Assembly (NCBI RefSeq): GCF_947495625.1
Contig: NZ_CANLZW010000002.1
Location: 62,001 to 126,000 of the forward strand
Direction of reading: 5' to 3'
Length of the DNA: 64,000 nt
Source: an uncultured Cocleimonas sp.
GTDB taxonomy: Bacteria > Pseudomonadota > Gammaproteobacteria > Thiotrichales > Thiotrichaceae
Shown here: in pieces, positions 1 to 64,000 of the stretch
How positions within the stretch are numbered: position 1 is the stretch's first letter
Layout of the letters: the number at the start of each line of letters is the position of its first letter
Translations under genes and position numbers: made by a program
Notes under the pieces: generated by a model
The model's input: only the letters and a program-made list of their open reading frames with translations
What the model was told of the DNA's origin: nothing
The model's database searches: none

Positions 1-1
1 G

Positions 2-148
2 CAACCGATTCGTGAAAGAGCTCAAATGTTTGAGAATGATCGTACAGCAGTGAGAGCTATTATTAGCGAAGGCAGCGAGGCGGCGCGTGATGTCGCACGC
101 GAAACGTTGACCGATGTGGTTGAAGCGATGCGATTTTCAAATCAATAG
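2..148 (+). CDS. trpS: Tryptophanyl-tRNA synthetase, C-terminal end (partial)
   Basis: The frame is open from the window edge to a TAG stop at 146-148. The 48 visible residues begin PIRERAQMFE and end in VVEAMRFSNQ, which fits the C-terminal helices of bacterial TrpRS. The enzyme charges tRNA-Trp in the cytoplasm. The order trpS-scpA-scpB is common in Gammaproteobacteria and supports the call. The catalytic domain lies outside the window. A second, different trpS lies at 20785-21807, so this is probably the housekeeping copy. Confidence 0.85.
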   Translation, partial: QPIRERAQMFENDRTAVRAIISEGSEAARDVARETLTDVVEAMRFSNQ

Positions 149-176
149 TTAATACAAACCTTTCTTACGAGAATCA

Positions 177-1007
177 ATGACCAACGATACAGACACAAAG
201 CACCACATACCCAAACAAGGCGAGCTACCATTTGCCATTGTTCAAGGTGAAGCGGTTTCTGCGCCGCCTGAAGATCTGTATATTCCGCCTGATGCCCTTG
301 AGGTTTTTCTTGAAACCTTTGAAGGGCCACTGGATTTATTGCTGTATTTAATCCGTCGCCAAAATCTGGATATTCTGGATATCCCGATTGCTGAAATTAC
401 CTCCCAGTACATGGATTATGTCGAGATGATGCGCAATATCAATCTCGATTTGGCGGCTGAGTATTTAGTGATGGCAGCGATGCTGGCAGAAATCAAATCT
501 CGAATGTTGTTACCGCGCCATGAAGAAGTGGAAGATGAAGAAGACCCGCGCGCCGAGCTGGTTAAACGACTTCAAGAATACGAACGCTTTAAACAGGCAG
601 CATCAGACATAGATGAATTACCACGCACGGGACGTGAAAACTTCCCAACTTCTGTAGAAGTCATTCTTGATAACCAGGAAAAACCAGAACCGGAAGTAGA
701 CTTACGTGAGATCCTGTTAGCCTTTCAAAACATACTTAAGCACGTCGATATGCAAAAGCACCATGAAATCGAGCGCGAAGAAATATCAATACGTGAACGC
801 ATGACACACGTCCTGTCTAGGCTGGATGCTGATAATTTTATCGAGTTCCAAAGCTTATTCACATTTAAAGAAGGACGTCTGGGTGTTGTTGTCACCTTGA
901 TGGCGGTGCTTGAATTACTTAAACTCAAAGTCATCGATATGGTGCAAGCCGAGGCGTTTGCCCCCATCTATTTAAAACCTGTTTCCAGTACAGAAGAAAT
1001 TATATAG
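177..1007 (+). CDS. scpA: Segregation and condensation protein A (kleisin)
   Basis: A 276-residue protein with the ScpA signature around residues 45-70 (FEGPLDLLLYLIRRQ followed by DIP) and the EIKSRMLLP stretch near residue 110. ScpA is the kleisin subunit that joins ScpB to the SMC ATPase in chromosome condensation and segregation. An acidic stretch follows at about 115-130, and the C-terminal winged-helix region ends near 265. It starts 28 bp after trpS and is followed by scpB. The length is normal for the family. Confidence 0.95.
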   Translation: MTNDTDTKHHIPKQGELPFAIVQGEAVSAPPEDLYIPPDALEVFLETFEGPLDLLLYLIRRQNLDILDIPIAEITSQYMDYVEMMRNINLDLAAEYLVMAAMLAEIKSRMLLPRHEEVEDEEDPRAELVKRLQEYERFKQAASDIDELPRTGRENFPTSVEVILDNQEKPEPEVDLREILLAFQNILKHVDMQKHHEIEREEISIRERMTHVLSRLDADNFIEFQSLFTFKEGRLGVVVTLMAVLELLKLKVIDMVQAEAFAPIYLKPVSSTEEII

Positions 1008-1033
1008 ATGATAAATAGCATTCAGAAAAAACT

Positions 1034-1112
1034 GCTTGAGCTCTGCATAAATTCCATTTACGTTTTTAAACAACAAAAACATAATGTCATTCAAAGTAGG
1101 GGGGTGTCTTTT
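1034..1112 (-). repeat. Dispersed C6 repeat, long form, reverse orientation
   Basis: Read on the minus strand, the core CACCCCCCTACTTT is followed by an AT-rich hairpin segment (GTTTAAAAACGTAAAT type) and then TTTATGCAGAGC. It fills the scpA-scpB gap. It is one of only two copies in the window with this orientation. The rightmost bases overlap an upstream in-frame extension of scpB. Confidence 0.85.
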
Positions 1113-1149
1113 AACTCTTCTATTAAACAAGAAACATAACGAATTAGAC

Positions 1150-1887
1150 ATGCAAATAGAAAAACTACAAAATATTCTGGAGGCACTACTGATTAGTGCT
1201 GAAAAACCACTAAGCATCGATAAACTTTTAGGTTTTTTCCAGACAGAAGACCTGGTGAATCGAAATGATGTAAAGCAAGCTTTAGCGTTAATTCAGGAAA
1301 CCTTTGAAGCACGCGGGTTCGAATTAATAGAAACAGCGAGCGGCTTTCGCTTTCAAACAAAGTCAGAATATAAACAATGGGTTACGCAACATTGGGATGA
1401 AAAACCCGCAAGATATTCCAGAGCATTATTAGAAACTCTTGCATTGATTGTTTATCGCCAACCGATAACTCGTGCAGAAATTGAGGACATTCGCGGCGTT
1501 GCTGTTAGTTCGAATATTATCAAAACACTTCAGGAAAGAGACTGGATCAGAGTCGTTGGGCATAAAGAAGTACCTGGTCGACCTGCCCTGCTCGGTACAA
1601 CTCGTCAATTCCTTGATTACTTTAATCTTAAGTCTCTGGATGAAATGCCGAGCTTGAGCGAAATTCAGGATATCGATAAACTTTACCCTGAACTTGATCT
1701 GGGACCTTTGCAAAATTTGACGGAAGCTGCTGAAGAACAGGAAAGGGAAGAAGATGAAGACGAACATATTGAAGATAAACCGATGGATATCTTTGATATT
1801 GACGAAATCGAAATTAATGAGAGCAGTATAGACAGCCTGAATGCAAAAATTAAAAGCGAAGCAGATCAAGAATCAAACGATACATAG
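1150..1887 (+). CDS. scpB: Segregation and condensation protein B
   Basis: I place the start at the ATG at 1150, giving 245 residues beginning MQIEKLQNILEALL as in other ScpB proteins. An in-frame ATG at 1084 exists, but its extra 22 codons would translate the dispersed repeat and do not resemble the family. ScpB forms a winged-helix dimer that binds ScpA in the SMC complex. The stretch LALIVYRQPITRAEIEDIRG near residues 97-116 is the family hallmark. The last 60 residues are strongly acidic and look disordered. No strong ribosome binding site precedes the start. Confidence 0.92.
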   Translation: MQIEKLQNILEALLISAEKPLSIDKLLGFFQTEDLVNRNDVKQALALIQETFEARGFELIETASGFRFQTKSEYKQWVTQHWDEKPARYSRALLETLALIVYRQPITRAEIEDIRGVAVSSNIIKTLQERDWIRVVGHKEVPGRPALLGTTRQFLDYFNLKSLDEMPSLSEIQDIDKLYPELDLGPLQNLTEAAEEQEREEDEDEHIEDKPMDIFDIDEIEINESSIDSLNAKIKSEADQESNDT

Positions 1888-2058
1888 CTGCTACTAGTCA
1901 ATAAATTAGCGAACAAAAAACACTTATAGATTACGAAAAATTAATAAATAATTAAAGATTTAGAACATGTAAATGATTAATAATCATACAATATTGATCA
2001 TGCTCTTATAAACAAACATAGCCACTTTAGACATCCACTTTAGAAACTTATAAAAAAT

Positions 2059-3960
2059 ATGAAAAAAACATCAAAAACTAAAGATATTGTATTGTTCAGC
2101 TTTCTCACTTTAATCATCATTCTCATTATTTTGGCCATGTACCAACGCGATCGCGAATGGACAAAGCTAACTGCGATGGAACGTTCACTCTCTGAACAAT
2201 CGCGCGATGTAAGTAATCTACGTGGCTCCATAAATGCCATGGAGAAGAAGTTAGAGTCTTTAAAAGTACAATCACTGAATACATCTGTTGCAACTGCTAA
2301 TAGTAATTCTGAAAAAACGCCTAAAAGTGGGGGGGTGTCATTAGCCTTTAAACGTGCAAAAGCTGCGACAGAACTGGCTGATTATGCACAGGGAGACTGG
2401 AGCGTTAGTGCGTTAACAGGTGGAATCAAGACTATTTCTCCATTGGTTTCATCCGATGCGACTGCCAGTGAAATTCAAGGATATGTGCTTGAGGGTCTGA
2501 TAACTCGCGACCCTGACACTTTAGAATGGACAGGACTAATCGCAAAAGACTGGACGATTAGTGAAGATGGACTAATTATCACCTTCAATCTTAGAAATGA
2601 TGTGTATTTTTCGGATGGTGAGCAACTAGATAGTTCTGATGTTGTGTTCAGCTTTGATTTCATTATGAATGAAAAAATTCAGGCACCGCGTCACCGCGCA
2701 TATCTAGAAAAGATTAAAACGGTTACCGCAGATGGACCATATAAAGTAACGTTCACTTTTAAAGAACCTTACTTCGAAGCATTCAGCCTTGCTGGCGGTT
2801 TGGAGATCATGCCAGAGCATTTTTACAAAGAATATCTGGAAACACCTGAAGTGTTCAATGAGTCAAAAGGATTCCTGATGGGTTCAGGTCCTTATCAACT
2901 GGCCGATCCGAAATCATGGACGCCAGAAAATGGAAATGTTGAGCTTGTTCGAAATACTCGTTACTGGGGTGATGTTCAACCGTCTTATGACAAAATTCTT
3001 TGGCGTGTTATTCAAAATGCCAGCGCGCGTTTAACCACCTATCGTAATGGCGATATTGATGCTTATGGCGCAAGACCGATAGAATACGAAAAACTCAAAA
3101 AAGACAAACAAATAATGTCTAAGAGCCAGCAATTTGAATACATGCCTCCAGTTGTTGGCTATTCATATATTGGTTGGAATCAAGAAAGAAAAGGTGATCC
3201 CACATTATTCGCGGATAAGCGCATTCGTCAGGCAATGACGTATCTGATAGATCGCGACCGGGTTAATAAGGATATATTTTTAGGTTATGCAGAAACGGCA
3301 ATTAGCCCTTTCAGTCCTCGTTCTAAACAGCATGATCCAAGCCTTAAACCACGTGAATACAATATCGAAAAGGGTAAAGCATTACTCAAAGAAGCGGGGT
3401 TCGAAGACAGAGATAATAACGGTGTATTGGAAAATGCTGAGGGCAAGCCATTTGAATTTGAACTCACCTATTTCCAGGGTAATGAAGATACTCAACGCAT
3501 GATTTTGTTGTTAAAAGATCTCTATGCTAAAGCTGGCGTGAAATTGATTCCTAGCCCTCAAGAATGGCCGGTAATGATAGAACTTTTAGATAAGAAAGAC
3601 TTTGAAGCCATCACTCTGGGTTGGACCAGCGGTTTAGAAACAGACATCTTCCAGATGTTCCATGGCTCACAGGCAAAAACTAACGGCGATAACTTTATCA
3701 ATTACAAAAACCCTGAATTGGATAAGTTAATCGATGAAGCACGTAAAACCGTAGATTCTGATAAGCGCATGCCAATCTGGCAAAAAGCCGAAGCGGTGAT
3801 GTATGAAGACCAGCCCTACTCGTTTTTATTCCGCAGGAAGACACTGGCGTTTGTTGATAAACGCATCAGTAATTTAAAGCTAACCAAGCTAGGCCTGAAC
3901 AAAAGTCGATTACCTCTGGAAGTATATGTGCCTAAAAACATGCAAAAGTACACACAGTAA
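2059..3960 (+). CDS. Peptide ABC transporter substrate-binding protein, membrane-anchored
   Basis: A 633-residue SBP_bac_5-type protein of the Opp/Dpp/YejA group. Instead of a cleavable signal peptide it has an uncleaved-looking transmembrane segment at about residues 9-27, then a charged heptad-like coiled coil (about 30-75) and a linker. The binding domain begins near residue 105, with family-typical SDGEQLDSSDVVFSFDF and WTPENGNVELVRNTRYWG stretches. It should bind peptides in the periplasm and hand them to the permeases encoded next. Residues about 88-94 of the linker (PKSGGVS) are encoded by a copy of the dispersed repeat. Confidence 0.88.
   Translation: MKKTSKTKDIVLFSFLTLIIILIILAMYQRDREWTKLTAMERSLSEQSRDVSNLRGSINAMEKKLESLKVQSLNTSVATANSNSEKTPKSGGVSLAFKRAKAATELADYAQGDWSVSALTGGIKTISPLVSSDATASEIQGYVLEGLITRDPDTLEWTGLIAKDWTISEDGLIITFNLRNDVYFSDGEQLDSSDVVFSFDFIMNEKIQAPRHRAYLEKIKTVTADGPYKVTFTFKEPYFEAFSLAGGLEIMPEHFYKEYLETPEVFNESKGFLMGSGPYQLADPKSWTPENGNVELVRNTRYWGDVQPSYDKILWRVIQNASARLTTYRNGDIDAYGARPIEYEKLKKDKQIMSKSQQFEYMPPVVGYSYIGWNQERKGDPTLFADKRIRQAMTYLIDRDRVNKDIFLGYAETAISPFSPRSKQHDPSLKPREYNIEKGKALLKEAGFEDRDNNGVLENAEGKPFEFELTYFQGNEDTQRMILLLKDLYAKAGVKLIPSPQEWPVMIELLDKKDFEAITLGWTSGLETDIFQMFHGSQAKTNGDNFINYKNPELDKLIDEARKTVDSDKRMPIWQKAEAVMYEDQPYSFLFRRKTLAFVDKRISNLKLTKLGLNKSRLPLEVYVPKNMQKYTQ
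2322..2340 (-). repeat. Dispersed C6 repeat copy inside a coding region
   Basis: The minus strand reads GACACCCCCCCACTTTTAG, a seven-C version of the core. It lies in frame in the linker of the substrate-binding protein gene. No T-run or hairpin part is evident. It is the second of two reverse-oriented copies. Confidence 0.6.
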
Positions 3961-3996
3961 GCTCACTCATAATCGAATAAAACTGAATATAAATAC

Positions 3997-5376
3997 ATGT
4001 TAGCTTATATAATACGTCGCCTGCTTTTGATGATTCCTACCTTGTTAGGGATTACCATCGTGGTGTTTTCCATTATGGCATCTTCACCAGGCGGCATTAG
4101 CGCACAGTCTTTGACTGGCGGGCTCGATATGAAACCCGCAGAACGTAAAGCACTGGAAGATTACTACAACAAACGCTATGGCCTGGACGACCCTGCCCCG
4201 ATTCAATACTTGCGCTGGTTGAATAATATCTCGCCGATCGGATTTACGCTGGATGACGATAATAACTTTGATAAGTTTTCATTTACCAAGGGATCAGATC
4301 TAGGACAAAGCTTCAACTATGGGCGTGATGTATCAGAGTTAATCAAAGAACGACTGCCAATAACCTTATTACTGAACCTCATCACGATTCCGCTCATTTA
4401 TATCATAGCAATAGTCATAGGGGTGAAAGCAGCCACCGATCGCGGTGGCCGGTTTGATGTAGCTTCCAGTGTGTCGTTATTGGCCTTGTGGTCGATTCCG
4501 TCAATGCTCACCGGTGTTTTGTTAATCGGCTTCTTCGCTAATGTGCAGCACTGGCAGTGGTTTCCCACCGCAGGCTTAAGTGAACGAGAAGCCTTGGACA
4601 TGACGTTTTTACCCACGGGCTTATCACTGATATCGGTCTTTAAACTATTTCTCGGGATGACAATAGGTGCTGCTGCAATGGTCAGTTTAGCCCTATGGCA
4701 TCACAAACAAACACGTATTGTTATTGGAGCAATCTTAGGGGTTGCTGCTGGCTGGTGGATGTCAGCTGCACACCCTGAAGATTTGCTATTGCATCAAATC
4801 TCACTACCAATACTTGGGGCAATCACCATAGCCTTGCTGGGCTGGATTGAGTCACCTGCGTTTAGAGTCGGCATACTGGGTATTCTGGGTGCTGGTTTTG
4901 GCCTTACCATTGGCTTCAATTTCATTGCTGAAGATATCGTAAGAGGCTTCCTGTTTGATAGAATCTGGCATCTTATTTTGCCTATTATTACGCTTTCCTA
5001 TGGTAGCTTTGCGTTCCTAACCAAGCTAACCCGAACGTCTATTCTAGAAAACCTGCAGGCAGATTACGCACGCACCGCTCGCGCCAAAGGAGTGAGTGAA
5101 AACGATGTACTGTGGAAACATGTATTTCGAAATAGCTTGATGCCTTTGATTACTGCCACAGCAGGCATTTTGCCAGGCTTGATTGCAGGATCAATCATCG
5201 TAGAGACTATTTTCAGTATCGAAGGTATGGGTAAGCTAGCACTTGAAGCGGTTAAAGGCAGAGATAGAGAATTGATTCTCTCGATTACTTTAATCAGCGG
5301 TCTATTGACCTTGGTTGGTAACCTGCTGGCAGACTTCCTTTATACAATTGTAGACCCACGGGTTTCCTATGAATAG
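3997..5376 (+). CDS. Peptide ABC transporter permease (OppB/YejB-like), enlarged
   Basis: The 459-residue inner-membrane permease begins MLAYIIRRLLLMIPTLLGIT, the usual OppB/DppB start. The permease EAA loop is seen as ADYARTARAKGVSENDVLWK near residues 356-375. OppB-type proteins are usually about 310-365 residues. The excess is a hydrophobic insert at about residues 205-310 with three or four extra predicted transmembrane helices, upstream of the EAA loop. It lies in one operon with the binding protein upstream and the second permease 8 bp downstream. Confidence 0.9.
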   Translation: MLAYIIRRLLLMIPTLLGITIVVFSIMASSPGGISAQSLTGGLDMKPAERKALEDYYNKRYGLDDPAPIQYLRWLNNISPIGFTLDDDNNFDKFSFTKGSDLGQSFNYGRDVSELIKERLPITLLLNLITIPLIYIIAIVIGVKAATDRGGRFDVASSVSLLALWSIPSMLTGVLLIGFFANVQHWQWFPTAGLSEREALDMTFLPTGLSLISVFKLFLGMTIGAAAMVSLALWHHKQTRIVIGAILGVAAGWWMSAAHPEDLLLHQISLPILGAITIALLGWIESPAFRVGILGILGAGFGLTIGFNFIAEDIVRGFLFDRIWHLILPIITLSYGSFAFLTKLTRTSILENLQADYARTARAKGVSENDVLWKHVFRNSLMPLITATAGILPGLIAGSIIVETIFSIEGMGKLALEAVKGRDRELILSITLISGLLTLVGNLLADFLYTIVDPRVSYE

Positions 5377-5384
5377 GAGCATAT

Positions 5385-6575
5385 ATGGATAATGTAAAAC
5401 ATAGATCATCCGGATTTTTGCGCCGTGTTTTAAAGCACACCTTTTCTGGCTGGGGAGCAAAAATAGGTTTAATGTGGGTTGGCATATTGGTTATTGCCGC
5501 CGTGTTCGCACCCTTTCTTGCCAACAGTATGCCTTTATTAGTTAGCTTAAACGGCGAAATATCAGCCCCTGTTTTTCGCTACTTAAGTGTTGAAGACATC
5601 GTTGTTTTAATTGCATTCTTTGTGCTTATTCTGCTATTTCTAAGCCCGCTTAGAAATTCGATTAAAAGCCTCCTACTATTTTTCCTGATCATTATCGTGG
5701 GCTCTACGATAGTCAGTAAACAGTTTGTCACCGTACAACAAAATGTTGTTTATTCTGATTTTCGTGAAGACATAAAAGCCACTAACTACGACTGGGTAGT
5801 CATGCCCCCTATTCCCTATGCGCCAGAAGACTATTTACGTGATTCACAGGCAACACCATTAGAAGCACCTCTGGAGAACAGCGAATATACGCACTGGATG
5901 GGCACTGAGGAAAACGGCGGAGATGTACTTAGCCGCATGATTCACGCTTCAAGGATTGCTTTGGGCATTGGCTTCATTGCAACGGGTATCGCGATGGTCA
6001 TTGGCGTGATTCTTGGCGGATTGATGGGATACTTCTCAGGTATTGTAGATATGCTGGGAATGCGTTTGGTAGAGATTTTTGAATCGATTCCGACGCTATT
6101 TTTACTCCTTACGTTTGTGGCATTTTTTGGACGAAGTATTTACATCATGATGGTGATAATCGGCCTCACCAGCTGGTCTGGTTACGCCCGCTATATTCGT
6201 GCTGAATTCCTGCGATTACGCAAAATGGATTTTGTCCAAGCCACCATCGCCAGTGGTTTACCTCTCAGATCAATTCTGTTTCGACACATGTTACCCAATG
6301 GAATAGCACCATTATTAGTGGGTCTCAGCTTTGGTGTTGCCTCAGCCATTCTTGCCGAAGCAATGTTAAGCTTCCTGGGACTTGGCCTTGTTGGTGCTCC
6401 GTCGTGGGGGCAAATGCTAAATCAGGCAGTTCAATCATCTACCTTTAACTGGTGGATGGCGGTTTATCCGGGTGGCGCTATTTTCCTTACCGTCTTTGCT
6501 TATAACCTGATGGGTGAAGCGTTACGTGATGCTATCGATCCTCAATTAGCGAAGAAAGCTGGAGTGGTTGGATGA
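5385..6575 (+). CDS. Peptide ABC transporter permease (OppC/YejE-like)
   Basis: The 396-residue inner-membrane permease is the partner of the preceding one. After the first membrane segment (about 25-45) there is a hydrophobic insert at about 65-112 with two additional predicted helices. The conserved core follows, with MGTEENGGDVLSRMIHASR and the EAA-type loop ending at RHMLPNGIAPLL. The C terminus DAIDPQLAKK is typical of OppC/DppC. The stop codon overlaps the start of the ATPase gene by 4 bp, which suggests translational coupling. Confidence 0.9.
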   Translation: MDNVKHRSSGFLRRVLKHTFSGWGAKIGLMWVGILVIAAVFAPFLANSMPLLVSLNGEISAPVFRYLSVEDIVVLIAFFVLILLFLSPLRNSIKSLLLFFLIIIVGSTIVSKQFVTVQQNVVYSDFREDIKATNYDWVVMPPIPYAPEDYLRDSQATPLEAPLENSEYTHWMGTEENGGDVLSRMIHASRIALGIGFIATGIAMVIGVILGGLMGYFSGIVDMLGMRLVEIFESIPTLFLLLTFVAFFGRSIYIMMVIIGLTSWSGYARYIRAEFLRLRKMDFVQATIASGLPLRSILFRHMLPNGIAPLLVGLSFGVASAILAEAMLSFLGLGLVGAPSWGQMLNQAVQSSTFNWWMAVYPGGAIFLTVFAYNLMGEALRDAIDPQLAKKAGVVG

Positions 6576-8272
6576 CAGAGAAAAAGGCATCGAGTGACCA
6601 CTTAGTCGAGATTAAGCAATTAAAAACCTATTTGCAAAGCGCCAATGAAACCGTTAAAGCGGTCGATGATGTCACTTTCAATATCGAAAAAGGTGAAACC
6701 TTCTGTTTAGTTGGCGAATCCGGCAGTGGCAAGTCGATACTGGCACTTTCTATCATCCAGTTATTACCTGCAAAAATCAGTCACCATCCCAGTGGCAGTA
6801 TTCTTTTTGATTGGCGCAAACAAAGTGGTCTAGGTTTAGGAATAAACTCCCAACAAAAAACCACGTATGAAAAAGTAAACATGCTGGACCTTAAAGAAAA
6901 CCAGCTTTGCGACATTCGTGGTTCACGCATCGCAATGATTTTTCAAGAGCCGATGACATCGCTAAACCCTGTCGATAGCGTGGGTGAGCAAATCATGGAA
7001 GCGCTATTATTGCATCATCCTGAAATGTCTGACGAATCAGCCAGAGATCGTGCCTTAATTGCAATGCAGGAAGTACAAATCAAAGATGCAGAAACACGCT
7101 TTGATAATTACCCGCACGAGCTTTCAGGCGGACAACGACAACGCATAATGATTGCGATGGCGCTGGCTTGCGAACCTGATCTATTAATTGCGGATGAGCC
7201 AACTACTGCGCTCGACGTTACCGTACAGGCCGAAGTTCTAAAACTCATGAGAGAGTTACAGGAACGCAAAGGCATGAGCATCTTATTTATCACCCATGAC
7301 TTTGGTGTGGTGTCACAGATTGCGCATCGCGTAGGTGTAATGAAACAGGGTAAGTTGATTGAATTTGGCGAAACCAAAGAAATACTCAAAAACCCACAGC
7401 ATCCTTACAGTAAAAAATTACTGGCCGCTGTTCCGGAAAATCTACCAAAACGCGAAAAGATCAAAGACCCTAGTTCAGAGAAACCGTTAGTAAGTGTCAA
7501 AGACCTCGATGTTTTCTTTCCTATTCGTAAAGGCATTTTTCAACGAGTAGTTGATCACGTACGTGCAGTCGATGGCGTAACTGTGGATATCAATAAAGGC
7601 AAAATTATCGCTTTGGTAGGCGAATCAGGTTCGGGTAAAACCACCTTGGGCAGAGCCATTTTACAACTGCAAAAACCTACCGCAGGCAGTGTCAAAATAG
7701 ATGGTCACGAATTAGTCGGTTTATCAGCAGATGAACTGAAACCGTGGCGCAAGAAGATGCAAATATCTTTTCAAGATCCGCAATCTTCTCTGAATCCGCG
7801 TTTATTAATCGCCAAAACTATTACCGAGCCAATGAAAGTACACAATATTGGTAATAGCGATGAAGAACGCCTAGAACTAGCTGCCGAGGTTATGGAAGCG
7901 GTACAACTAGAACGAGATTTCTTATGGCGCTACCCGCATGAATTTTCTGGCGGCCAGCGACAACGCATTGGTCTTGCGCGTGCCCTCGCCTTAAACCCTG
8001 AGTTTATTGTGTGTGATGAAATTACCAGTGCATTGGATGTATCAGTGCAAGCAGAAGTCTTGCAGTTGTTGCAAGAAATCAAAGCACAGCGAGATCTGAC
8101 CTTATTATTCATCACCCATAATATAGCGGTGGTCGAATACCTTAGTGATGAAACCATCGTGATGAAATCCGGCAAAGTTGTAGAACAAGGCTATACTGAT
8201 GATGTATGTGGTAATCCGCAAAATTCTTATACCAAGGAATTAATCGAAGCGGTGCCACGCTTAAAACTATAA
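6572..8272 (+). CDS. Fused double ATPase of peptide ABC transporter (YejF-like)
   Basis: The 566-residue protein contains two complete ABC ATPase modules. The first has [16 protein letters not shown] and [12 protein letters not shown]; the second has [16 protein letters not shown] and [12 protein letters not shown]. The fusion corresponds to DppD plus DppF in one chain, as in YejF. It powers peptide uptake through the two permeases encoded upstream. The second Walker B has CDEITSALD where DEPTSALD is usual; the catalytic glutamate is kept. It overlaps the upstream gene by 4 bp. Confidence 0.93.
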
Positions 8273-8302
8273 ACCATTAAACTGGAACGGAAAAATCACA
8301 AC

Positions 8303-8788
8303 ATGAGCATCAAACTACTCCTTACCGGCGGCACCATTGATAAAACCTACAACCAGTCCAATGGCGAACTGCACTTTACCGAAACCCATCTCAAGGAAAT
8401 ACTGCACCTTGGGCGTAACAGTGCATCCATTGATATTGAGCAACTGATGCTCAAAGACAGTCTGGACATGACAGATGCAGATAGACGCTCGATCTTAAAA
8501 GCCTGTCATAATGCAACACAAGATAAAATCCTGATTACGCATGGTACTGACACCATGGTTGAAACTGCCAATATGCTTGGTAAAGAGCAACTGAATAAAA
8601 CCATTGTTTTAATCGGCGCCATGATTCCCTATGTCTTCAAAGATACCGATGCCGTATTCAATTTTGGATTTGCCCTTGGCGCAGTTCAAGCCTCTAAACA
8701 TGGAGTCTTCGTCGCCATGAATGGCATGATATTTAACTACGATGATGTGATTAAAAACCGCGAATTAGGTGTTTTTCAGGCTTTATAA
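8303..8788 (+). CDS. Single-domain asparaginase-like protein
   Basis: The 161-residue protein matches only the N-terminal domain of L-asparaginase. It has TGGTIDK at residues 8-14, with the nucleophile-type threonine, and HGTDTM near residues 80-85, the second active-site threonine/aspartate pair. Full asparaginases are about 330 residues and complete the active site with a C-terminal domain, absent here. The frame ends cleanly 10 bp before a repeat. Short stand-alone forms are known in databases, so it need not be broken. It starts 30 bp after the transporter ATPase gene and is probably last in that operon. Amidase activity is inferred, not certain. Confidence 0.8.
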   Translation: MSIKLLLTGGTIDKTYNQSNGELHFTETHLKEILHLGRNSASIDIEQLMLKDSLDMTDADRRSILKACHNATQDKILITHGTDTMVETANMLGKEQLNKTIVLIGAMIPYVFKDTDAVFNFGFALGAVQASKHGVFVAMNGMIFNYDDVIKNRELGVFQAL

Positions 8789-8797
8789 ATATAAAAA

Positions 8798-8830
8798 GAC
8801 ACCCCCCTACTTCTGGGCATTTTTTTAAGC
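8798..8830 (+). repeat. Dispersed C6 repeat, short form
   Basis: GACACCCCCCTACTTC, then TGGGCA and a seven-T run. It lies between the convergent asparaginase and DUF3050 genes. Its T-run supplies the stop codon of the minus-strand gene. For the plus-strand operon it sits where a terminator would be expected. Confidence 0.9.
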
Positions 8831-9634
8831 TATCTTTAAATGCAGATCTGAAAGTGCGGTTTTCTGCTGCTTTTGATGATTAATCACAAGCAGCAAGTCA
8901 TCCCATAACTTTACTCGCGCTTCAACCGCTGTTTGAGCTGCGATTATGGCCTCGTCTATTTTGACAGTATCACCATCACATAATCCGTTGAGCAAACGTA
9001 ATGATAATGGGCCATGGACTTCTTCGTCCATATGCACATGACGGTTTAAATAGTAATGAAAGGTTGGCGCTTGTGATTCGCTAACGCCGGTGCGATTGAG
9101 AATCGCGCGGAACATAGTAGGGATAATATGCTCACGACCCAAAGCCAGTGATGCTGCAACTTCATGGGCTTTATCAGCAGCAATACAGCTAAACGTTACT
9201 TCAGTAAAGTCACGACATAAGTTTGGGATATTCCCCATGTATAAAGCCTGCTTTAGGCCTTGCTGACGAACATTATCAAGGAATGCGTTGCTCATCGAAA
9301 TATCAGCGCCAATTTCCAGCATCGCCTGTTGATATAATTCGAAATGACTGGAGTAACCTTCGCCATTGATTCCCTCATCCGTTTCTTCTTCTAACACTAA
9401 CTCATTGATAAAACGCTGCACATTAGAATCACCACCCGGCAACCAGGGCGCTTTAGCTGGAGCTACAGTAGCTTGCACATATTTAACCAGAGACATGAAA
9501 TCCCAAACAGAGTAGACATGATGTTGCATAAAACATTGCAAATCCTCTATAGATTCGACCGCTTCATAAATTGGATGATCTTCAAGCTTTTGTTTAATCG
9601 AAGAAATGATGTCACTGTTAATTGTTTTAGGCAT
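8825..9634 (-). CDS. DUF3050 family protein, heme-oxygenase-like fold
   Basis: The 269-residue soluble protein has the DUF3050 hallmark HHVYSVWDFMSLVKYVQ at about residues 33-50 and a later HYYLNRHVHMDEEVHGP stretch near 190-210. The spaced histidines and acidic residues suggest an iron-binding helical fold like heme oxygenase or TenA-type enzymes. The actual reaction is not known to me. It appears monocistronic and faces the asparaginase gene across a repeat. Confidence 0.8.
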   Translation of the reverse strand: MPKTINSDIISSIKQKLEDHPIYEAVESIEDLQCFMQHHVYSVWDFMSLVKYVQATVAPAKAPWLPGGDSNVQRFINELVLEEETDEGINGEGYSSHFELYQQAMLEIGADISMSNAFLDNVRQQGLKQALYMGNIPNLCRDFTEVTFSCIAADKAHEVAASLALGREHIIPTMFRAILNRTGVSESQAPTFHYYLNRHVHMDEEVHGPLSLRLLNGLCDGDTVKIDEAIIAAQTAVEARVKLWDDLLLVINHQKQQKTALSDLHLKIA

Positions 9635-9766
9635 AATATCTCTCTTCCTTGAGTAAATCTGATGCGGGTTGGTTTAGATTGTCTAAACCATTATATTAGC
9701 AATAAATTATATAGGAAATATCTCTATAGAGTTTAAGGTTACTGCAAATAGTAGGTAGTGGAAAAT

Positions 9767-9795
9767 GTCACCCCCCATCTTTAGAGCCCTTTTTC
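9767..9795 (+). repeat. Dispersed C6 repeat, short form, slightly diverged
   Basis: GTCACCCCCCATCTTT, then AGAGCCC and a T-run. The core has ATC in place of TAC. It lies between the divergent DUF3050 and nuclease genes, about 30 bp before the nuclease start. Confidence 0.85.
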
Positions 9796-9822
9796 CATAA
9801 ACATGAAATAACAGGAACGCAA

Positions 9823-10545
9823 TTGAAATTAGTTAGCTGGAATCTTAACGGTCTCGAAGACGAACACATTGATATGCGAACCGAAGCTGCGATGTTTCAA
9901 ATTCTACTCGGCGCACCGATCGAAGCGGCAATCGCTCCTGATTTTACACCCAATACGCCAGACATTGTGCTGTTGCAGGAAGTCGTAGAAAGAACCTATT
10001 TCGCGCACCTCAAACCACATTTTCAAGCAGCTGGGTTTACGCTATTTCCAAACGAACCCGGTATACGCTCTTATTTTGAAGTCGTTGCAGTCAGACAGAA
10101 AGTACTGGATTATAATCAAGAACCCTTCTCCTATACCCAGCAAGGCCGTGAGTTAACCACACTAAAACTCGATGGTTTAACAGTGATGACTTCCCACTTA
10201 GAAAGCATGAAGCCGGGCAAACATGAGCGCATCGATCAGGCGCAATTCGTGATTGATCAAATGTCCAATCTTGGACCCTGTGTATTCGCGGGTGATACCA
10301 ATCTACGTAAAGAGGAATGGGAAGCTTTAAATCACGGCAATATCATTGATGCCTGGAGTAACGCGGGTAAACCGAAACGCCATAAAATCACCTGGCAAGA
10401 AGAGCAACGTAGCAGTCGATTTGATAGAGTATGGGCACATCAAGTGGGGGTAAAAAGCTTTGAGACTTTTGGTAAAGAGAAGGTGCCGACTTTGGATGTA
10501 AGACCCTCTGATCATTATGGATTACGCGTTGAATTAGATCTTTAA
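9823..10545 (+). CDS. Endonuclease/exonuclease/phosphatase family protein
   Basis: The 240-residue protein starts at a TTG codon (MKLVSWNLNGL) with an AGGA ribosome binding site a few bases upstream. Motifs of the EEP superfamily are present: SWNLNG (5-10), LLQEVVE near 51-57, SHLES near 125, GDTN near 152 and SDHYGLRVEL at the C terminus. The pattern resembles TDP2-like phosphodiesterases. It probably hydrolyses phosphodiester bonds with a metal; the substrate is unknown. It lacks a signal peptide. Confidence 0.85.
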   Translation: MKLVSWNLNGLEDEHIDMRTEAAMFQILLGAPIEAAIAPDFTPNTPDIVLLQEVVERTYFAHLKPHFQAAGFTLFPNEPGIRSYFEVVAVRQKVLDYNQEPFSYTQQGRELTTLKLDGLTVMTSHLESMKPGKHERIDQAQFVIDQMSNLGPCVFAGDTNLRKEEWEALNHGNIIDAWSNAGKPKRHKITWQEEQRSSRFDRVWAHQVGVKSFETFGKEKVPTLDVRPSDHYGLRVELDL

Positions 10546-10601
10546 AACACGCACTTTAAAATCAAGCTTTTAAGATTCGTTTCTTTTAGAATATCTGCGT
10601 T

Positions 10602-10769
10602 TTATTTCAGTTTATGAATCAGTAAAACAAGTGCAATCAACAGCAGAAATATAGCCGAGAAAAAAACCACCATCAGGGTGGTTTGACTCCACCCTGTTAA
10701 TGCCATTAAATACTCAAAGTCTTCGACGCAATCCTCACCGCAACCTCTATTAAAACCAAGAATTAACAT
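10602..10769 (-). CDS. Possible 55-residue single-pass membrane protein
   Basis: A short frame starts 15 bp after the stop of the next minus-strand gene. It encodes an N-terminal CGEDC motif followed by a hydrophobic helix and a basic end (HKLK). No ribosome binding site is visible. The frame runs through a hairpin with a T-tract that would make a good terminator, so the two readings compete. I keep it as a weak candidate only. Confidence 0.3.
   Translation of the reverse strand: MLILGFNRGCGEDCVEDFEYLMALTGWSQTTLMVVFFSAIFLLLIALVLLIHKLK
10660..10684 (-). terminator. Candidate rho-independent terminator
   Basis: The minus strand reads AAACCACC, CTGAT loop, GGTGGTTT, then further T residues. 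The 8-bp stem plus T-run lies about 100 bp after the 178-residue gene that ends at 10784. It overlaps the small membrane ORF listed separately. Confidence 0.5.
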
Positions 10770-10783
10770 GCAAAAAGAACTTT

Positions 10784-11320
10784 TTAGATATTCGTTAATC
10801 GAGTCGAAGTACCCAGTGCATTCGCAATTTCAGCAAAAGCTTCTATTTCCCCATCACTAACACGCGTTCCGCCGATACCTAAGAAGCCGCCTTCTTTTGC
10901 TGCTTTCGCTACATTCTCGGCGATACCCATCGCCCATTCTTTGTATTCTTTTGCTTCATCTTCAGAGGCTTTTTCTTCAAGTATTTTAGAAACTGCACGG
11001 CTATCTTCGAGTAGTTGCGCGCGTAAACCTTCGCTCGACTTAATACCCTTCTCTTTTAGCCTTGCCATTGCTTCTTGACGCATTTCCTTGGCTTTACTCA
11101 TCGACTCTTTCAAGTCAGTTACATTTGGTAATACACCCGTAATAATCTCATTGTCAGGATATTCTTTGAGTCCATTGATAAAGCCTTTCGAACTGGCGAA
11201 CATCTCTTTGATTGTTCCTAAACCACTTCCTTCGGAAAAGGCCATAACAGTTCCTATCTGAGTAGGTGTGGTTGAAAGTAGAAATATTTCATCATGGGTA
11301 AAACGGTTTTCAAGTGACAT
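10784..11320 (-). CDS. Conserved hypothetical protein
   Basis: The 178-residue, probably cytoplasmic protein is rich in alanine, glutamate and lysine with a mostly helical appearance. A stretch near residues 128-155 (WAMGIAENVAKAAKEGGFLG, then GGTRVSDGEIEA) looks like a conserved motif I have seen in uncharacterised proteins, but I cannot name a function. It has no signal peptide or membrane segment. It is followed by a candidate terminator and appears to be a single transcription unit downstream of the acyl-CoA synthetase gene. Confidence 0.7.
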   Translation of the reverse strand: MSLENRFTHDEIFLLSTTPTQIGTVMAFSEGSGLGTIKEMFASSKGFINGLKEYPDNEIITGVLPNVTDLKESMSKAKEMRQEAMARLKEKGIKSSEGLRAQLLEDSRAVSKILEEKASEDEAKEYKEWAMGIAENVAKAAKEGGFLGIGGTRVSDGEIEAFAEIANALGTSTRLTNI

Positions 11321-11401
11321 AACAACTCCTGTTCTAATTTTTATAATTTGTTAACTAAATATAAGAAATATACTAACTAGCTCTGACCCTTAAGGTATCA
11401 G

Positions 11402-13057
11402 TTAAGTTTCTGATATCGCCATTTTACGTAAATCACCACGAATAATTTTACCTGTGGTGGTCATTGGCATTGCGTCGATAAAGCGTACTTCTCGTGGATA
11501 TTCATGCGCAGCTAGACGCGATTTTACGTATTGGGCAATCTCATCTGCAAGCTCAGGAGATTCCTTATAACCTTCAGTAAGTGTCACATAAGCAGTGACC
11601 AGTTCACCTCTTAACTCATCGGGCTTACCCACTGCTCCCGCTAATTGAACTGCCGGATGAGAAATCAAGCAATATTCAATTTCTGCCGGTCCTATGCGGT
11701 AACCACCAGAACAGATGACATCGTCATCACGCCCCACAAATCTCAATCGGCCATCTTCTTCACGAATCCCTCGATCGCCTAGAAACAGCCACTCTACATC
11801 ACCAAACTTCTTGGTTTTCTCAGCAGTTGCTTCGGGCTTATTCCAGTATTGGATATACATTACGGGGTTTGGAACTTGCACCGCAATCGCGCCTTCAACT
11901 CCAGCCTCTTTGATCTCTCCCGTTTCTGCATCAATAACATCAACCACAAATCCAGGTGCCGCACGCCCCATTACACCAGGGGCGGGATATTCCTGAGCAG
12001 AGCAAGCAGATACGATCATATTGCATTCAGTTTGACCGTAAAATTCATTAATCGTTGTGCCTAGTGCTTTTTCACCCCACTCGATGAGTTCTGTGCCTAA
12101 GGTTTCACCGCCACTGGCGACTGAGCGCATTTTGATTCCAAACTTCTCAGCATCAGGCACTAGTCGCATCATTTTTAAAGCGGTTGGTGGCAAGAATGCA
12201 TTGCGGATATTGTGCTTTTTAATCAGTTCTAATGCGGCGACATTATTAAATTTAGAAAAGCGATATGCCACCGTAGGAATGCCATGATGTAACGCCGGCA
12301 TTAACACATCTAGTAACCCGCCAATCCACGCCCAGTCTGCCGGAGTCCAGAATTTATCACCTTCATAAGGTAGGAAATTGTGACTCATTTCTACACCGGG
12401 GAGATGTCCCAATAAAGTACGATGCGCTTGCAGTGCACCTTTAGGATTTCCTGTAGTTCCAGAGGTATAAATCAGTAATGCAGCGTCTTCAGAATGCGTT
12501 TTTACCGGAGTAAACTCTGTACTTTCTCCTTGATAAAAATCGTGGAAGTTTTCAGCGTTTACATCTGCGCCATTAACTGAAAAAACATGTTTAAGCTCTG
12601 GTAGCTCATCCCTGATACTGGCAATTTTTGCCGCACCTTCTGCATTAGTTATCACCACTTTGGCACTCGAGTCGCGCAATCTATGCAGCAAAGCCTCTTG
12701 ACCAAAAAGTGTAAATAATGGAATCGACACACAAGCCATTTTAGTCACGGCAATATGTGCAACCGCAGTCTCAACACATTGCGGCAATAATACCCCAACC
12801 CTGTCGCCAATCTCATTGTCTTTACGCTCAACACCTAAATTTGCTAGCGCATTAGCCAACTGATTAGACATCGCTTTTAAATCAGCGTAGCTATATTCTT
12901 CAAAGTCACCGTTTTCTTCAACATCTATCAATGCAATACGATCTGGATCAGCGTCTGCCCAACGATCGCAGATATCTGCACCAATATTGAAATACTCTGG
13001 AATATCCCATTTTAATGCGGCGCAAGTTTCTTCATAAGTATCTTTTTTTTCTAACAC
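11402..13057 (-). CDS. Acyl-CoA synthetase, AMP-forming
   Basis: The 551-residue adenylating enzyme carries the ANL-superfamily motifs: YTSGTTGNPKG near 196-206, YGQTECN near 340, GDRGIREEDGRLRFVGRDDD near 425-444 and the C-terminal lysine motif TTTGKIIRGDLR. It should activate a carboxylic acid with ATP to an acyl-adenylate and then the CoA thioester. The length and motifs fit acetyl- or medium-chain acyl-CoA synthetases; the substrate cannot be read from the sequence. It is probably monocistronic, divergent from the thioredoxin-like gene. Confidence 0.9.
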   Translation of the reverse strand: MLEKKDTYEETCAALKWDIPEYFNIGADICDRWADADPDRIALIDVEENGDFEEYSYADLKAMSNQLANALANLGVERKDNEIGDRVGVLLPQCVETAVAHIAVTKMACVSIPLFTLFGQEALLHRLRDSSAKVVITNAEGAAKIASIRDELPELKHVFSVNGADVNAENFHDFYQGESTEFTPVKTHSEDAALLIYTSGTTGNPKGALQAHRTLLGHLPGVEMSHNFLPYEGDKFWTPADWAWIGGLLDVLMPALHHGIPTVAYRFSKFNNVAALELIKKHNIRNAFLPPTALKMMRLVPDAEKFGIKMRSVASGGETLGTELIEWGEKALGTTINEFYGQTECNMIVSACSAQEYPAPGVMGRAAPGFVVDVIDAETGEIKEAGVEGAIAVQVPNPVMYIQYWNKPEATAEKTKKFGDVEWLFLGDRGIREEDGRLRFVGRDDDVICSGGYRIGPAEIEYCLISHPAVQLAGAVGKPDELRGELVTAYVTLTEGYKESPELADEIAQYVKSRLAAHEYPREVRFIDAMPMTTTGKIIRGDLRKMAISET

Positions 13058-13272
13058 TGAAGCTCTCCCATTTTACTTTTACAGTTTTTATTATTTACTA
13101 ACTAGATTTTTTATTAAGTACATTTGAGTTTAGACCAAAACACGAGTGATATTTTCAGAAGACTTAAGACGGCTAATAAACAGCTGATCAGCATCCCTCA
13201 CGCAAAAAACATGAATAAGATATACTCGCTGTCATAAAAATAAATTAGCAAAATAAACATAAGGGTAGAAAA

Positions 13273-13749
13273 ATGAATAAGCTGTATTTACTGGGAATAA
13301 TCGGACTTGTTGGCTTCTTATTTTTCGGCCAATCCAGCACAATGCCAACAGCCATTCTGCAAGTGCATAACGAAAACCCTTTTAATGAAGTGGATGGTTC
13401 GGTAGGTGGACGTTGTATGGGTGAAAAATGCTTAACCGTTTATGTCGCACCTTGGTGTCCAGCCTGTAAAAGTCTGCGTCCAACAATTATCGATATGGCG
13501 AAAACACTTAAAGACGAAGGTGTCGATGTAAAAGTCATCATCGGTAAAGATACCCAGCAAGCTACGGAAAAATATGCCGCAAGCTATCCTTTCCCCGTAT
13601 TGCTTGATCCATCAGGGGAATTCTTTGAAAAGGCTCAGCAACGTGGTGTGCCTTTCTTTATGGTGAGTGATCGTGAAGGAAAAGTAGTCAATAATATGGC
13701 AGGTGGAACTACTGATGTTGTTGCTATGCGGGATATGCTAAAAATTTAA
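13273..13749 (+). CDS. Thioredoxin-like protein, membrane-anchored or exported
   Basis: The 158-residue protein has a hydrophobic N terminus (about 4-20) that could be a signal anchor. A thioredoxin active site of the form WCPAC follows at residues 61-65. The cis-proline region is seen as RGVPFFMV near 133. It probably acts as a thiol-disulfide reductase or reductant carrier in the periplasm, similar to TlpA/ResA proteins, but I cannot name a partner. A further cysteine pair (C48 and C53) precedes the active site, which is unusual. Confidence 0.82.
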   Translation: MNKLYLLGIIGLVGFLFFGQSSTMPTAILQVHNENPFNEVDGSVGGRCMGEKCLTVYVAPWCPACKSLRPTIIDMAKTLKDEGVDVKVIIGKDTQQATEKYAASYPFPVLLDPSGEFFEKAQQRGVPFFMVSDREGKVVNNMAGGTTDVVAMRDMLKI

Positions 13750-13798
13750 TCTATAAAGATTCTAATCTATACGAGCTCTAATTTATTAAGACTCTATT

Positions 13799-14290
13799 CT
13801 ACAAAGACAAGGACATCTCATGCCAACTCAGACCACCATGGTCAGAATCTGATTCACCAAGGTGAACAAAGCCATGCTTAGCGTACATATCAATCAATTC
13901 AGTCTGGCAAATTAAGTACATTTCAGTTTTACCCAATGCTTTCATTGATACAATAAAGTTATCCATGAGCTTACTTGCCATGCCTTTACCCTGATACTTG
14001 GGATGTACGACAACAGACATTATTACGATATGTTTACCGCTTGGATCATGACCAATGAGCTCTTTGAATTCCTCATCAGACAGCTCAACTTTATGCGTTG
14101 CCCCTGAATTTATAAACCCAATAATCTCTTCACTATTTTCTAAAACAATAAAGCCTTCAGGATAAGTTTCTATTCGTTTTAGAATTTTTTCTTTAGTCGC
14201 CGCCTCATCACCTGCGTAAGACACTGTCTCTATTTCGTAGCATCTATCTAGATCGAGTTTTGTGGCTGATCGAATAGTTAAATCTGACAT
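13799..14290 (-). CDS. GNAT family N-acetyltransferase
   Basis: The 163-residue protein has the GNAT acetyl-CoA-binding motif A, VVHPKYQGKGMASKLMDNF, at about residues 92-110. It begins MSDLTIRSATKLDLDRCYEI, as small-molecule acetyltransferases often do. The C-terminal SWHEM segment resembles the serotonin N-acetyltransferase-like subgroup. The substrate is unknown. The upstream gap holds a dispersed repeat 38 bp from the start. Confidence 0.85.
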   Translation of the reverse strand: MSDLTIRSATKLDLDRCYEIETVSYAGDEAATKEKILKRIETYPEGFIVLENSEEIIGFINSGATHKVELSDEEFKELIGHDPSGKHIVIMSVVVHPKYQGKGMASKLMDNFIVSMKALGKTEMYLICQTELIDMYAKHGFVHLGESDSDHGGLSWHEMSLSL

Positions 14291-14327
14291 GATTTAGTAA
14301 TACTCTTAATTGGAGGGTGAATTATAG

Positions 14328-14444
14328 GTCACCCCCCTACTTTATGAGGTTTTTTCATTCTAATTACATGAAAACCTCACCCTTCGGGTCGTCGTCACTG
14401 CGTTCCAACGTTGTCTCCGCTACGCTCCGGCTGAGCACTTTTTT
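14328..14444 (+). repeat. Dispersed C6 repeat with hybrid long extension
   Basis: The core GTCACCCCCCTACTTT, TGAGG and T-run at 14328-14357 are followed by a different GC-rich insert (CCCTTCGGG and CGCTACGCTCCGG) that ends in GAGCACTTTTTT. The insert replaces the usual AT-rich hairpin. A related CGGCTACGCC fragment occurs at 26274-26284. It fills the gap between the SDR stop and the GNAT start. Confidence 0.8.
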
Positions 14445-14447
14445 AAA

Positions 14448-15251
14448 TTAAGAAATATCTTCTAAAATACTCTCAATAGCAGCTACAACTGCTTCTGATT
14501 TTTGCTGATTCAATGCATCTTGATGCGGTGGTGAAAATTGCTTCGAATCATTATCGAAGTATTTACCCGAAGCATTTGCAAACTCATCCGATAATGCTGC
14601 ACGTGTCAGAATATCTGCACCGATATTTATATCACTCCCTTCAACACCAAAACCTTCTTTGACCATTTTACTGGCGAGTAATGATCCCGGGTTTACGGCA
14701 ACGATCATGGGACCATCTTTTAGTTTTTCTGCGAGAACACTCGACCACATGGTGATAGCCAATTTACTCTGTGCGTAGGCACCCATATCATCGAGTCTGG
14801 CTTTACCATAGAGCGCATTGATACTGACAGGCGCTTGTGCGGCAGACGATAAATTAACAACTCGTCCATTGTTACCTAGTAGTGGTAGCAGTTGTTTCGT
14901 TAACAAATAAGGTGCCAATGTATTCACTACAAAACGTACATCAAGACCATCTTGCGTCATCGGATCATTGATTTTGAAAACACCGGCATTATTGATAAGT
15001 ACATCAAGACTATCGTGTTTCTCAGCCACAGCATCTGCAAATTTCTTTACCTCAGACAAATTCGATAAATCCGCCACATAGCTTTCGATGTTCGCGCCCT
15101 CTACCTGAGACGACAAGGTGTTAACCACGTCTTCCAGTTTTTGAGGATTGCGTCCATGTAGCAATAAATGATTGCCTTGCTCTAACAACATTTTTGCCGT
15201 TGCTAAGCCAATGCCGTCTGTGGCACCTGTAAGTAGAATTGTCTTTTTCAT
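14448..15251 (-). CDS. Short-chain dehydrogenase/reductase
   Basis: The 267-residue Rossmann-fold oxidoreductase has the cofactor motif TGATDGIG at residues 8-15, NNAG at 87-90, the catalytic serine near 135 and the Y159-x3-K163 pair. The layout matches WWOX/retinol-dehydrogenase-like SDRs that use NADP(H). The substrate is unknown. It is the most downstream gene of a minus-strand redox cluster (quinone oxidoreductase, DUF1330, luciferase-like, SDR) and starts 11 bp after the preceding stop. Confidence 0.9.
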   Translation of the reverse strand: MKKTILLTGATDGIGLATAKMLLEQGNHLLLHGRNPQKLEDVVNTLSSQVEGANIESYVADLSNLSEVKKFADAVAEKHDSLDVLINNAGVFKINDPMTQDGLDVRFVVNTLAPYLLTKQLLPLLGNNGRVVNLSSAAQAPVSINALYGKARLDDMGAYAQSKLAITMWSSVLAEKLKDGPMIVAVNPGSLLASKMVKEGFGVEGSDINIGADILTRAALSDEFANASGKYFDNDSKQFSPPHQDALNQQKSEAVVAAIESILEDIS

Positions 15252-15262
15252 TTTCTAATCTC

Positions 15263-16243
15263 TTATGATTGAAAGCCTGAACTCGGAAAGTCAGGTAAAA
15301 TTTTGTCAGATAATCGTTCTAGCGTCGTCTCAATATTCGCTTGGTTAAAACGTAGATTAATCGCCACATGGTTTACACCAATCTCTTCGAGTGACGATAA
15401 ATAATCTCGAAGGTAATTAACCCCTGAGCGGAATCCCAGATGTATCGGCTGCGGAGTTGCATCATCATCTTCAACCAAGTCGATGTATAGTGATTGGGAT
15501 ACCGGCTTGAATGGCGCATCTAACTCTTTGGCACGTGAACGCCAACTTGAGATTAAACGCTGTTGAGCTTGCACATTACGCGGATAAGTTACCCATCCAT
15601 CACCATTACTCGCGAGCCAATCCGGTGATTGCTGACTGCCACCCGTTATCATCAACGGTAATCTACCCGAGGTTGGTTTTGGCAACATATCCATACCACC
15701 GTATGGCGTGCCATAGTCATTTTCGAACGCAGGCGCGGTTTCCCACATGCGTTTGATGTATTCAAAGCTGTCTCGAAAACGTTTCCCCCGATCATCAAAT
15801 GACATATTCAGCGCAGGGTATTCTTCGGGTCTATCGCCTGAAGCTATTCCCAAAATTAAACGCCCACCTGATAGCACATCCGCAGTCGCCGCTGCTTTGG
15901 CAACATGTGCAGGATGACGCAAAGGTAGGACGATACTGCCCGTTGCGAGTGAGATTCTTGTAGTGTGTGCCGCCAAAAAACCCAGATAAACAAAAGGGTC
16001 GTAAGTTTGTCCTGCATCACCAAACGATGGCACATTAAACGGTACATCCCTCAACCAGATAGAAGCAAACCCGAGCGCTTCAGCCAGTTGAACACGTTCG
16101 ATATGGTTTTCCATGCTAGGCACTGGGCTATTGTTATAGTTCTCTATCGCTACAACCAGGCCTACACTCAATTTATTAGGACGGAATACGTTATTGTAGC
16201 CACGGTTTATTTCTGGAAATGCTGTTTGGTCAGTACTGCTCAT
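15263..16243 (-). CDS. Luciferase-like monooxygenase
   Basis: The 326-residue protein belongs to the flavin-dependent luciferase-like (LLM) superfamily. The stretches SIWLRDVPFN (about 60-69), ATGSIVLPLRHP (about 100-111) and GRLILGIASGDRPEEYPAL (about 127-145) are typical of the TIGR03571-type group. These enzymes oxidise small organic compounds with reduced flavin, usually FMN or F420; the substrate here is unknown. It lies in the LysR-linked redox cluster, 11 bp before the SDR gene. Confidence 0.87.
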   Translation of the reverse strand: MSSTDQTAFPEINRGYNNVFRPNKLSVGLVVAIENYNNSPVPSMENHIERVQLAEALGFASIWLRDVPFNVPSFGDAGQTYDPFVYLGFLAAHTTRISLATGSIVLPLRHPAHVAKAAATADVLSGGRLILGIASGDRPEEYPALNMSFDDRGKRFRDSFEYIKRMWETAPAFENDYGTPYGGMDMLPKPTSGRLPLMITGGSQQSPDWLASNGDGWVTYPRNVQAQQRLISSWRSRAKELDAPFKPVSQSLYIDLVEDDDATPQPIHLGFRSGVNYLRDYLSSLEEIGVNHVAINLRFNQANIETTLERLSDKILPDFPSSGFQS

Positions 16244-16291
16244 AATGATTCTTCTGTCTAGGTTCTGGATTAAAATTAAATGGGTTTAAGT

Positions 16292-16588
16292 TTAATCTTC
16301 CTTACCTTCAATAAGAACATGATTACTAATAGAACCTTCAGTGCGTCCTTTTAGAAGAGGTGCATATTCCGGATCATTCATAAATGCGATTGCCGCTTCT
16401 TTTGAAGGCCACTGAATTATAACGCGTATAGCAACATCATCGCCCTTACCTTCTAAACGTTCGTGCACTGGGGTATTCGCTAAATATTTGCCACCATGTG
16501 CTGTCACTAAACGATTCGCAGAGGCGACATAATCCGCGATCCAATCTTCATTGGTTGGCGTTACTTCTAATACTGAATAATAAGACAT
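16292..16588 (-). CDS. DUF1330 family protein
   Basis: The 98-residue protein is of the dimeric alpha/beta-barrel type, starting MSYYSVLEVTPTNEDWIADY and containing the WPSKEAAIAFMNDPEYAPLLKGR stretch in two runs near 62-84. DUF1330 proteins are small cytoplasmic proteins of unknown role, often beside oxidoreductases, as here. It sits between the quinone oxidoreductase and luciferase-like genes on the same strand. Confidence 0.85.
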   Translation of the reverse strand: MSYYSVLEVTPTNEDWIADYVASANRLVTAHGGKYLANTPVHERLEGKGDDVAIRVIIQWPSKEAAIAFMNDPEYAPLLKGRTEGSISNHVLIEGKED

Positions 16589-16610
16589 ATAGTTTTCCTT
16601 AAATGTGGAT

Positions 16611-16648
16611 AACCAACCTGGTGTTACTTCACAAATACCAGGTTGGTT
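16611..16648. terminator. Inverted repeat between quinone oxidoreductase and DUF1330 genes
   Basis: AACCAACCTGGT and ACCAGGTTGGTT form a perfect 12-bp stem with a 14-base loop. No T-run follows on the minus strand, so it may be an mRNA-processing or attenuation hairpin, or an operator, rather than a simple terminator. Confidence 0.5.
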
Positions 16649-16660
16649 CTAAATAAATAC

Positions 16661-17650
16661 TTAGTTGATATCGACAACAACTTTACCCGTTGCTTCACCA
16701 CTAGCTAATCGGGCATGAGCTGCGCCCACCTCAGCTAAAGAAAATGCATTATCATCGAGAATCGGCTTTAAATTCCCTGCTTCTACAATGTTAGTGATCT
16801 CACTAAGAATTTGACCATGCACTTCACGTTTATGGTTATATAGCATTGGAATCAGCATGAATACCACGTGCAAAGACAAGCCTTTGAAATGTGCAGGAGA
16901 TAAATCTATTTCCAGTAATGAAACGGTTGATGCGATTTGACCATTCAGAGCAGCCGCTTCAAATGAGTTCGTCATATTCTCACCGCCTACCGTATCAAAG
17001 ATAACATCAAAACCAGCACCATCAGTATGCTTCGCGACATAATCAGCTACGCTATCTGTTTGATAATTAATCGCTGTAGCGCCTAGTTTTTCGATGATTC
17101 CCAATTGCTTATCAGTACCACCGGTGGCGTAAACATCTGCGCCAAAATGACGCGCTAACTGTAAAGCCAAATGCCCCACACCACCTGCACCACCATGAAC
17201 GAGTACTTGCTGTCCTGCAGAAATTCCAGCACGTTTCAAACCTTCAAAAGCGGTAATTCCCACTAACGGGATTGCAGCTGCTTCATGCATCGATAAATTT
17301 TTAGCTTTACGCGCAATTAACTTAGCATCAGCCACGATATATTCTGCCAATGTACCCGGAAGATCCGCTAAACCGCCAGCACAACCATAAACTTCATCAC
17401 CCACTGCAAAATCAGTCACTCCTTCACCGACTTCTTCGATCGTACCTGCGAAATCCATACCTAAAATCGCAGGAGCGTCAGGAGATAAAGGTAATTCTTT
17501 ACCCATTTGACGAATCATTGTATCGACAGTGTTAACGCTAGTCGCCGCAATGTTTACCAATACGTGACCTGCTTTAATTTCTGGTTTTGCTACTTCGGCA
17601 GACTCAAATACTTCTGGTCCACCAAAATCATTAATAATCATTGCTTTCAT
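16661..17650 (-). CDS. Zinc-independent quinone oxidoreductase (MDR family)
   Basis: The 329-residue medium-chain dehydrogenase/reductase has the NADPH-binding motif HGGAGGVGHLALQLAR at about 152-167. It also has ILGMDFAGTIEEVGEGV near 62-78. The catalytic zinc ligands of alcohol dehydrogenases are not evident, which fits the quinone-oxidoreductase branch. It is first in a minus-strand redox cluster and divergent from a LysR regulator, the usual layout for an inducible detoxification gene. Confidence 0.9.
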   Translation of the reverse strand: MKAMIINDFGGPEVFESAEVAKPEIKAGHVLVNIAATSVNTVDTMIRQMGKELPLSPDAPAILGMDFAGTIEEVGEGVTDFAVGDEVYGCAGGLADLPGTLAEYIVADAKLIARKAKNLSMHEAAAIPLVGITAFEGLKRAGISAGQQVLVHGGAGGVGHLALQLARHFGADVYATGGTDKQLGIIEKLGATAINYQTDSVADYVAKHTDGAGFDVIFDTVGGENMTNSFEAAALNGQIASTVSLLEIDLSPAHFKGLSLHVVFMLIPMLYNHKREVHGQILSEITNIVEAGNLKPILDDNAFSLAEVGAAHARLASGEATGKVVVDIN

Positions 17651-17725
17651 TTTTTTACTATCTCTATTTGATTGATTGTGAGACTAGTATAATTATTTAA
17701 TATAAAATGATAATAGACTAATATA

Positions 17726-17747
17726 TAAAATCAGTTTTCTGATTTTA
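17726..17747. promoter_or_regulatory. Candidate LysR operator palindrome
   Basis: TAAAATCAG and CTGATTTTA are perfect 9-bp arms around TTTT. The palindrome lies between the divergent quinone oxidoreductase and LysR genes, the normal position for a LysR-type binding site. Binding by the adjacent regulator is inferred. Confidence 0.55.
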
Positions 17748-17764
17748 TTGATAATAGAAAACCT

Positions 17765-17800
17765 GATATTGATATTGATATTGATATTGATATTGATATT
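17765..17800 (+). repeat. (GATATT)6 microsatellite in a divergent promoter region
   Basis: Six perfect tandem copies of GATATT end about 38 bp before the LysR start codon and begin 18 bp from the palindrome. Slippage would change promoter or operator spacing by 6-bp steps without touching a coding frame. Confidence 0.95.
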
Positions 17801-17838
17801 GATGAAACAATAAAATTGAGCAGGGTAATAGTCAAAAC

Positions 17839-18735
17839 ATGAACATAGAACATCTCAAGCTATTCGTGCGACTTGCCGCAACCAATAACATTAGCTCTGC
17901 CGGTCAAGAGCTAGGACTATCCCCTGCGGTTTCCAGTTCCCACATTAATAAGCTGGAAGAAAGATTAGGCGTTCGATTACTGCATCGCACCACCCGAAAA
18001 GTATCGCTCACAGAAGAAGGCGAAGCGTTTCTGCCACACGCGGTAGAAGTATTATCCAGTGTCGAAGCAGCACGAGCATCCGTCGGTGCAGGCGAAGTAT
18101 TCCCCAGAGGGGTTTTAAGAGTAACCGCACCCGCTTCATTTGGCGGCATGCACATGATGCCCGCAGTAAAAGACTTCTTAACGCGCTACCCTGACCTCAC
18201 TATCGACTTTCGTTTTTCAGATGCGATTGTAGATCTGGTAGAAGGTGGATTTGATATTGCCATTCGTAATTCAGATCTCAAAGACTCCACCTTAATCGCA
18301 CGCAAATTAGCACCTGATAATCGAATCATCTGCGCCTCTCCTGAATATCTGGAAAAATTTGGCGAACCAAAGACACCAGAAGAATTAGAAAATCACAACT
18401 GCATAAACCTAATGGGGCTTGAGAACTGGGTATTTGAAACACCCAAAGGACAAGTCACCATAAAAACCAAAGGCCGTTTCCGATCGGATAATGGCGAAGC
18501 AGTTAGAGATGCCTGCGTCGATGGCTTAGGCATCACCATCAACTCACAATGGATTGCTTATAAACATCTCGAAAGCGGCGAGCTGGTAGAAATTTTAAAA
18601 GACTTTCCATTGGTCTCGGATACCGCTATCTGGGCGGTATACCCAAGCTCACAATTACTCGCACCCAAGGTCAGAGTGTTTATTGACTACTTTTCAGAGC
18701 TATATTCGAGCCCGGTTTATTGGGATAAAGCCTAG
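17839..18735 (+). CDS. LysR-type transcriptional regulator
   Basis: The 298-residue regulator has the N-terminal winged helix-turn-helix (about residues 1-60, with SAGQELGLSPAVSSSHINKLE). A periplasmic-binding-protein-like effector domain follows from about 90. It is divergent from the quinone oxidoreductase gene and separated from it by a palindrome and a hexanucleotide repeat. The likely role is control of that redox cluster and of itself. The effector is unknown. Confidence 0.92.
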   Translation: MNIEHLKLFVRLAATNNISSAGQELGLSPAVSSSHINKLEERLGVRLLHRTTRKVSLTEEGEAFLPHAVEVLSSVEAARASVGAGEVFPRGVLRVTAPASFGGMHMMPAVKDFLTRYPDLTIDFRFSDAIVDLVEGGFDIAIRNSDLKDSTLIARKLAPDNRIICASPEYLEKFGEPKTPEELENHNCINLMGLENWVFETPKGQVTIKTKGRFRSDNGEAVRDACVDGLGITINSQWIAYKHLESGELVEILKDFPLVSDTAIWAVYPSSQLLAPKVRVFIDYFSELYSSPVYWDKA

Positions 18736-18770
18736 TCTATTAAGGGAAAAGGCTTATTTATATAACACAA

Positions 18771-18800
18771 AGTCACCCCCCTACTTTGGGGCACTTTTTT
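18771..18800 (+). repeat. Dispersed C6 repeat, short form
   Basis: AGTCACCCCCCTACTTTGGGG then CACTTTTTT. The CCCC and GGGG tracts could pair, and a T-run follows, so this copy could act as a plus-strand terminator for the LysR gene ending 36 bp upstream. It lies between two plus-strand genes. Confidence 0.92.
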
Positions 18801-18931
18801 ATTATTCTAAGATACAACTTCTATTTTACTAGATTCAAAACTTTCATATTTCTTACACTTTTGTTGCGTAAAGTACCCCGATTAACTGTGTTACAGTTAC
18901 CTCATTCTATTAAGGAAACAGGATAAATATC

Positions 18932-20032
18932 ATGGGCTTAACAAGCTATCGTCTATTCATTAGCAGTATTGCTTTTAGTGCACTCGTGTTAGCGGGGTGT
19001 AACAGTTCTTCTGTTGATACGAGTAAACAGGCAGCTACCACTAACAATGATACCAAGCAAAAAGTGATGATTAATCCTGCAAAGGGAATAGATATTTCTA
19101 TGTTTGCAAAGGGGTCTTTTACTGAAGAGCCTAAAATCGTTGATTGCGAAACCGCAGAAGGCACGAAAACCACGTGTTATCAAATGGTAACAGCTGGTGC
19201 ACCTGCAGGACGTGAGCCAGGTCCTTTCTGCCCAAGAACAACCTCCGACGGAGCTGATACTGGCGGCGCATGGTTTAGCAGAGATGGCGCAGGAGACTTA
19301 GTCGATATCACCGGAAATTTCATAGTAAATCTAGCCAGTTATTACGATGATACAAACTGGAAGCTTTACGACCCAGCAACCAACAAAGTCCATTACACAG
19401 CGACTAAAGAAGCTTGCCTAGGTGCGGCAAAACCTGATGTTGAGGAACAGTACAAGCAAAACTGTATAGAATGTGAGTTGTCGTATTTAGACGCAGATTT
19501 CTCACGAACTTTCTTGATACCAACGACTCCTATCCCAGCGGCAAAAACTAGCCGAGCTAGAACAACAGGTATTGCCCTAGATGGATCAGAGCTCTCTGGA
19601 CCAGCACCTGTTGATGCAATTTTAGGTGCGTATACCATTGCTGCTTTTGATGATTGTGGTGGACACATTAATGTTCATCAGGGATATCACTATCATTCTT
19701 CAACCGGATGTACAGACGCCCCAGTAAAAACCGATGATGGCTATGCACCACTGATTGGTTATGCCGCAGATGGCTATGGCATTTATGCGATGAAAGATGC
19801 ACAAGGCAAGGAAGCAGAGTCACTTGATGAATGTCGTGGCACAAGCGATGACATTCGAGGCTATCACTACCGTGCAGCAAGCCCGAGCGAGAATATGTTT
19901 ATTGGCTGTCTTCACGGAGAAACCGTTCGTGCAACAGGCGGACATGATGGACCTCCTCCTGGCGGTCGACCTGGTGGTGCTGGCAGACCTGACGGACCTC
20001 CTCCTGCTAATAACCCGCCGACAAAATCGTGA
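18932..20032 (+). CDS. YHYH-domain lipoprotein
   Basis: The 366-residue protein has a lipoprotein signal peptide with lipobox LAGC (cysteine 23). The YHYH domain occupies the second half, with GYHYHSSTGC near 250 and GYHYRAASP near 310. The C terminus is low-complexity, rich in glycine, proline and aspartate (GPPPGGRPGG repeats). YHYH proteins are secreted and of unknown function. It ends 14 bp before a small cysteine-rich secreted protein, so the two probably form an operon. Confidence 0.85.
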   Translation: MGLTSYRLFISSIAFSALVLAGCNSSSVDTSKQAATTNNDTKQKVMINPAKGIDISMFAKGSFTEEPKIVDCETAEGTKTTCYQMVTAGAPAGREPGPFCPRTTSDGADTGGAWFSRDGAGDLVDITGNFIVNLASYYDDTNWKLYDPATNKVHYTATKEACLGAAKPDVEEQYKQNCIECELSYLDADFSRTFLIPTTPIPAAKTSRARTTGIALDGSELSGPAPVDAILGAYTIAAFDDCGGHINVHQGYHYHSSTGCTDAPVKTDDGYAPLIGYAADGYGIYAMKDAQGKEAESLDECRGTSDDIRGYHYRAASPSENMFIGCLHGETVRATGGHDGPPPGGRPGGAGRPDGPPPANNPPTKS

Positions 20033-20046
20033 TCGGAGTTCAAACA

Positions 20047-20352
20047 ATGACTCAAACAATAGCATCAAGAAAATCGATCAAGAAAGCAGTACTTGGTTTT
20101 TTATCGGTATCGGCATTATTACTCACAAACAGCATGGTTTATGCGCACTCTGGTTCACTCAACAAGGTTGCAGTGGAAGTATGCAAACAGAAACAAAAGT
20201 CGCAAGCCTGTCAGTACCAAGGTGGTCATAGCGACTTGTACATTGGCACCTGTCAGCTGATGTCAGAAACAGATTTGATATGCGTTAGAAACAAACCTAT
20301 CCAGAAAATCGAGTCTGCAAACACAGATTCCAACAATGAGCATAAGCATTAG
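20047..20352 (+). CDS. Small secreted cysteine-containing protein
   Basis: I choose the ATG at 20047, which has CGGAG about 10 bases upstream, over a GTG at 20029. The 101-residue product has a signal peptide ending near VYA-HSG. Four cysteines follow in the mature part, spaced C-x8-C-x13-C-x11-C by eye, which could form two disulfides. It lies directly after the YHYH lipoprotein gene and may act with it. I do not recognise a named family. Confidence 0.7.
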   Translation: MTQTIASRKSIKKAVLGFLSVSALLLTNSMVYAHSGSLNKVAVEVCKQKQKSQACQYQGGHSDLYIGTCQLMSETDLICVRNKPIQKIESANTDSNNEHKH

Positions 20353-20398
20353 CGCAGATAAGTAGTTTCTGTAATCTTTTAGCTCCGATCATGCAAAC

Positions 20399-20425
20399 GT
20401 GGCGCATTTGTTAAAGTTGCGCCAC
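20399..20425. terminator. Terminator-like hairpin
   Basis: GTGGCGCA and TGCGCCAC form an 8-bp GC-rich stem between the convergent YHYH operon and DUF6434 gene. The following bases on the plus strand are only moderately T-rich. It may serve both directions. Confidence 0.55.
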
Positions 20426-20450
20426 TATTTATCCAGCGATTTACCTATTT

Positions 20451-20666
20451 TTATTTATCCTGTTCACGCCTTAACCATTCTGCGGCAACATCACCCATTG
20501 TTTTGGGTTCCCCGTTTTTTATCCAAGCCATAAATGACCGATTAAATTTGAAACCGAGGCCACAAACTTCTGTTAAAAAACGCCTGACGTTTTGTGTATT
20601 ACGGTAGCTATCAGTAACCGGAGTGTCCGTTGTTATTTGATCACTATGCCAATCAAAATTATCCAT
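20451..20666 (-). CDS. DUF6434 domain protein
   Basis: The 71-residue protein contains DWHSDQITTDTPVTDSYRNT, then NVRRFL and FKFNRSFMAWIKNG with a C-terminal GDVAAEWLRRE. This matches my recollection of the DUF6434 domain, often found alone or next to a SAP domain. It is probably a small DNA- or protein-binding module; the role is unknown. It has its own AAGGAG ribosome binding site and lies downstream of a long-form repeat. Confidence 0.75.
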   Translation of the reverse strand: MDNFDWHSDQITTDTPVTDSYRNTQNVRRFLTEVCGLGFKFNRSFMAWIKNGEPKTMGDVAAEWLRREQDK

Positions 20667-20691
20667 ACGGCATTTCTCCTTATCGTTAATT

Positions 20692-20769
20692 AGTCACCCC
20701 CCTACTTTAAATGACTTTTTTTGTTTAAAAACGTAAATGGAATTTATGCAGAGCTGAGGCGTTTTTTTA
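20692..20769 (+). repeat. Dispersed C6 repeat, long form
   Basis: The core AGTCACCCCCCTACTTT is followed by TGACTTTTTT, GTTTAAAAACGTAAATGG, ATTTATGCAGAGC and a final T-run. It matches the reverse-oriented copy at 1034-1112 closely. It lies between trpS2 and the DUF6434 gene. Confidence 0.92.
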
Positions 20770-20784
20770 CATAGCTTAGATGGA

Positions 20785-21807
20785 TTAAAACAAATCCAAA
20801 CCAAACGCTCGCTTCACATCGTTCAATACCTGATTCGATTCTTCTCGCGACTTCTCACTACCCGCTTTTAGTATTTCAATCAGTTGCGCTTTATCTGAAA
20901 TAAAACCTTCTCTGGCTTCTCTGATCGGCTTTAAAGTCTCCTGCAGGCATTCTTCCAGAATCTTTTTGGTAGTTCCATCACCAAGACCACCTGCCTGATA
21001 TTGCGCCTTTAAGTCTGCAACATAGGCGACATCTGGGTGTAAAGCATCTAAATAGGTAAACACGACATTGCCTTCGATTTGGCCGGGATCTTCTATTTTT
21101 AGGTGATTCGGATCGGTATACATCGACTTTACGGCTTTGGAAATTTCTTTTTCGCTAGAACCCAGATAAATACAGTTACCCATCGATTTAGACATCTTCG
21201 CTTTACCGTCCATACTAGGCAAACGTGTCACTTTACTTAGCAGAGGCCGACACTCAACCAGAATCTCTTCCCCAGCTACGTTGTTTAGTTTTCTGACGAT
21301 TTCATTGGTCTGTTCGATCATCGGCAACTGATCATCTCCAACAGGCACTAAAGTAGCTTTAAAGGCGGTAATGTCTGCAGCCTGACTAATCGGATAAGTT
21401 AAGAAACCTGTGGGAATAGAAGCCCCAAAAGATTTACCCGCTATCTCGTTTTTAACCGTTGGATTTCGCTGCAATCTCGCCACGGATACCAGATTAGAAT
21501 AATACATGGTGAGTTCAGATAACGCTGGAATCGCCGACTGCAAACAAATTGTTGTTTTACTTGGGTCAATCCCGACAGCTAAATAATCTGCCACCACATT
21601 TAAAATATTAGAAGAAACCTTTTGTGGGTTATGACCGTTATCGGTCAAACCTTGTAAGTCGGCAACCAGGATGGTTTGCTCGTATTGATCCTGCAACGAG
21701 ATTCTTTGCTGAAGTGAACCGACATAATGCCCAAGATGCAACTGTCCCGTTGCTCTATCGCCGGTTAATACTTTTTCTTTTTTGTTTGGATCTAATTGAT
21801 TATTCAT
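20785..21807 (-). CDS. trpS2: Second tryptophanyl-tRNA synthetase
   Basis: The 340-residue class I synthetase has HLGHYVGS at 24-31 (HIGH motif) and KMSKS at 204-208. The sequence looks closer to the auxiliary or Firmicutes-type TrpRS than to the usual proteobacterial enzyme. In the loop that reads DQHAIT in Bacillus TrpRS it has DLQGLT (residues 50-55). The histidine of that loop has been linked to indolmycin sensitivity, so resistance is a plausible but unproven role. A 220-bp leader with a Trp-Trp peptide precedes it, so expression probably responds to charged tRNA-Trp. Confidence 0.93.
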   Translation of the reverse strand: MNNQLDPNKKEKVLTGDRATGQLHLGHYVGSLQQRISLQDQYEQTILVADLQGLTDNGHNPQKVSSNILNVVADYLAVGIDPSKTTICLQSAIPALSELTMYYSNLVSVARLQRNPTVKNEIAGKSFGASIPTGFLTYPISQAADITAFKATLVPVGDDQLPMIEQTNEIVRKLNNVAGEEILVECRPLLSKVTRLPSMDGKAKMSKSMGNCIYLGSSEKEISKAVKSMYTDPNHLKIEDPGQIEGNVVFTYLDALHPDVAYVADLKAQYQAGGLGDGTTKKILEECLQETLKPIREAREGFISDKAQLIEILKAGSEKSREESNQVLNDVKRAFGLDLF

Positions 21808-21843
21808 AATTTAAAACTCCTGCTAAATTCTACTGACGGAGAC

Positions 21844-21881
21844 AAAAATTACGAAATTCATAAGCTGTCATCCGACGGCTT
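21844..21881 (-). promoter_or_regulatory. Hairpin and T-run in trpS2 leader (possible attenuator terminator)
   Basis: The minus strand reads AAGCCGTC, GGAT, GACAGCTT, a stem with one mismatch. A U-rich segment ending in ATTTTT follows about 11 bases later. The spacing is longer than in a standard terminator, so alternative folds must be considered. It follows the leader-peptide stop by about 25 bases. Confidence 0.4.
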
Positions 21882-21906
21882 TGAACACATGTGATTCAGC
21901 ACCGCT

Positions 21907-21966
21907 CTAGGAGATAGAACGCCACCAGAAAATTGGAATGAGATGAAAAGTGAGATTAGCTTGCAT
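21907..21966 (-). CDS. Trp-Trp leader peptide upstream of trpS2
   Basis: A 19-codon frame encodes MQANLTFHLIPIFWWRSIS, with two adjacent TGG codons near its end. It ends about 100 bp before the trpS2 start codon. Tandem Trp codons in a short leader before a Trp-related gene are the hallmark of ribosome-mediated attenuation, as in trpL. The ATG lacks a clear ribosome binding site; an in-frame TTG three codons earlier has AAGTGG about four bases upstream and may be the true start. Confidence 0.65.
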   Translation of the reverse strand: MQANLTFHLIPIFWWRSIS

Positions 21967-22024
21967 GGAGCGCAAGTTACCACTTCACTGAAAGTGGTTC
22001 AACAGTACTAGGACAATTAATAAA

Positions 22025-22106
22025 CACACCCCCCTACTTTAAGTGACTTTTCATTTCGTTGTTTGAAATGACCAAAGGAACTTATGCAGAGCTGGGCAGT
22101 TTTTTA
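22025..22106 (+). repeat. Dispersed C6 repeat, long form, diverged
   Basis: CACACCCCCCTACTTTAAGTG is followed by TCGTTGTTTGAAATGACC, then ACTTATGCAGAGCTGGGC and a T-run. The central hairpin sequence has diverged from the other long copies. It lies upstream of the trpS2 leader. Confidence 0.85.
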
Positions 22107-22196
22107 TTCTTGTAACTTTTTAGTGCCTAGATCTTTGGCGATATTAATGAGTTCGTTTTGACCAGTTCTTTGTGACCCGTTCAATATGATCACATA

Positions 22197-22820
22197 TTAA
22201 CTCTTTTTCGCTATGCCACGAATTGTTGGTCTTACAAGCGCCATAGCTGTTCGCATACTTTCATGTTTAATCTCATGGAATGTAAATCCAGCATCTTCAA
22301 TATAGCTTTCAGTTTCACGATTTAAATGACAATTCCCCGCCAGTTTACGCCAAAATGGATTTAACCGATTTTGCCATTTTCTGCGATCACTGCCACATTC
22401 TGAAGCCACATGTTCGAGGAAAATAAAACTACCATTGGGTTTTAAAACACGTTTGATTTCTTTGAGTGACGCTTCAACATCATTGACTGTACAACACACA
22501 AGAGAAGCAAATACGAAATCGAAAGTTTCGTCATCACTGTCAATTTTTTCACTTGAACAAGACAAAACTGAAATCTGCGTTAAGTTTTTAGATCGAATTT
22601 TCTCTTCAAGTTGAACCCTCATATTTTTATCCGGCTCAGACAATGATAATTGCAATTTTGATGAATCAGGATACAGCTCTAAACTCGCACCAGTTCCCGC
22701 TCCAATCTCTAAAACCTTGCCTTCAACATTTTTTAAAAGACCTCTTCGCCACTCAATCAAACAGGCATCTTCTGTAGCTTTCATACATTTATCATAAAAA
22801 AATGCAGTTAAAAATGACAT
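22197..22820 (-). CDS. Class I SAM-dependent methyltransferase
   Basis: The 207-residue protein has the SAM-binding motif VLEIGAGTGASLELYP at about 36-51. The later segments DFVFASLVCCTVNDVEASLKE and LEHVASE resemble METTL7-type small-molecule methyltransferases. The substrate is unknown. It appears to be an independent unit between the hydrolase gene and trpS2, both on the same strand. Confidence 0.88.
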   Translation of the reverse strand: MSFLTAFFYDKCMKATEDACLIEWRRGLLKNVEGKVLEIGAGTGASLELYPDSSKLQLSLSEPDKNMRVQLEEKIRSKNLTQISVLSCSSEKIDSDDETFDFVFASLVCCTVNDVEASLKEIKRVLKPNGSFIFLEHVASECGSDRRKWQNRLNPFWRKLAGNCHLNRETESYIEDAGFTFHEIKHESMRTAMALVRPTIRGIAKKS

Positions 22821-22903
22821 CGCTTGAAACCTTCATTTGAGTTCACGGTATATAGAATTTTTGATTTTATACGAGGAATTATAAGCCCCTAAAGGCAATT
22901 TAT

Positions 22904-23692
22904 TTATATCACTTTATCTAAAAACTGCTTTACCGCCTTGAAGACTTCTTCTGGCTTTTCTTTATGAGGCGTGTGGCCACAGTCTTTAAGAACAAGCATA
23001 TCTGACTGTCCGCTAGTATTTTCTGAGATAAATTCAGGAAACGCTAGAGAACCGTATTCGTCATTTTCACCATGGATTGCCAGAACGGGACAACTGACAT
23101 TTCCTATACACGACTGAAGACTCCAGTTTGCAAATGCTTTTGATAACCAGACTTCAGTCCATGCATCTAACACCCATTTTGCTTTATCGCCATGCCATTT
23201 CTGTAACCGTTCTAGCTGACCTGGTTGTGCAAAAAATTGTTTTGCCTCCTCTATCCCCTTAATCGTTAACTCTTCGACGAAAGCTTGCGCAGACATCGTC
23301 ACTACTGCCTCGCAATCAATATCACGAGCTGCAATATTAATCACCATGCCACCACCCACGCTATGACCAAATAGTGCATAGCTATTTAAGGATAGTGTTT
23401 CTTTTAAAGCAGGAAAATATTCGATCGCTTCCTCTTCTATAAAATCACATGAAGGTAATGTATCGCGCGAGCTTGATTTGCCGAAACCTAAACGATCATA
23501 AGCCACAACAGGTCGAGAGAGTTTTTCCGCCAGCACTAATGGAAAGTCTTTCCATAAATCGACACTACCCAAAGAATCATGAAGTAAAATTAGGGGTGAT
23601 TCTGTTGTAGTGGTTTCTGATATCCATTTTTTTGCATAGATATGCCCGCCAGCAACTTCAATTTCATATTCTTGAGTTTTTGTATTGTTCAT
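22904..23692 (-). CDS. Alpha/beta hydrolase
   Basis: The 262-residue cytoplasmic hydrolase has the nucleophile elbow GHSVGGG near residues 113-119, the oxyanion region LLHDSLGSVDLWKDFP near 36-51, and the catalytic histidine in DCGHTPHKEKPEEV near 240. It probably cleaves an ester or similar bond; the substrate is unknown. The gap to the neighbouring Cds1-like gene contains a repeat. Confidence 0.88.
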   Translation of the reverse strand: MNNTKTQEYEIEVAGGHIYAKKWISETTTTESPLILLHDSLGSVDLWKDFPLVLAEKLSRPVVAYDRLGFGKSSSRDTLPSCDFIEEEAIEYFPALKETLSLNSYALFGHSVGGGMVINIAARDIDCEAVVTMSAQAFVEELTIKGIEEAKQFFAQPGQLERLQKWHGDKAKWVLDAWTEVWLSKAFANWSLQSCIGNVSCPVLAIHGENDEYGSLAFPEFISENTSGQSDMLVLKDCGHTPHKEKPEEVFKAVKQFLDKVI

Positions 23693-23788
23693 ACTTATTC
23701 TACGTAGCTATTAACTAAGCACTTTTTATAAAACTATTTACTAGCTAACCAATTAGTAGACAGCTATTAATTAGGTCCGTATACAAAA

Positions 23789-23820
23789 GTCACCCCCCTA
23801 CTTTAAGGCGGTTTTATTTT
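23789..23820 (+). repeat. Dispersed C6 repeat, short form
   Basis: AGTCACCCCCCTACTTTAAGG then CGGTTTTATTTT. The T-rich end overlaps the stop codon of the Cds1-like gene on the minus strand. Confidence 0.92.
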
Positions 23821-24859
23821 AAATAAATGCTTCCAGTTGTTTCTGATACGGTGTTAAATCTTCAAGATGTTCACTCACCCAATCGTCGTTGTAATAAGTA
23901 TCCATATAACGATGACCACTATCGCACATTAAGGTCACGATTGAACCTGTTTGCTGATTTGCCATCATCCGTTTCGCCACTTCAAGGACACCCCAGAGAT
24001 TTGTACCTGTCGATGCTCCTGCTTTACGACCGATTATTTTCTCTAGCCAAAAGATGGTGGCGACACTAGCGGCATCAGGCACTTGCATCATTTCATCGAT
24101 GATATCGGGTTGGAAAGAAGCTTCTACTTGCGGACGGCCAATGCCTTCGATACGGCTTCCTATCTTAGATGCAAGTGTTCGGTCCTTTTGCATAAAACAG
24201 TCGTAGAACACGGAGTTTTCAGGGTCAACCACCAGCAATTGGGTATCGTAACCTTTAAAGCGAATGTATCGACCTAAGGTAGCAGAGGTGCCGCCCGTGC
24301 CTGCACTCATAACGATGCTATGCGGTACCGGATGAGGCTCGTCTTGCATCTGTTCGTAAATACTTTCGGCGATATTATTACTACCACGCCAATCAGTCGC
24401 GCGTTCGGCGTAGGTGAATTGATCCATAAAATGACCATTCAAAGATTCCGCCAGATGCATCGCTTCGCTGGTAATTTTCGTCGGACAATCAACAAAATGA
24501 CAACGCCCACCATAGAGTTCGATAAGCTCAATTTTACTATGCGCAGTGTTATCCGGCATTACCGCGATAAAGGGAACGCCAATCATTCGCGCAAAATAAG
24601 CTTCTGAAACTGCAGTACTGCCAGAAGATGCTTCAATCACCGAAGTACCTTGATTGATCTTGCCATTGCATAAGGCATATAAAAACAGAGAACGTGCTAA
24701 TCGATGCTTTAAACTTCCCGTCGGGTGAGTGCTTTCATCTTTAAGATAGATATTTATGCCCAGTAATTTAGGCAGCTCAAGTTTAATCAGGTGTGTATCT
24801 GCCGAGCGATTATAGTCTGCAGTTATTTTATTAATCGCTTCTGTGGTCCATGTACTCAT
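23819..24859 (-). CDS. PLP-dependent cysteine synthase family protein, Cds1-like
   Basis: The 346-residue protein has the PLP-lysine motif TGSLKHR (lysine 51), the substrate loop ASSGSTAVSEAYFA near 87-100 and the phosphate-binding glycine loop SAGTGGTSATLGR near 184-196. The overall pattern fits the L-cysteine desulfhydrase Cds1 group, which releases sulfide, ammonia and pyruvate from cysteine, rather than CysK. The start codon lies 7 bases after a G6 run that belongs to the neighbouring repeat, and this run looks like its ribosome binding site. Confidence 0.85.
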   Translation of the reverse strand: MSTWTTEAINKITADYNRSADTHLIKLELPKLLGINIYLKDESTHPTGSLKHRLARSLFLYALCNGKINQGTSVIEASSGSTAVSEAYFARMIGVPFIAVMPDNTAHSKIELIELYGGRCHFVDCPTKITSEAMHLAESLNGHFMDQFTYAERATDWRGSNNIAESIYEQMQDEPHPVPHSIVMSAGTGGTSATLGRYIRFKGYDTQLLVVDPENSVFYDCFMQKDRTLASKIGSRIEGIGRPQVEASFQPDIIDEMMQVPDAASVATIFWLEKIIGRKAGASTGTNLWGVLEVAKRMMANQQTGSIVTLMCDSGHRYMDTYYNDDWVSEHLEDLTPYQKQLEAFI

Positions 24860-24862
24860 ATT

Positions 24863-24949
24863 GACACCCCCCTACTTTTGAATGATATTACGTTTTTGTC
24901 GTTTAAAAACGTAAATAGAATTTATGCTTTGCGAGGCACTTTTTTTTTA
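24863..24949 (+). repeat. Dispersed C6 repeat, long form, next to a start codon
   Basis: GACACCCCCCTACTTT, then an ATTACGTTTTT/AAAAACGTAAAT hairpin, TTTATGCTTTGCGAGGCAC and a nine-T run. On the minus strand it reads GTAGGGGGGTGTCAAT directly before the ATG of the Cds1-like gene. Confidence 0.93.
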
Positions 24950-24972
24950 AGCTTTGATTATTAAAAATTTAT

Positions 24973-25986
24973 TTATGGTTTAAAACTGTATTTCCCACGA
25001 AGTCGCTTAGGTTTTGGAAATAGATTTTTTTCTGGAGAAAACTCAATATTAGTATCGTTATTATTTGGATTTAGATAATAAGAAAAGTAAATTTCTCCTT
25101 TGTCTTCATTTCTTGGCATTAAAAATTCTATATTACCGTATATTTTTCCATAAAGTGCTTCCACAATATTTCCTTTATCATCACGTTTGGTTCTTACTCT
25201 AAAGTAATAATTTTGGTTATCTTTAATTGGAAGGTTTTTTATCTTATTTTTCTCTGCAAGGTATCTTATTTTTAAAACGTTCTCATACTTATCTTTCGGC
25301 GCGTTATGAGAAGAACGTAATTTACTACCCCGTATTTTATGCTGATAAAAGGGCTGAATACCATCGTCAGGGCTAGTAAAATTTAGAAACATCGTAGAAT
25401 CATAGTCACTTGCATCAACATATCGGTCAACAATGATTTTAAATATAAAATCACTGTGTAAGCCTTGCCCGTAGGGTACAACCCAATCGTTAGCAATTAA
25501 GTCATACCCAAAATCTCTACCTTCTTCGGGTAGAATAGCAGGTGGATCATAGGTTATGCCTTTACCTATGTTCTCTGCCACGAACAGAGGAATTGGATTA
25601 ATAATCTTTTTAAGAACAACATCGATTGTAGGATTCCAAGGTTTCCATTTTCTTAATCCATAAAAACCTGTGACACCTGTAAATTCTTTAAAGCGACCTA
25701 TACTTTTATAGTAACCATCTTTTGTTACGCTAAAACCAATATGTGGTTCTGAAGATCCACTAACGGTGTACATACCATTTTTATCAGTCAATCCTCTGAC
25801 ATTCTTAGAATCTGATCCAATACCTTTTTTCTTAGGCTTTTCAATAGCAGCACCTACTTTCGCATTCTCAACAACTTCACCTGACTCATCAATTACCCTG
25901 ATAGTAATTTTTGCTGTTGGTAGTGAGCAAACTATTGTTGTCGATAACATAAGTAAGATAATTGTCGAGGCTATTTTATTTATCAT
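24973..25986 (-). CDS. Secreted protein with carboxypeptidase-regulatory-like domain
   Basis: The 337-residue protein has a signal peptide (about residues 1-22). A beta-sandwich domain typical of carboxypeptidase-regulatory or Ig-like modules follows, seen as ITIRVIDESGEVVENAKVG with GLTDKNGMYTV about 30 residues later. The rest is a beta-rich domain of unknown function with many tyrosines and asparagines. No catalytic motif is evident. The gene is AT-rich compared with its neighbours and opens a cluster of unrecognised genes, which may point to transfer. Confidence 0.7.
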   Translation of the reverse strand: MINKIASTIILLMLSTTIVCSLPTAKITIRVIDESGEVVENAKVGAAIEKPKKKGIGSDSKNVRGLTDKNGMYTVSGSSEPHIGFSVTKDGYYKSIGRFKEFTGVTGFYGLRKWKPWNPTIDVVLKKIINPIPLFVAENIGKGITYDPPAILPEEGRDFGYDLIANDWVVPYGQGLHSDFIFKIIVDRYVDASDYDSTMFLNFTSPDDGIQPFYQHKIRGSKLRSSHNAPKDKYENVLKIRYLAEKNKIKNLPIKDNQNYYFRVRTKRDDKGNIVEALYGKIYGNIEFLMPRNEDKGEIYFSYYLNPNNNDTNIEFSPEKNLFPKPKRLRGKYSFKP

Positions 25987-26420
25987 TTTAAGTTACCCCT
26001 TTCTACCATATCTGAAAAGTTACTGTGAAATCATTCATCTCTTTCTATTGACCATCCTTTTTTAAGAAATTTATCGTTCAAATCTACCTTATAAATTAAA
26101 AATTCAGACATCCACCTATAGACTGAATATTTTTTATTAGATAAACAATGAGACTGTATACGTAACTAACCATAATAAACAAAGAATCTAGAATGTTTAA
26201 TGGTCACGTTCTATTTACATTTTTTTAGTTTAAAAATGTAAATAGAACTTATGCTTTGCGGAATGATATTTATACGGCTACGCCTTTCCTTCGGTTTTGT
26301 CGTTTAAAAACGTAAATAGAATTTATACTTTGCGCGGCACTTTTCCCTGATCTAATCACCCATGGTAGGCTTGATTTATAATAGTTTTATTTTTTATTAC
26401 CCATACATACAGATTAACTT
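25987..26420. other. Gene-free region with duplicated upstream segment and repeat hairpins
   Basis: The 434 bp hold no convincing gene. About 26115-26205 resembles 29375-29468, including the shared word ATGAGACTGTAT. The segment from 26203 to 26347 is a double, degenerate copy of the long-form repeat. Confidence 0.7.
26203..26347 (+). repeat. Degenerate double long-form repeat with perfect 17-bp hairpin
   Basis: The C6 core is missing. GGTCAC is followed by a perfect inverted repeat: arms 26208-26224 and 26232-26248, loop of 7. A second long-form tail follows, with GTCGTTTAAAAACGTAAATA, a GCGCGGCAC spot and CTTTTCC. A CGGCTACGCC fragment between them resembles part of the 14328 element. Confidence 0.8.
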
Positions 26421-27443
26421 CTAATTGTCTTCAAATTCAATATTAAGAACGGATGAAAGTTTATCTATCGCTTCTTTATCTGCTGTCCCTGCTTGAATAC
26501 GGTAGCCATCTGAACTAACACCTATACTAACTAATACTCTTAAATCCGTGAAAACCATTACTCCAATTCGTACAGTAAACACATGATTTTCTGCACAAAA
26601 AGTGCGAAGGGTCTGAATATCATCTAGGGTTATTAGTTTAAAACTTGGACACATATAAAAACTTTGTGCCGGAAGATTATGATCAATTGCTGTATTGTAT
26701 ATTTCGACTTTTTTTTCATTTGCCTCTTGTAATGAGTCTGATGAATTATCACTTCTCACGCTATAACCAGCATGCCAATCAACATCGGTGATCGTGTTCC
26801 ATATAAAATTATCGACAAAAAGTTTTAATTTTCCTATCAATTCCCCAATATTGGCAAGATCTATTTCACACGTAAATGAAGTTGGGTTTTTATTAAATAG
26901 ATGAGAATCATGTATTTCAAGTGTTAAGCCATTTGAATGCTCTAAAATAAAGTTATTATTATCTTCTCGTATTAGGGATATAGGTAACTGCATGACCTGA
27001 ACAATATTCTCAATCTGTTTGATGCCAACTTCACGATCAAGCGCTGCTCTTGTTGCGTTGAATGAATAACTGAAAAAATATTTACCATTTTCATTAATAA
27101 TTGAAACGCATTCATAAGCATCATTAGATAACTCATGATCAGGCTCATCATATCGAATAGCAACCTTTACTCTTCCAGTCATTCCAATATTGTTTTCAAG
27201 TGTTGATAAAACCTGTGTTATCGAATCCCAATCGATAGGATTTAATTCTCCAGTTATATCCAGGTATTGGATTTCTATGCCACTCACTGCATTTAAGTGT
27301 GGAGGATTTTTCTTGTAATTTAATTCCTCTATTATGAATTCATCTCTATAGATGGAAGAAAGGTATTTACTCGTTTCAATAATGGTTAAATATGTTTTCA
27401 ATTCATCTAGTGATGAAAATATTTTTGATTTTGCTCTAAACAT
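26421..27443 (-). CDS. Hypothetical protein, AT-rich cluster
   Basis: The 340-residue, probably cytoplasmic protein has no signal peptide or membrane helix. It looks like two alpha/beta domains joined by a serine- and asparagine-rich linker near 230-240. The second half contains SFKLITLDDIQTLRTFCAEN followed by a beta-rich segment (TVRIGVMVFTD). I do not recognise the family. It lies in an AT-rich minus-strand cluster of unknown genes, bounded on both sides by dispersed repeats. Confidence 0.6.
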   Translation of the reverse strand: MFRAKSKIFSSLDELKTYLTIIETSKYLSSIYRDEFIIEELNYKKNPPHLNAVSGIEIQYLDITGELNPIDWDSITQVLSTLENNIGMTGRVKVAIRYDEPDHELSNDAYECVSIINENGKYFFSYSFNATRAALDREVGIKQIENIVQVMQLPISLIREDNNNFILEHSNGLTLEIHDSHLFNKNPTSFTCEIDLANIGELIGKLKLFVDNFIWNTITDVDWHAGYSVRSDNSSDSLQEANEKKVEIYNTAIDHNLPAQSFYMCPSFKLITLDDIQTLRTFCAENHVFTVRIGVMVFTDLRVLVSIGVSSDGYRIQAGTADKEAIDKLSSVLNIEFEDN

Positions 27444-27522
27444 AAAATTTAGTTGAATTTTTTATTAATGTGTTGATTCAAGCACTTCAATGCCACAGTT
27501 TGGGATAGCTCGCTTTAATTTT

Positions 27523-27552
27523 AGACACCCCCCTACTTTTAGCCTGTTTTTA
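27523..27552 (+). repeat. Dispersed C6 repeat, short form
   Basis: AGACACCCCCCTACTTTTAGC then CTGTTTTTAGC. No GGGG tract is present opposite the C-run, so this copy cannot form the simple C/G hairpin. Confidence 0.9.
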
Positions 27553-27671
27553 GCTTATGACATATAAAATTTAAAGTCGATGATGTCATAGCTTTTTGGC
27601 AGAGTATAAATTACAAGAAAATTCTATACTTCGAACAACCAATTTTTCAACTCCACTACAAATTACGCTTT

Positions 27672-28205
27672 CTACTCATCATCTTCATCTCTATAGCTTG
27701 GGATAACTACACCGACTAATTCTTTTGATATCATAAGAAGTAAATCAAAAAGCTCATCACCTTCAGCGTATGCGTTTTCTTCGATGAGTTCAGCTGTCTT
27801 ATCACTCACAGCTTTAATATTCCATTCCCCTTCATCGTCCCATGCGAAGCCTACAATTCCATCAAAATTTAGTCGATACATTTCAGCGCCATAGTCACTG
27901 TACTGATAGTAAATGACTTGTTTTACGCCAACAGTCTCTACCAATGCTTCACATAAATCCTGCATTTCGTTACTGTAGTCTGATTCATCAGGATTAAAAC
28001 TCACTGCTAAATGATAATCATCTATTGGCTTAATACGATCTGGGTCTTCAATAACTTCAAAAACATCGATCCATTGAGCTTCATTTTCAGGAACATCTTC
28101 AGCAAAATCTGGACGTGTTTTACTGTCAAAGTAATGCGGTAAGCGTTTAATCAATGCTTGATTATCTGAATGAATTAATAGCGTACCGCCTACAGGTGTC
28201 CCCAT
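27672..28205 (-). CDS. Hypothetical acidic protein
   Basis: The 177-residue soluble protein is very acidic (many D and E residues, C terminus RDEDDE). It has an alpha/beta pattern, beginning MGTPVGGTLLIHSDNQALIK and containing YYQYSDYGAEMYRLNFDG near 105-122. I do not recognise the family. Acidic small proteins next to larger unknown ones can be immunity or inhibitor proteins, but nothing here proves that. Confidence 0.6.
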   Translation of the reverse strand: MGTPVGGTLLIHSDNQALIKRLPHYFDSKTRPDFAEDVPENEAQWIDVFEVIEDPDRIKPIDDYHLAVSFNPDESDYSNEMQDLCEALVETVGVKQVIYYQYSDYGAEMYRLNFDGIVGFAWDDEGEWNIKAVSDKTAELIEENAYAEGDELFDLLLMISKELVGVVIPSYRDEDDE

Positions 28206-28275
28206 TTTTTATCCTTATATTAGACTGATATTATTTTTATATTTTTAAATTACTTTAAAGATTAATTTTTGTATC

Positions 28276-29325
28276 CTAAAAAGTATGTCCGAAGTGCTTC
28301 TGTCTAAACTTAAAATTATTAGATTTTATGAGATCAGGATCTTTTTTATGAAACGCTTCCGCAATTCCTGACTCAAACATAGCGATGCCTTCTTCAATAG
28401 ACTTTTTAGTGAAAGAAGACCATCGATCTTGCCCATCAAGAATCCCTTGTTTTAACTCATTTGCTACTTGCAATTGAACGGGGTGCCTACCCTCTGGTGT
28501 ATCAACCACATGCCATGCTAAAGCCACTAAATTGGCCTCTGGAGTCATAAACTCTTCTGTTGTTTTATCAAAACCCCATTTAATATATTCGTCTACGAAA
28601 TAACGAATAGGGTTAGAGGGATTAAATTCATCACCGCGAAGATAATAAATTAGTATCGACTCAAAATCCGCATAGAAAAATCTTTCATGTGGTCTAAGGT
28701 ATATAGGCAAGCACTCATCAGTTTCTTCTACCTTAAGAACATTAGCTAAGAATTCCTGTAATTCATCACCAAATAGGGCTTCGCAATTATTATAAGGGGA
28801 AAAACGAAACTTGAATGTAGCGCTACCTTTAGTTTGATATGCTTCTTTCTTAGGATAATATTTAGTAGTATTTCTAAGAAAAACACAGGAACGTTCAAAC
28901 CAATCTGACTCATTACTTTCGGGGTGGTTTTTGGCAGAATTATGTCTAAATTTATATATTTTAGCGCATTTAATCCGCTCCCAGTTTTCGGGGCTGTGGT
29001 CTGGGGATAGCCAGAAGGTATAAAGACCTTCACCCCATATATTACGATTATGCGATTGTTCCAAACAGCATGGTTGCATATTATATTCCCATTCAGCCAT
29101 TTCATCCTGTGTGATAGGTTCAGAATAACCTGTAAGAAAATACTGCTTTAATGCTTTATAATCTTTTTTCAATATGCCATCAAATGCGGCGATTTGATCT
29201 AGTGAGTTTTTAATCTCAAGCCACTGTTTTCTTCGTGCTTTTACCCATTCTTTATCGTCAACTTTCCAAGCCTGGAAAAAGTCATAATTATTTATTTGTT
29301 CTTTTGTATATTTAAGTTCAGTCAC
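28276..29325 (-). CDS. Hypothetical protein
   Basis: The 349-residue protein has no signal peptide and is rich in aromatic residues, with many tryptophans, tyrosines and phenylalanines. A cysteine pair (QPCCLEQ) lies near residue 85. I do not recognise a domain. The start region is preceded by a 95-bp segment that is duplicated upstream of the 25986 gene. It belongs to the AT-rich cluster of unknown genes. Confidence 0.6.
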   Translation of the reverse strand: MTELKYTKEQINNYDFFQAWKVDDKEWVKARRKQWLEIKNSLDQIAAFDGILKKDYKALKQYFLTGYSEPITQDEMAEWEYNMQPCCLEQSHNRNIWGEGLYTFWLSPDHSPENWERIKCAKIYKFRHNSAKNHPESNESDWFERSCVFLRNTTKYYPKKEAYQTKGSATFKFRFSPYNNCEALFGDELQEFLANVLKVEETDECLPIYLRPHERFFYADFESILIYYLRGDEFNPSNPIRYFVDEYIKWGFDKTTEEFMTPEANLVALAWHVVDTPEGRHPVQLQVANELKQGILDGQDRWSSFTKKSIEEGIAMFESGIAEAFHKKDPDLIKSNNFKFRQKHFGHTF

Positions 29326-29465
29326 AATTATTTTTATAGATGAAATTAATAAAGGCTAATAATAATACCGAAAGCCTTTATATTGACTGAATAATTGTTA
29401 TTAGTTGAAAAATGAGACTGTATCCGTAACTAAGCATATAAGTTAAAGAATACAGATTTTTTAAA

Positions 29466-29495
29466 GGTCACCCCCCTACTTTTGGGCACTTTTTC
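29466..29495 (+). repeat. Dispersed C6 repeat, short form
   Basis: GGTCACCCCCCTACTTTTGGG then CACTTTTTC. The T-run ends at the stop codon of the CobT-like gene. It is directly preceded by the 95-bp segment shared with 26115-26205. Confidence 0.92.
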
Positions 29496-31243
29496 TATTT
29501 CATCCGTGATTGCCACATTTTCAAAATATCATTGAAGGTAGCGTTATTCAGGTTATCGTCCAAGTGTAAAATGGTGTAATTACGATAGTAAACACTCAGG
29601 TCTAATTCAACTCCTAATCCAAAAATTTCCAGATCAGGCTGTTGTTCATAATTACTGATAACATCTTTTAAATGGTTATCCAGATAGTAAGGATCATTGG
29701 CGATATTGGTGGCAGAATCCATCGGGCTTCCATCTGAAATCACGGTTAGAATTTTCTTTTGTTCGGGACGTTTCAATAGTCTCTGAGCCGCCCATGTGAT
29801 TGCTTCGCCATCCACACCTTCGCGGAATAAGTCTACTTTCATCAGTCCTGATATAGAATTACGCGCCTGTTTCCAGGTTTGTTCTGCGTCTTTGTAGATG
29901 ATGTGATTGGTTTCATTGAGACGACCAGGATTTTTTGGTTTGCCTTGTTTGATCCATTCTTTCATCGGTTTGCCACCACTCCAGTTGCCCGTGGTGAAGC
30001 CAAGGATTTCGGTTTTAATACCTGAGAGATCAGCCGCACGTGCAAACACGTCGAGCATAATCGCGACATTTGCCGCGTGCTGTTTCATCGAGCCTGAACA
30101 ATCAACCAGAAAACTCAACACACAATCGGATTGTGGACGTTCGCGTCGATCTTTGAAGATGCGTTTTTCCGTAGGTGACGCGATTAACTGCGACAAGCGA
30201 CGACCATCGATATAGCCTTGTTCTTGGGCATAATTCCAGTCATCATATTCGGGTGTTGCAAACAGGAATTTAAGCTGACGCGCCAGCCTTGGCATATTGA
30301 TGCCTTGTTTGCTAATGCTGTCATCCAGATGACTGCGCAAGGCTTTTAACTGCATTGGCCTAACCAGTTTATCTGCCTGTGAAATCTTGTCGTATTCGGT
30401 AGTGAATATTGAGTAAACCGCATCATTTTCCAGCCACGATTTACTCTCACCACTACTGATCATGAATACATGTTCATCGTTTTCGTCAAAGTTAATCAGT
30501 AGCTTGAATTCTGGTGCTTCGATTTCTTCCAGAATCGTATCGACGTCTTTTTCTTCTTCGTCTTCGTCCTGATTCTCATCACGCACCATGCTGTTAAATT
30601 GCTTCGCTAGTTGCAAGGCGTATTCGGCAAATTTCTCCTGATCGGTGAGGTTTTGCTTCATGCCGTAGAGCTGCTTACCAATCATGGGCGAGATGCCTGC
30701 GCGCGTCGCTTCTAATAGGTCTTCGGTTTCTTCGGTGACCGACACATTATTAAAGCGCGACCAGCAAACCTGAGCCAGCACGTAAATAAGTAAACCGATA
30801 CTGCTCTCGGTTAAACCAGAATGATGATAACGCAGTGACCATTCTTCGAAACGATGCAGCATATTGCTGCGCATGCCTTTGTAGGTTTCTGGCACTAAGG
30901 ATTCGACGCGTAGCTGTTCGAGTAATTCGAACATAAAACGTTCGAGTCTCTCATCTGGTAACAATGAATGATGCAGTGCTTCGTCTGTGAATTGATAGCG
31001 TAAATTAATACTATCGGCTACACCTCGCAAAGCGACAAAGCTGTCTTGCACAAGATCAGACTGAATATGACATGCATACAAAGGCACGCGTTGTTGATTG
31101 TGGTAGAGAAATGGACCACGGAAATACAAGCTCGCGTCTTTGGTATAACCACGCACCACACCACCGCAAAGTTCTATGGCTTTTTGCTGTTGCTGGCTCT
31201 TGGTTTGAGCAGTTGTTTCATCATGATCTGAAAGGTATTTCAT
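29495..31243 (-). CDS. CobT-like protein with VWA domain
   Basis: The 582-residue protein resembles the CobT subunit of aerobic cobaltochelatase. It has a long N-terminal helical domain, an acidic stretch (DENQDEDEEEKDVDT near 222-236) and a C-terminal von Willebrand A domain. The metal-binding MIDAS motif DCSGS lies at 381-385. It pairs with the AAA+ protein encoded 50 bp upstream. No CobN or cobalamin pathway gene is visible in the window, so the pair may act as a general AAA+/VWA chaperone or chelatase; this is inference. Confidence 0.85.
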   Translation of the reverse strand: MKYLSDHDETTAQTKSQQQQKAIELCGGVVRGYTKDASLYFRGPFLYHNQQRVPLYACHIQSDLVQDSFVALRGVADSINLRYQFTDEALHHSLLPDERLERFMFELLEQLRVESLVPETYKGMRSNMLHRFEEWSLRYHHSGLTESSIGLLIYVLAQVCWSRFNNVSVTEETEDLLEATRAGISPMIGKQLYGMKQNLTDQEKFAEYALQLAKQFNSMVRDENQDEDEEEKDVDTILEEIEAPEFKLLINFDENDEHVFMISSGESKSWLENDAVYSIFTTEYDKISQADKLVRPMQLKALRSHLDDSISKQGINMPRLARQLKFLFATPEYDDWNYAQEQGYIDGRRLSQLIASPTEKRIFKDRRERPQSDCVLSFLVDCSGSMKQHAANVAIMLDVFARAADLSGIKTEILGFTTGNWSGGKPMKEWIKQGKPKNPGRLNETNHIIYKDAEQTWKQARNSISGLMKVDLFREGVDGEAITWAAQRLLKRPEQKKILTVISDGSPMDSATNIANDPYYLDNHLKDVISNYEQQPDLEIFGLGVELDLSVYYRNYTILHLDDNLNNATFNDILKMWQSRMK

Positions 31244-31293
31244 CTGGTTCTTTTCTGATTGTGTTCTGATTTTAGTCCGATTTAATCTACTTG

Positions 31294-32268
31294 TTATTTA
31301 CTGGTAGGCGAAAGATGCACATACGATTCTTCCAGCTCTTCATCAAAACAACGTTGGAAATATTCAGCCACTAATGGCTTTTCATCGTCACTGCATTTAT
31401 TCAAGAATGCAAAACGAAAAGCCGTTTGAATATCTTTGAATATCTGGAAGTTTTCAGCCCAGGAGATTACCGTTCTTGGTGACATCAATGTTGATAGGTC
31501 ACCCACTGCAAAACCATTACGCGTAAGTTGCGCCATGCTAACCATCGCATTCAAAAGCTTTTCATCAGTAAATTCAGGCACACGCGCTTTGATGATATTC
31601 ACTTCATCATCATGCGGTAAATAGTTTAACGAGGTAACAATATCCCAACGGTCAAGCTGTGCGTGGTTGAGCATTTGCGCACCGTGATAAAGACCGTTTA
31701 AGTTGCCTTGGCCTATGGTGTTGGATGTCGCAAACATACGGAAATTTGGATTAGGGCTAATGACCTGATTCTGGTCTAGCAATGTAAATTTACCATCACG
31801 CTCAAGAATACGCTGGATAACAAACATTATGTCTGGTCGACCCGCATCGTATTCATCAAAAATCAATGCAACCGGACGACGTAATGACCAGGGAATTATC
31901 CCTTCCTGAAATTCGGTAACCTGCTGGTTATCGCGAATCACGATGGCGTCTTTACCCACTAAATCCAAACGACTGATTTGCCCATCCAGATTTAAGCGCA
32001 CGCAAGGCCAGTTGAGGCGTGCTGCGACTTGTTCGATATGCGTCGATTTACCCGTGCCGTGCAAACCCTGAATCATCACGCGACGATTAAAAGCAAAACC
32101 CGCGATAATTGCCAAAGTCACATCAGCATTGAACTGATAAGCTTCGTCAACAGCAGGAACGAACTCACAAGGTTCGCTAAACGCAGGGACTTTCAAATGG
32201 CTATCGATATTGAAAGTGTCACGAACCGATACAGAAAGACTCGGTTCTAAATCTAGAATATCACTCAT
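31294..32268 (-). CDS. CobS-like AAA+ ATPase (MoxR type)
   Basis: The 324-residue ATPase has Walker A GLHGTGKST at 68-76, Walker B ALIFDEYDAG near 132-141 and a sensor-1 FATSNT stretch near 180. The sequence fits CobS, the hexameric ATPase that works with CobT to drive metal insertion by CobN. It is cotranscribed with the VWA protein gene downstream. Magnesium chelatase-type BchI proteins are a more distant alternative. Confidence 0.87.
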   Translation of the reverse strand: MSDILDLEPSLSVSVRDTFNIDSHLKVPAFSEPCEFVPAVDEAYQFNADVTLAIIAGFAFNRRVMIQGLHGTGKSTHIEQVAARLNWPCVRLNLDGQISRLDLVGKDAIVIRDNQQVTEFQEGIIPWSLRRPVALIFDEYDAGRPDIMFVIQRILERDGKFTLLDQNQVISPNPNFRMFATSNTIGQGNLNGLYHGAQMLNHAQLDRWDIVTSLNYLPHDDEVNIIKARVPEFTDEKLLNAMVSMAQLTRNGFAVGDLSTLMSPRTVISWAENFQIFKDIQTAFRFAFLNKCSDDEKPLVAEYFQRCFDEELEESYVHLSPTSK

Positions 32269-32367
32269 AAAACTAACTCAAAAAATAAATTGAAGCACTA
32301 CTATAGCTTATTTTTAGAGCTTGTCAGTTATTCTCAGTAGTTTTAACAAAGGCTGGCACAACTTGTA

Positions 32368-32397
32368 GTCACCCCCCTACTTTGGGGCCTTTTTTTA
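32368..32397 (+). repeat. Dispersed C6 repeat, short form
   Basis: AGTCACCCCCCTACTTTGGGG then CCTTTTTTTAAGC. The C-run and GGGG can pair. It lies between the CobS-like gene and the outer-membrane barrel gene, both minus strand. Confidence 0.92.
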
Positions 32398-32464
32398 AGC
32401 GTTTGTTTGTCTTGTTTGAAATGTTTATTAATCTGCTACATATAATGCAAATGATTAAATCAGA

Positions 32465-33130
32465 TTAAAAATCTGCGTGCAATCCAACGAAATAACCATC
32501 GGTTGATACATCAAACGAGACATCATCGAAGTCTTTAGCATCGAAGCTTTGTACTCGATAACCTGCTTTTAAACCCAAATCTACCGCGACTAAATTGAAC
32601 TCGTAACGCAAGCCTGCCATCGCATCGGTAATCTGATTGCCATCATAATTCATGTAATGAACATCGGTATAAAGCGTGGTGTTCAAAAACGGCAATGCAA
32701 CTTCAGCATCAAAATAAGCATGTGGCGCAGCACCAGAGAATGATTGTGACAGATATTTTCCGCCTTCAAATTGAGAGATGCCCAAACCAACATCTATCGA
32801 AATCGCATCATTGTCCAGAATTTCATAATACGCGGTGTAATCAATTTTAGTGTATTCATAAGCGTCACTATTCACTTCTGATAATGAAAGCTTAAAGTTA
32901 GGAATTAATGGCACCGGATGTTCGATGGTTGCACTTGCAAAAATTGACGTATCATCACCAGAAACACTTCCTACGACGCTGCCTGCATCATAACTTGGTG
33001 ACCAAACACCTACTTCTAAATCTGCTCCTAAAAGGGTATCTGCTTGTGCAGTGCTTAGTATTAAATTGCCTATAACAAGCGAAGCAAAAATGGCACCACT
33101 AAGCGCCTTGGTTGTTTGTGTTTTTATCAT
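32465..33130 (-). CDS. Outer-membrane beta-barrel protein, TIGR04219-like
   Basis: The 221-residue protein has a signal peptide ending near AQA-DTLLGADLEV. Alternating amphipathic beta strands and a C-terminal aromatic residue (GLHADF) follow, typical of outer-membrane insertion signals. The start TLLGADLEVGVW resembles the TIGR04219 family of marine gammaproteobacterial barrels. The role is unknown, possibly a small porin or structural barrel. Confidence 0.82.
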   Translation of the reverse strand: MIKTQTTKALSGAIFASLVIGNLILSTAQADTLLGADLEVGVWSPSYDAGSVVGSVSGDDTSIFASATIEHPVPLIPNFKLSLSEVNSDAYEYTKIDYTAYYEILDNDAISIDVGLGISQFEGGKYLSQSFSGAAPHAYFDAEVALPFLNTTLYTDVHYMNYDGNQITDAMAGLRYEFNLVAVDLGLKAGYRVQSFDAKDFDDVSFDVSTDGYFVGLHADF

Positions 33131-33317
33131 TTTTCCAGCCCGTAGTGAGATATGTTTTATTATTTAGAAGATTAATTATCTGATAGTTTAAACGTAAAAG
33201 TAACTATTAGAATTCGCCACATAGAATATCAGCTTTTAACTATTTATATCACTGGTGTTTTATAAGCGTTAACGATTCAAAGTCTGATTGCATAGCTAAC
33301 TAGCTGCTTAATAAGAG

Positions 33318-33346
33318 GACACCCCCACACTTATAGGGCATTTTTG
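33318..33346 (+). repeat. Dispersed repeat, short form, diverged (C5)
   Basis: GACACCCCCACACTTATAGGG then CATTTTTG. The core has five C and CAC instead of TAC. It lies between the divergent outer-membrane barrel and sterol-desaturase genes. Confidence 0.8.
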
Positions 33347-33383
33347 TACTAATATTGATTTTCAAACATCCTCGGTTTTAAAC

Positions 33384-34412
33384 ATGCAAAACACTGGAAA
33401 TGATCAAGAAAAAAATCACGGAAAAGCCAAACCAAAAACCTGGAATTTTCCCCCAAAACTCCCTGTTACTGTATCTCCACTGTTCACAAAGCCGGTAAAG
33501 ATAGAGGCTGTTATTAAATGGTTCTTCTTATCCTGGTTCCCTATTTCAGAACGCCTGATTATTCTTTGTATTTCGGTTTTGTGCTGGTTATTCTTCAGTC
33601 CTTCTGTTGAACAAACCCAGACTTTTGAATGGGGTTGGGTAGTCCATATTTATCTTAGAAATTTGCTTTTAATGATCATGGTTGCAGGTGGCCTTCATTG
33701 CTATCTTTACGTTTTCAGAAAACAAGGAGACGAACTGCAATACGACACCAAGCCCTTTGCTCAAAACAAATCCTCATTCACCTTTAATAATCAGGTTTGG
33801 GATAATATTTTCTGGAGCTGCGTCAGTGGCGTCACGATTTGGACAGCGTATGAAGCCCTAATGCTTTGGAGTTTTTCGAATGGTTATTCGCCTCAAGTAA
33901 CAGGGCCATTTTCTACACTTTGGTTGATCGGTATTATCTTCTTTATTCCGATTTGGGAGACTTTTTACTTTTACCTGATTCATCGGTTTTTGCATGTTCC
34001 GGTACTGTATAAATTCGCGCATTCCTTACATCATAGAAACACTAATGTTGGACCTTGGTCTGGGTTTTCGATGCATCCGATTGAGCATTTAATCTATCTG
34101 GCTTCGGTGTTGATTCATTTCGTTATTCCTTCGCACCCTTTATTAATTATTTTCCATCTGCAATTTTATGCGTTGTCTGCAGCAACCACTCATACGGGGT
34201 TTGCTGGCTTATTAGCGGGTGATAAAAAATGGATAAACCTGGGGACATTTCATCATCAGCCGCACCATCGTTATTTTGAGTGCAACTTCGGCGCACTGGA
34301 GATAGCTTGGGATAAATGGTTTGGCTCATTTCATGATGGTACTGAACCATCACATCAAGCGTTTATGCAAAGACGCAGGGAGCAGGTTCGCGCTGCCCAT
34401 AAACCCCGTTAA
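33384..34412 (+). CDS. Sterol desaturase / fatty acid hydroxylase family protein
   Basis: The 342-residue integral membrane protein has several hydrophobic segments (about 50-70, 85-110, 145-165, 180-200). The di-iron histidine clusters are HRFLH, HSLHHRN and HHQPHHRYFECNFG. The family hydroxylates or desaturates lipids with an Fe-O-Fe centre in the membrane. The substrate is unknown. It starts 38 bp after a repeat and is followed by yceH on the same strand, probably under its own promoter. Confidence 0.88.
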   Translation: MQNTGNDQEKNHGKAKPKTWNFPPKLPVTVSPLFTKPVKIEAVIKWFFLSWFPISERLIILCISVLCWLFFSPSVEQTQTFEWGWVVHIYLRNLLLMIMVAGGLHCYLYVFRKQGDELQYDTKPFAQNKSSFTFNNQVWDNIFWSCVSGVTIWTAYEALMLWSFSNGYSPQVTGPFSTLWLIGIIFFIPIWETFYFYLIHRFLHVPVLYKFAHSLHHRNTNVGPWSGFSMHPIEHLIYLASVLIHFVIPSHPLLIIFHLQFYALSAATTHTGFAGLLAGDKKWINLGTFHHQPHHRYFECNFGALEIAWDKWFGSFHDGTEPSHQAFMQRRREQVRAAHKPR

Positions 34413-34488
34413 GTCTGGATAAAGGCGTTTTGTTCTAGACTGATTTCAACGTTCTTATAATAATTACTAACAAAAAGGAGATACTTTC

Positions 34489-35172
34489 ATGGATGAGACT
34501 ATCGTAACTACTGATATCGAAAACGATATCGTTGATAACGAACAAGAACAACAAGCAAAAGAGCCAGCTTATTTCACCGCAATGGAAGCCCGCGTAATTG
34601 GAGCTTTGATGGAAAAGCATTTAACAACGCCAAATAACTACCCTCTCACTCTCAATTCATTGTGTAATGCCTGTAACCAGAAAAGCAATCGCGAGCCAGT
34701 GATGAAGCTCACTGAAGGTCAGGTCGGTCACACCATAAATATTCTTGTAGAACGTAAACTCGCAGGCATTGATTACGGAGATCGTTCGAATAAAATTTCA
34801 CATCGCGTATGCAACGAGCTAGCCATAGATCGAAAACAACAAGCGATTCTTACGGTATTACTGCTACGCAAACCGCAAACGCTCAATGACATCAAAACAC
34901 GCACTGCGCGCATGGTCGACTTCGAATCAAATGAAGAAATCCACGATACGATTACCGATATGATCGAACGTGAAATGCCTTTGGTGACATTAATACCAAA
35001 AGGAGCAGGACGACGCGAAGACCGTTTCGCCCATACATTATGCGGAGAAGTTTCAGTCGAAGAGATTGAAAAAGATCCAGTAATGGTAACTAGCACCCCT
35101 GTAGATAATGACCGACTAGATGCCCTCGAAGCACGTATCGCTGCTATTGAAGCAAAGCTGGGGATTAGCTAA
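34489..35172 (+). CDS. yceH: YceH family protein (DUF480)
   Basis: The 227-residue protein has the DUF480 signature EARVIGALMEKHLTTPNNYP, then LTLNSLCNACNQKSNREPV, at about residues 34-72. The fold is two winged-helix domains, suggesting DNA binding, but the role is not established. A short acidic coiled-coil-like end (LDALEARIAAIEAKLG) is usual for the family. A strong AAGGAG ribosome binding site precedes the start. An unusual acidic extension of about 30 residues is present at the N terminus. Confidence 0.93.
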   Translation: MDETIVTTDIENDIVDNEQEQQAKEPAYFTAMEARVIGALMEKHLTTPNNYPLTLNSLCNACNQKSNREPVMKLTEGQVGHTINILVERKLAGIDYGDRSNKISHRVCNELAIDRKQQAILTVLLLRKPQTLNDIKTRTARMVDFESNEEIHDTITDMIEREMPLVTLIPKGAGRREDRFAHTLCGEVSVEEIEKDPVMVTSTPVDNDRLDALEARIAAIEAKLGIS

Positions 35173-35193
35173 ATATGGAATTAGTCAAAGAAT

Positions 35194-35217
35194 AAATGAG
35201 CTTTACTAAGCTCATTT
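35194..35217 (+). terminator. Hairpin after yceH
   Basis: AAATGAGCTT and AAGCTCATTT form a perfect 10-bp stem around TACT. The T-tract is short, so termination may be weak or bidirectional. Confidence 0.6.
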
Positions 35218-35293
35218 AAAACCCACTAGCAAACGTCTATATGTGTTGCTAAAAATGCGTGGATTAAACTAAGTTAGGAGTTTTAACTAATTA

Positions 35294-35323
35294 GGTCACC
35301 CCCCTACTTTTATGAGGTTTTTT
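35294..35323 (+). repeat. Dispersed C6 repeat, short form
   Basis: GGTCACCCCCCTACTTTTATG then AGGTTTTTTAATTAC. Its tail is close to the 14328 copy (TGAGGTTTTTT and AATTAC). It lies between two plus-strand genes. Confidence 0.92.
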
Positions 35324-35677
35324 AATTACTTATTATTTCCTTATAGTGTCTTACCTCGTTTTACGTCGCCTCCCCAAACTCTGCTTAAGCACTAACCTGC
35401 AACGCTTATTTGATTTCAAAAATAATAACTAGCAGTATTAAATAACTAACAGACTATGTAATTTCAATATTCAAAAATAATTCCATTAATTTAACTCTTA
35501 TCTTTATTCTTATATTTCAGTAAGTTAAGCACTTATCATTAAAAATACTTTAACACTCATAAGTTATTTTTGGGTATGCAATAAAATAAGAGGAGTACAT
35601 TTAAATTACGTATATTCATTATTAATATATGGTTTTACCGAACATTATTAAGAACCACTCAACGAGAGGAAGCAATA

Positions 35678-36265
35678 ATGATACAAGCAGAAAAAGGTAT
35701 TCACCCAAAACAGCTACCAAATGTAGTGAGTTTAATTTCGCCAGATTCTGATGGCAAAAAGTTAGTTTCTGAAAAAGATCCCGCTATAAAAGTCATGACT
35801 GACTTGAAAGTCGTCAAACCTTACTCAATTGAATCCAGTGCATCTATTGAAGCAATCAATAACAAAATGATCGCCTGTGGAGTCCGATTGTTATTTGTTA
35901 ACGATCCAATGGGAGACCTAGCGGGTTTAGTCACAACAACCGATATTAACGGCAAAAAACCACTACTTTATGTTAATCAAAATGGTTGTAGCAGGGATGA
36001 CATTACCGCATCAGACCTGATGACTCCTATTAGTCGCCTTGAAGCAATCCCAATCAAAGAAGTATTGAGATCACACGTGTCGGATATCGTCTATGCACTT
36101 GAGCATTGCCGTAGAAATCACATGCTGGTTTTGGAGAGTAATCAAGAAGGTAAATTCATTCGGGGCATATTCTCAGTTTCACAAGTGGCTAAGCAACTTG
36201 ATATTCTGATCACTCCTAGTATTCAAGCCAATAGCTTTGCCGAGTTAAATAAAGCCTTAGCTTAA
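35678..36265 (+). CDS. CBS-domain protein
   Basis: The 195-residue cytoplasmic protein contains a CBS pair, seen as VKPYSIESSASIEAINNKMI with LLFVNDPMGDLAGLVTTTDI in the first half. The second half has SDIVYALEHCRRNHMLVLES and FIRGIFSVSQVAKQ. CBS domains sense adenine nucleotides and regulate other activities; no catalytic domain is attached here. A good GAGAGGAAG ribosome binding site precedes it. Nearby inverted repeats suggest that it is a single-gene unit. Confidence 0.85.
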   Translation: MIQAEKGIHPKQLPNVVSLISPDSDGKKLVSEKDPAIKVMTDLKVVKPYSIESSASIEAINNKMIACGVRLLFVNDPMGDLAGLVTTTDINGKKPLLYVNQNGCSRDDITASDLMTPISRLEAIPIKEVLRSHVSDIVYALEHCRRNHMLVLESNQEGKFIRGIFSVSQVAKQLDILITPSIQANSFAELNKALA

Positions 36266-36642
36266 TTGTTTGATACCATTTGACTTAAACCTTTTGCAAT
36301 TGCGTACTTTATAAACTTTATTAAAGCACCAAAGAAGTGGACGACAAATAAAACTTTGTAAGTAACAAAACAACTAATAAAACTGTGTTTCTGTTGTTTT
36401 GTTACTTTCGTTTTAAGCTATTTTCAACATGCTTCTAAGCTAGTTTTAATTCATATTTACAACCGTTTCTTATCTATCAGTTAAGGTTATAGCTAAGAAA
36501 ATAACTAATAACAAAACCAAAGATAGGAGCAATGTTTATAACATCGTTCTTTACAGCATCATCAAACCAACAATGAGTAAGCTCTGTTAATCCATACAGT
36601 CATACAATCAGGGCTTTCATACCAAGTTATAGGAGTACCTAT
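36266..36642. other. Gene-free region of 377 bp
   Basis: Apart from the long inverted repeat at 36360-36407, I see only AT-rich sequence, which probably carries the promoter of the YHS-domain gene. Confidence 0.6.
36360..36407. terminator. Long AT-rich inverted repeat after the CBS gene
   Basis: AAGTAACAAAACAAC and GTTGTTTTGTTACTT are perfect 15-bp arms around an 18-base loop. T-rich bases (TTCGTTTT) follow on the plus strand. It may terminate or stabilise the CBS-gene transcript. Confidence 0.5.
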
Positions 36643-37140
36643 ATGGCTAAACCGATTGCCGTATCAAAAAACTTAAACCACCCTACTCTTTTATTGAATT
36701 GCTTCATTTTTCTGATTTTAATGTGGATGGTGAGTACTCCCTTATTTGCCAACAATGGCATTAACATCAATTCTAGTAATGGACTGGCAATTCACGGTTT
36801 TGATCCGGTTGCTTATTTCACTGAGAATAAGGCAGTCGAAGGCAAACAAAATTTCACTATCGACTTTGAAGGAAATAAATGGGCTTTTTCCAGTGAGAAA
36901 AACAAACAAGCGTTTCTCACAAATCCAGTAGCGTATATCCCGCAGTTCGGTGGTTATTGCGCTTATGCAGTGAGTAAAAATGCAATCGCCAATACCGACC
37001 CGTTTGCCTGGTCTATTCACAACAAAAAACTGTTTTTAAATTACAGTATTGGCACACGAGAACTATGGCTGAAAAATAAAGCTCCCAATATTGTCGCAGC
37101 CGATGGTTATTGGCCAACATTAATGAAACAAGTTCCATAA
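36643..37140 (+). CDS. Secreted YHS-domain protein
   Basis: The 165-residue protein has an N-terminal hydrophobic segment (about 18-36) ending LFA, consistent with a signal peptide. The YHS domain follows, with IHGFDPVAYF, FEGNKWAFSSEKNKQAF, and YIPQFGGYCAYAVS with its metal-type cysteine. YHS domains are linked to metal binding in the periplasm. It has a TAGGAG ribosome binding site and a strong terminator 28 bp after the stop. Confidence 0.88.
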   Translation: MAKPIAVSKNLNHPTLLLNCFIFLILMWMVSTPLFANNGININSSNGLAIHGFDPVAYFTENKAVEGKQNFTIDFEGNKWAFSSEKNKQAFLTNPVAYIPQFGGYCAYAVSKNAIANTDPFAWSIHNKKLFLNYSIGTRELWLKNKAPNIVAADGYWPTLMKQVP

Positions 37141-37167
37141 ATAAACATTAGATAAAACCTGGACATA

Positions 37168-37195
37168 AAAAAGGGCGACCTAAGTCGCCCTTTTT
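37168..37195. terminator. Strong bidirectional terminator
   Basis: AAAAAGGGCGAC, CTAA, GTCGCCCTTTTT. A 12-bp stem with A and T tracts on its flanks lies between the convergent YHS and Spy-like genes. Confidence 0.9.
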
Positions 37196-37226
37196 AGTTT
37201 TAAGACTTTTCTGTTACATCAAAGTC

Positions 37227-37769
37227 TTATTGCTTTTTAAACGTTTCAAATTTAGCAAATTGCTCTGCAGTAAGAATCGTTTTCATTTTTGCCGTCATCG
37301 CTTCTTTACGTTGTGAACGTAATTCTTCTCTAAGCTCTTTTCGTGCATCTTTCATTTGAGTCTTTTGCTCTGCGGTTAAATTTAAGCTCTTCATTTGCTC
37401 ACGTTTCATTTTACGGCCTTGCTTACGCTCGCCACGTTGTGCTTTGATTTGCTCAAGTTTCGCGTTTTGCTCGGCAGTTAAAATCCCTGCCATTTCGCTT
37501 TTAAAGCTTTCACGAGTAAGATTTCCATCACGCTTTTGATTACGTAACTCTTTAAGCTGTGTTTTTTGAGCATCTGTTAAATTAAGCTGTGCAAACACTT
37601 TCTTAAAGCCTCTGTGATGTTTATGGTGACCACCTTTTTTATGAGACTCACTTTTGTTGTCCCCATAATTGGTGTTAATTTCCTTATCACCGTCTGCAAA
37701 AGCAGAAAGAGAAGCTAAACTTACCGCGGTAGCGATTGTTGATGCTATTAATACTGATTTGATTTTCAT
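37227..37769 (-). CDS. Spy/CpxP-like periplasmic protein
   Basis: The 180-residue protein has a signal peptide (cleavage near AFA-DGD) and is rich in basic residues and histidines. The LTxxQ-type motifs of the Spy/CpxP family occur three or four times: NLTDAQKTQLK, ILTAEQNAK, NLTAEQKTQM and ILTAEQFAK. These helical proteins act as periplasmic chaperones or stress adaptors. An HHKHHRG cluster near residue 50 could bind metal. The AGGAAA ribosome binding site is good. Confidence 0.87.
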   Translation of the reverse strand: MKIKSVLIASTIATAVSLASLSAFADGDKEINTNYGDNKSESHKKGGHHKHHRGFKKVFAQLNLTDAQKTQLKELRNQKRDGNLTRESFKSEMAGILTAEQNAKLEQIKAQRGERKQGRKMKREQMKSLNLTAEQKTQMKDARKELREELRSQRKEAMTAKMKTILTAEQFAKFETFKKQ

Positions 37770-38137
37770 AATGTTTTTCCTGTAATTTCAATTAAGTTTT
37801 TAAGTTCACAGTCATTGTTTAACTGATGGTGAAATTGTGCAGGTATCCAATGTAAATGTGGGTGTTGGGAGAGTAAGAAAGTGTAAAGAACCATTACTAT
37901 TTCTTTACAAAAAATGTGGGTAAAATTAGTGCATGCTTTATACCAAAACATAACATTTATGGGTAGATTACTTACCATCCCCAAGACTTAAGTATCTGTT
38001 TTACATAGATTACTATTGCAAAAAATACTGACACACAACACTACTAACTGAGTTTATATAGTGCATCGAATATACTGTATTACATAACAATTAATAAGAG
38101 ATAGACTAGGCGCACCTAAAAATAAGAGACAACTACA
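37770..38137. other. Gene-free region of 368 bp
   Basis: It is the divergent promoter region between the Spy-like gene and the next plus-strand gene. I see no repeat copy and no clear operator. Confidence 0.5.
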
Positions 38138-38737
38138 TTGACGATTAGAGAATATAAACCTGGTGAACATAAGGCAGGTTTTAAAGGGCTTCGTGTCGTA
38201 GTAAAAGTAGGCGATGATTATCGTCAAAAATATTTTGCTTTTCGCGGTATTACAAATAAAAAAGAATTAAATAAAATAAAAAAAGAAGCTGAATCGCTAA
38301 ATTCCGAATGGAATATGGAACGGCAACTTATTCAATCAAAGAAAGACCTTGAATGTAAAGAGCATCGACGCATCTCGTCTGCCTATACAACGGGAGTTTC
38401 TGGCATTAAAATGAAATTTGCTCGCGGCAAGAAAGTACGTGCAGGTGTGACTAAATATTACTATTCGCCGTTATTTATTATTTCTGGCTCAACCGACGGT
38501 GTGCGTTTTGATAAGAATATCAATATCAGTAAACATGGTTTTGACATGGCGTGGCTAAAGTCGGTAATGTTTTACGCAGAGAAAAAAGGCATTGCAAATT
38601 ACACTCATCTTCTAGAACGCAAACCACCTGTAGAACAATTTATTGTTATCTACAAACATCAAAAATCATTAGGGCACGATATTCCGTTACATCGTATCCC
38701 CCAGGAAATTGATCAGAAGCTGGTCGAAAATATCTAA
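38138..38737 (+). CDS. Hypothetical basic protein, possibly AP2-like DNA-binding
   Basis: The 199-residue protein starts at TTG (MTIREYKPGE) with a weak AAGAGA ribosome binding site. It is lysine-rich with two regions that look like three-strand beta plus helix units. One is near 12-45 (GFKGLRVVVKVGDDYRQKYF), the other near 90-145 (KVRAGVTKYYYSPLFIISG and onward). This is reminiscent of AP2-type DNA-binding modules, but the match is loose. No signal peptide is present. I cannot assign a function. Confidence 0.6.
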   Translation: MTIREYKPGEHKAGFKGLRVVVKVGDDYRQKYFAFRGITNKKELNKIKKEAESLNSEWNMERQLIQSKKDLECKEHRRISSAYTTGVSGIKMKFARGKKVRAGVTKYYYSPLFIISGSTDGVRFDKNINISKHGFDMAWLKSVMFYAEKKGIANYTHLLERKPPVEQFIVIYKHQKSLGHDIPLHRIPQEIDQKLVENI

Positions 38738-38769
38738 ATTAGTTATAAAAAACTCATCATCATGAGAGG

Positions 38770-39510
38770 TTATTCCTCTGAATAACCTCTCATTTTACGA
38801 CTTCTTCTATCCCACGCCTCATAGGCATCCTGACATTCTGAAATATTGTGGAACATGCGCTGAATATAATAACCGCGCGAGTTCATTCCACCATCACCAA
38901 AATTCTCATTAATTTCTTCACAATAATCGCGAGTTCTCAAACTCATGCTGTGTTTCATTTTCATGCATGAAGCTACTGCCTCCTGTCTTAGAGGAGCAAT
39001 CAGCTCTTCTCTTGCATCTTCACAGCGCTGATTATATTCCGCTATGGTGTATTCGGGTTTGGCTTTCGTATTGCGACGGGTGTTTCTGGATTTTCGTTGT
39101 ATATAGGACTTAGATTTATTTATTTGGTCCAACATGATGCGATGCACATCTGAATCTTCATTGGATAAAGAATCAATCGACTCCCTGTTCTTATAAGAAG
39201 CAACGTCGCTGGATAATTTACTATTTGAATGAGTTGAGCTTGTAGCGTTTGATACTTCGTTAAACGGGTTATCGTCTAATCCTGATTCTGTTCTAGCGTT
39301 TGTCTGGTCTGGTTTCACATCATCTGAGGTTTCGTATTCAACAAATTTGATAACTTTAGCTTTGTTTCTCGATGACTTTTTTTCTTTATTGGAATAGTGC
39401 GTCTTGCCGTTTTCATCTACCCACTTTAAAACATCTGCATCAGCATTGATGCTCAATACTGTGAAACAGACACTAATAAATGCCGTAACTAAGCTCGTCG
39501 AAAAACGCAT
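38770..39510 (-). CDS. Secreted DUF4124-domain protein
   Basis: The 246-residue protein has a signal peptide (cleavage near ADA-DVLKW). DUF4124 follows, with KWVDENGKTHYSNKEKK near 29-45. The centre is serine- and asparagine-rich and probably disordered. The C-terminal region (about 150-240) has five or more cysteines and a helical look. DUF4124 proteins are common in gammaproteobacterial envelopes without a known role. Confidence 0.8.
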   Translation of the reverse strand: MRFSTSLVTAFISVCFTVLSINADADVLKWVDENGKTHYSNKEKKSSRNKAKVIKFVEYETSDDVKPDQTNARTESGLDDNPFNEVSNATSSTHSNSKLSSDVASYKNRESIDSLSNEDSDVHRIMLDQINKSKSYIQRKSRNTRRNTKAKPEYTIAEYNQRCEDAREELIAPLRQEAVASCMKMKHSMSLRTRDYCEEINENFGDGGMNSRGYYIQRMFHNISECQDAYEAWDRRSRKMRGYSEE

Positions 39511-39630
39511 TGGGGACTCTTGTCTATAAAAAATCTATTATGCTTATTATCTCATTAGAATAAACTATTCAAACTCAATATGAAACTAATGCGTAAATAG
39601 ATTCAAAATCAGCGGTCCCTTAAGCAGGTT

Positions 39631-40074
39631 TTATTCGAATCGATATTGCATAAGAACCAAAGCAAGAAAAAATAACAGCATGGCAGGAAATGCCGCACTA
39701 ATCCCTAAAGGTATCAATGCAATGAAGAACACTATGCCACCCGCTACTCCGAGATACACAAAGCGACCACCGGCACTGAGCAAGATAGCGACTATTATTT
39801 GACCTAAGCTAATCAAGCCTACAACCAACTGAATATGATGACTAAAGTAGCCACTGATGAAGGTTCTATAAATATTCAAAAATGCCTTATCGGCATAATA
39901 ATTAAAAAATTCAGGGTTCACTAAAATGGTATAGAGGTTGAATAAGCCTGCTAATAAAAAAATAAGAATGAAAATAAATCGAGTCATTCGGTGTTTTTTA
40001 AACGCTAAAAAAACCAGAACTAATGCCAGAGCGTTGGTTAATAGATAAGGAATGTGTGAACCATATTCGATCAT
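39631..40074 (-). CDS. Small integral membrane protein, unknown
   Basis: The 147-residue protein has four predicted transmembrane helices, at about 8-24, 30-48, 78-98 and 105-140, the last probably two short helices. Both ends are short and polar. I do not recognise a family. It appears to be a single gene. Confidence 0.65.
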   Translation of the reverse strand: MIEYGSHIPYLLTNALALVLVFLAFKKHRMTRFIFILIFLLAGLFNLYTILVNPEFFNYYADKAFLNIYRTFISGYFSHHIQLVVGLISLGQIIVAILLSAGGRFVYLGVAGGIVFFIALIPLGISAAFPAMLLFFLALVLMQYRFE

Positions 40075-40400
40075 AAATAACTCGTATTTTTCTAAGGTCA
40101 GGATATTATTCTATGCTAATCCCTACCTATAATGCTTAACTATCGTTCTGATATCGTTGATATATGTCTCCTCTGGTTGAATAAATGACAAATAGATTTA
40201 CTGTTTCGTCATTAAAGAAAGCTAAAGACATTCTTAACAATTATTTTTGATCAAGTTGATCATAAAATATCATTAACTTTTCTCATTTTTCATTCCTCGT
40301 ACATTCTTTAACTTTATATACTTTACTGAGATGGGTTATCCAAAGTCTAGAGACAGTTAGTCTTTAATGAAGATTACCCAATTTTCTCAGGATTAAAAAA
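40075..40400. other. Gene-free upstream region of the acidic secreted protein gene
   Basis: It holds the palindrome at 40248-40262 and an imperfect inverted repeat (TGGGTTATC and GATTACCCA) just before the start. The last bases, CTCAGGATTAAAAAAATGA, closely match those before the paralogous gene at 49182. Confidence 0.6.
40248..40262. promoter_or_regulatory. Palindromic operator candidate
   Basis: TGATCAAGTTGATCA is a perfect palindrome around a central G. It resembles half-sites of CRP/FNR-type regulators (TTGAT) but the spacing is too short for a standard FNR box. It lies 138 bp before the acidic-protein gene. Confidence 0.4.
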
Positions 40401-40796
40401 ATGATCAAAAAATCAGTTATCACACAATCGTTGGTATTTTTTCTTAGTGCATCATTATCGGTGGTCGCGTTAGCGCAAAATAATGAAGACACTGTTTCAC
40501 TATCTGCTGCGACAGAGGCAGAAACACAGCCGATGAGTGATGAGGATTTGTCTGAGGCTGAGTGTGTACCACAAGCTCAAATAGATGCTATGTCAGATGA
40601 TAATGTAGAAAAACTGGAGTTACCGGTGTGCGATGAAGGTGAATCTGCGATTGAAAATGATGATTCAACACCTCAGACTGAAACTAATGAAAGCCAAACG
40701 ATGACCGCTGAAAATGAAGAGTTAACGGCAGTCAATGACGTTGCCGTAGAAGAAACCACCTTCCCCAGTCCAGATGAAAAGCTTTACGGCGATTAA
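40401..40796 (+). CDS. Small secreted acidic protein, member 1 of a paralogous pair
   Basis: The 131-residue protein has a signal peptide (cleavage near ALA-QNN) and a very acidic mature part. It contains the core ECVPQAQIDAMSDD followed by LPVCDE, with two cysteines 21 residues apart. The 75-residue protein at 49182 has the same C-x21-C core and the same 5' sequence. The tail (from about 80) is low-complexity, rich in T, E and N. I do not recognise a family; the function is unknown. It may bind metal or act as a periplasmic decoy, but this is speculation. Confidence 0.75.
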   Translation: MIKKSVITQSLVFFLSASLSVVALAQNNEDTVSLSAATEAETQPMSDEDLSEAECVPQAQIDAMSDDNVEKLELPVCDEGESAIENDDSTPQTETNESQTMTAENEELTAVNDVAVEETTFPSPDEKLYGD

Positions 40797-40830
40797 TACG
40801 CCATAAAGCGAGATGTTTCCCATCAAATAA

Positions 40831-40860
40831 AGTCACCCCCCTACTTTAGAGGGGTTTTTG
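40831..40860 (+). repeat. Dispersed C6 repeat, short form
   Basis: AGTCACCCCCCTACTTTAGAG then GGGTTTTTG. It lies between the convergent acidic-protein and lipoprotein genes, and could terminate the plus-strand unit ending 34 bp upstream. Confidence 0.92.
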
Positions 40861-40874
40861 GATTTTTTTCTGTA

Positions 40875-41624
40875 TTAGTTCCCTGTCAGGATTGTGTAGT
40901 TAGGTATATCAAACTCAGAATCATCGACGAATACATCAAAATGTACGCTGGTTGCTGTTTCTGTCGAAGAACCTGAATCTGTGGAAAAAATTGATTCTAA
41001 TTCTATGCCACTCCTACCAATAGCGCCTTCATTTATACATTGTGTGAAAAACTCATTAATCACATAATTGGTACAAGATGTTAATGCGATGATTTTTACG
41101 CCATCTGCAGTTAATGGTTCTACCTCATCAGGGGCAATAGCATCAACCAATTCATCATTTGTTAATCCTGTTAAAACTGGACTAAAATCCAACATAGTAA
41201 TGGTTTCATGGTCAAAATTTACATCATAACTTTTTGGTGTATCCCATTTTCTTAATTCGTGAATGGTTTCTACTTCGGTTGTTACCGCACCTGTCATCAA
41301 GTCAGTGATAACTGAAGTTCTTTCTCCCTCATACTCTTCAATTCTGAGATTTCCCCAATCCTTAAACACAAAGCGCTTAGTCCCTTCTTCGGTTACCGTG
41401 ATAAAATCACCAAGCGTAGATTCTATCTGTACATCATAAATAATTTTACCCGTCTCATACGTGTAAATCTTAGGCCTTAATTCGCCTGTTTCAGGATCTG
41501 TAGGTATATCGATATTAATATCACCAACATCGACTGAATCACCTGAGCTACTTGAGCCTCCACCACATGCCGCTAAAAAGAATGTCGAGAATAAAACCAA
41601 AGAAAAATGCTTAATTTCAATCAT
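40875..41624 (-). CDS. Lipoprotein, unknown function
   Basis: The 249-residue protein has a lipoprotein signal peptide with lipobox LAAC followed by GGGSSSSG, the flexible linker seen in many surface lipoproteins. The mature part is acidic and beta-rich, with two further cysteines near residue 190-200 that could form a disulfide. I do not recognise a domain. The same CGGGSSSS start occurs in the hydrolase lipoprotein at 59048. Confidence 0.72.
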   Translation of the reverse strand: MIEIKHFSLVLFSTFFLAACGGGSSSSGDSVDVGDINIDIPTDPETGELRPKIYTYETGKIIYDVQIESTLGDFITVTEEGTKRFVFKDWGNLRIEEYEGERTSVITDLMTGAVTTEVETIHELRKWDTPKSYDVNFDHETITMLDFSPVLTGLTNDELVDAIAPDEVEPLTADGVKIIALTSCTNYVINEFFTQCINEGAIGRSGIELESIFSTDSGSSTETATSVHFDVFVDDSEFDIPNYTILTGN

Positions 41625-41774
41625 AAGTTATATACCAAAGTGATGTTATTAATAAGATAAGGTGATAATAACATCAGACACTTACGTAAATATAGAATGA
41701 TTTGCAAACAAATCTATTGAATACTTAAATACACCTAAACGTATGCTAATTTGATGTAAATATAGCTTTGTTTG

Positions 41775-42371
41775 TTACAAATAAGGTTGAATAACCGAGA
41801 GACTCTTTTCGACAAACTGTTGTTGTTCACCAACGGGGGATACATAGGATAATGCGTTTTCTGCTGCATCTATCCCTGCTAGTTTTGCGATAACCCAGGT
41901 CGCTAAATATTGGGATGACATACACCCACCTGCTGTAGCAATATTATTTTTAGCAACGAATGATTGGTTTAATACCTCAACGCCCGCTTCGATTACCCAG
42001 GGTTTTGTGGTTAGATCAGTACAGGCTGGCAAATTGTTCAGTAGTTTCAGTTTTGCCATAAGTAAGGCACCTGAACATTGCGATCCTACTAATTGTTTCT
42101 CGGTATTAAGATTGATGCGCTCTAAGATTGCCTTATCTTTCGCTACTTCGCGCGTATAGATACCGCTGCCAAAAAGTACCACATCAGAAACATCACAATA
42201 TTCTAGCGGTTGTTGTGCCTGAATAGTCACACCATTCATTGAAGTAACAGAGTCTGTAGGGCTAGTAATTTGTACTTCCCAACCTTCTCCTTTCATCCGG
42301 TTCAAAATCCCCAAAGCAATAAATGAGTCAAGTTCATTAAACCCTTCGAAAGTGAGAATGGCTATTTTCAT
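41775..42371 (-). CDS. DJ-1/PfpI family protein
   Basis: The 198-residue protein of the class I glutamine amidotransferase-like fold begins MKIAILTFEGFNELDSFIAL. The nucleophile elbow is GSQCSGALLMA, with cysteine near residue 99. Members include chaperone-like, isonitrile hydratase and glyoxalase-type enzymes; which one applies cannot be told. It appears to be a single gene. Confidence 0.87.
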   Translation of the reverse strand: MKIAILTFEGFNELDSFIALGILNRMKGEGWEVQITSPTDSVTSMNGVTIQAQQPLEYCDVSDVVLFGSGIYTREVAKDKAILERINLNTEKQLVGSQCSGALLMAKLKLLNNLPACTDLTTKPWVIEAGVEVLNQSFVAKNNIATAGGCMSSQYLATWVIAKLAGIDAAENALSYVSPVGEQQQFVEKSLSVIQPYL

Positions 42372-42783
42372 GGCTGCTATACCTGCTGTTTCATTGATGA
42401 GTGTGTTGACTAATTAATAGCATACAGTAAATACAACTAAGGCTTTAGAACCAATCTCTGATTATTCATTGACCGAGTATTCTTTGACCTTATTTCTGAT
42501 TGTCCGCCTGATTGTGTCAGGTATGAGTCTGCAGGCTGGGTAATGATAATAGCTAAGAACCGATGACAACCGTCTGTAAACGATAAATGCACCCCCCTAC
42601 TTTCAGCCTGTTTTCGTGTGAATATTGATAGACGCATTCTAAGGTAAAAAGACCTACGCAAAAAATATCAATATAGAATTTATAAAATCCACTACAATCA
42701 TCTAAACTGATGATTAATTTAGCTTTTATCGAATAAATCTCAGAGAACTAATAAAGACTTAATTAACGACAAATGGAGGCACA
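42372..42783. other. Gene-free divergent region of 412 bp
   Basis: It contains a short hairpin (CCTGATTGTGTCAGG) near 42510 and one dispersed repeat at 42588. The last part carries a strong ATGGAGG ribosome binding site for the Popeye-like gene. Confidence 0.6.
42588..42615 (+). repeat. Dispersed C6 repeat, short form
   Basis: TGCACCCCCCTACTTTCAGCC then TGTTTTCG. The T-run is short and interrupted. It lies between divergent genes. Confidence 0.88.
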
Positions 42784-43494
42784 ATGGAAGGTGCGATAGA
42801 AGCAATAAAGGCAAGTTTCTCGCTTGATGCCGGATTGCTGGTTCATATTGCAACCTTAGGTTATGTGCTTGGTTTTCTTCTAAAAAATCAACTGCTTTTG
42901 CGCTTTCTGGTTTTAGGATCGACGGTTCTGTATATCGTTTATTACTACATCTACCCTGCTCAACCCTTATGGGCAGCTATTATGGGGAGTGTGCTACTAA
43001 TCATCGCCAATATCATCGGCACCCTTTCCATCATCTATGATCGGCTACCGATTAAAATTGATCCTAAGCATTTGCCCATTTACCATAGTCTTCAAGGAAT
43101 ACGACCCGGTGAATTTAGACGATTAATCAAAGTAGCAGAGTATCAAACCACCGAAGGGAAGTTTACCTTAACCCATGAAAACGAAGCGCCAAGCCATTTG
43201 TATTATTTAGAAAAAGGCACGGGAGAAGCTGAAAAGAAAGGAAGCACCTTTACCATTCCAAAGGGACGTTTTGTCGGAGAAATTAGTTTTATTCTAGGAG
43301 GAAATGCGACAGCCACAGTGAACCTTGCAAAAGGCAGTACCTTTCTGTCGTGGGAGAAAACTGTACTCAATAAACTTCTGGAGAAACATCCCAACTTACA
43401 ACGCGCATTCGAAGCAAGAATCGCTCGTGATATGGCCAGCAAACTCGCCTCGGCAAATTCCATCAAAATTGATAATAGTGTAGGACTCAACTAG
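42784..43494 (+). CDS. Membrane protein with Popeye/cyclic-nucleotide-binding-like domain
   Basis: The 236-residue protein has three transmembrane helices in the first 85 residues. A cytoplasmic domain follows with LPIYHSLQGIRPGEFRRLIK near 98-117 and a jelly-roll pattern (FTLTHENEAPSHLYYLEKG, then GRFVGEISFILGG). The layout is that of Popeye-domain proteins, which bind cAMP in animals; bacterial members are known but little studied. A GGAGG ribosome binding site lies five bases before the start. Confidence 0.8.
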   Translation: MEGAIEAIKASFSLDAGLLVHIATLGYVLGFLLKNQLLLRFLVLGSTVLYIVYYYIYPAQPLWAAIMGSVLLIIANIIGTLSIIYDRLPIKIDPKHLPIYHSLQGIRPGEFRRLIKVAEYQTTEGKFTLTHENEAPSHLYYLEKGTGEAEKKGSTFTIPKGRFVGEISFILGGNATATVNLAKGSTFLSWEKTVLNKLLEKHPNLQRAFEARIARDMASKLASANSIKIDNSVGLN

Positions 43495-43604
43495 CTGAAG
43501 GTTACGATAATTTGGGTTGAAAGTTTTCAATTGAGTCAGAAAATGAATTAAAAATTCGATGCTTATTTCTGCCAGCTAAAGGCTATCTGAAAAACACTTT
43601 TCCC

Positions 43605-43731
43605 AAAAATAATGTGCCCCTTCACCGGGGTAAGTGAAAGGGCACTTGGGAGACTGGTAGTTATTTTATTTTTATATTTACTAAACTACTCTTCGCCTCA
43701 GGGGCTTGCTAAAAATTCATTGTTTTTATAC
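43605..43731 (-). ncRNA. Candidate small RNA, tandem copy 1
   Basis: A minus-strand unit of about 127 nt is predicted from a -24/-12 promoter to a terminator hairpin. It begins near GTATAAAAACAATGAATTTT, contains GAGGCG and a GTAGTT/AACTAC stem, and ends in a 12-bp stem (GTGCCCTTTCAC with GTGAAGGGGCAC) at 43614-43645 followed by ATTATTTTT. Copy 2 has the same order of elements with compensating changes in two stems. The transcript ends are inferred. Confidence 0.6.
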
Positions 43732-43741
43732 TTAACTATAA

Positions 43742-43757
43742 TGCAATGACGATGCCA
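43742..43757 (-). promoter_or_regulatory. Sigma-54-type -24/-12 promoter, sRNA copy 1
   Basis: The minus strand reads TGGCATCGTCATTGCA. GG and GC are exactly placed as in the sigma-54 consensus TGGCAC-N5-TTGCA. A weak sigma-70 reading (TCGTCA, 16 bases, TATAAA) is also possible. Confidence 0.6.
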
Positions 43758-43837
43758 ACTTTTCTTAAATAACGCTATCTTATTGTTTTAAATGAGTTTA
43801 TTAATTTTGTTAGTATTTTTACATCATTATCTTCATC

Positions 43838-43890
43838 GTCACTAGCTGACAATTTCTCTATGTTTGTGTCATACATCCACATTTTGTCAG
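43838..43890. promoter_or_regulatory. Candidate enhancer-binding sites, sRNA copy 1
   Basis: GTCA-N5-TGAC at 43838-43850 lies 81 bp upstream of the -24 element. Further TGTCA words follow at fixed offsets of 16 and 35 bp. The same three sites occur at the same spacing before copy 2. TGTC words recall PilR- and GlrR-type sites, but the regulator is unknown. Confidence 0.5.
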
Positions 43891-44049
43891 TCTTGTGTCA
43901 TTGATTTGGTTATTTATTCGATCATGATTGACTCATTAATAGTGGTAGAGCAAATTCAGCGTATTCAAAATGATCAGCTAGCGAGAAAAACTAAGTAACA
44001 ATTCTATGCAATAAGAAGCATCAGGGGGTATTGCGAAAGATCAACGACA

Positions 44050-44081
44050 AGTCACCCCCCTACTTTGAGGCGTATTTTTTA
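44050..44081 (+). repeat. Dispersed C6 repeat, short form
   Basis: AGTCACCCCCCTACTTTGAGG then CGTATTTTTT. It lies between the two tandem sRNA-like units. Confidence 0.92.
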
Positions 44082-44167
44082 AATATGCTGTTACTTAATC
44101 ATTTATCCGTCATGTGGTTTACGAATTAATAATATATAACGAAAGATAGCGAAGAAAACGCATAAGG

Positions 44168-44305
44168 TAGAAATAAGTGTGCCCCGACGTTGGGCAACGA
44201 CAGGGCACTGGTGAGGCTAAGTTAATCTATCCTTGATGTATTAACTCGTTAACGCCTCTCGGTTTGGGTTTGTTTCAGAATTTTATAAATTCTTTGTTTT
44301 TATAG
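44168..44305 (-). ncRNA. Candidate small RNA, tandem copy 2
   Basis: A minus-strand unit of about 138 nt. It begins near ACTATAAAAACAAAGAATTT, has an AGAATTT/AAATTCT hairpin and a GAGGC...GTTAA / TTAAC...GCCTC stem, and ends in a 14-bp stem with one mismatch (44179-44208, GTGCCC... GGGGCAC) followed by ACTTATTT. The stems match those of copy 1 in position while their bases differ. The ends are inferred. Confidence 0.6.
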
Positions 44306-44315
44306 TCGTTGCTAA

Positions 44316-44331
44316 TGCAATGACAATGCCA
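44316..44331 (-). promoter_or_regulatory. Sigma-54-type -24/-12 promoter, sRNA copy 2
   Basis: The minus strand reads TGGCATTGTCATTGCA, with the -24 GG and -12 GC at the exact sigma-54 spacing. A sigma-70 alternative (TTGTCA, 16 bases, TATAAA) overlaps it. Confidence 0.6.
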
Positions 44332-44412
44332 CTTACCCCTAAAACACGCTAACCACCTGATATATATAAATAATAAATTAAAAAAGGCGTTTATATTACA
44401 ACTGTATTAGCA

Positions 44413-44465
44413 GTCACTTATTGACACTTTTGTAAGGTATGTGACACATATTCGGCCATTGTCAG
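44413..44465. promoter_or_regulatory. Candidate enhancer-binding sites, sRNA copy 2
   Basis: GTCA-N5-TGAC at 44413-44425 lies 82 bp upstream of the -24 element. TGACA and TGTCAG words follow at offsets of 16 and 35 bp, as in copy 1. Confidence 0.5.
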
Positions 44466-44536
44466 TTGTTTGTTAATGACAAAACATTTAAACGCATAGT
44501 AGTTAACAGTATGGCAGCTGATGACTTCGATAAAGA

Positions 44537-45532
44537 TCAAAGACTATTGTTAAGAATCATCCGGCGCTCATCTCGCGGAGACATATTAAACATATCCTTA
44601 TAAGACTTACTAAAATGCGGTGAAGATTTAAACCCACAAGAAATGGCAATATCAGTCACTGGATTATCTGTTTGCAGCAATAAGCGTCTCGCATTACGCA
44701 GACGTAATCGCAGGTAATACTGCATCGGTGTGCAATCTAAATAGACACGAAAAGAACGCTCTAATTGACGTCTAGACAGTTCAACATAGTCGGCCAGTTC
44801 TTTTGATGACAAACACTCTTCAAGATTGGATTCCATCAAACGAACGGCTTCTGTTAGTTTCGGCTGGCCTGTTCCAATCTGTTGGCGCAATGGAATCCGT
44901 TGCGGATCGCCCATGCCTCTTACATGATCAACCAACAGCTTTTCACTCACTGCAGATGCCAAACGACGTCCGTGTTGTAAAGATACCAGGTGATGCATCA
45001 TATCAATCGAAGCGGTACCACCTGCACAGGTAAAACGGTTACGATCGATTTCGTATATATCATCGGTTAAATTCAGGTGCGGATACTTTTCACGCATCGC
45101 GGCAATATGATCCCAATGCATGGTGCAACGGTAATCATCCAGTAACCCTGCCCTGCCCAACACATAAGCGCCAGTACACAAAGAACCGAGCATCACACCT
45201 TTCGCATCCTGCTGACGCAACCACTTGCCGATTGAATCGGTCCAATACAGTTGAATATTGTGCCCACCACAGACAAACAATGTCTCGTAGATATCGACAT
45301 CTTGCAGGCTTTTATCTGGTTTAAATTCCAGGCCATTACTCGCCTTCACGACATCATCATTTGGGGTGATTGTCTCCCAGGTGTAGATTTCACTTCCCTT
45401 GATATTGTTCGCCAAACGCAACGTTTCTATCGCAGAGGCAAATGCAATCAACGAAAAATTAGGCATCATCAAGAAGCCAAAATGTCTGGGGCTGTTGCTT
45501 TCTTGAGCTTGATGTGTCGGTTGATTATTCAA
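44537..45532 (-). CDS. GlxA family transcriptional regulator (DJ-1 plus AraC)
   Basis: The 331-residue regulator has an N-terminal DJ-1/PfpI-like domain (HFGFLMMPNFSLIAFASAIE at about 17-36 and GSLCTGAYVLGRAGLL near 116-131). A C-terminal AraC-type double helix-turn-helix follows, with ADYVELSRRQLERSFR and TDIAISCGFKSSPHFSKSYK. Members control catabolism of quaternary amines and amino acids. It is divergent from an FAD oxidoreductase gene at 45875, a likely target. Confidence 0.9.
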   Translation of the reverse strand: MNNQPTHQAQESNSPRHFGFLMMPNFSLIAFASAIETLRLANNIKGSEIYTWETITPNDDVVKASNGLEFKPDKSLQDVDIYETLFVCGGHNIQLYWTDSIGKWLRQQDAKGVMLGSLCTGAYVLGRAGLLDDYRCTMHWDHIAAMREKYPHLNLTDDIYEIDRNRFTCAGGTASIDMMHHLVSLQHGRRLASAVSEKLLVDHVRGMGDPQRIPLRQQIGTGQPKLTEAVRLMESNLEECLSSKELADYVELSRRQLERSFRVYLDCTPMQYYLRLRLRNARRLLLQTDNPVTDIAISCGFKSSPHFSKSYKDMFNMSPRDERRMILNNSL

Positions 45533-45874
45533 TAGTTTCTCATGATCAAAATGAAAAAATAACTAGCTTAGTGTAAGTTTATGATGAAGTAACTAATTAT
45601 TGTATATTTTAATACATGACTCTGTATTATTATCTCTTTCTTAATATATTCTTTGACTGATTTTAATATGAGATTGAATTGAATAAGTGAAACAATTAAA
45701 AGCCTTACGAGAAAAAGCGCTGTATAAATAGCTTTAGTAATAAGAGACAAAGAACACAAAGATAATAGTCACCCCCCTACTTTAGGGCACTTTTTTACAG
45801 GTCAATTGTAAAATTATTTTTATAAACCAGAGAATAATAACGGCACAACTTATACCACCAAAAGCACAATAACT
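45533..45874. other. Gene-free divergent region of 342 bp
   Basis: It lies between the GlxA-type regulator and the FAD oxidoreductase gene. Besides the dispersed repeat at 45768 I see only AT-rich sequence likely to hold both promoters. No clear operator stands out. Confidence 0.5.
45768..45797 (+). repeat. Dispersed C6 repeat, short form
   Basis: AGTCACCCCCCTACTTTAGGG then CACTTTTTT. It lies 78 bp before the FAD oxidoreductase start. Confidence 0.92.
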
Positions 45875-47218
45875 ATGATTACTATCGATACCCCCATCAC
45901 ATTCAACGACAGCCTTCCTGACGAAGTCGATGCCATTATTATAGGCGGCGGTATTATTGGTGTGTTCTCGGCACTCAATATGGCTCGTAAAGGACTCAAG
46001 GTTATGATTCTGGAAAAAGGCCGTATCGCCGGAGAGCAATCTTCACGAAATTGGGGCTGGATTCGTCAGCACGGCCGTGACCCCGCTGAATTGCCGATAA
46101 TGATGGAAGCTTTGCGCTTGTGGGAAGATATTGATAAAGAAGTAAAAGGCCGGACAGGGTTTAAACAAAGTGGTGTAATGTATCTTTCGAAAACCGAAAA
46201 AGATCAAGCGAAACGCGAACAATGGCTGAGTACCGCAAAAGAGCATGGTTTAGATACCGTGGCTTTGTCAGCGTCACAATTAGAAAAGTACATCGATTTC
46301 AAAACGCCTTCAGACAACAAATGGATCGGAGGCACGTATACCGCCAGCGACGCACGCGCTGAACCATGGCAAGCCATTCCAGCTGTCGCAGAGTTGGCAC
46401 ATAGTGAAGGGGTTTTGATAAAAGAAAACTGTGCGGTACGCGCGTTGGATATTCAAGCGGGGCAAATCACAGGTGTGGTTACTGAATCGGGTCGCGTAAA
46501 AGCCTCTCAGGTAATCGTTGCTGGTGGCGCATGGTCGTCGTTGTTTTTACGTCGTCATGGCATCAATATTCCACAGTTATCAGTGCGTGCATCCGTTGCA
46601 AGAACAGCTCCGGTACAAAGTGTGTCATCGACGAATTTTGCAGATCCAGAATTAGCGATTCGCCGACGTGATGACGGGGGTTACTCGATTGCACTGACTG
46701 ATTCTCATGATCATTTTATTGGTCCGGACTCTTTTCGTTTAATGACCAAGTGGATAAAAACAGGTTTACAAAACATTCACGAAATCCGCCCCTGGATTAA
46801 TGAAGTCAGTACCTCGCCGGATGCCTGGAAAACACCACGTCACTGGAAAGAGGACGAGATAAGCCCATTTGAAATAACGCGTGTGCTAAATCCAAGCCCT
46901 GCCAAGGGAAAAGTAAAAGTCATGCAACAGCGCTTTGCGGCTCGGTTCCCTCAAATCGGTGAGCCTAAGATTCTTGATGCCTGGGGTGGTATGATTGACG
47001 CAATGCCAGACATTGTTCCGATTGTTGATAGAGTGCCAGATGTGGAGGGGCTGATCGTTGCAACGGGCATGAGTGGCCATGGTTTTGGTATCGGTCCCGC
47101 TTTTGGTAAGATAATCGCGCAAATAGCGAATAAAGAGAGTAGCCAGCACGATTTGAAACGTTTCCGGTTCTCGCGTTTTTCTGATGGAAGCAAGTTAGAT
47201 ATCGGACCTAATATTTAA
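45875..47218 (+). CDS. FAD-dependent oxidoreductase (DAO family)
   Basis: The 447-residue flavoprotein has the dinucleotide motif AIIIGGGIIGVFSALNMARK at about 20-39. The segment SSRNWGWIRQHGRDP at about 55-69 is typical of one DAO-family branch. The C-terminal FAD-binding part has GLIVATGMSGHGFGIGPAFG near 403-422. Such enzymes oxidise amino acids, amines or hydroxy acids; the substrate is unknown. The divergent GlxA regulator suggests a role in amine or amino-acid catabolism. Confidence 0.9.
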   Translation: MITIDTPITFNDSLPDEVDAIIIGGGIIGVFSALNMARKGLKVMILEKGRIAGEQSSRNWGWIRQHGRDPAELPIMMEALRLWEDIDKEVKGRTGFKQSGVMYLSKTEKDQAKREQWLSTAKEHGLDTVALSASQLEKYIDFKTPSDNKWIGGTYTASDARAEPWQAIPAVAELAHSEGVLIKENCAVRALDIQAGQITGVVTESGRVKASQVIVAGGAWSSLFLRRHGINIPQLSVRASVARTAPVQSVSSTNFADPELAIRRRDDGGYSIALTDSHDHFIGPDSFRLMTKWIKTGLQNIHEIRPWINEVSTSPDAWKTPRHWKEDEISPFEITRVLNPSPAKGKVKVMQQRFAARFPQIGEPKILDAWGGMIDAMPDIVPIVDRVPDVEGLIVATGMSGHGFGIGPAFGKIIAQIANKESSQHDLKRFRFSRFSDGSKLDIGPNI

Positions 47219-47279
47219 ACGGCTAATTTAATCGAGCTACTCAAAACAATTAATCTGTTAGTCATAAAAAGAGGAAGAA

Positions 47280-47858
47280 ATGAGTTATATAAAGTTCAGT
47301 TTTCTCAATCTACTAATATTTTTTACTTTTGGTTTTACTGCGCATGCAGAAAATAAAGATGGTGCGCTGATAAAAGCGATGCAAGGTGGCGGTCATATCT
47401 TGATGATTCGTCATGCAAAAGCACCAGGCTTTGGAGACCCAGCGAATATTAAAATTGATGATTGCTCGACTCAACGCAATTTAGATCAACAGGGACGACA
47501 ACAGTCTGAAAAAATTGGAGAATGGTTGCGTAGCAATAATATTGAGGTAGCAGAAATTTACTCAAGTCAGTGGTGCCGATGTCTGGATACCGCGCGATTA
47601 CTTAATATGGGTGTGGTAAAGGAATTACCTGCATTGAACTCTTTCTTTCAAATGCCTGAAAACCGCGAGCCCAGTTTACGCACGTTGAAACAATTTATTT
47701 CCGATCAGTCAACCAATCAAAAATTGATTATTATGGTCACCCATCACGTCACGATTGCTGCTATTTCGGGTCAGAACGTTGCGTCTGGCGATGGGGTGTT
47801 ACTGAAGTTGAATGCTTCAGCACCTTTTGAATTTGTTGGGATTTTCAGTCCTGAATAA
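47280..47858 (+). CDS. Secreted histidine phosphatase family protein
   Basis: The 192-residue protein has a signal peptide (cleavage near AHA-ENK). The phosphohistidine motif IRHAKAPG, with its catalytic histidine near residue 44, replaces the usual RHG with RHA. The second histidine is in VTHHVTIAAISG near 157. The short length and the RHA form resemble SixA- or Ais-like periplasmic members. The substrate is unknown. An AAAGAGGAAG ribosome binding site precedes the start. Confidence 0.87.
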   Translation: MSYIKFSFLNLLIFFTFGFTAHAENKDGALIKAMQGGGHILMIRHAKAPGFGDPANIKIDDCSTQRNLDQQGRQQSEKIGEWLRSNNIEVAEIYSSQWCRCLDTARLLNMGVVKELPALNSFFQMPENREPSLRTLKQFISDQSTNQKLIIMVTHHVTIAAISGQNVASGDGVLLKLNASAPFEFVGIFSPE

Positions 47859-47951
47859 GAATCCTGAATAAGAATCCTGAATAAGATATGTGAGAGCCAA
47901 ATAAGCAAATTATCCCCATACCTTAAACAAATCCTATGGGAAAGTTACTGA

Positions 47952-47981
47952 AGTCACCCCCCTACTTTTAGCCGTTTTTTA
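47952..47981 (+). repeat. Dispersed C6 repeat, short form
   Basis: AGTCACCCCCCTACTTTTAGC then CGTTTTTTATC. It lies between convergent genes. Just before it the sequence GAATAAGAATCCT is partly tandemly repeated (47855-47885). Confidence 0.92.
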
Positions 47982-48013
47982 TCATATTTTACTAAGATAA
48001 AACGGATTTACTG

Positions 48014-48703
48014 CTATGCGGCTACAGCCTCTTGATTATCTATTAACAAACAAGCAAGTGTAATAATTTGAGAGGGCTCTAAGGCACAAAACTCATCTCT
48101 TACAATCATTCCATCAGGAATTCTGTTGTGATCTCTCATTAAAGCAATTATTTCTTTATTAGATAAATCTATATTTTCATTGCTTACGAAAACAGAATCG
48201 ATAATCACATCATCGTCAATTCGTTGCTTTCGACAATAGGTATGCACAAAATCAGAAAGCATGAATGCATTAGCCTGAACATCATAATTATTCTGATAAC
48301 CTGAAATCATCTCAATAAGATGAGACAGTAAACCACTATCTTTACTGCTTAAAATACTATGTACCAAGTAATTTTTTACGTTGCTTGTATTGATTTTATT
48401 GCCACCAAATGAACTGATATACACTTCATCAGAGGATTTTTTATAATAGGAATAAACGATATAAGACCTGATCACAAAATTGTACTCAGGAGTTACTCTC
48501 ATTAATGCTCTTACTTCATCAATGCTTGTTACGTAAAAATCATCTTCAATCTCAGACAGATCTGCATTTTTAAATATCTTGGGTTGTTTCGCTATTTTGT
48601 CTTCGTGCTCTTTTCCAACAAATATTTTTAGTTGATACAAACTATCCAGACTATCTTTATATGATATATCTGCAATTACATGTGAAATTCTAGGTGTCTT
48701 CAT
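48014..48703 (-). CDS. Hypothetical protein
   Basis: The 229-residue soluble protein without signal peptide begins MKTPRISHVIADISYKDSLD. It is mixed alpha/beta with scattered cysteines and no motif I recognise. It is AT-rich and bounded on both sides by dispersed repeats, so it may be an accessory gene. Confidence 0.6.
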   Translation of the reverse strand: MKTPRISHVIADISYKDSLDSLYQLKIFVGKEHEDKIAKQPKIFKNADLSEIEDDFYVTSIDEVRALMRVTPEYNFVIRSYIVYSYYKKSSDEVYISSFGGNKINTSNVKNYLVHSILSSKDSGLLSHLIEMISGYQNNYDVQANAFMLSDFVHTYCRKQRIDDDVIIDSVFVSNENIDLSNKEIIALMRDHNRIPDGMIVRDEFCALEPSQIITLACLLIDNQEAVAA

Positions 48704-49181
48704 AATAATTCTTATCGTTATCTATTTTTTTCTATTGTATGCAAACTTCTGTTTATTTAAAAATAATTACGATATTCGGTAGTATGCCAACATGATGCTT
48801 TGTTTTCACATAATAAGATAAATGTCACCCCCCTACTTTTGGGCACTTTTTTGGAGGGAGAGTGTGTTAGGTACACACTTGAAATATAAAATAATTATTG
48901 ATGAAAAGAGTATTCAATATGATCTAAACCAGCATCGCTTAATACTGTTGAGTTCAGCTAGCATAGATTTCAATTATTCATTAACAATATATTTTCATTA
49001 ATTTAATCAGAATTTTTAGACTTTATTTTATGAATAAAATGTAACTTTTGAAGAAATGGATGTGTCTAAGTTATAAGTAAATGAGTTGGTATTGATATTC
49101 GTAACATTGAAAACTGAATAACAAATCCGATTCGGTTACTTCGTTCAACTAAACAATTAACTTTTTTCAGGATAAAAAAAA
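48704..49181. other. Gene-free region of 478 bp
   Basis: It contains one dispersed repeat (48823) and a long AT-rich upstream region of the second acidic secreted protein gene. The last bases (TTTTCAGGATAAAAAAAAATG) resemble those before the gene at 40401. Confidence 0.6.
48823..48853 (+). repeat. Dispersed C6 repeat, short form
   Basis: TGTCACCCCCCTACTTTTGGG then CACTTTTTTGG. It lies upstream of a minus-strand gene and well before the next plus-strand gene. Confidence 0.92.
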
Positions 49182-49409
49182 ATGAACAAAACTACATTAT
49201 TCGTAAGCACTCTTGTTTTAGCTATGAGCTCGGCTTTTACTTCAGTTAGTTATGCTGAATCGCATGAGAATAAAGCTGAAGATATGGAATGTGTAACAGA
49301 AGAAGCATTAGAAGCAATGACAGAAGAAGCAAGAGAAGCTTTGACAACTCCTGTATGTGAAGATGACGAAGATAAAGCTGAAGACGAAGAAAAGCCACAA
49401 GCTGACTAA
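49182..49409 (+). CDS. Small secreted acidic protein, member 2 of a paralogous pair
   Basis: The 75-residue protein has a signal peptide (cleavage near SYA-ESH) and an extremely acidic mature part. The core is ECVTEEALEAMTEEAREALT followed by TPVCEDDE. Its C-x21-C spacing and ECV, AM, L and PVC positions match the protein at 40401. The 5' sequence CAGGATAAAAAAAAATG is also shared. A good terminator follows. The function is unknown. Confidence 0.78.
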   Translation: MNKTTLFVSTLVLAMSSAFTSVSYAESHENKAEDMECVTEEALEAMTEEAREALTTPVCEDDEDKAEDEEKPQAD

Positions 49410-49452
49410 TATCGCTTAATACTTTAATTCGGATCAATTAATCTGATCTAAA

Positions 49453-49480
49453 AAAAATGCCTACGAAAGTAGGCATTTTT
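49453..49480. terminator. Strong bidirectional terminator
   Basis: AAAAATGCCTAC, GAAA, GTAGGCATTTTT: a 12-bp stem with a GNRA-type loop between the convergent acidic-protein and DsrC-like genes. Confidence 0.92.
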
Positions 49481-49500
49481 TATTTAGAAAGGATAAAAAT

Positions 49501-49881
49501 CTAACCAGTACTCCAGGCACGTGGTCTTTGCATACCCGCTATCTTGCAAGCCTGTTTCACATAACCATAAGGAAACAAATCGAAAATTTGTTTTTTCCCA
49601 GCTTTCTTATTAATCTTGTAAAGTTTCGCAAGATGATCTGCTACATGACGAATATCTGGTGTGATTTTATTCTCATTCCAATAATCCCGAACAAAATTGA
49701 GAATAGGCCAATAGTCATCGTTGAGTTCGATATCCTCCTCTGCGGCAAGCTCTGCAGCTAATTCAAGTGTCCAATCTTCCGGGTGAACCAAATAACCTTC
49801 TACATCCCGTTCAACACTATATAAAGCTTGTGATTGCTTCATAGATTGACGTGTCTGTTGCAGCATTGATAAATTCGACAT
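49501..49881 (-). CDS. TusE/DsrC family protein lacking the C-terminal cysteine
   Basis: I start at the ATG at 49881; the GTG one codon upstream is less likely. The 126-residue protein has the family pattern VEGYLVHPEDWTLELAAELA, then LNDDYWPILNFVRDYW, and LFPYGYVKQACKIAGMQRP near the end. It keeps the KQAC cysteine but ends in RAWSTG, without the conserved penultimate cysteine that carries the persulfide or trisulfide in DsrC and TusE. It may be a regulatory or non-catalytic relative. It is divergent from a small unknown gene and a LysR gene. Confidence 0.85.
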   Translation of the reverse strand: MSNLSMLQQTRQSMKQSQALYSVERDVEGYLVHPEDWTLELAAELAAEEDIELNDDYWPILNFVRDYWNENKITPDIRHVADHLAKLYKINKKAGKKQIFDLFPYGYVKQACKIAGMQRPRAWSTG

Positions 49882-49991
49882 CACTTTTTCCTCAGCTAGT
49901 TTCTATTGTTACTAATCAGTCTATCGGGAGTTCATTACCCCTGTATAACGATTTATTTAGGGAGTTAGTATCGAAAAACCCGATATTAAAA

Positions 49992-50345
49992 ATGATATAC
50001 TTTATTAATCGACTCGAGTCATCAGATGAAATCTACATTATGAATCAATGGTTCTACATCAATCTGGGGGATGCCATGTTGGCTACAGAGGCGCTCTACC
50101 AGTTAAAAGATGACTTTGATAATCACTTTCAAACGTTGAATTGTCCTAAAAATATGACACTGTTTTATCGGCATGAGGCAGAAGCACGATTACATTGTGA
50201 GGTAATGGTTTATTTTACGCCTGCATCCCAATCCATTGCGAAAATACTGGCTGCAAAACCCTGTGAAACTCCCTGTATGACTGGCTTAAGTTATTTGGCT
50301 GGATTTAATCAAACCCGAAAACAGCAACAGGACTCGAACCTTTGA
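49992..50345 (+). CDS. Hypothetical protein between dsrC-like and LysR genes
   Basis: The open frame begins at 49851 but would overlap the DsrC-like gene. I place the start at the ATG at 49992 (117 residues, MIYFINRLESSDEIYIMNQW); a later ATG at 50040 is also possible. The product has a mixed alpha/beta look with several cysteines (CPKN, HCEV, CETPCM). No ribosome binding site is clear. The function is unknown. It ends 45 bp before a LysR gene on the same strand. Confidence 0.55.
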   Translation: MIYFINRLESSDEIYIMNQWFYINLGDAMLATEALYQLKDDFDNHFQTLNCPKNMTLFYRHEAEARLHCEVMVYFTPASQSIAKILAAKPCETPCMTGLSYLAGFNQTRKQQQDSNL

Positions 50346-50390
50346 CTTGGGTAATTTATATATATATAAAAGATATAGTTTGGAAATAAT

Positions 50391-51278
50391 ATGGATATAG
50401 AGCAAATACGTACTTTTCTCGCGGTGACCGCTAATGGCAGCTTTGTCGAAGCCGCTTCACGACTCTATATCACACAGTCGACTGTCAGTGCGCGTATCCA
50501 GAATCTGGAGAACAATCTACAGACTAAATTATTCATCCGCAACCGATCGGGAGCGACTCTGACATCGGCGGGCAAACGCTTTTTACGCCACGCCAAATCA
50601 CTCATGTTAACCATGGAGCAAGCACGTCACGATGTGGGTTTGCCGAGCCGTTACAGTTCCAGCTTGATAATTGGTTCACGTATTGCTTTGTGGGATGCCG
50701 AATTACTGCCTAAATGGGTCGGCGAAATGCGCAAGCAGATGCCAGATGTATCTATAAATAGCGAAATAGGTTTCGAAGAAGACCTAATGCGCAGGATGAC
50801 AGAAGGTACGCTGGATATTGCACTGATGTATACCCCTCAACATAGCCATGGCTTAAAGATAGACCATCTTTTTGATGAAACACTCGTCTTAGTCGGCACA
50901 GAACCTGACAAACCCTGGCCCGATGAAAATTATGTTTACGTCGATTGGGGACCGGGTTTTTATGCTGAACACAGTAATAGTTTTCCGCAATTAGAACGAC
51001 CTGCATTACTGGCCAATATCGGTTGGTTGGCAGTTCAACTGGTTATTCAAAATGGCGGCTCCTGTTTTTTACCGAAGCGCATGGCAGAACCTTTGATTGC
51101 TTCAGGAAAGCTGTTTTTGATACCTGATAGTCTGGAGTTCAAGCTGCCAGCTTATGCGGTTTATCCTGAAAATATGACTGCTGTAGAAAAGGGGGTAGGA
51201 AATAGTTTAGAAAACAGTAAAGAAAACAGTGCACATCAGCAGGCCATTCAAATCCTGCATCAGCTCATCAATCAATAA
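50391..51278 (+). CDS. LysR-type transcriptional regulator, HdfR-like
   Basis: The 295-residue regulator has the N-terminal helix-turn-helix MDIEQIRTFLAVTANGSFVE, then AASRLYITQSTVSARIQNLE. An effector domain follows from about 90 to 290. The N terminus resembles HdfR. Targets may include the adjacent small gene or the cytochrome P460 gene; nothing in the sequence decides this. A short TA tract lies just upstream. Confidence 0.9.
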   Translation: MDIEQIRTFLAVTANGSFVEAASRLYITQSTVSARIQNLENNLQTKLFIRNRSGATLTSAGKRFLRHAKSLMLTMEQARHDVGLPSRYSSSLIIGSRIALWDAELLPKWVGEMRKQMPDVSINSEIGFEEDLMRRMTEGTLDIALMYTPQHSHGLKIDHLFDETLVLVGTEPDKPWPDENYVYVDWGPGFYAEHSNSFPQLERPALLANIGWLAVQLVIQNGGSCFLPKRMAEPLIASGKLFLIPDSLEFKLPAYAVYPENMTAVEKGVGNSLENSKENSAHQQAIQILHQLINQ

Positions 51279-51400
51279 GCAGTTAGTATTTTTAAAAAGC
51301 ATAGAAAAAAACAAAAATAAATGAATCCAGTTTTAATCCAACCTGCGTAAGCCTTTCCATATCCAGCCGGATATTTGAAGCTGACAAAAGGAGATGAAAC

Positions 51401-51988
51401 ATGAAACTGAGCAATACCAAAAAGACAACAATCACAAAAGCACTCGTCATAACCACCATTACAGCGTTAAGCGCTATAACGATAGGTTGTAGTACAGGAA
51501 TGCATAAAAACAAAACAATGACCGCCAAAAATGATGGCGACATTATGGTACCCGCCAATTATCGTAGCTGGCCGAAGTTTGTCGGTACAGTGGATAAAAT
51601 GAAAACGGGTCAGGTACGTGAGATTTATATTAATAAAACAGGTATGAAAACCAAAAAAGGAAATGCTTTTCCTGCTGGAACCGTCTCGATTATGGAAATC
51701 TATGACGCGCAAAAATCTCCAACAGGTGAATTACTGAAAGACTCTAAAGGCAAACTCATAAAAGGTAAGTTATCTAAAGTGTTTGTGATGGAAAAAGGCG
51801 CTGGCTGGGGCAGTAAACAAGCTAAAGGAACCATCAATAATGGTGACTGGTTATATGGTGCTTACCTTGCTGATGCTAAAACACCCGCGACCAAAGATTT
51901 TACCTCATGCAGAAGTTGCCATGCTCCATTAGCCGATAAGGATTATATCTTCCGTTACGATGAGCATTTTGACACAGCGATGCATTAA
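51401..51988 (+). CDS. Cytochrome P460 family protein
   Basis: The 195-residue protein has a signal peptide or lipoprotein-like start (ITIGC, with cysteine near 30). The P460-type domain contains VPANYRSWPKFVGTV near 50 and KVFVMEKGAGWG near 125. The c-type heme motif CRSCH lies near residue 168. Family members oxidise hydroxylamine or bind NO in the periplasm. An AGGAG ribosome binding site precedes the start. A lysine that crosslinks heme in true P460 cannot be confirmed here. Confidence 0.88.
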   Translation: MKLSNTKKTTITKALVITTITALSAITIGCSTGMHKNKTMTAKNDGDIMVPANYRSWPKFVGTVDKMKTGQVREIYINKTGMKTKKGNAFPAGTVSIMEIYDAQKSPTGELLKDSKGKLIKGKLSKVFVMEKGAGWGSKQAKGTINNGDWLYGAYLADAKTPATKDFTSCRSCHAPLADKDYIFRYDEHFDTAMH

Positions 51989-52014
51989 GGAAATTTTTTG
52001 CTGTAAATGAATAA

Positions 52015-52038
52015 TTAGAGGGGAGCTATCTCCTCTAA
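52015..52038 (+). terminator. Hairpin after the cytochrome P460 gene
   Basis: TTAGAGG and CCTCTAA form a 7-bp stem, extendable with a bulge, followed by ATTTTATGG. A second weaker hairpin (CTTGCC/GGCAAG) with a T-run follows near 52050-52090. Confidence 0.5.
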
Positions 52039-52157
52039 CATTTTATGGGCTTGCCGAATAATTTCATGGGGTGGCAAGTTCACTTTTTTAAGATGCTATT
52101 CAGCATTGAAAATTTATAGCTAATACCTATCAAATCTCACTATTCCAGAGGATGTTA

Positions 52158-52601
52158 TTAATCCGAAAGTGTGTTTTTAATAGGTTTCGCCAAAGATAAA
52201 ATCATAAAGCTAATAACCGCCAGTACAACTGCAATTTCATATCGATGAAATGCAACTGCCGCACCTACCGCACCCGTATTCCAGATACTCGCAGCTGTCG
52301 CCGTACCCTGAACACTCGCACCATCTTTTAGAATTGCTCCACCACCGATAAAACCTATGCCTGTCATCAATCCATAGAGCAATTTTGACAAGGCATCAGG
52401 ATCACCATCAACGACTGAACTACCAATTAGCATATAGCCACAAGACGCTACCGCAACTAGCGGAAAGGTACGTAAGCCCATGCTCCGACTTTCTTTTTCG
52501 CGATTCCAGCCGATAGGTAGCGCAATTACAAAAGCGAATAACAATTCTTTTATATTAGATATTTGAAAGAATTCCTGAAGCATCACTTGTAGATCAGACA
52601 T
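52158..52601 (-). CDS. MgtC/SapB family membrane protein
   Basis: The 147-residue protein has four hydrophobic helices and the family signature LLFAFVIALPIGWNREKESR near 19-38. GLRTFPLVAVASCGY and GIGFIGGGAILKDG follow. MgtC-like proteins are inner-membrane factors linked to magnesium limitation and ATP homeostasis; many members of this short form lack the cytoplasmic domain. No regulator is seen nearby. Confidence 0.9.
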   Translation of the reverse strand: MSDLQVMLQEFFQISNIKELLFAFVIALPIGWNREKESRSMGLRTFPLVAVASCGYMLIGSSVVDGDPDALSKLLYGLMTGIGFIGGGAILKDGASVQGTATAASIWNTGAVGAAVAFHRYEIAVVLAVISFMILSLAKPIKNTLSD

Positions 52602-52670
52602 ATATTTCTCTTGTGGATTTGTTTAGGTTTAAGCTTTTATACACTTAATTTTAATCGTGAGGCGTGTTAA

Positions 52671-53552
52671 TCAATCGATACGCGTTAAAAACGCATCAAT
52701 ATCGCTGTAACTTTCATTCAGAAAACGTAATGGCGCTGCGAGGCTACCTATAATTCTCGTATGGTTCACACCGGGGTATATCTTCAACGTTACAGATGCG
52801 CCCGATGTGGTTAACGCCTTTGCAAAGCGTTTGCTGTGAAACGGTAAAACGCGCTCATCCTTTTCACCATGTAGCAATAAAACAGGTGGCATATCAGGAC
52901 GAATATTGAACACAGGATTAGCCTCTTTTTCACTGACGTTTTTGAAAACAGGTTTCACTTCCGGATCATCCAGCGGTAAATCGTAAGGACCAGAGATTGC
53001 GATTAAACCAGCTATCTCGGTTTTAACGTTGCGGCTGTTTAAATATTGAGGATCAGTTGCGAGTAATGCGGCAGTGTGAGCGCCTGACGAGTGCCCCATG
53101 AGAATCACCTGCTTTAGTGGTTCTCCGAGTAAAGAAGTTGCATTCTGCTCAACAAAACTCATCGCCTCAGCCACGTCGTTTACAAATTCAGGAAATTCCG
53201 CTTCCGGGTATAGCCGATAATCAGGAACGATCACCGTATGTCCAAGCCCGACCAGAGCGTGTGCGACAAACTCATAATCTTCCTTGCTACCTTTGCGCCA
53301 GGCACCACCGTAAACAAAGACAATCGGGGTTTTATTGTTAGCTGCTTTAGTTTCTGTATTTGCTTCTATTTTAGGTTTATAAACATCCAGAGACTGCCGA
53401 GGATTACTTCCGTAATGCAATGTTGTTTTAACATAGCCGCTCGCAGGCAAAACGAAATTTAAAACGTCTGTTGATTTCATCGACGAGCACCCCGCAATAA
53501 TTAAAAATATCAGAACCGTTGATAAAACTAAGAGCGCTTTAGCAATCTTCAT
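52671..53552 (-). CDS. Alpha/beta hydrolase (carboxylesterase-like), lipoprotein
   Basis: The 293-residue protein has an N-terminal lipoprotein signal (IAGC, with cysteine near 22). An HSL/esterase-type alpha/beta hydrolase domain follows: VFVYGGAWRKGSKEDY near 77-92, the nucleophile GHSSGAHTAAL near 153-163, HGEKDERV near 230 and the catalytic histidine in GVNHTRI near 265. It probably hydrolyses small esters in the periplasm. It is a single minus-strand gene with a repeat 180 bp upstream. Confidence 0.87.
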   Translation of the reverse strand: MKIAKALLVLSTVLIFLIIAGCSSMKSTDVLNFVLPASGYVKTTLHYGSNPRQSLDVYKPKIEANTETKAANNKTPIVFVYGGAWRKGSKEDYEFVAHALVGLGHTVIVPDYRLYPEAEFPEFVNDVAEAMSFVEQNATSLLGEPLKQVILMGHSSGAHTAALLATDPQYLNSRNVKTEIAGLIAISGPYDLPLDDPEVKPVFKNVSEKEANPVFNIRPDMPPVLLLHGEKDERVLPFHSKRFAKALTTSGASVTLKIYPGVNHTRIIGSLAAPLRFLNESYSDIDAFLTRID

Positions 53553-53731
53553 AGAAAAGGGCTAAGCCACACAAATTAATCGTTTTAAAAAACATCCCAA
53601 TATCCTTTCAATCATTCGTTAAAAACTGATTTTAACCAGCCAGATTTTCAATCACAAATAGCCTTGAATAAGGTCTTGGATTAGTATTTGGGTTTTGTTA
53701 GGTCTTTGCTTTATTAAGACAAAATATAATA

Positions 53732-53760
53732 GTCACCCCCCTACTTATAGGGGGTTTTTG
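53732..53760 (+). repeat. Dispersed C6 repeat, short form
   Basis: AGTCACCCCCCTACTTATAGG then GGGTTTTTG. The C-run and the GG/GGG bases could pair. It lies 24 bp from the stop of the dioxygenase gene. Confidence 0.92.
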
Positions 53761-53783
53761 TTGGTTTAAGTTTATCAGAAACA

Positions 53784-54722
53784 CTACGCCTCAAATATTA
53801 CCGAACGCATCGCTATCGCACTCGACCCATATCCTGTATTGAAAAAACTGATTTTGTCTTTCGCGCTCTTTGCTCCTAATGTATAAATAAGCGGTAAGAA
53901 GTGTTCATGTGTTGGATGCGCTAAAGATGTGAGCTTGGGCATCGTTCGCGATATTTTAATGATGGATTGATCGTCACGATGCTCTATCCAATTCGTCATC
54001 TTTTGTTCAAATTCCAAAGTCCAATCATGCGGTTTGCTATTCGGCATGCGCTCTGCATACAGGTTGTGAACCATGTTTCCACTTCCAATGATAAGCACAC
54101 CGCGTTCTCTTAAAACAGAAAGCTGTTTCGCCAAATCATAGTGAATATCGTGTGGCAAATTCCGATCCAGACTTATTTGTAGCACAGGAATATCTGCCTT
54201 GGGAAACATCGGCAACAAAACCGACCAGACACCATGATCAAAACCGCGGTCTTCATCTAAGATAATGGGTGTATTGGGCGTGTGTCGCTGTGTTTGCAAT
54301 AGTTGCTTTGTTATTTCAGCCGTTGTTAAAGAACCGGGAGCAGGATAGGTCTGATCATAAAGTTTTTGTGGAAAACCACCAAAATCATAAATAGTCTCAG
54401 GCTCTTCGCTGGCGAGAACACCAATTCCCCCAGTTGTTTGCCAGTGCGCCGAAATCACTAGGATAGCCGAAGGTTTAGCCCACTTGGCGTCACTGCCTTC
54501 ACCAAACTGCTTACCTATTTTTCGCCAGCTTTGGTTGAATGCATTCTCATTGATGGCATTCATCGGGCTGCCGTGACCAATAAACATCACAGGCATCGTG
54601 GGCGATTTAGGCAGAGCCTTGAGTGACTCTAAGGTTGAGTTGCTGAAAGTATCAGCCCAGGTTCTGGTTACCAAACCAAGACCTGCAAGCGTACTGAATT
54701 TTAACCATTGTCTCCTATTCAT
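53784..54722 (-). CDS. Extradiol ring-opening dioxygenase (DODA type) with twin-arginine signal
   Basis: The 312-residue protein starts NRRQWLKFSTLAGLGL, resembling a Tat signal. The DODA/LigB fold follows, with MFIGHGSPMNAINENAF near 47-63, SAHWQT near 112-117, DRGFDHGVWSVLLPMFP near 179-195 and GSGNMVHNL near 235. These residues bind catalytic Fe(II) or Zn as in YgiD (4,5-DOPA dioxygenase). An exported form is unusual for this family. It is last in a minus-strand cluster with DoxX, DsbA-like and MBL-fold genes. Confidence 0.87.
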   Translation of the reverse strand: MNRRQWLKFSTLAGLGLVTRTWADTFSNSTLESLKALPKSPTMPVMFIGHGSPMNAINENAFNQSWRKIGKQFGEGSDAKWAKPSAILVISAHWQTTGGIGVLASEEPETIYDFGGFPQKLYDQTYPAPGSLTTAEITKQLLQTQRHTPNTPIILDEDRGFDHGVWSVLLPMFPKADIPVLQISLDRNLPHDIHYDLAKQLSVLRERGVLIIGSGNMVHNLYAERMPNSKPHDWTLEFEQKMTNWIEHRDDQSIIKISRTMPKLTSLAHPTHEHFLPLIYTLGAKSAKDKISFFNTGYGSSAIAMRSVIFEA

Positions 54723-54763
54723 CTAAACTTCTCCGCGTGTTTCATATATCAAATCGATTACGC

Positions 54764-55237
54764 TCACTTGCTTATTATTCCATCCAATGAAAAACGACCT
54801 GCTCCACTGAAAACCAGAGCCGCCGATGCAGCGAACAGTGCAAGAGCAAACTCATAACCTTTATTGCTGATAAACAAACCATTCGAAAAATGAACACTAA
54901 AGATCGCTACTAGCATGGTTACCGACAGAACCAAGGCTGCTGGTCGTACCAATAACCCAAGAATCAATGCTAAACCACCAAAAAGCTCAGCGCTACCAGC
55001 CATTAGCGCCATTAAATAGCCAGGTTCTAAACCGATAGAAGCCATCCATTTAGCCGTACCTTCAAGTCCATATCCACCGAATAGTCCAAATAACTTTTGC
55101 CCACCATGAGCGATAAAAATCACTCCGATGGGAATTCGTAAGATAAGTGATGAGAGACTCTCATCTGTAGTAAATATTCTATTAAGTAATGGTGTTTTCA
55201 TTGTCGTGTTAATTGTTGTGTTAAGTGCTGTATTCAT
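54764..55237 (-). CDS. DoxX family membrane protein
   Basis: I start at the ATG at 55237, which has GGAG about seven bases upstream; the frame extends to a TTG four codons earlier. The product (157 residues) has a short polar N terminus rich in N and T and four transmembrane helices. The DoxX hallmark LILRIPIGVIFIAHGGQKLF lies near 32-51, with GPAELFGG-like AGSAELFGGLALILG near 82-96. DoxX proteins are linked to redox and quinone systems. It lies within the LysR-linked cluster. Confidence 0.88.
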   Translation of the reverse strand: MNTALNTTINTTMKTPLLNRIFTTDESLSSLILRIPIGVIFIAHGGQKLFGLFGGYGLEGTAKWMASIGLEPGYLMALMAGSAELFGGLALILGLLVRPAALVLSVTMLVAIFSVHFSNGLFISNKGYEFALALFAASAALVFSGAGRFSLDGIISK

Positions 55238-55319
55238 TATTGTCTCCAAATTTTTGTTAAGCTATCCAAGGCATTTGCCTGTTATGTAGATTGCTTTAGT
55301 TGATTATTTAGTTGGTTGA

Positions 55320-55961
55320 TTAGGTGAATAGTTGACTATCCAGATACGCCTGCCATGCCTCAGGCTTTCCATAATAGTTAGAAATAGGATGACTGATTAT
55401 TTGCGACTCTCTGACTTCAAACAACGTTGGAAAACCATTACCACCAACCTTACTCAGTAACTCCCTACTCTGTTGAATATGTGCATCGACCTGATTTTTC
55501 ATAACGTCTATGAACACCCGCTCAAATTCATCGACAGGGATTTCAATATCACCAGCCAACGCTTTCAAGACTTCTACATCTGCCACTTTTAAGCCTTTTA
55601 CATAATGGGCTTGTTGAATGGCATGTAACATAGCTGGCGCTTTATCCCACTGTTCTGCAGCAATAATGGCTGCGATAGGTGGGGTTGAATCCAATATGGC
55701 TGTTTCATCTTTCAATAAACCATTGTTATATTCATCACTGAATAATTGCCCCGTTAATTCTGCAATTCGCGCATCATGTGGTTGCACAAAGTCACGTAGT
55801 TGAGAGGTAACCGCCTTAGTGTTCGAACCCGACATCATTCCGCCACCGTGCAATTTTAAAGACACATTGGCGTGTGCTTCTAGCATCGCAATTAACGGTG
55901 CAGCGCCATAGCACCAGCCACAAAGCGGGTCGAATATATACTCTAGTGTTTTCATTTTCAT
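55320..55961 (-). CDS. DsbA family thiol oxidoreductase-like protein
   Basis: I choose the methionine at 55961 (MKMKTLEYIFDPLCGWC) over one ten codons upstream, because family members start here. The protein of 213 residues has a thioredoxin fold with the active-site motif CGWC near residues 14-17, a helical insertion and GNGFPTLFEV with the cis-proline near 180. It lacks a signal peptide, so it acts in the cytoplasm like FrnE or HCCA isomerase relatives. It sits between DoxX and MBL-fold genes. Confidence 0.85.
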   Translation of the reverse strand: MKMKTLEYIFDPLCGWCYGAAPLIAMLEAHANVSLKLHGGGMMSGSNTKAVTSQLRDFVQPHDARIAELTGQLFSDEYNNGLLKDETAILDSTPPIAAIIAAEQWDKAPAMLHAIQQAHYVKGLKVADVEVLKALAGDIEIPVDEFERVFIDVMKNQVDAHIQQSRELLSKVGGNGFPTLFEVRESQIISHPISNYYGKPEAWQAYLDSQLFT

Positions 55962-56003
55962 ATTATTTATTTCCGTATCCAAGCAAGACAAAATGAAGGG
56001 GAT

Positions 56004-56897
56004 TTACCACTTCATCTCGCCTGTATTTACTTTCGCACCAATCTCCAAGGCAAGGCCTAACTTATTCTCAGGATATTTAGCCTGCATAGATTTAATCAAA
56101 GCCGCAGAAGTTTTATGCGTTTCAAGGGCTTGTTCGAAATCGGCTAAATATTTGAGGTTGTATGTAACTAGAGAGCTATCCTGAACATCCTGATTCGCGG
56201 CATGCCCCGGAATAACCGTAGTCGGATTTAATGCCAAGATATTATCCAGCGTACTCGCCCACGCTTTGCGCGACGCTTTAGTTTGCGTATCTGCTGTCCA
56301 CAAGTGCAAACCAGCAAACACATTAACGCCACCCATTACAGCTTTGAGATCAGGTACCCAGAGAAATGTTCTGCCCGGTAAATCACCATCTAAACCAACG
56401 ATGTTAAAACTATGCCCTTCCAAGTCGAACGATGACCCTTTGATTACTTCGGGAATGACTGGCTTTGTCGGTGCATTAGCACCCATTTTTGGCCCCCAGA
56501 ATCCAACTTTCTTATCAACCGTTTTTTTAATCCAGTTTACGGTTGGCTCGGTGGCGAACACTTTAACGTCAGGAAATGCCTGTTTAATCACTTCCAGTCC
56601 AAAGTAGTAATCAGGATCGCCGTGGCTGATGTATACCATCTTCAACTGCTTGCCACTGTTCAAAATCTCTGCAACCAGCTGATGTGCTTTGGCTTTGGTA
56701 AATTGTGTGTCGATCAATACCGCATCCTTTTCACCGGTTACCAATACTGAATTGACAAAAAAGCTATTTTCTCCGCCGTTATATACCTGAAATTCTAACT
56801 CAGATTCCGTTGCCGCCTGTACCGATGACATTGTCGTAAGTGTTAGTACAGCGGGTAATAAAAATTGGCTGATGCCTTTTAAAATAGTCGTTTTCAT
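56004..56897 (-). CDS. Secreted MBL-fold hydrolase, Vmh-like
   Basis: The 297-residue protein has a signal peptide (cleavage near VQA-ATE). The beta-lactamase fold includes VLIDTQFTKAKAHQLV near 59-74. The usual HxHxDH motif is altered to SHGDPDYYFG near 89-98, and a later GHAANQDVQD stretch supplies another histidine. This altered motif is typical of Vmh-family MBL proteins. The substrate is unknown. It is first in the LysR-linked cluster and divergent from that regulator. Confidence 0.85.
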   Translation of the reverse strand: MKTTILKGISQFLLPAVLTLTTMSSVQAATESELEFQVYNGGENSFFVNSVLVTGEKDAVLIDTQFTKAKAHQLVAEILNSGKQLKMVYISHGDPDYYFGLEVIKQAFPDVKVFATEPTVNWIKKTVDKKVGFWGPKMGANAPTKPVIPEVIKGSSFDLEGHSFNIVGLDGDLPGRTFLWVPDLKAVMGGVNVFAGLHLWTADTQTKASRKAWASTLDNILALNPTTVIPGHAANQDVQDSSLVTYNLKYLADFEQALETHKTSAALIKSMQAKYPENKLGLALEIGAKVNTGEMKW

Positions 56898-57022
56898 AGT
56901 GTTTATTCCTATATTTCTTTAATTGCTTTTCGATGTAATGCTTCGATGAGAGAAAGTATATGTACTAAAATCGGACGAATAAACGTGACATATCGCGCTT
57001 CATTGTTGCAATATACGAACTA

Positions 57023-57979
57023 ATGGATAAATTAATGGCGATGAAAATCTTTACCGAAGTGGCTGACAGGGGCGGATTTACCGCTGCGGCAGAACACTTA
57101 GACTTATCACGTTCGATGGTTACGCGACATGTCACCGAACTTGAGCGCTGGTTAGGCAGCAGATTGTTACAACGTTCCACGCGTAAAGTAAGCCTCACCG
57201 ATGCAGGAGAAGCCTGCCTGAACAGCTGTCGGCAGATGCTCGCAATCAGTCAGGAATTACAGGACATCTCTGGTAAAAGAGACATTGAACCGCACGGTCA
57301 ATTACGAATCACATCCAGCGTTTCATTTGGAGCCACCCATTTAACGCGGGCGATTACCGATTATTTAGAACATTACCCAAAGGTCACTATCGATTTATTA
57401 TTACTTGATCGCAGCGTAAACCTAATCGAAGAGCGGGTCGATTTAGCGATTAGAATAGCTGGCGAGCTCGACCCCAATATCGTTGCTCGGAAAATTGCAC
57501 CCTGTAAATCCATTATTTGTGCAACGCCTAAATATCTGGAACGCCATGGCGCGCCCGAACATCCGGACGATTTACAACATCACAACTGCTTGACCTACAC
57601 TAATTTTGGTAAAAGCGAATGGCGCTTGTCTCCTATAAATCCAAACAGCAATGGCGATGTTGTTGATGGTATTGTTGGCAATGGTCAAGGTAACGATGAA
57701 GAAATAGCCGTCCCGGTGACAGGAAATTTAAGAGTAAATGAAGCAGCGGCTATCACACAAGCTATTCTTGATAACGCCGGTATCGCACTTCAACCTAGCT
57801 ATATTGTTGGACCACTGATTCAACAGGGGAAACTGGTAAAGTTACTAAACGATTGGGAGCCAGCGGAGCTTGGCATCTGGGGTGTTTATTTATCGCGACA
57901 TCATGTATCCGCCGCACAAAGGACGTTTTTAGATTTTCTGGTAAAACGCTTCAAGGGTATTCCAGATTGGGAAATTTAA
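57023..57979 (+). CDS. LysR-type transcriptional regulator
   Basis: The 318-residue regulator starts MDKLMAMKIFTEVADRGGFT with a standard helix-turn-helix (AAEHLDLSRSMVTRHVTELE). An effector domain runs from about 90 onward. Residues about 205-235 form an inserted low-complexity loop (NPNSNGDVVDGIVGNGQGND) not usual in this branch. It is divergent from the MBL-fold gene and probably controls the MBL, DsbA-like, DoxX and dioxygenase cluster. Confidence 0.9.
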   Translation: MDKLMAMKIFTEVADRGGFTAAAEHLDLSRSMVTRHVTELERWLGSRLLQRSTRKVSLTDAGEACLNSCRQMLAISQELQDISGKRDIEPHGQLRITSSVSFGATHLTRAITDYLEHYPKVTIDLLLLDRSVNLIEERVDLAIRIAGELDPNIVARKIAPCKSIICATPKYLERHGAPEHPDDLQHHNCLTYTNFGKSEWRLSPINPNSNGDVVDGIVGNGQGNDEEIAVPVTGNLRVNEAAAITQAILDNAGIALQPSYIVGPLIQQGKLVKLLNDWEPAELGIWGVYLSRHHVSAAQRTFLDFLVKRFKGIPDWEI

Positions 57980-58079
57980 GCGTGTTGGTGATTACAGCTA
58001 TTTGATTAATCTGACTAGATGAATATTGAAATCAATAACGTAGATTTAAGTGAGTTAAAACCTAGACTTATTACTGATA

Positions 58080-58116
58080 CTTTTGGAGGCATATTAAACA
58101 CCTCCAAAAGATTTTT
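58080..58116 (+). terminator. Terminator after LysR gene
   Basis: CTTTTGGAGG, an 11-base loop, CCTCCAAAAG, then ATTTTT. A 10-bp stem with a T-run lies between the convergent LysR and cold-shock genes and can work in both directions. Confidence 0.85.
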
Positions 58117-58162
58117 ACTGTTTAAACTGTGCTGCTTAAACGATATTGCTTAACGGTGTTAC

Positions 58163-58369
58163 TTAAACTGCAGTCACTTTATTTGCACAAGGACCTTTCT
58201 GGCCTTGGCCAAGTTCATATTCTACTGCTTGTCCATCAGCTAGTGTTGCGTATTCGCCGCCTGCCTGAATTTCTGAATGATGCACGAATAAATCCTTGCT
58301 ACCGTCTTCAGGTGTAATAAAACCAAAACCTTTAGCCGCGTCGAACCACTTAACTGTACCTTTACTCAT
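58163..58369 (-). CDS. Cold-shock protein, CspA family
   Basis: The 68-residue single cold-shock domain starts [18 protein letters not shown], with RNP1 (KGFGFI) and RNP2 (DLFVHHSEI). The open frame extends upstream, but the extra 24 residues do not fit the family. It binds single-stranded nucleic acid and acts as an RNA chaperone. The 5' untranslated region may be long, as is common for cold-inducible members. Confidence 0.95.
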
Positions 58370-58726
58370 ATTTTTCTCTTTTATAATAATTAATCGCAGA
58401 ACTCTGCAGTACCAAGTATAACCGTTTATCGTCAATAACATCGATTTATAACAAAATGAATGAAACTGACTTTATTTCTGTTTAATCCGACAACGTATTT
58501 TTATATAGGGTATATTGGTTTTTCATCCCTCCTCCGCAACTTCTTGCCGAATGGCGCCCTTGCCAAAACACACTGAAGCCGGACTACTTTTAAATAATTC
58601 CTTTTGATTTCTGATCATTCCTTTTTATTTTCGTAGGTATCATTTTCATCCCAAACAGTACAGAGGCTACCCCTATTGCCATCAGCAATAATGTAAATAA
58701 CACACAATAAAAGTCAGGAGTACACC

Positions 58727-58852
58727 ATGAGCAAAGGATTAAACAGTAAAAAAGCAACCAAGAAAGAGCCTTTAATGACGGCAAAAGAAAAGAAGGTTGC
58801 CAAGGCCGAGAAAAAAGCAGCAAAAGGACGCCGCCACAAAATTGGTGAATAA
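58727..58852 (+). CDS. Small basic protein, 41 residues
   Basis: A short frame has a strong AGGAG six bases before the ATG. It encodes MSKGLNSKKATKKEPLMTAK followed by a lysine/alanine helix and ends KGRRHKIGE. About 40% of residues are basic, so it probably binds nucleic acid or the ribosome. Similar lysine-rich MSKG-type small proteins occur in other proteobacteria, but I know no function. It lies close to the cold-shock gene on the opposite strand. Confidence 0.75.
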   Translation: MSKGLNSKKATKKEPLMTAKEKKVAKAEKKAAKGRRHKIGE

Positions 58853-58917
58853 TTGGTTTAGACAACCTGAAAGTCAGTGCTCTGGAAGCAAGCATTCTGG
58901 AAACAAGGATTTTTAAA

Positions 58918-58948
58918 GTCACCCCCCTACTTTGAGGCAGTTTTTTTA
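58918..58948 (+). repeat. Dispersed C6 repeat, short form
   Basis: AGTCACCCCCCTACTTTGAGG then CAGTTTTTTTACG. It follows the small basic protein gene by 65 bp and precedes the stop of the hydrolase lipoprotein by 100 bp. Confidence 0.92.
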
Positions 58949-59047
58949 CGTTTATAAAACGTGATAGGGGGATGACTATTATTGATTGATAATTCTATTC
59001 ATTATGATCATCTGATCAGTATCGATTAAGCTTAATCTGTCACCAGA

Positions 59048-60205
59048 TTAATCGTTACGCAATCCACCAAATATCTGTACCACCAACTCTACGTATTCTG
59101 GCACACAATCTTTGTGACCTGATGGGACCGCAGTACATTTGATTAATTCGATATCAGCCCCCAAAGCCAGCATCGTACTTAGCGTGCTTTCTGAGCTAAT
59201 GATGGGCACAGTCTCGTCATCTTCACCGTGGAATAATGTCACTGGCACATTCGGTTTCCAGTCATGCACGTTATCCTGACGATCATTCTCTAAAAAGCGA
59301 TCAAGGAAGGTCGTTTCATATCCCACATCTGCATCTTGAGGGATAAATGCCGATTCGATAATGCTGACAATACCATCGGCCAAATCACCCGGTAGGTTAA
59401 TCGTAGGAATTGAAAAGCCCAGATTTTCCTCTACCAATTCATTCAGCGCCAAATTCAAATTGTATGGACCCGCTCCCATCACCGCAGTAACCACATCCAT
59501 CCCTTGCTGAGGATTAGCCTGATAATCCTGCAATGCCGCCATGGTTACATAACCACCTTGCGAATAACCCGTCATAAACAATTGGCCATTACTTTGAATG
59601 GACGTTGTGTCTAACCACGTTTTAGATGCCTTCAGCATGTCAGTCACGGTGTAGGCAGATGTATCTTTTTGCAGGTAAGGATGATCGACGCCTAGCGACG
59701 AACCAAAACCAATATAGTCCGCAGAGAAAACAATATACCCCAAAGAGGCGAGCGCAATTTCAATGCTCTTTTCACTGGGTGTTAACTGCTCACTAGGGGC
59801 TTCATCATTAGTGAAGGTGGTGGCATGCTGGTAACTAATAATAGGGCTAGGTGACGATTTGGCAGGAATGGCTATCATGCCAGACACTAAAATCAACTCA
59901 CCCGATGAATCAACCGTCATATACTCTATTTTATAGGTATCAACTGCATATTGAACCGTAATATTCTGCCCACCCGCGACATTAATCGCAGTCTGAATAT
60001 CCGTTATAGAATTGGCCGTTTTACTGCTAATTGATTTAAATTCACCACGGGCTGGATCAGCCGGTATCTCTTGATCATCATCATTTGAACTAGAACTTCC
60101 GCCACCACAGGCCACTAAAAACAGACTGGAAACCATGATAAAAATGAGTCTATTCATTACAGAAAACAAACTACTCTTCGATTCGTTTTTTATTCCCTTA
60201 ATCAC
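59048..60205 (-). CDS. Alpha/beta hydrolase lipoprotein (secreted lipase-like)
   Basis: I place the start at the GTG at 60205, five bases after AAGGAG; the frame extends two codons further. The product of 385 residues has a lipoprotein signal with LVAC followed by GGGSSSSND. The hydrolase domain has YQHATTF near the oxyanion region, the nucleophile TGYSQGGYVTMAAL near 220, HGEDDETVP near 325 and a catalytic histidine in SGHKDC. It resembles secretory lipases and esterases acting at the cell surface. Confidence 0.85.
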   Translation of the reverse strand: MIKGIKNESKSSLFSVMNRLIFIMVSSLFLVACGGGSSSSNDDDQEIPADPARGEFKSISSKTANSITDIQTAINVAGGQNITVQYAVDTYKIEYMTVDSSGELILVSGMIAIPAKSSPSPIISYQHATTFTNDEAPSEQLTPSEKSIEIALASLGYIVFSADYIGFGSSLGVDHPYLQKDTSAYTVTDMLKASKTWLDTTSIQSNGQLFMTGYSQGGYVTMAALQDYQANPQQGMDVVTAVMGAGPYNLNLALNELVEENLGFSIPTINLPGDLADGIVSIIESAFIPQDADVGYETTFLDRFLENDRQDNVHDWKPNVPVTLFHGEDDETVPIISSESTLSTMLALGADIELIKCTAVPSGHKDCVPEYVELVVQIFGGLRND

Positions 60206-60316
60206 GACCACTCCTTTTTAAATAATGTGAATAATTAGCCATTTACTATTCATTACAGTATAGGCGTTTTTATCGGTTACATTTGAAAGATACAGTAAAA
60301 TCAATCGATTAAACAG

Positions 60317-60544
60317 TTACTCTCCCAAATAGGTAAAGCGTAAAACTTCCTTACCTTCATGCTGTTTGGTATCAAAAAACATCTCGATAGGCCTTACCCA
60401 GGTTTCTAGTTCGCCATCTTCCAAGGGATAAAGTGGTTTATAAATGACCATCACATCCAAAGATTCAGAATGTTTCGCCACGCCTACCACTTCGTATTCA
60501 CCGCCTTTGAAATGTCTGTATTTCCCTAATTTTATTGTTGTCAT
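60317..60544 (-). CDS. DUF1653 family protein
   Basis: The 75-residue protein starts MTTIKLGKYRHFKGGEYEVV at 60544; the frame continues ten codons upstream, overlapping the dispersed repeat, without family similarity. DUF1653 is a small beta-barrel-like domain of unknown function, with VVGVAKHSESLDVMVIYKPL and LETWVRPIEMF as conserved stretches. It is a single gene with a repeat 26 bp upstream. Confidence 0.88.
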   Translation of the reverse strand: MTTIKLGKYRHFKGGEYEVVGVAKHSESLDVMVIYKPLYPLEDGELETWVRPIEMFFDTKQHEGKEVLRFTYLGE

Positions 60545-60569
60545 AATGACCTTTATTAAGATTGAATTT

Positions 60570-60599
60570 GGCACCCCCCTACTTTGGAGGACTTTTTTA
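60570..60599 (+). repeat. Dispersed C6 repeat, short form
   Basis: GGCACCCCCCTACTTTGGAGG then ACTTTTTTATAG. The core is GGCAC instead of GTCAC. It lies between divergent genes. Confidence 0.9.
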
Positions 60600-60732
60600 T
60601 AGTTTAGCCTGTCTAATTAAATGAATGGTAAAATACGCCATGACACGCTGCAATATTTGCTTCAAATGCTTGTCGAAAGAGCAAGAGAAAGAGAAAAAAA
60701 CAAGAAAGGAAGAAAAGGGACTCAAGGAAAGA

Positions 60733-61815
60733 ATGAAAATTAAACTCACCACTTTATTAGTGATACTGCTCGCCAGTTTTATAACGACACAATCTTTCGC
60801 CGTATCTCACAACCCTGCAATGGCTCAACTGCTGTCATTTACAAAATCTAATGGCACTCTCAGTTACATCAAAACAACAAACCTGTCTGGTGCAGGAAAT
60901 CTACTAAAAATAGATACCAGAAATGGAAACATCATCAACAATGTATCATTTTATAATAATGAAAAATTAGAGACCTTTGCTGCTACCCCGGATGGTTTCA
61001 AATTTCTCGCCAAATCCGCCAAAGGCATCGCGGTTATTCATAACGGAACGGGCAAAACGCTGCGAACTTTGCCTTATCCCAACGGCGTTCGTTATTGGCC
61101 GATCACCCCCGTTATCAGCTACAACACCGTGTATATGGCTGTCCCATCAACTAATCACAAGATATATTTTGTGCATACAGGAACTGGAAAAATTCTTCGC
61201 ACCATTAACCTCGCCATTAGCCCCAAGAACGCGAAAAACAGCACCATTATCACCGCAATGGCATTTAGCCCAAACAGTAAAGTCTTTGCGTATCAGACCC
61301 AATCAAACCTGAAAAACACCGTACATATTTATGACATCAATAATCAGGTAGAGCTAAACGCTATTCCACTCACAAACGCTGTAAAAAACAACCAAACTCG
61401 TATGAATCAACATGCATTGAAATTTGATGGAACGGGTAAACAATTAATCAGTTACACCAGTAGTTTACCGAGCAATAGTGTGCAACTTATCGATCTGAAT
61501 TCACAAACGGTAAAAACACTCAAGCTGGGTAATTTTACCTTTGCGGGGTTTTCAAAGAACAGTCGAAGCATTATTGCGATAAGCCCTGCAGATAGAAAAA
61601 TCACCACTGCCGACATACAAACTGGCAGGCTTAAAAACAGTGGTTTAGGCGTACATAAAATTTCAGCTGCGCTTAGTAACGGAGTTCAAAGCAACATTAC
61701 ACAGAGTCCCGATAAGTCCTTAATTGCCGTTCCTTTTCAGTCGACAACAGAAAATAAAGATGGCTTTTTAATTATTGATTCCAATTCAGGGAATATTATT
61801 CGCAATATTCACTAG
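60733..61815 (+). CDS. Secreted beta-propeller-like protein
   Basis: I start at the ATG at 60733, preceded by AAGGAAAG. It gives 360 residues with a clean signal peptide (MKIKLTTLLVILLASF, cleavage near FA-VSH). The frame extends 36 codons upstream with a lysine/glutamate-rich segment. The mature part shows repeated strand patterns with GTGK- and NGN-type turns about every 40-50 residues, as in WD40/YVTN propellers. The function is unknown; it may bind a ligand in the periplasm. Confidence 0.75.
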   Translation: MKIKLTTLLVILLASFITTQSFAVSHNPAMAQLLSFTKSNGTLSYIKTTNLSGAGNLLKIDTRNGNIINNVSFYNNEKLETFAATPDGFKFLAKSAKGIAVIHNGTGKTLRTLPYPNGVRYWPITPVISYNTVYMAVPSTNHKIYFVHTGTGKILRTINLAISPKNAKNSTIITAMAFSPNSKVFAYQTQSNLKNTVHIYDINNQVELNAIPLTNAVKNNQTRMNQHALKFDGTGKQLISYTSSLPSNSVQLIDLNSQTVKTLKLGNFTFAGFSKNSRSIIAISPADRKITTADIQTGRLKNSGLGVHKISAALSNGVQSNITQSPDKSLIAVPFQSTTENKDGFLIIDSNSGNIIRNIH

Positions 61816-61852
61816 CCATGCTGTGTCGGCTATTATCACGATAGAACCGACC

Positions 61853-62077
61853 TCAAAAATCGAAATGAATGTCCCAATCCTTCATTTGCTTTTTGAACGC
61901 TTTACGCTCCATATAGTCTTCGACACGACGGCGAGCGCTCTTTTTCGACTTTTCTTTGTAGTCTTGTTTTCTAGATTTAGAACCCTTAAAAACAGAATCG
62001 TAATCCATATCCATGCCGTCATCTAAATAGTGATCGTCAAACTCGATATTATCTTGCTGGTCTTCCTTATTAGACAT
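61853..62077 (-). CDS. PA3496-like small protein
   Basis: The 74-residue protein has an acidic N-terminal half and a basic helical C-terminal half ending ARRRVEDYMERKAFKKQMKD. The RRRVEDYxERK pattern resembles the PA3496 family of small putative envelope-integrity proteins. The match is by eye. It is convergent with the propeller gene. Confidence 0.65.
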   Translation of the reverse strand: MSNKEDQQDNIEFDDHYLDDGMDMDYDSVFKGSKSRKQDYKEKSKKSARRRVEDYMERKAFKKQMKDWDIHFDF

Positions 62078-62215
62078 TGCTTAGTCCACACCTTATGAAA
62101 AAATAATAGGTGAAGCATATATCGCCAATGTGACAGAATTATTTAATGAATATGACAGTTATGTTTAAAACGTATGCTTAAAAAGGCGGCTAACAGAAAG
62201 AGCGTAACGTCAAAT

Positions 62216-62246
62216 GTCACCCCCCTACTTTCAGGTCGTTTTTTTA
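62216..62246 (+). repeat. Dispersed C6 repeat, short form
   Basis: TGTCACCCCCCTACTTTCAGG then TCGTTTTTTTAG. It lies between two minus-strand genes, 46 bp from the stop of the VWA gene. Confidence 0.92.
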
Positions 62247-62291
62247 GTCATTTTTTAATGGATTTATCTACAAAAAGTTTAACGAATCCTT

Positions 62292-63413
62292 TTATAAGCC
62301 CTTCCAGATAGAACCTTTTTTCATGTTTTCTAAGGCTTTTTCCTGATGTGCCCGAATTTCTTTATTTTTCTCAAGAAGCCATCGTCCATCTTTGACTTGC
62401 TGCTGGTAGGCAAGTGATTTAGTTTTACTGGCGCATTCTTTGCTGATTGTTCCGTCGGCAACCATCGCCTTTAAAGTTTTTTGCAAAGCGCTAAATGGCT
62501 TGGTGATTTCCCGAGTTTGACACTTAATCGCATCAAGCAAAGCGTTGTTATGGACCCCAACCGTATGCGATAAATTTGAGAATAAGCAACGTTCATAGTG
62601 CAATAAAGACATTTCGGTATCGTGCGCCGCGTTGAGTTGTTTGCGTAATGCTTTCGCATCTTTCGCGGGAAAATACTTTCCTCCTCCCGCTTCAGAAATT
62701 GCCTCTAACTGCTGGCGCGTTTCCTTTCCCACATCAAAACCAATAACATTCACCACCGCACGCACGCCAGATTCATGCAATGCTTTGGCTGATGCAACAG
62801 GGTCGCCACCACAGGTTTCTTTTCCGTCAGATAACAAATAAACAATGGGAACAGACTCCTTATTCTTTTTTGATTTGCGCACCTTTTTCAACTCGTCCAG
62901 TGTGTAATCCAGCGCATCACCCATTGGCGTGTAACCAACTGGTTTCAATGATTTGATACTCTTTTTCAGGGTATGCATGCCGGCTCCGAGCTTATGTACC
63001 CATTCAACCGAACTGCACGATTCCGCTTTCCCAGATTTAGTATTATTGCCCTTGTGCCCATAAACAATCATCCCGACCGGTACATCTTTTTGTAGGGCGC
63101 CGAGAAAGCGCAAAGATTCACGCTTAGCAATCGACATCTTCGACTTACCACCCAACTTGCCAGCCATTGAGCCAGACGCATCAATCAGTAACACCACATG
63201 GGATGCCGGACGTTCCCCACCGCTAAAGGTTTTGGGCAAAGGGCAATCTTCGATTTTAGGATCTTTAATCTGAATATCACAACGGGAAGTATCACCCGGG
63301 TTTTCAGCATCTAACTTCTCGTACAGCGCCTGAGAATCACACACCTCATCAGCCTGCACCTGAAACATACACACACAAAAAGCCAGTAACGACGTCGTAA
63401 CTAATAATTTCAT
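62292..63413 (-). CDS. Secreted VWA-domain protein
   Basis: The 373-residue protein has a signal peptide (cleavage near VQA-DEV). A von Willebrand A domain follows with MIDAS motif DASGSM near residues 78-83, the threonine region GYTPMGDALDYTL near 160 and LLSDGKETCGG near 195. Several cysteines suggest disulfides. Such proteins bind partners through a divalent metal in the periplasm or at the surface. The partner is unknown. A repeat lies 51 bp upstream of the start. Confidence 0.87.
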   Translation of the reverse strand: MKLLVTTSLLAFCVCMFQVQADEVCDSQALYEKLDAENPGDTSRCDIQIKDPKIEDCPLPKTFSGGERPASHVVLLIDASGSMAGKLGGKSKMSIAKRESLRFLGALQKDVPVGMIVYGHKGNNTKSGKAESCSSVEWVHKLGAGMHTLKKSIKSLKPVGYTPMGDALDYTLDELKKVRKSKKNKESVPIVYLLSDGKETCGGDPVASAKALHESGVRAVVNVIGFDVGKETRQQLEAISEAGGGKYFPAKDAKALRKQLNAAHDTEMSLLHYERCLFSNLSHTVGVHNNALLDAIKCQTREITKPFSALQKTLKAMVADGTISKECASKTKSLAYQQQVKDGRWLLEKNKEIRAHQEKALENMKKGSIWKGL

Positions 63414-63725
63414 AGAGCACCCATGCCTTAAAAACGTAGAGTCAGCCTTTAATATAGACTAAAAGTCACCCCCCTACTTTGAAGCAGTTTTTAGCGGCTA
63501 TGTCTTTCCTTATAATAAACCTTAAAAATCTATTGAGAAATCTATGCAAACTTAGGTAGTTTTTAAAAGCATTGAGTTTTTAAATATACTTGATATGATT
63601 TCCCATTGGGTATCGATATTTCGTGGGTAGCAATTTAGCAACTGAGTCACTCCCCCGTTATCCTGCCCAAAAAATAATATGTTGGTTTTAACACATTTTA
63701 ATCTTATGAATTCTGGGAGGATCAT
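63414..63725. other. Gene-free divergent region of 312 bp
   Basis: It contains one dispersed repeat (63464) and AT-rich sequence with the promoter of the DsrE-like gene. A strong GGGAGG ribosome binding site ends the region. I see nothing else. Confidence 0.6.
63464..63492 (+). repeat. Dispersed C6 repeat, short form
   Basis: AGTCACCCCCCTACTTTGAAG then CAGTTTTTAGCG. It lies between divergent genes. Confidence 0.9.
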
Positions 63726-64000
63726 ATGAATAAATTAATACCTGCACTTTTGTTAGTTGGAAGCTTATCTATTAGTTACAGCTAGTTACAGCACGGCAAT
63801 GGCTGAAGATTTCGCACCTTACGGAACCGCCAAAGTTGATATGCATGAATATCCAAAAATTGATGCCGTATTTGATGTTAACTACGAAGATCCAAAAAAA
63901 TTAAACATACTTTATAATTTTATGAAGAACACCGCTAAACCACTTAAAGGAGACATGGTGGTTGTAACACATGGCCCTGAATTACGTGTATTTGCCAAAG
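63726..64000 (+). pseudogene. DsrE-like secreted protein, frame broken by a 10-bp duplication (partial)
   Basis: An ATG at 63726 follows GGGAGG and encodes a signal peptide, MNKLIPALLLVGSLSISYS, then meets TAG at 63783. Removing one of two tandem TAGTTACAGC copies (63773-63792) restores STAMAEDFAPYGTAKVDM and an open frame to the window end. The mature part (YEDPKKLNILYNF, then VVVTHGPELRVFAK) resembles secreted DsrE/DsrF-like proteins. It is either a recent pseudogene, a slippage-switched gene or a sequencing error. The 3' end lies outside the window. Confidence 0.75.
63773..63792 (+). repeat. 10-bp perfect tandem duplication in a signal-peptide region
   Basis: TAGTTACAGC occurs twice in a row. 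The length is not a multiple of three, so the duplication shifts the frame and creates the stop at 63783-63785. Confidence 0.95.

Follow-up and report, generated by a model that had tools for sequence, protein, structure and literature searches.

Two tandem units on the minus strand in the genome of an uncultured Cocleimonas sp., a marine sulfur bacterium, lying within a 64,000-nucleotide stretch of DNA (the window), are best read as small-RNA genes with sigma-54-type promoters, as an earlier note on this DNA had proposed. The two units, U1 and U2, appear to be paralogues in an undescribed family of predicted regulatory RNAs of ~125-200 nt, confined as sampled to the host's family, in which promoter, enhancers and structure are kept with compensatory changes. 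The whole is best explained by an RNA family driven by PilR and sigma-54 along with pilA, its members bound by Hfq and probably acting by base pairing; we put the probability of this reading at about 0.7. The parts of the two units are as follows.

43606 to 43731, minus strand: U1 small-RNA gene; start at ~43731 and end at ~43606 predicted, with +1 from the sigma-54 spacing
43742 to 43757, minus strand: U1 sigma-54 promoter TGGCATCGTCATTGCA (-24/-12), from the sequence; the same element is found in all aligned family members
43837 to 43900, minus strand: U1 enhancer cluster, comprising the palindrome TGTCAGCTAGTGACG (43851-43837) and TGACA boxes at 43871, 43889 and 43900; pilA has the same architecture
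43701 to 43709, minus strand: U1 putative seed GCAAGCCCC, unpaired and conserved (85-98% per column in 75 distinct members)
43650 to 43699, minus strand: U1 stem-loop 1/2, GAGGC/GUCUC and GUAGUU/AACUAC, presenting a AAUAAAAAUAAAA-type loop, from covariation
43606 to 43645, minus strand: U1 terminator hairpin GUGCCCUUUCAC-UUACCCCG-GUGAAGGGGCAC with U-rich end, from folding; 12/12 pairs covary in the family
44171 to 44305, minus strand: U2 small-RNA gene, a divergent paralogue; start at ~44305 predicted, from covariance model, fold and a compensatory pair
44316 to 44331, minus strand: U2 sigma-54 promoter TGGCATTGTCATTGCA (-24/-12), from the sequence
44412 to 44481, minus strand: U2 enhancer cluster, comprising TGTCAATAAGTGACT (44426-44412) and boxes at 44446, 44464 and 44481

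The coordinates, strand and spacing given in the earlier note hold for both units, which are offset by ~574 bp. The region noted as gene-free has no open reading frame of at least 60 aa in the stretch flanked by the genes that end at 43494 and 44537. From the start of the GTCA-N5-TGAC palindrome to the downstream -24 T the distance is 94 bp in U1 and 95 bp in U2, and extra TGTCA/TGACA boxes are located at -114/-115 and -132/-133 (U1/U2), matching distances that the note had also seen. Both promoters read TGGCAT-N5-TTGCA with the correct -24/-12 spacing (GG-N10-GC). Each unit runs ~125-135 nt from its start to a strong hairpin and T-rich tail, and folds 4-5 SD better than dinucleotide shuffles (U1 z=-4.05, U2 z=-5.0). 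The first search pattern, TGTC-N7-GAC followed by a TGGC-N7-TTGC promoter, occurs at three places in the 4.6-Mb host genome, which are U1, U2 and a third copy of the gene; the reversed control gave 0. The units of enhancer, promoter and RNA are therefore not due to chance, given the stability of the folds and the confinement of the pattern to RNA genes. The third copy, absent from the earlier note, was located by genome search on another contig (G000:C27, L002), downstream of a glyS-like gene and with its own enhancers and promoter.

The internal stems, noted previously as kept despite base changes, covary across the family alignment. In an alignment of 18 sequences paired cells amount to 95%, compared with 80% in shuffles, and double compensatory changes occur at 17/23 pairs, a number reached in 0/500 shuffles. 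Among 75 distinct members such changes are found at all 23 pairs, a count that leans toward pairing because this alignment was fitted to the covariance model. Covariation and folding are thus those of a discrete structured RNA with a terminator; in several members the U tract of the terminator is imperfect. The best-conserved primary sequence lies in two unpaired elements, GCAAGCCCC before the first stem and an A-rich (AAN-rich) loop, AAUAAAAAUAAAA or AAUAACAAUAAAA. U1 scores 113 bits with the covariance model (E=1.4e-25) and U2 29.7 bits (E=3.4e-5); U2 is without the GCAAGCCCC and AAUAAAAA loop sequences and keeps the architecture. We note that the hairpin loop of U2 (44238-44226) reads CAAGGAU, resembling a CsrA/RsmA site, at the position where its paralogues have the AAN-rich loop. 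Comparison with Cocleimonas flava found the U1 region 97% identical by DNA search and the U1 RNA unchanged (123/123), while 3 of 136 bases of the U2 RNA differ. Two of these three, 44255 G>A and 44216 C>T, form a compensatory pair that converts G-C to A-U. The spacers from enhancer to promoter are only 85-90% identical between the same genomes.

A DNA search recovered relatives from the same genus and from two other genera. A covariance model, the kind of search the earlier note had called for, was built on 18 copies and, within the host's family (GTDB-type Thiotrichaceae), matches 51/63 genomes and 8/8 genera; a matching genome has between one and six copies. In a class-level sample 3/369 genomes match, all of them from the host's own family; the order-level sample consisted of that family only. 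Carriers named by a pattern scan are Cocleimonas, MAGs labelled Leucothrix mucor, Thiothrix species and Thiotrichaceae MAGs. Several genomes have two or three units in tandem behind one promoter. In the three-unit arrays (L022, L021, L110 and L050) the last unit is shortened to GAGAC-UAAG...GUC-GCC; it lacks the A-rich loop and keeps GCAAGCCCC or GCAAACCCC together with a C-rich terminator loop. One family RNA lies on a record titled Aquificaceae MAG 28 (L068, QOAQ01000052.1) that resembles a contig of G059, a member of the Thiotrichaceae family, which points to a probable mislabelling of the record or a mixed bin. In several genomes of the Cocleimonas group the glyS-side copy is adjoined by a gene for an entericidin-like small lipoprotein and then by an SseB-like gene (L002:1973-2125; L015, L014).

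Some copies lie just downstream of glyS or ruvA, and an unrelated repeat sits between U1 and U2, either of which could be taken to mean that the copies are fragments of 3'UTRs or leaders, or an inserted repeat element. We consider this very improbable: every copy comes with a promoter and a terminator of its own, both conserved, and the neighbouring genes change from copy to copy whereas promoter and RNA do not. The repeat itself, AGTCACCCCCCTACTTTGAGGCG... at 44049-44089, is interspersed, with ~38 further matches genome-wide, resembles a REP-type element and is identical at 41/41 positions in Cocleimonas flava.

The -24/-12 element is present in every member that could be aligned with its upstream DNA; some members, for example in g8, have scattered boxes and not the full palindrome. 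All promoter-bearing pilA loci inspected carry the same boxes, with palindromes CGTCATAAAGTGACA in the host genome and TGTCACTTTCTGACA in one Thiothrix-group genome. A relaxed pattern (GTCAN5TGAC with a sigma-54 promoter, any base being allowed before the TGC at -12) is found at four places in the host genome, which are the three RNA genes and pilA only; the reversed control gave 1. Across 13 genomes it is found at 29 places. Position and translation assign 18 of them to RNA genes and 8 to pilA promoters (26/29 RNA or pilA), leaving 3 others. The reversed control for these genomes gave 3 in all, a figure also given as 3 on each genome set. The mean number of TGTCA/TGACA boxes upstream is 3.5 for the RNAs and 3.9 for pilA, compared with 0.27 for other TGGC-N7-NYGC sites. 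The RNA genes thus have the enhancer-promoter architecture of pilA.

The earlier note had guessed at an activator of the PilR or GlrR type, and the shared enhancers of pilA favour the first of these. The host genome encodes nine strong bEBPs, of which a PilR-like one adjoins a kinase with a Pfam 6TM_PilS domain. PilS is present in 60/63 genomes, and in G014 and G032 pilS lies ~3 kb ahead of a site-bearing pilA. PilR is an established sigma-54 activator of pilA, active when PilA is low (PMC6058289). Since the RNA genes and pilA have common enhancers, PilS is near-universal and PilR is known at pilA, PilS-PilR is most likely the activator of the RNA genes together with pilA, the co-occurrence implying that PilR would bind at both. 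No bEBP gene linked to the RNA loci, in the manner of crcZ and cbrB, was seen in neighbourhoods of ~18 kb. NtrC was rejected as the activator, its known site being unlike the TGTCR-N5-YGACA enhancers present here. The GlrR part of the guess did not stand: the GlrR consensus is TGTC-N10-GACA (PMC8745638), whereas the spacing here is N7, and no bEBP of the host passes the curated (equivalog) cut-off for GlrR.

With nine strong bEBPs in the host, another NtrC-family regulator with a TGTCA motif, such as the NifA-like L127 or the orphan-type L129, L131, L132 and L133, might activate the RNA genes and control pilA as well. The recognition helix of the NifA-like protein is similar, NifA sites start with TGT and several regulators are possible at pilA. 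We nevertheless think it quite unlikely that PilR is not the activator: PilR is already established at pilA with sigma-54 (PMC6058289), pilS is near-universal here and sits beside pilA in G014 and G032, and the NtrC and GlrR consensuses fail to match.

Hfq is encoded in 60/63 genomes. The 51 predicted transcripts contain the Hfq/CrcZ-type motif AANAANAA 188 times, compared with 34.6 ± 6.7 in dinucleotide shuffles, an enrichment of ~5-fold which is good evidence, though not proof, for binding at the distal face of Hfq. As in CrcZ, there are multiple such motifs per RNA; U2 has one only. The element GCAAGCCCC is unpaired and nearly invariant and in this behaves like a seed. The exact 9-mer GGGGCUUGC has no target at a ribosome-binding site in the host genome or at the Cocleimonas flava sites examined. 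The exact 9-mer GGGGCTTGC occurs at 13 places in the host genome, of which two are RNA genes and none of the 11 others is at a ribosome-binding site (exact matches only). This weighs against base pairing. We infer Hfq binding and action by base pairing from these features, and the main rival is that the RNAs serve as Hfq decoys.

In genus g7 (L116, L119, L120, L121 and L147) a second predicted RNA of ~200 nt, unrelated in sequence, lies upstream of ftsE, ahead of the ftsEX-mutL-miaA-hfq region. It has the same type of enhancer and sigma-54 promoter, contains AANAANAA 7-10 times and carries a terminator-like hairpin that varies.

As decoys of the CrcZ/CrcY/CrcX type, AAN-rich RNAs made by PilR and sigma-54 would occupy Hfq and relieve or redirect Hfq-dependent repression, and GCAAGCCCC would be a structural or protein-binding element and not a seed. 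The 5-fold enrichment of AANAANAA, with sites in leader and loop alike, is consistent with this idea, as are the several gene copies per genome, the multi-unit transcripts, the second AAN-rich family upstream of ftsEX in g7 and the lack of a seed target. However, there are usually just 2-3 motif islands per RNA and a single motif in U2, conservation of the 9-nt GCAAGCCCC goes beyond the need of a decoy, and CrcZ itself gave no Rfam match. On balance we regard a decoy role as possible but somewhat unlikely, and prefer base pairing by Hfq-bound RNAs.

In the preferred mechanism the pilin-sensing kinase PilS would switch on the response regulator PilR, which would bind the TGTCR-N5-YGACA enhancers and drive RNA polymerase-sigma-54 at both pilA and the RNA genes. 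The RNAs would therefore be made when PilA is low. Their AAN repeats would bind the distal face of Hfq, and the unpaired, nearly invariant GCAAGCCCC would most likely pair with target mRNAs.

PilS-PilR is widely conserved and is thought to sense the level of pilin and possibly attachment of the pilus. The switches of the RNA genes match that of pilA, the main type IV pilus gene, which suggests that this pilus-sensing system may also command a set of regulatory RNAs. If true, an RNA arm is added to PilS-PilR. A covariance model is ready, the regulon (RNA genes and pilA) is defined and there are culturable hosts (Cocleimonas flava, Thiothrix), making a connection of pili with post-transcriptional control directly testable. 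A bolder version, which we rate as unlikely, is that PilS-PilR controls family-wide essentially one protein gene, pilA, and a battery of Hfq-binding decoy RNAs (the U1/U2 family and the g7 ftsEX RNA), with pilus status resetting Hfq capacity.

Known sigma-54-dependent multi-copy regulatory RNAs include Qrr, CrcZ/Y/X and GlmY/GlmZ. The earlier note saw no likeness of U1 and U2 to any of them, and Rfam agrees: the window has no match at gathering, ten family loci have no relevant match at E<=0.5-1, and the CrcZ, Qrr and GlmY/GlmZ models are among those without a match to either. CrcZ/CrcY/CrcX (Pseudomonadaceae, CbrB/sigma-54) resemble the U1/U2 family in their bEBP-controlled sigma-54 promoter, in the occurrence of several copies in a genome and in multiple AANAANAA (Hfq-Crc) motifs; the U1/U2 RNAs are shorter, combine a covarying stem with the nearly invariant GCAAGCCCC, and have enhancers matching those of pilA. 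Like the family, Qrr1-5 (Vibrio, LuxO/sigma-54) are ~100-nt multi-copy sigma-54-dependent RNAs with a highly conserved unpaired core and a terminator, but sequence and structure differ and the enhancer TGTCR-N5-YGACA is not a LuxO-type site. GlmY/GlmZ (Enterobacteria, GlrR=QseF/sigma-54) share the sigma-54 promoter and enhancers of the TGTC...GACA type; those of U1 and U2 are TGTC-N7-GACA in contrast to TGTC-N10-GACA for GlrR (PMC8745638), and the RNA is unrelated. The PilS-PilR/pilA regulon of P. aeruginosa, Geobacter and Dichelobacter has in common a PilS with a 6TM domain, a sigma-54 pilA promoter and TGTC boxes, but no small RNA like U1/U2 is described as a PilR target in the literature searched. 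That search, which most subscription papers lay outside, gave no relevant report on Thiothrix small RNAs or on PilR-controlled small RNAs; an antisense RNA of Synechocystis named PilR (PMC5924778) is an unrelated clash of names. Sigma-54-dependent multi-copy RNAs as such are already known, and what is new here is a family absent from Rfam and its unexpected regulatory home.
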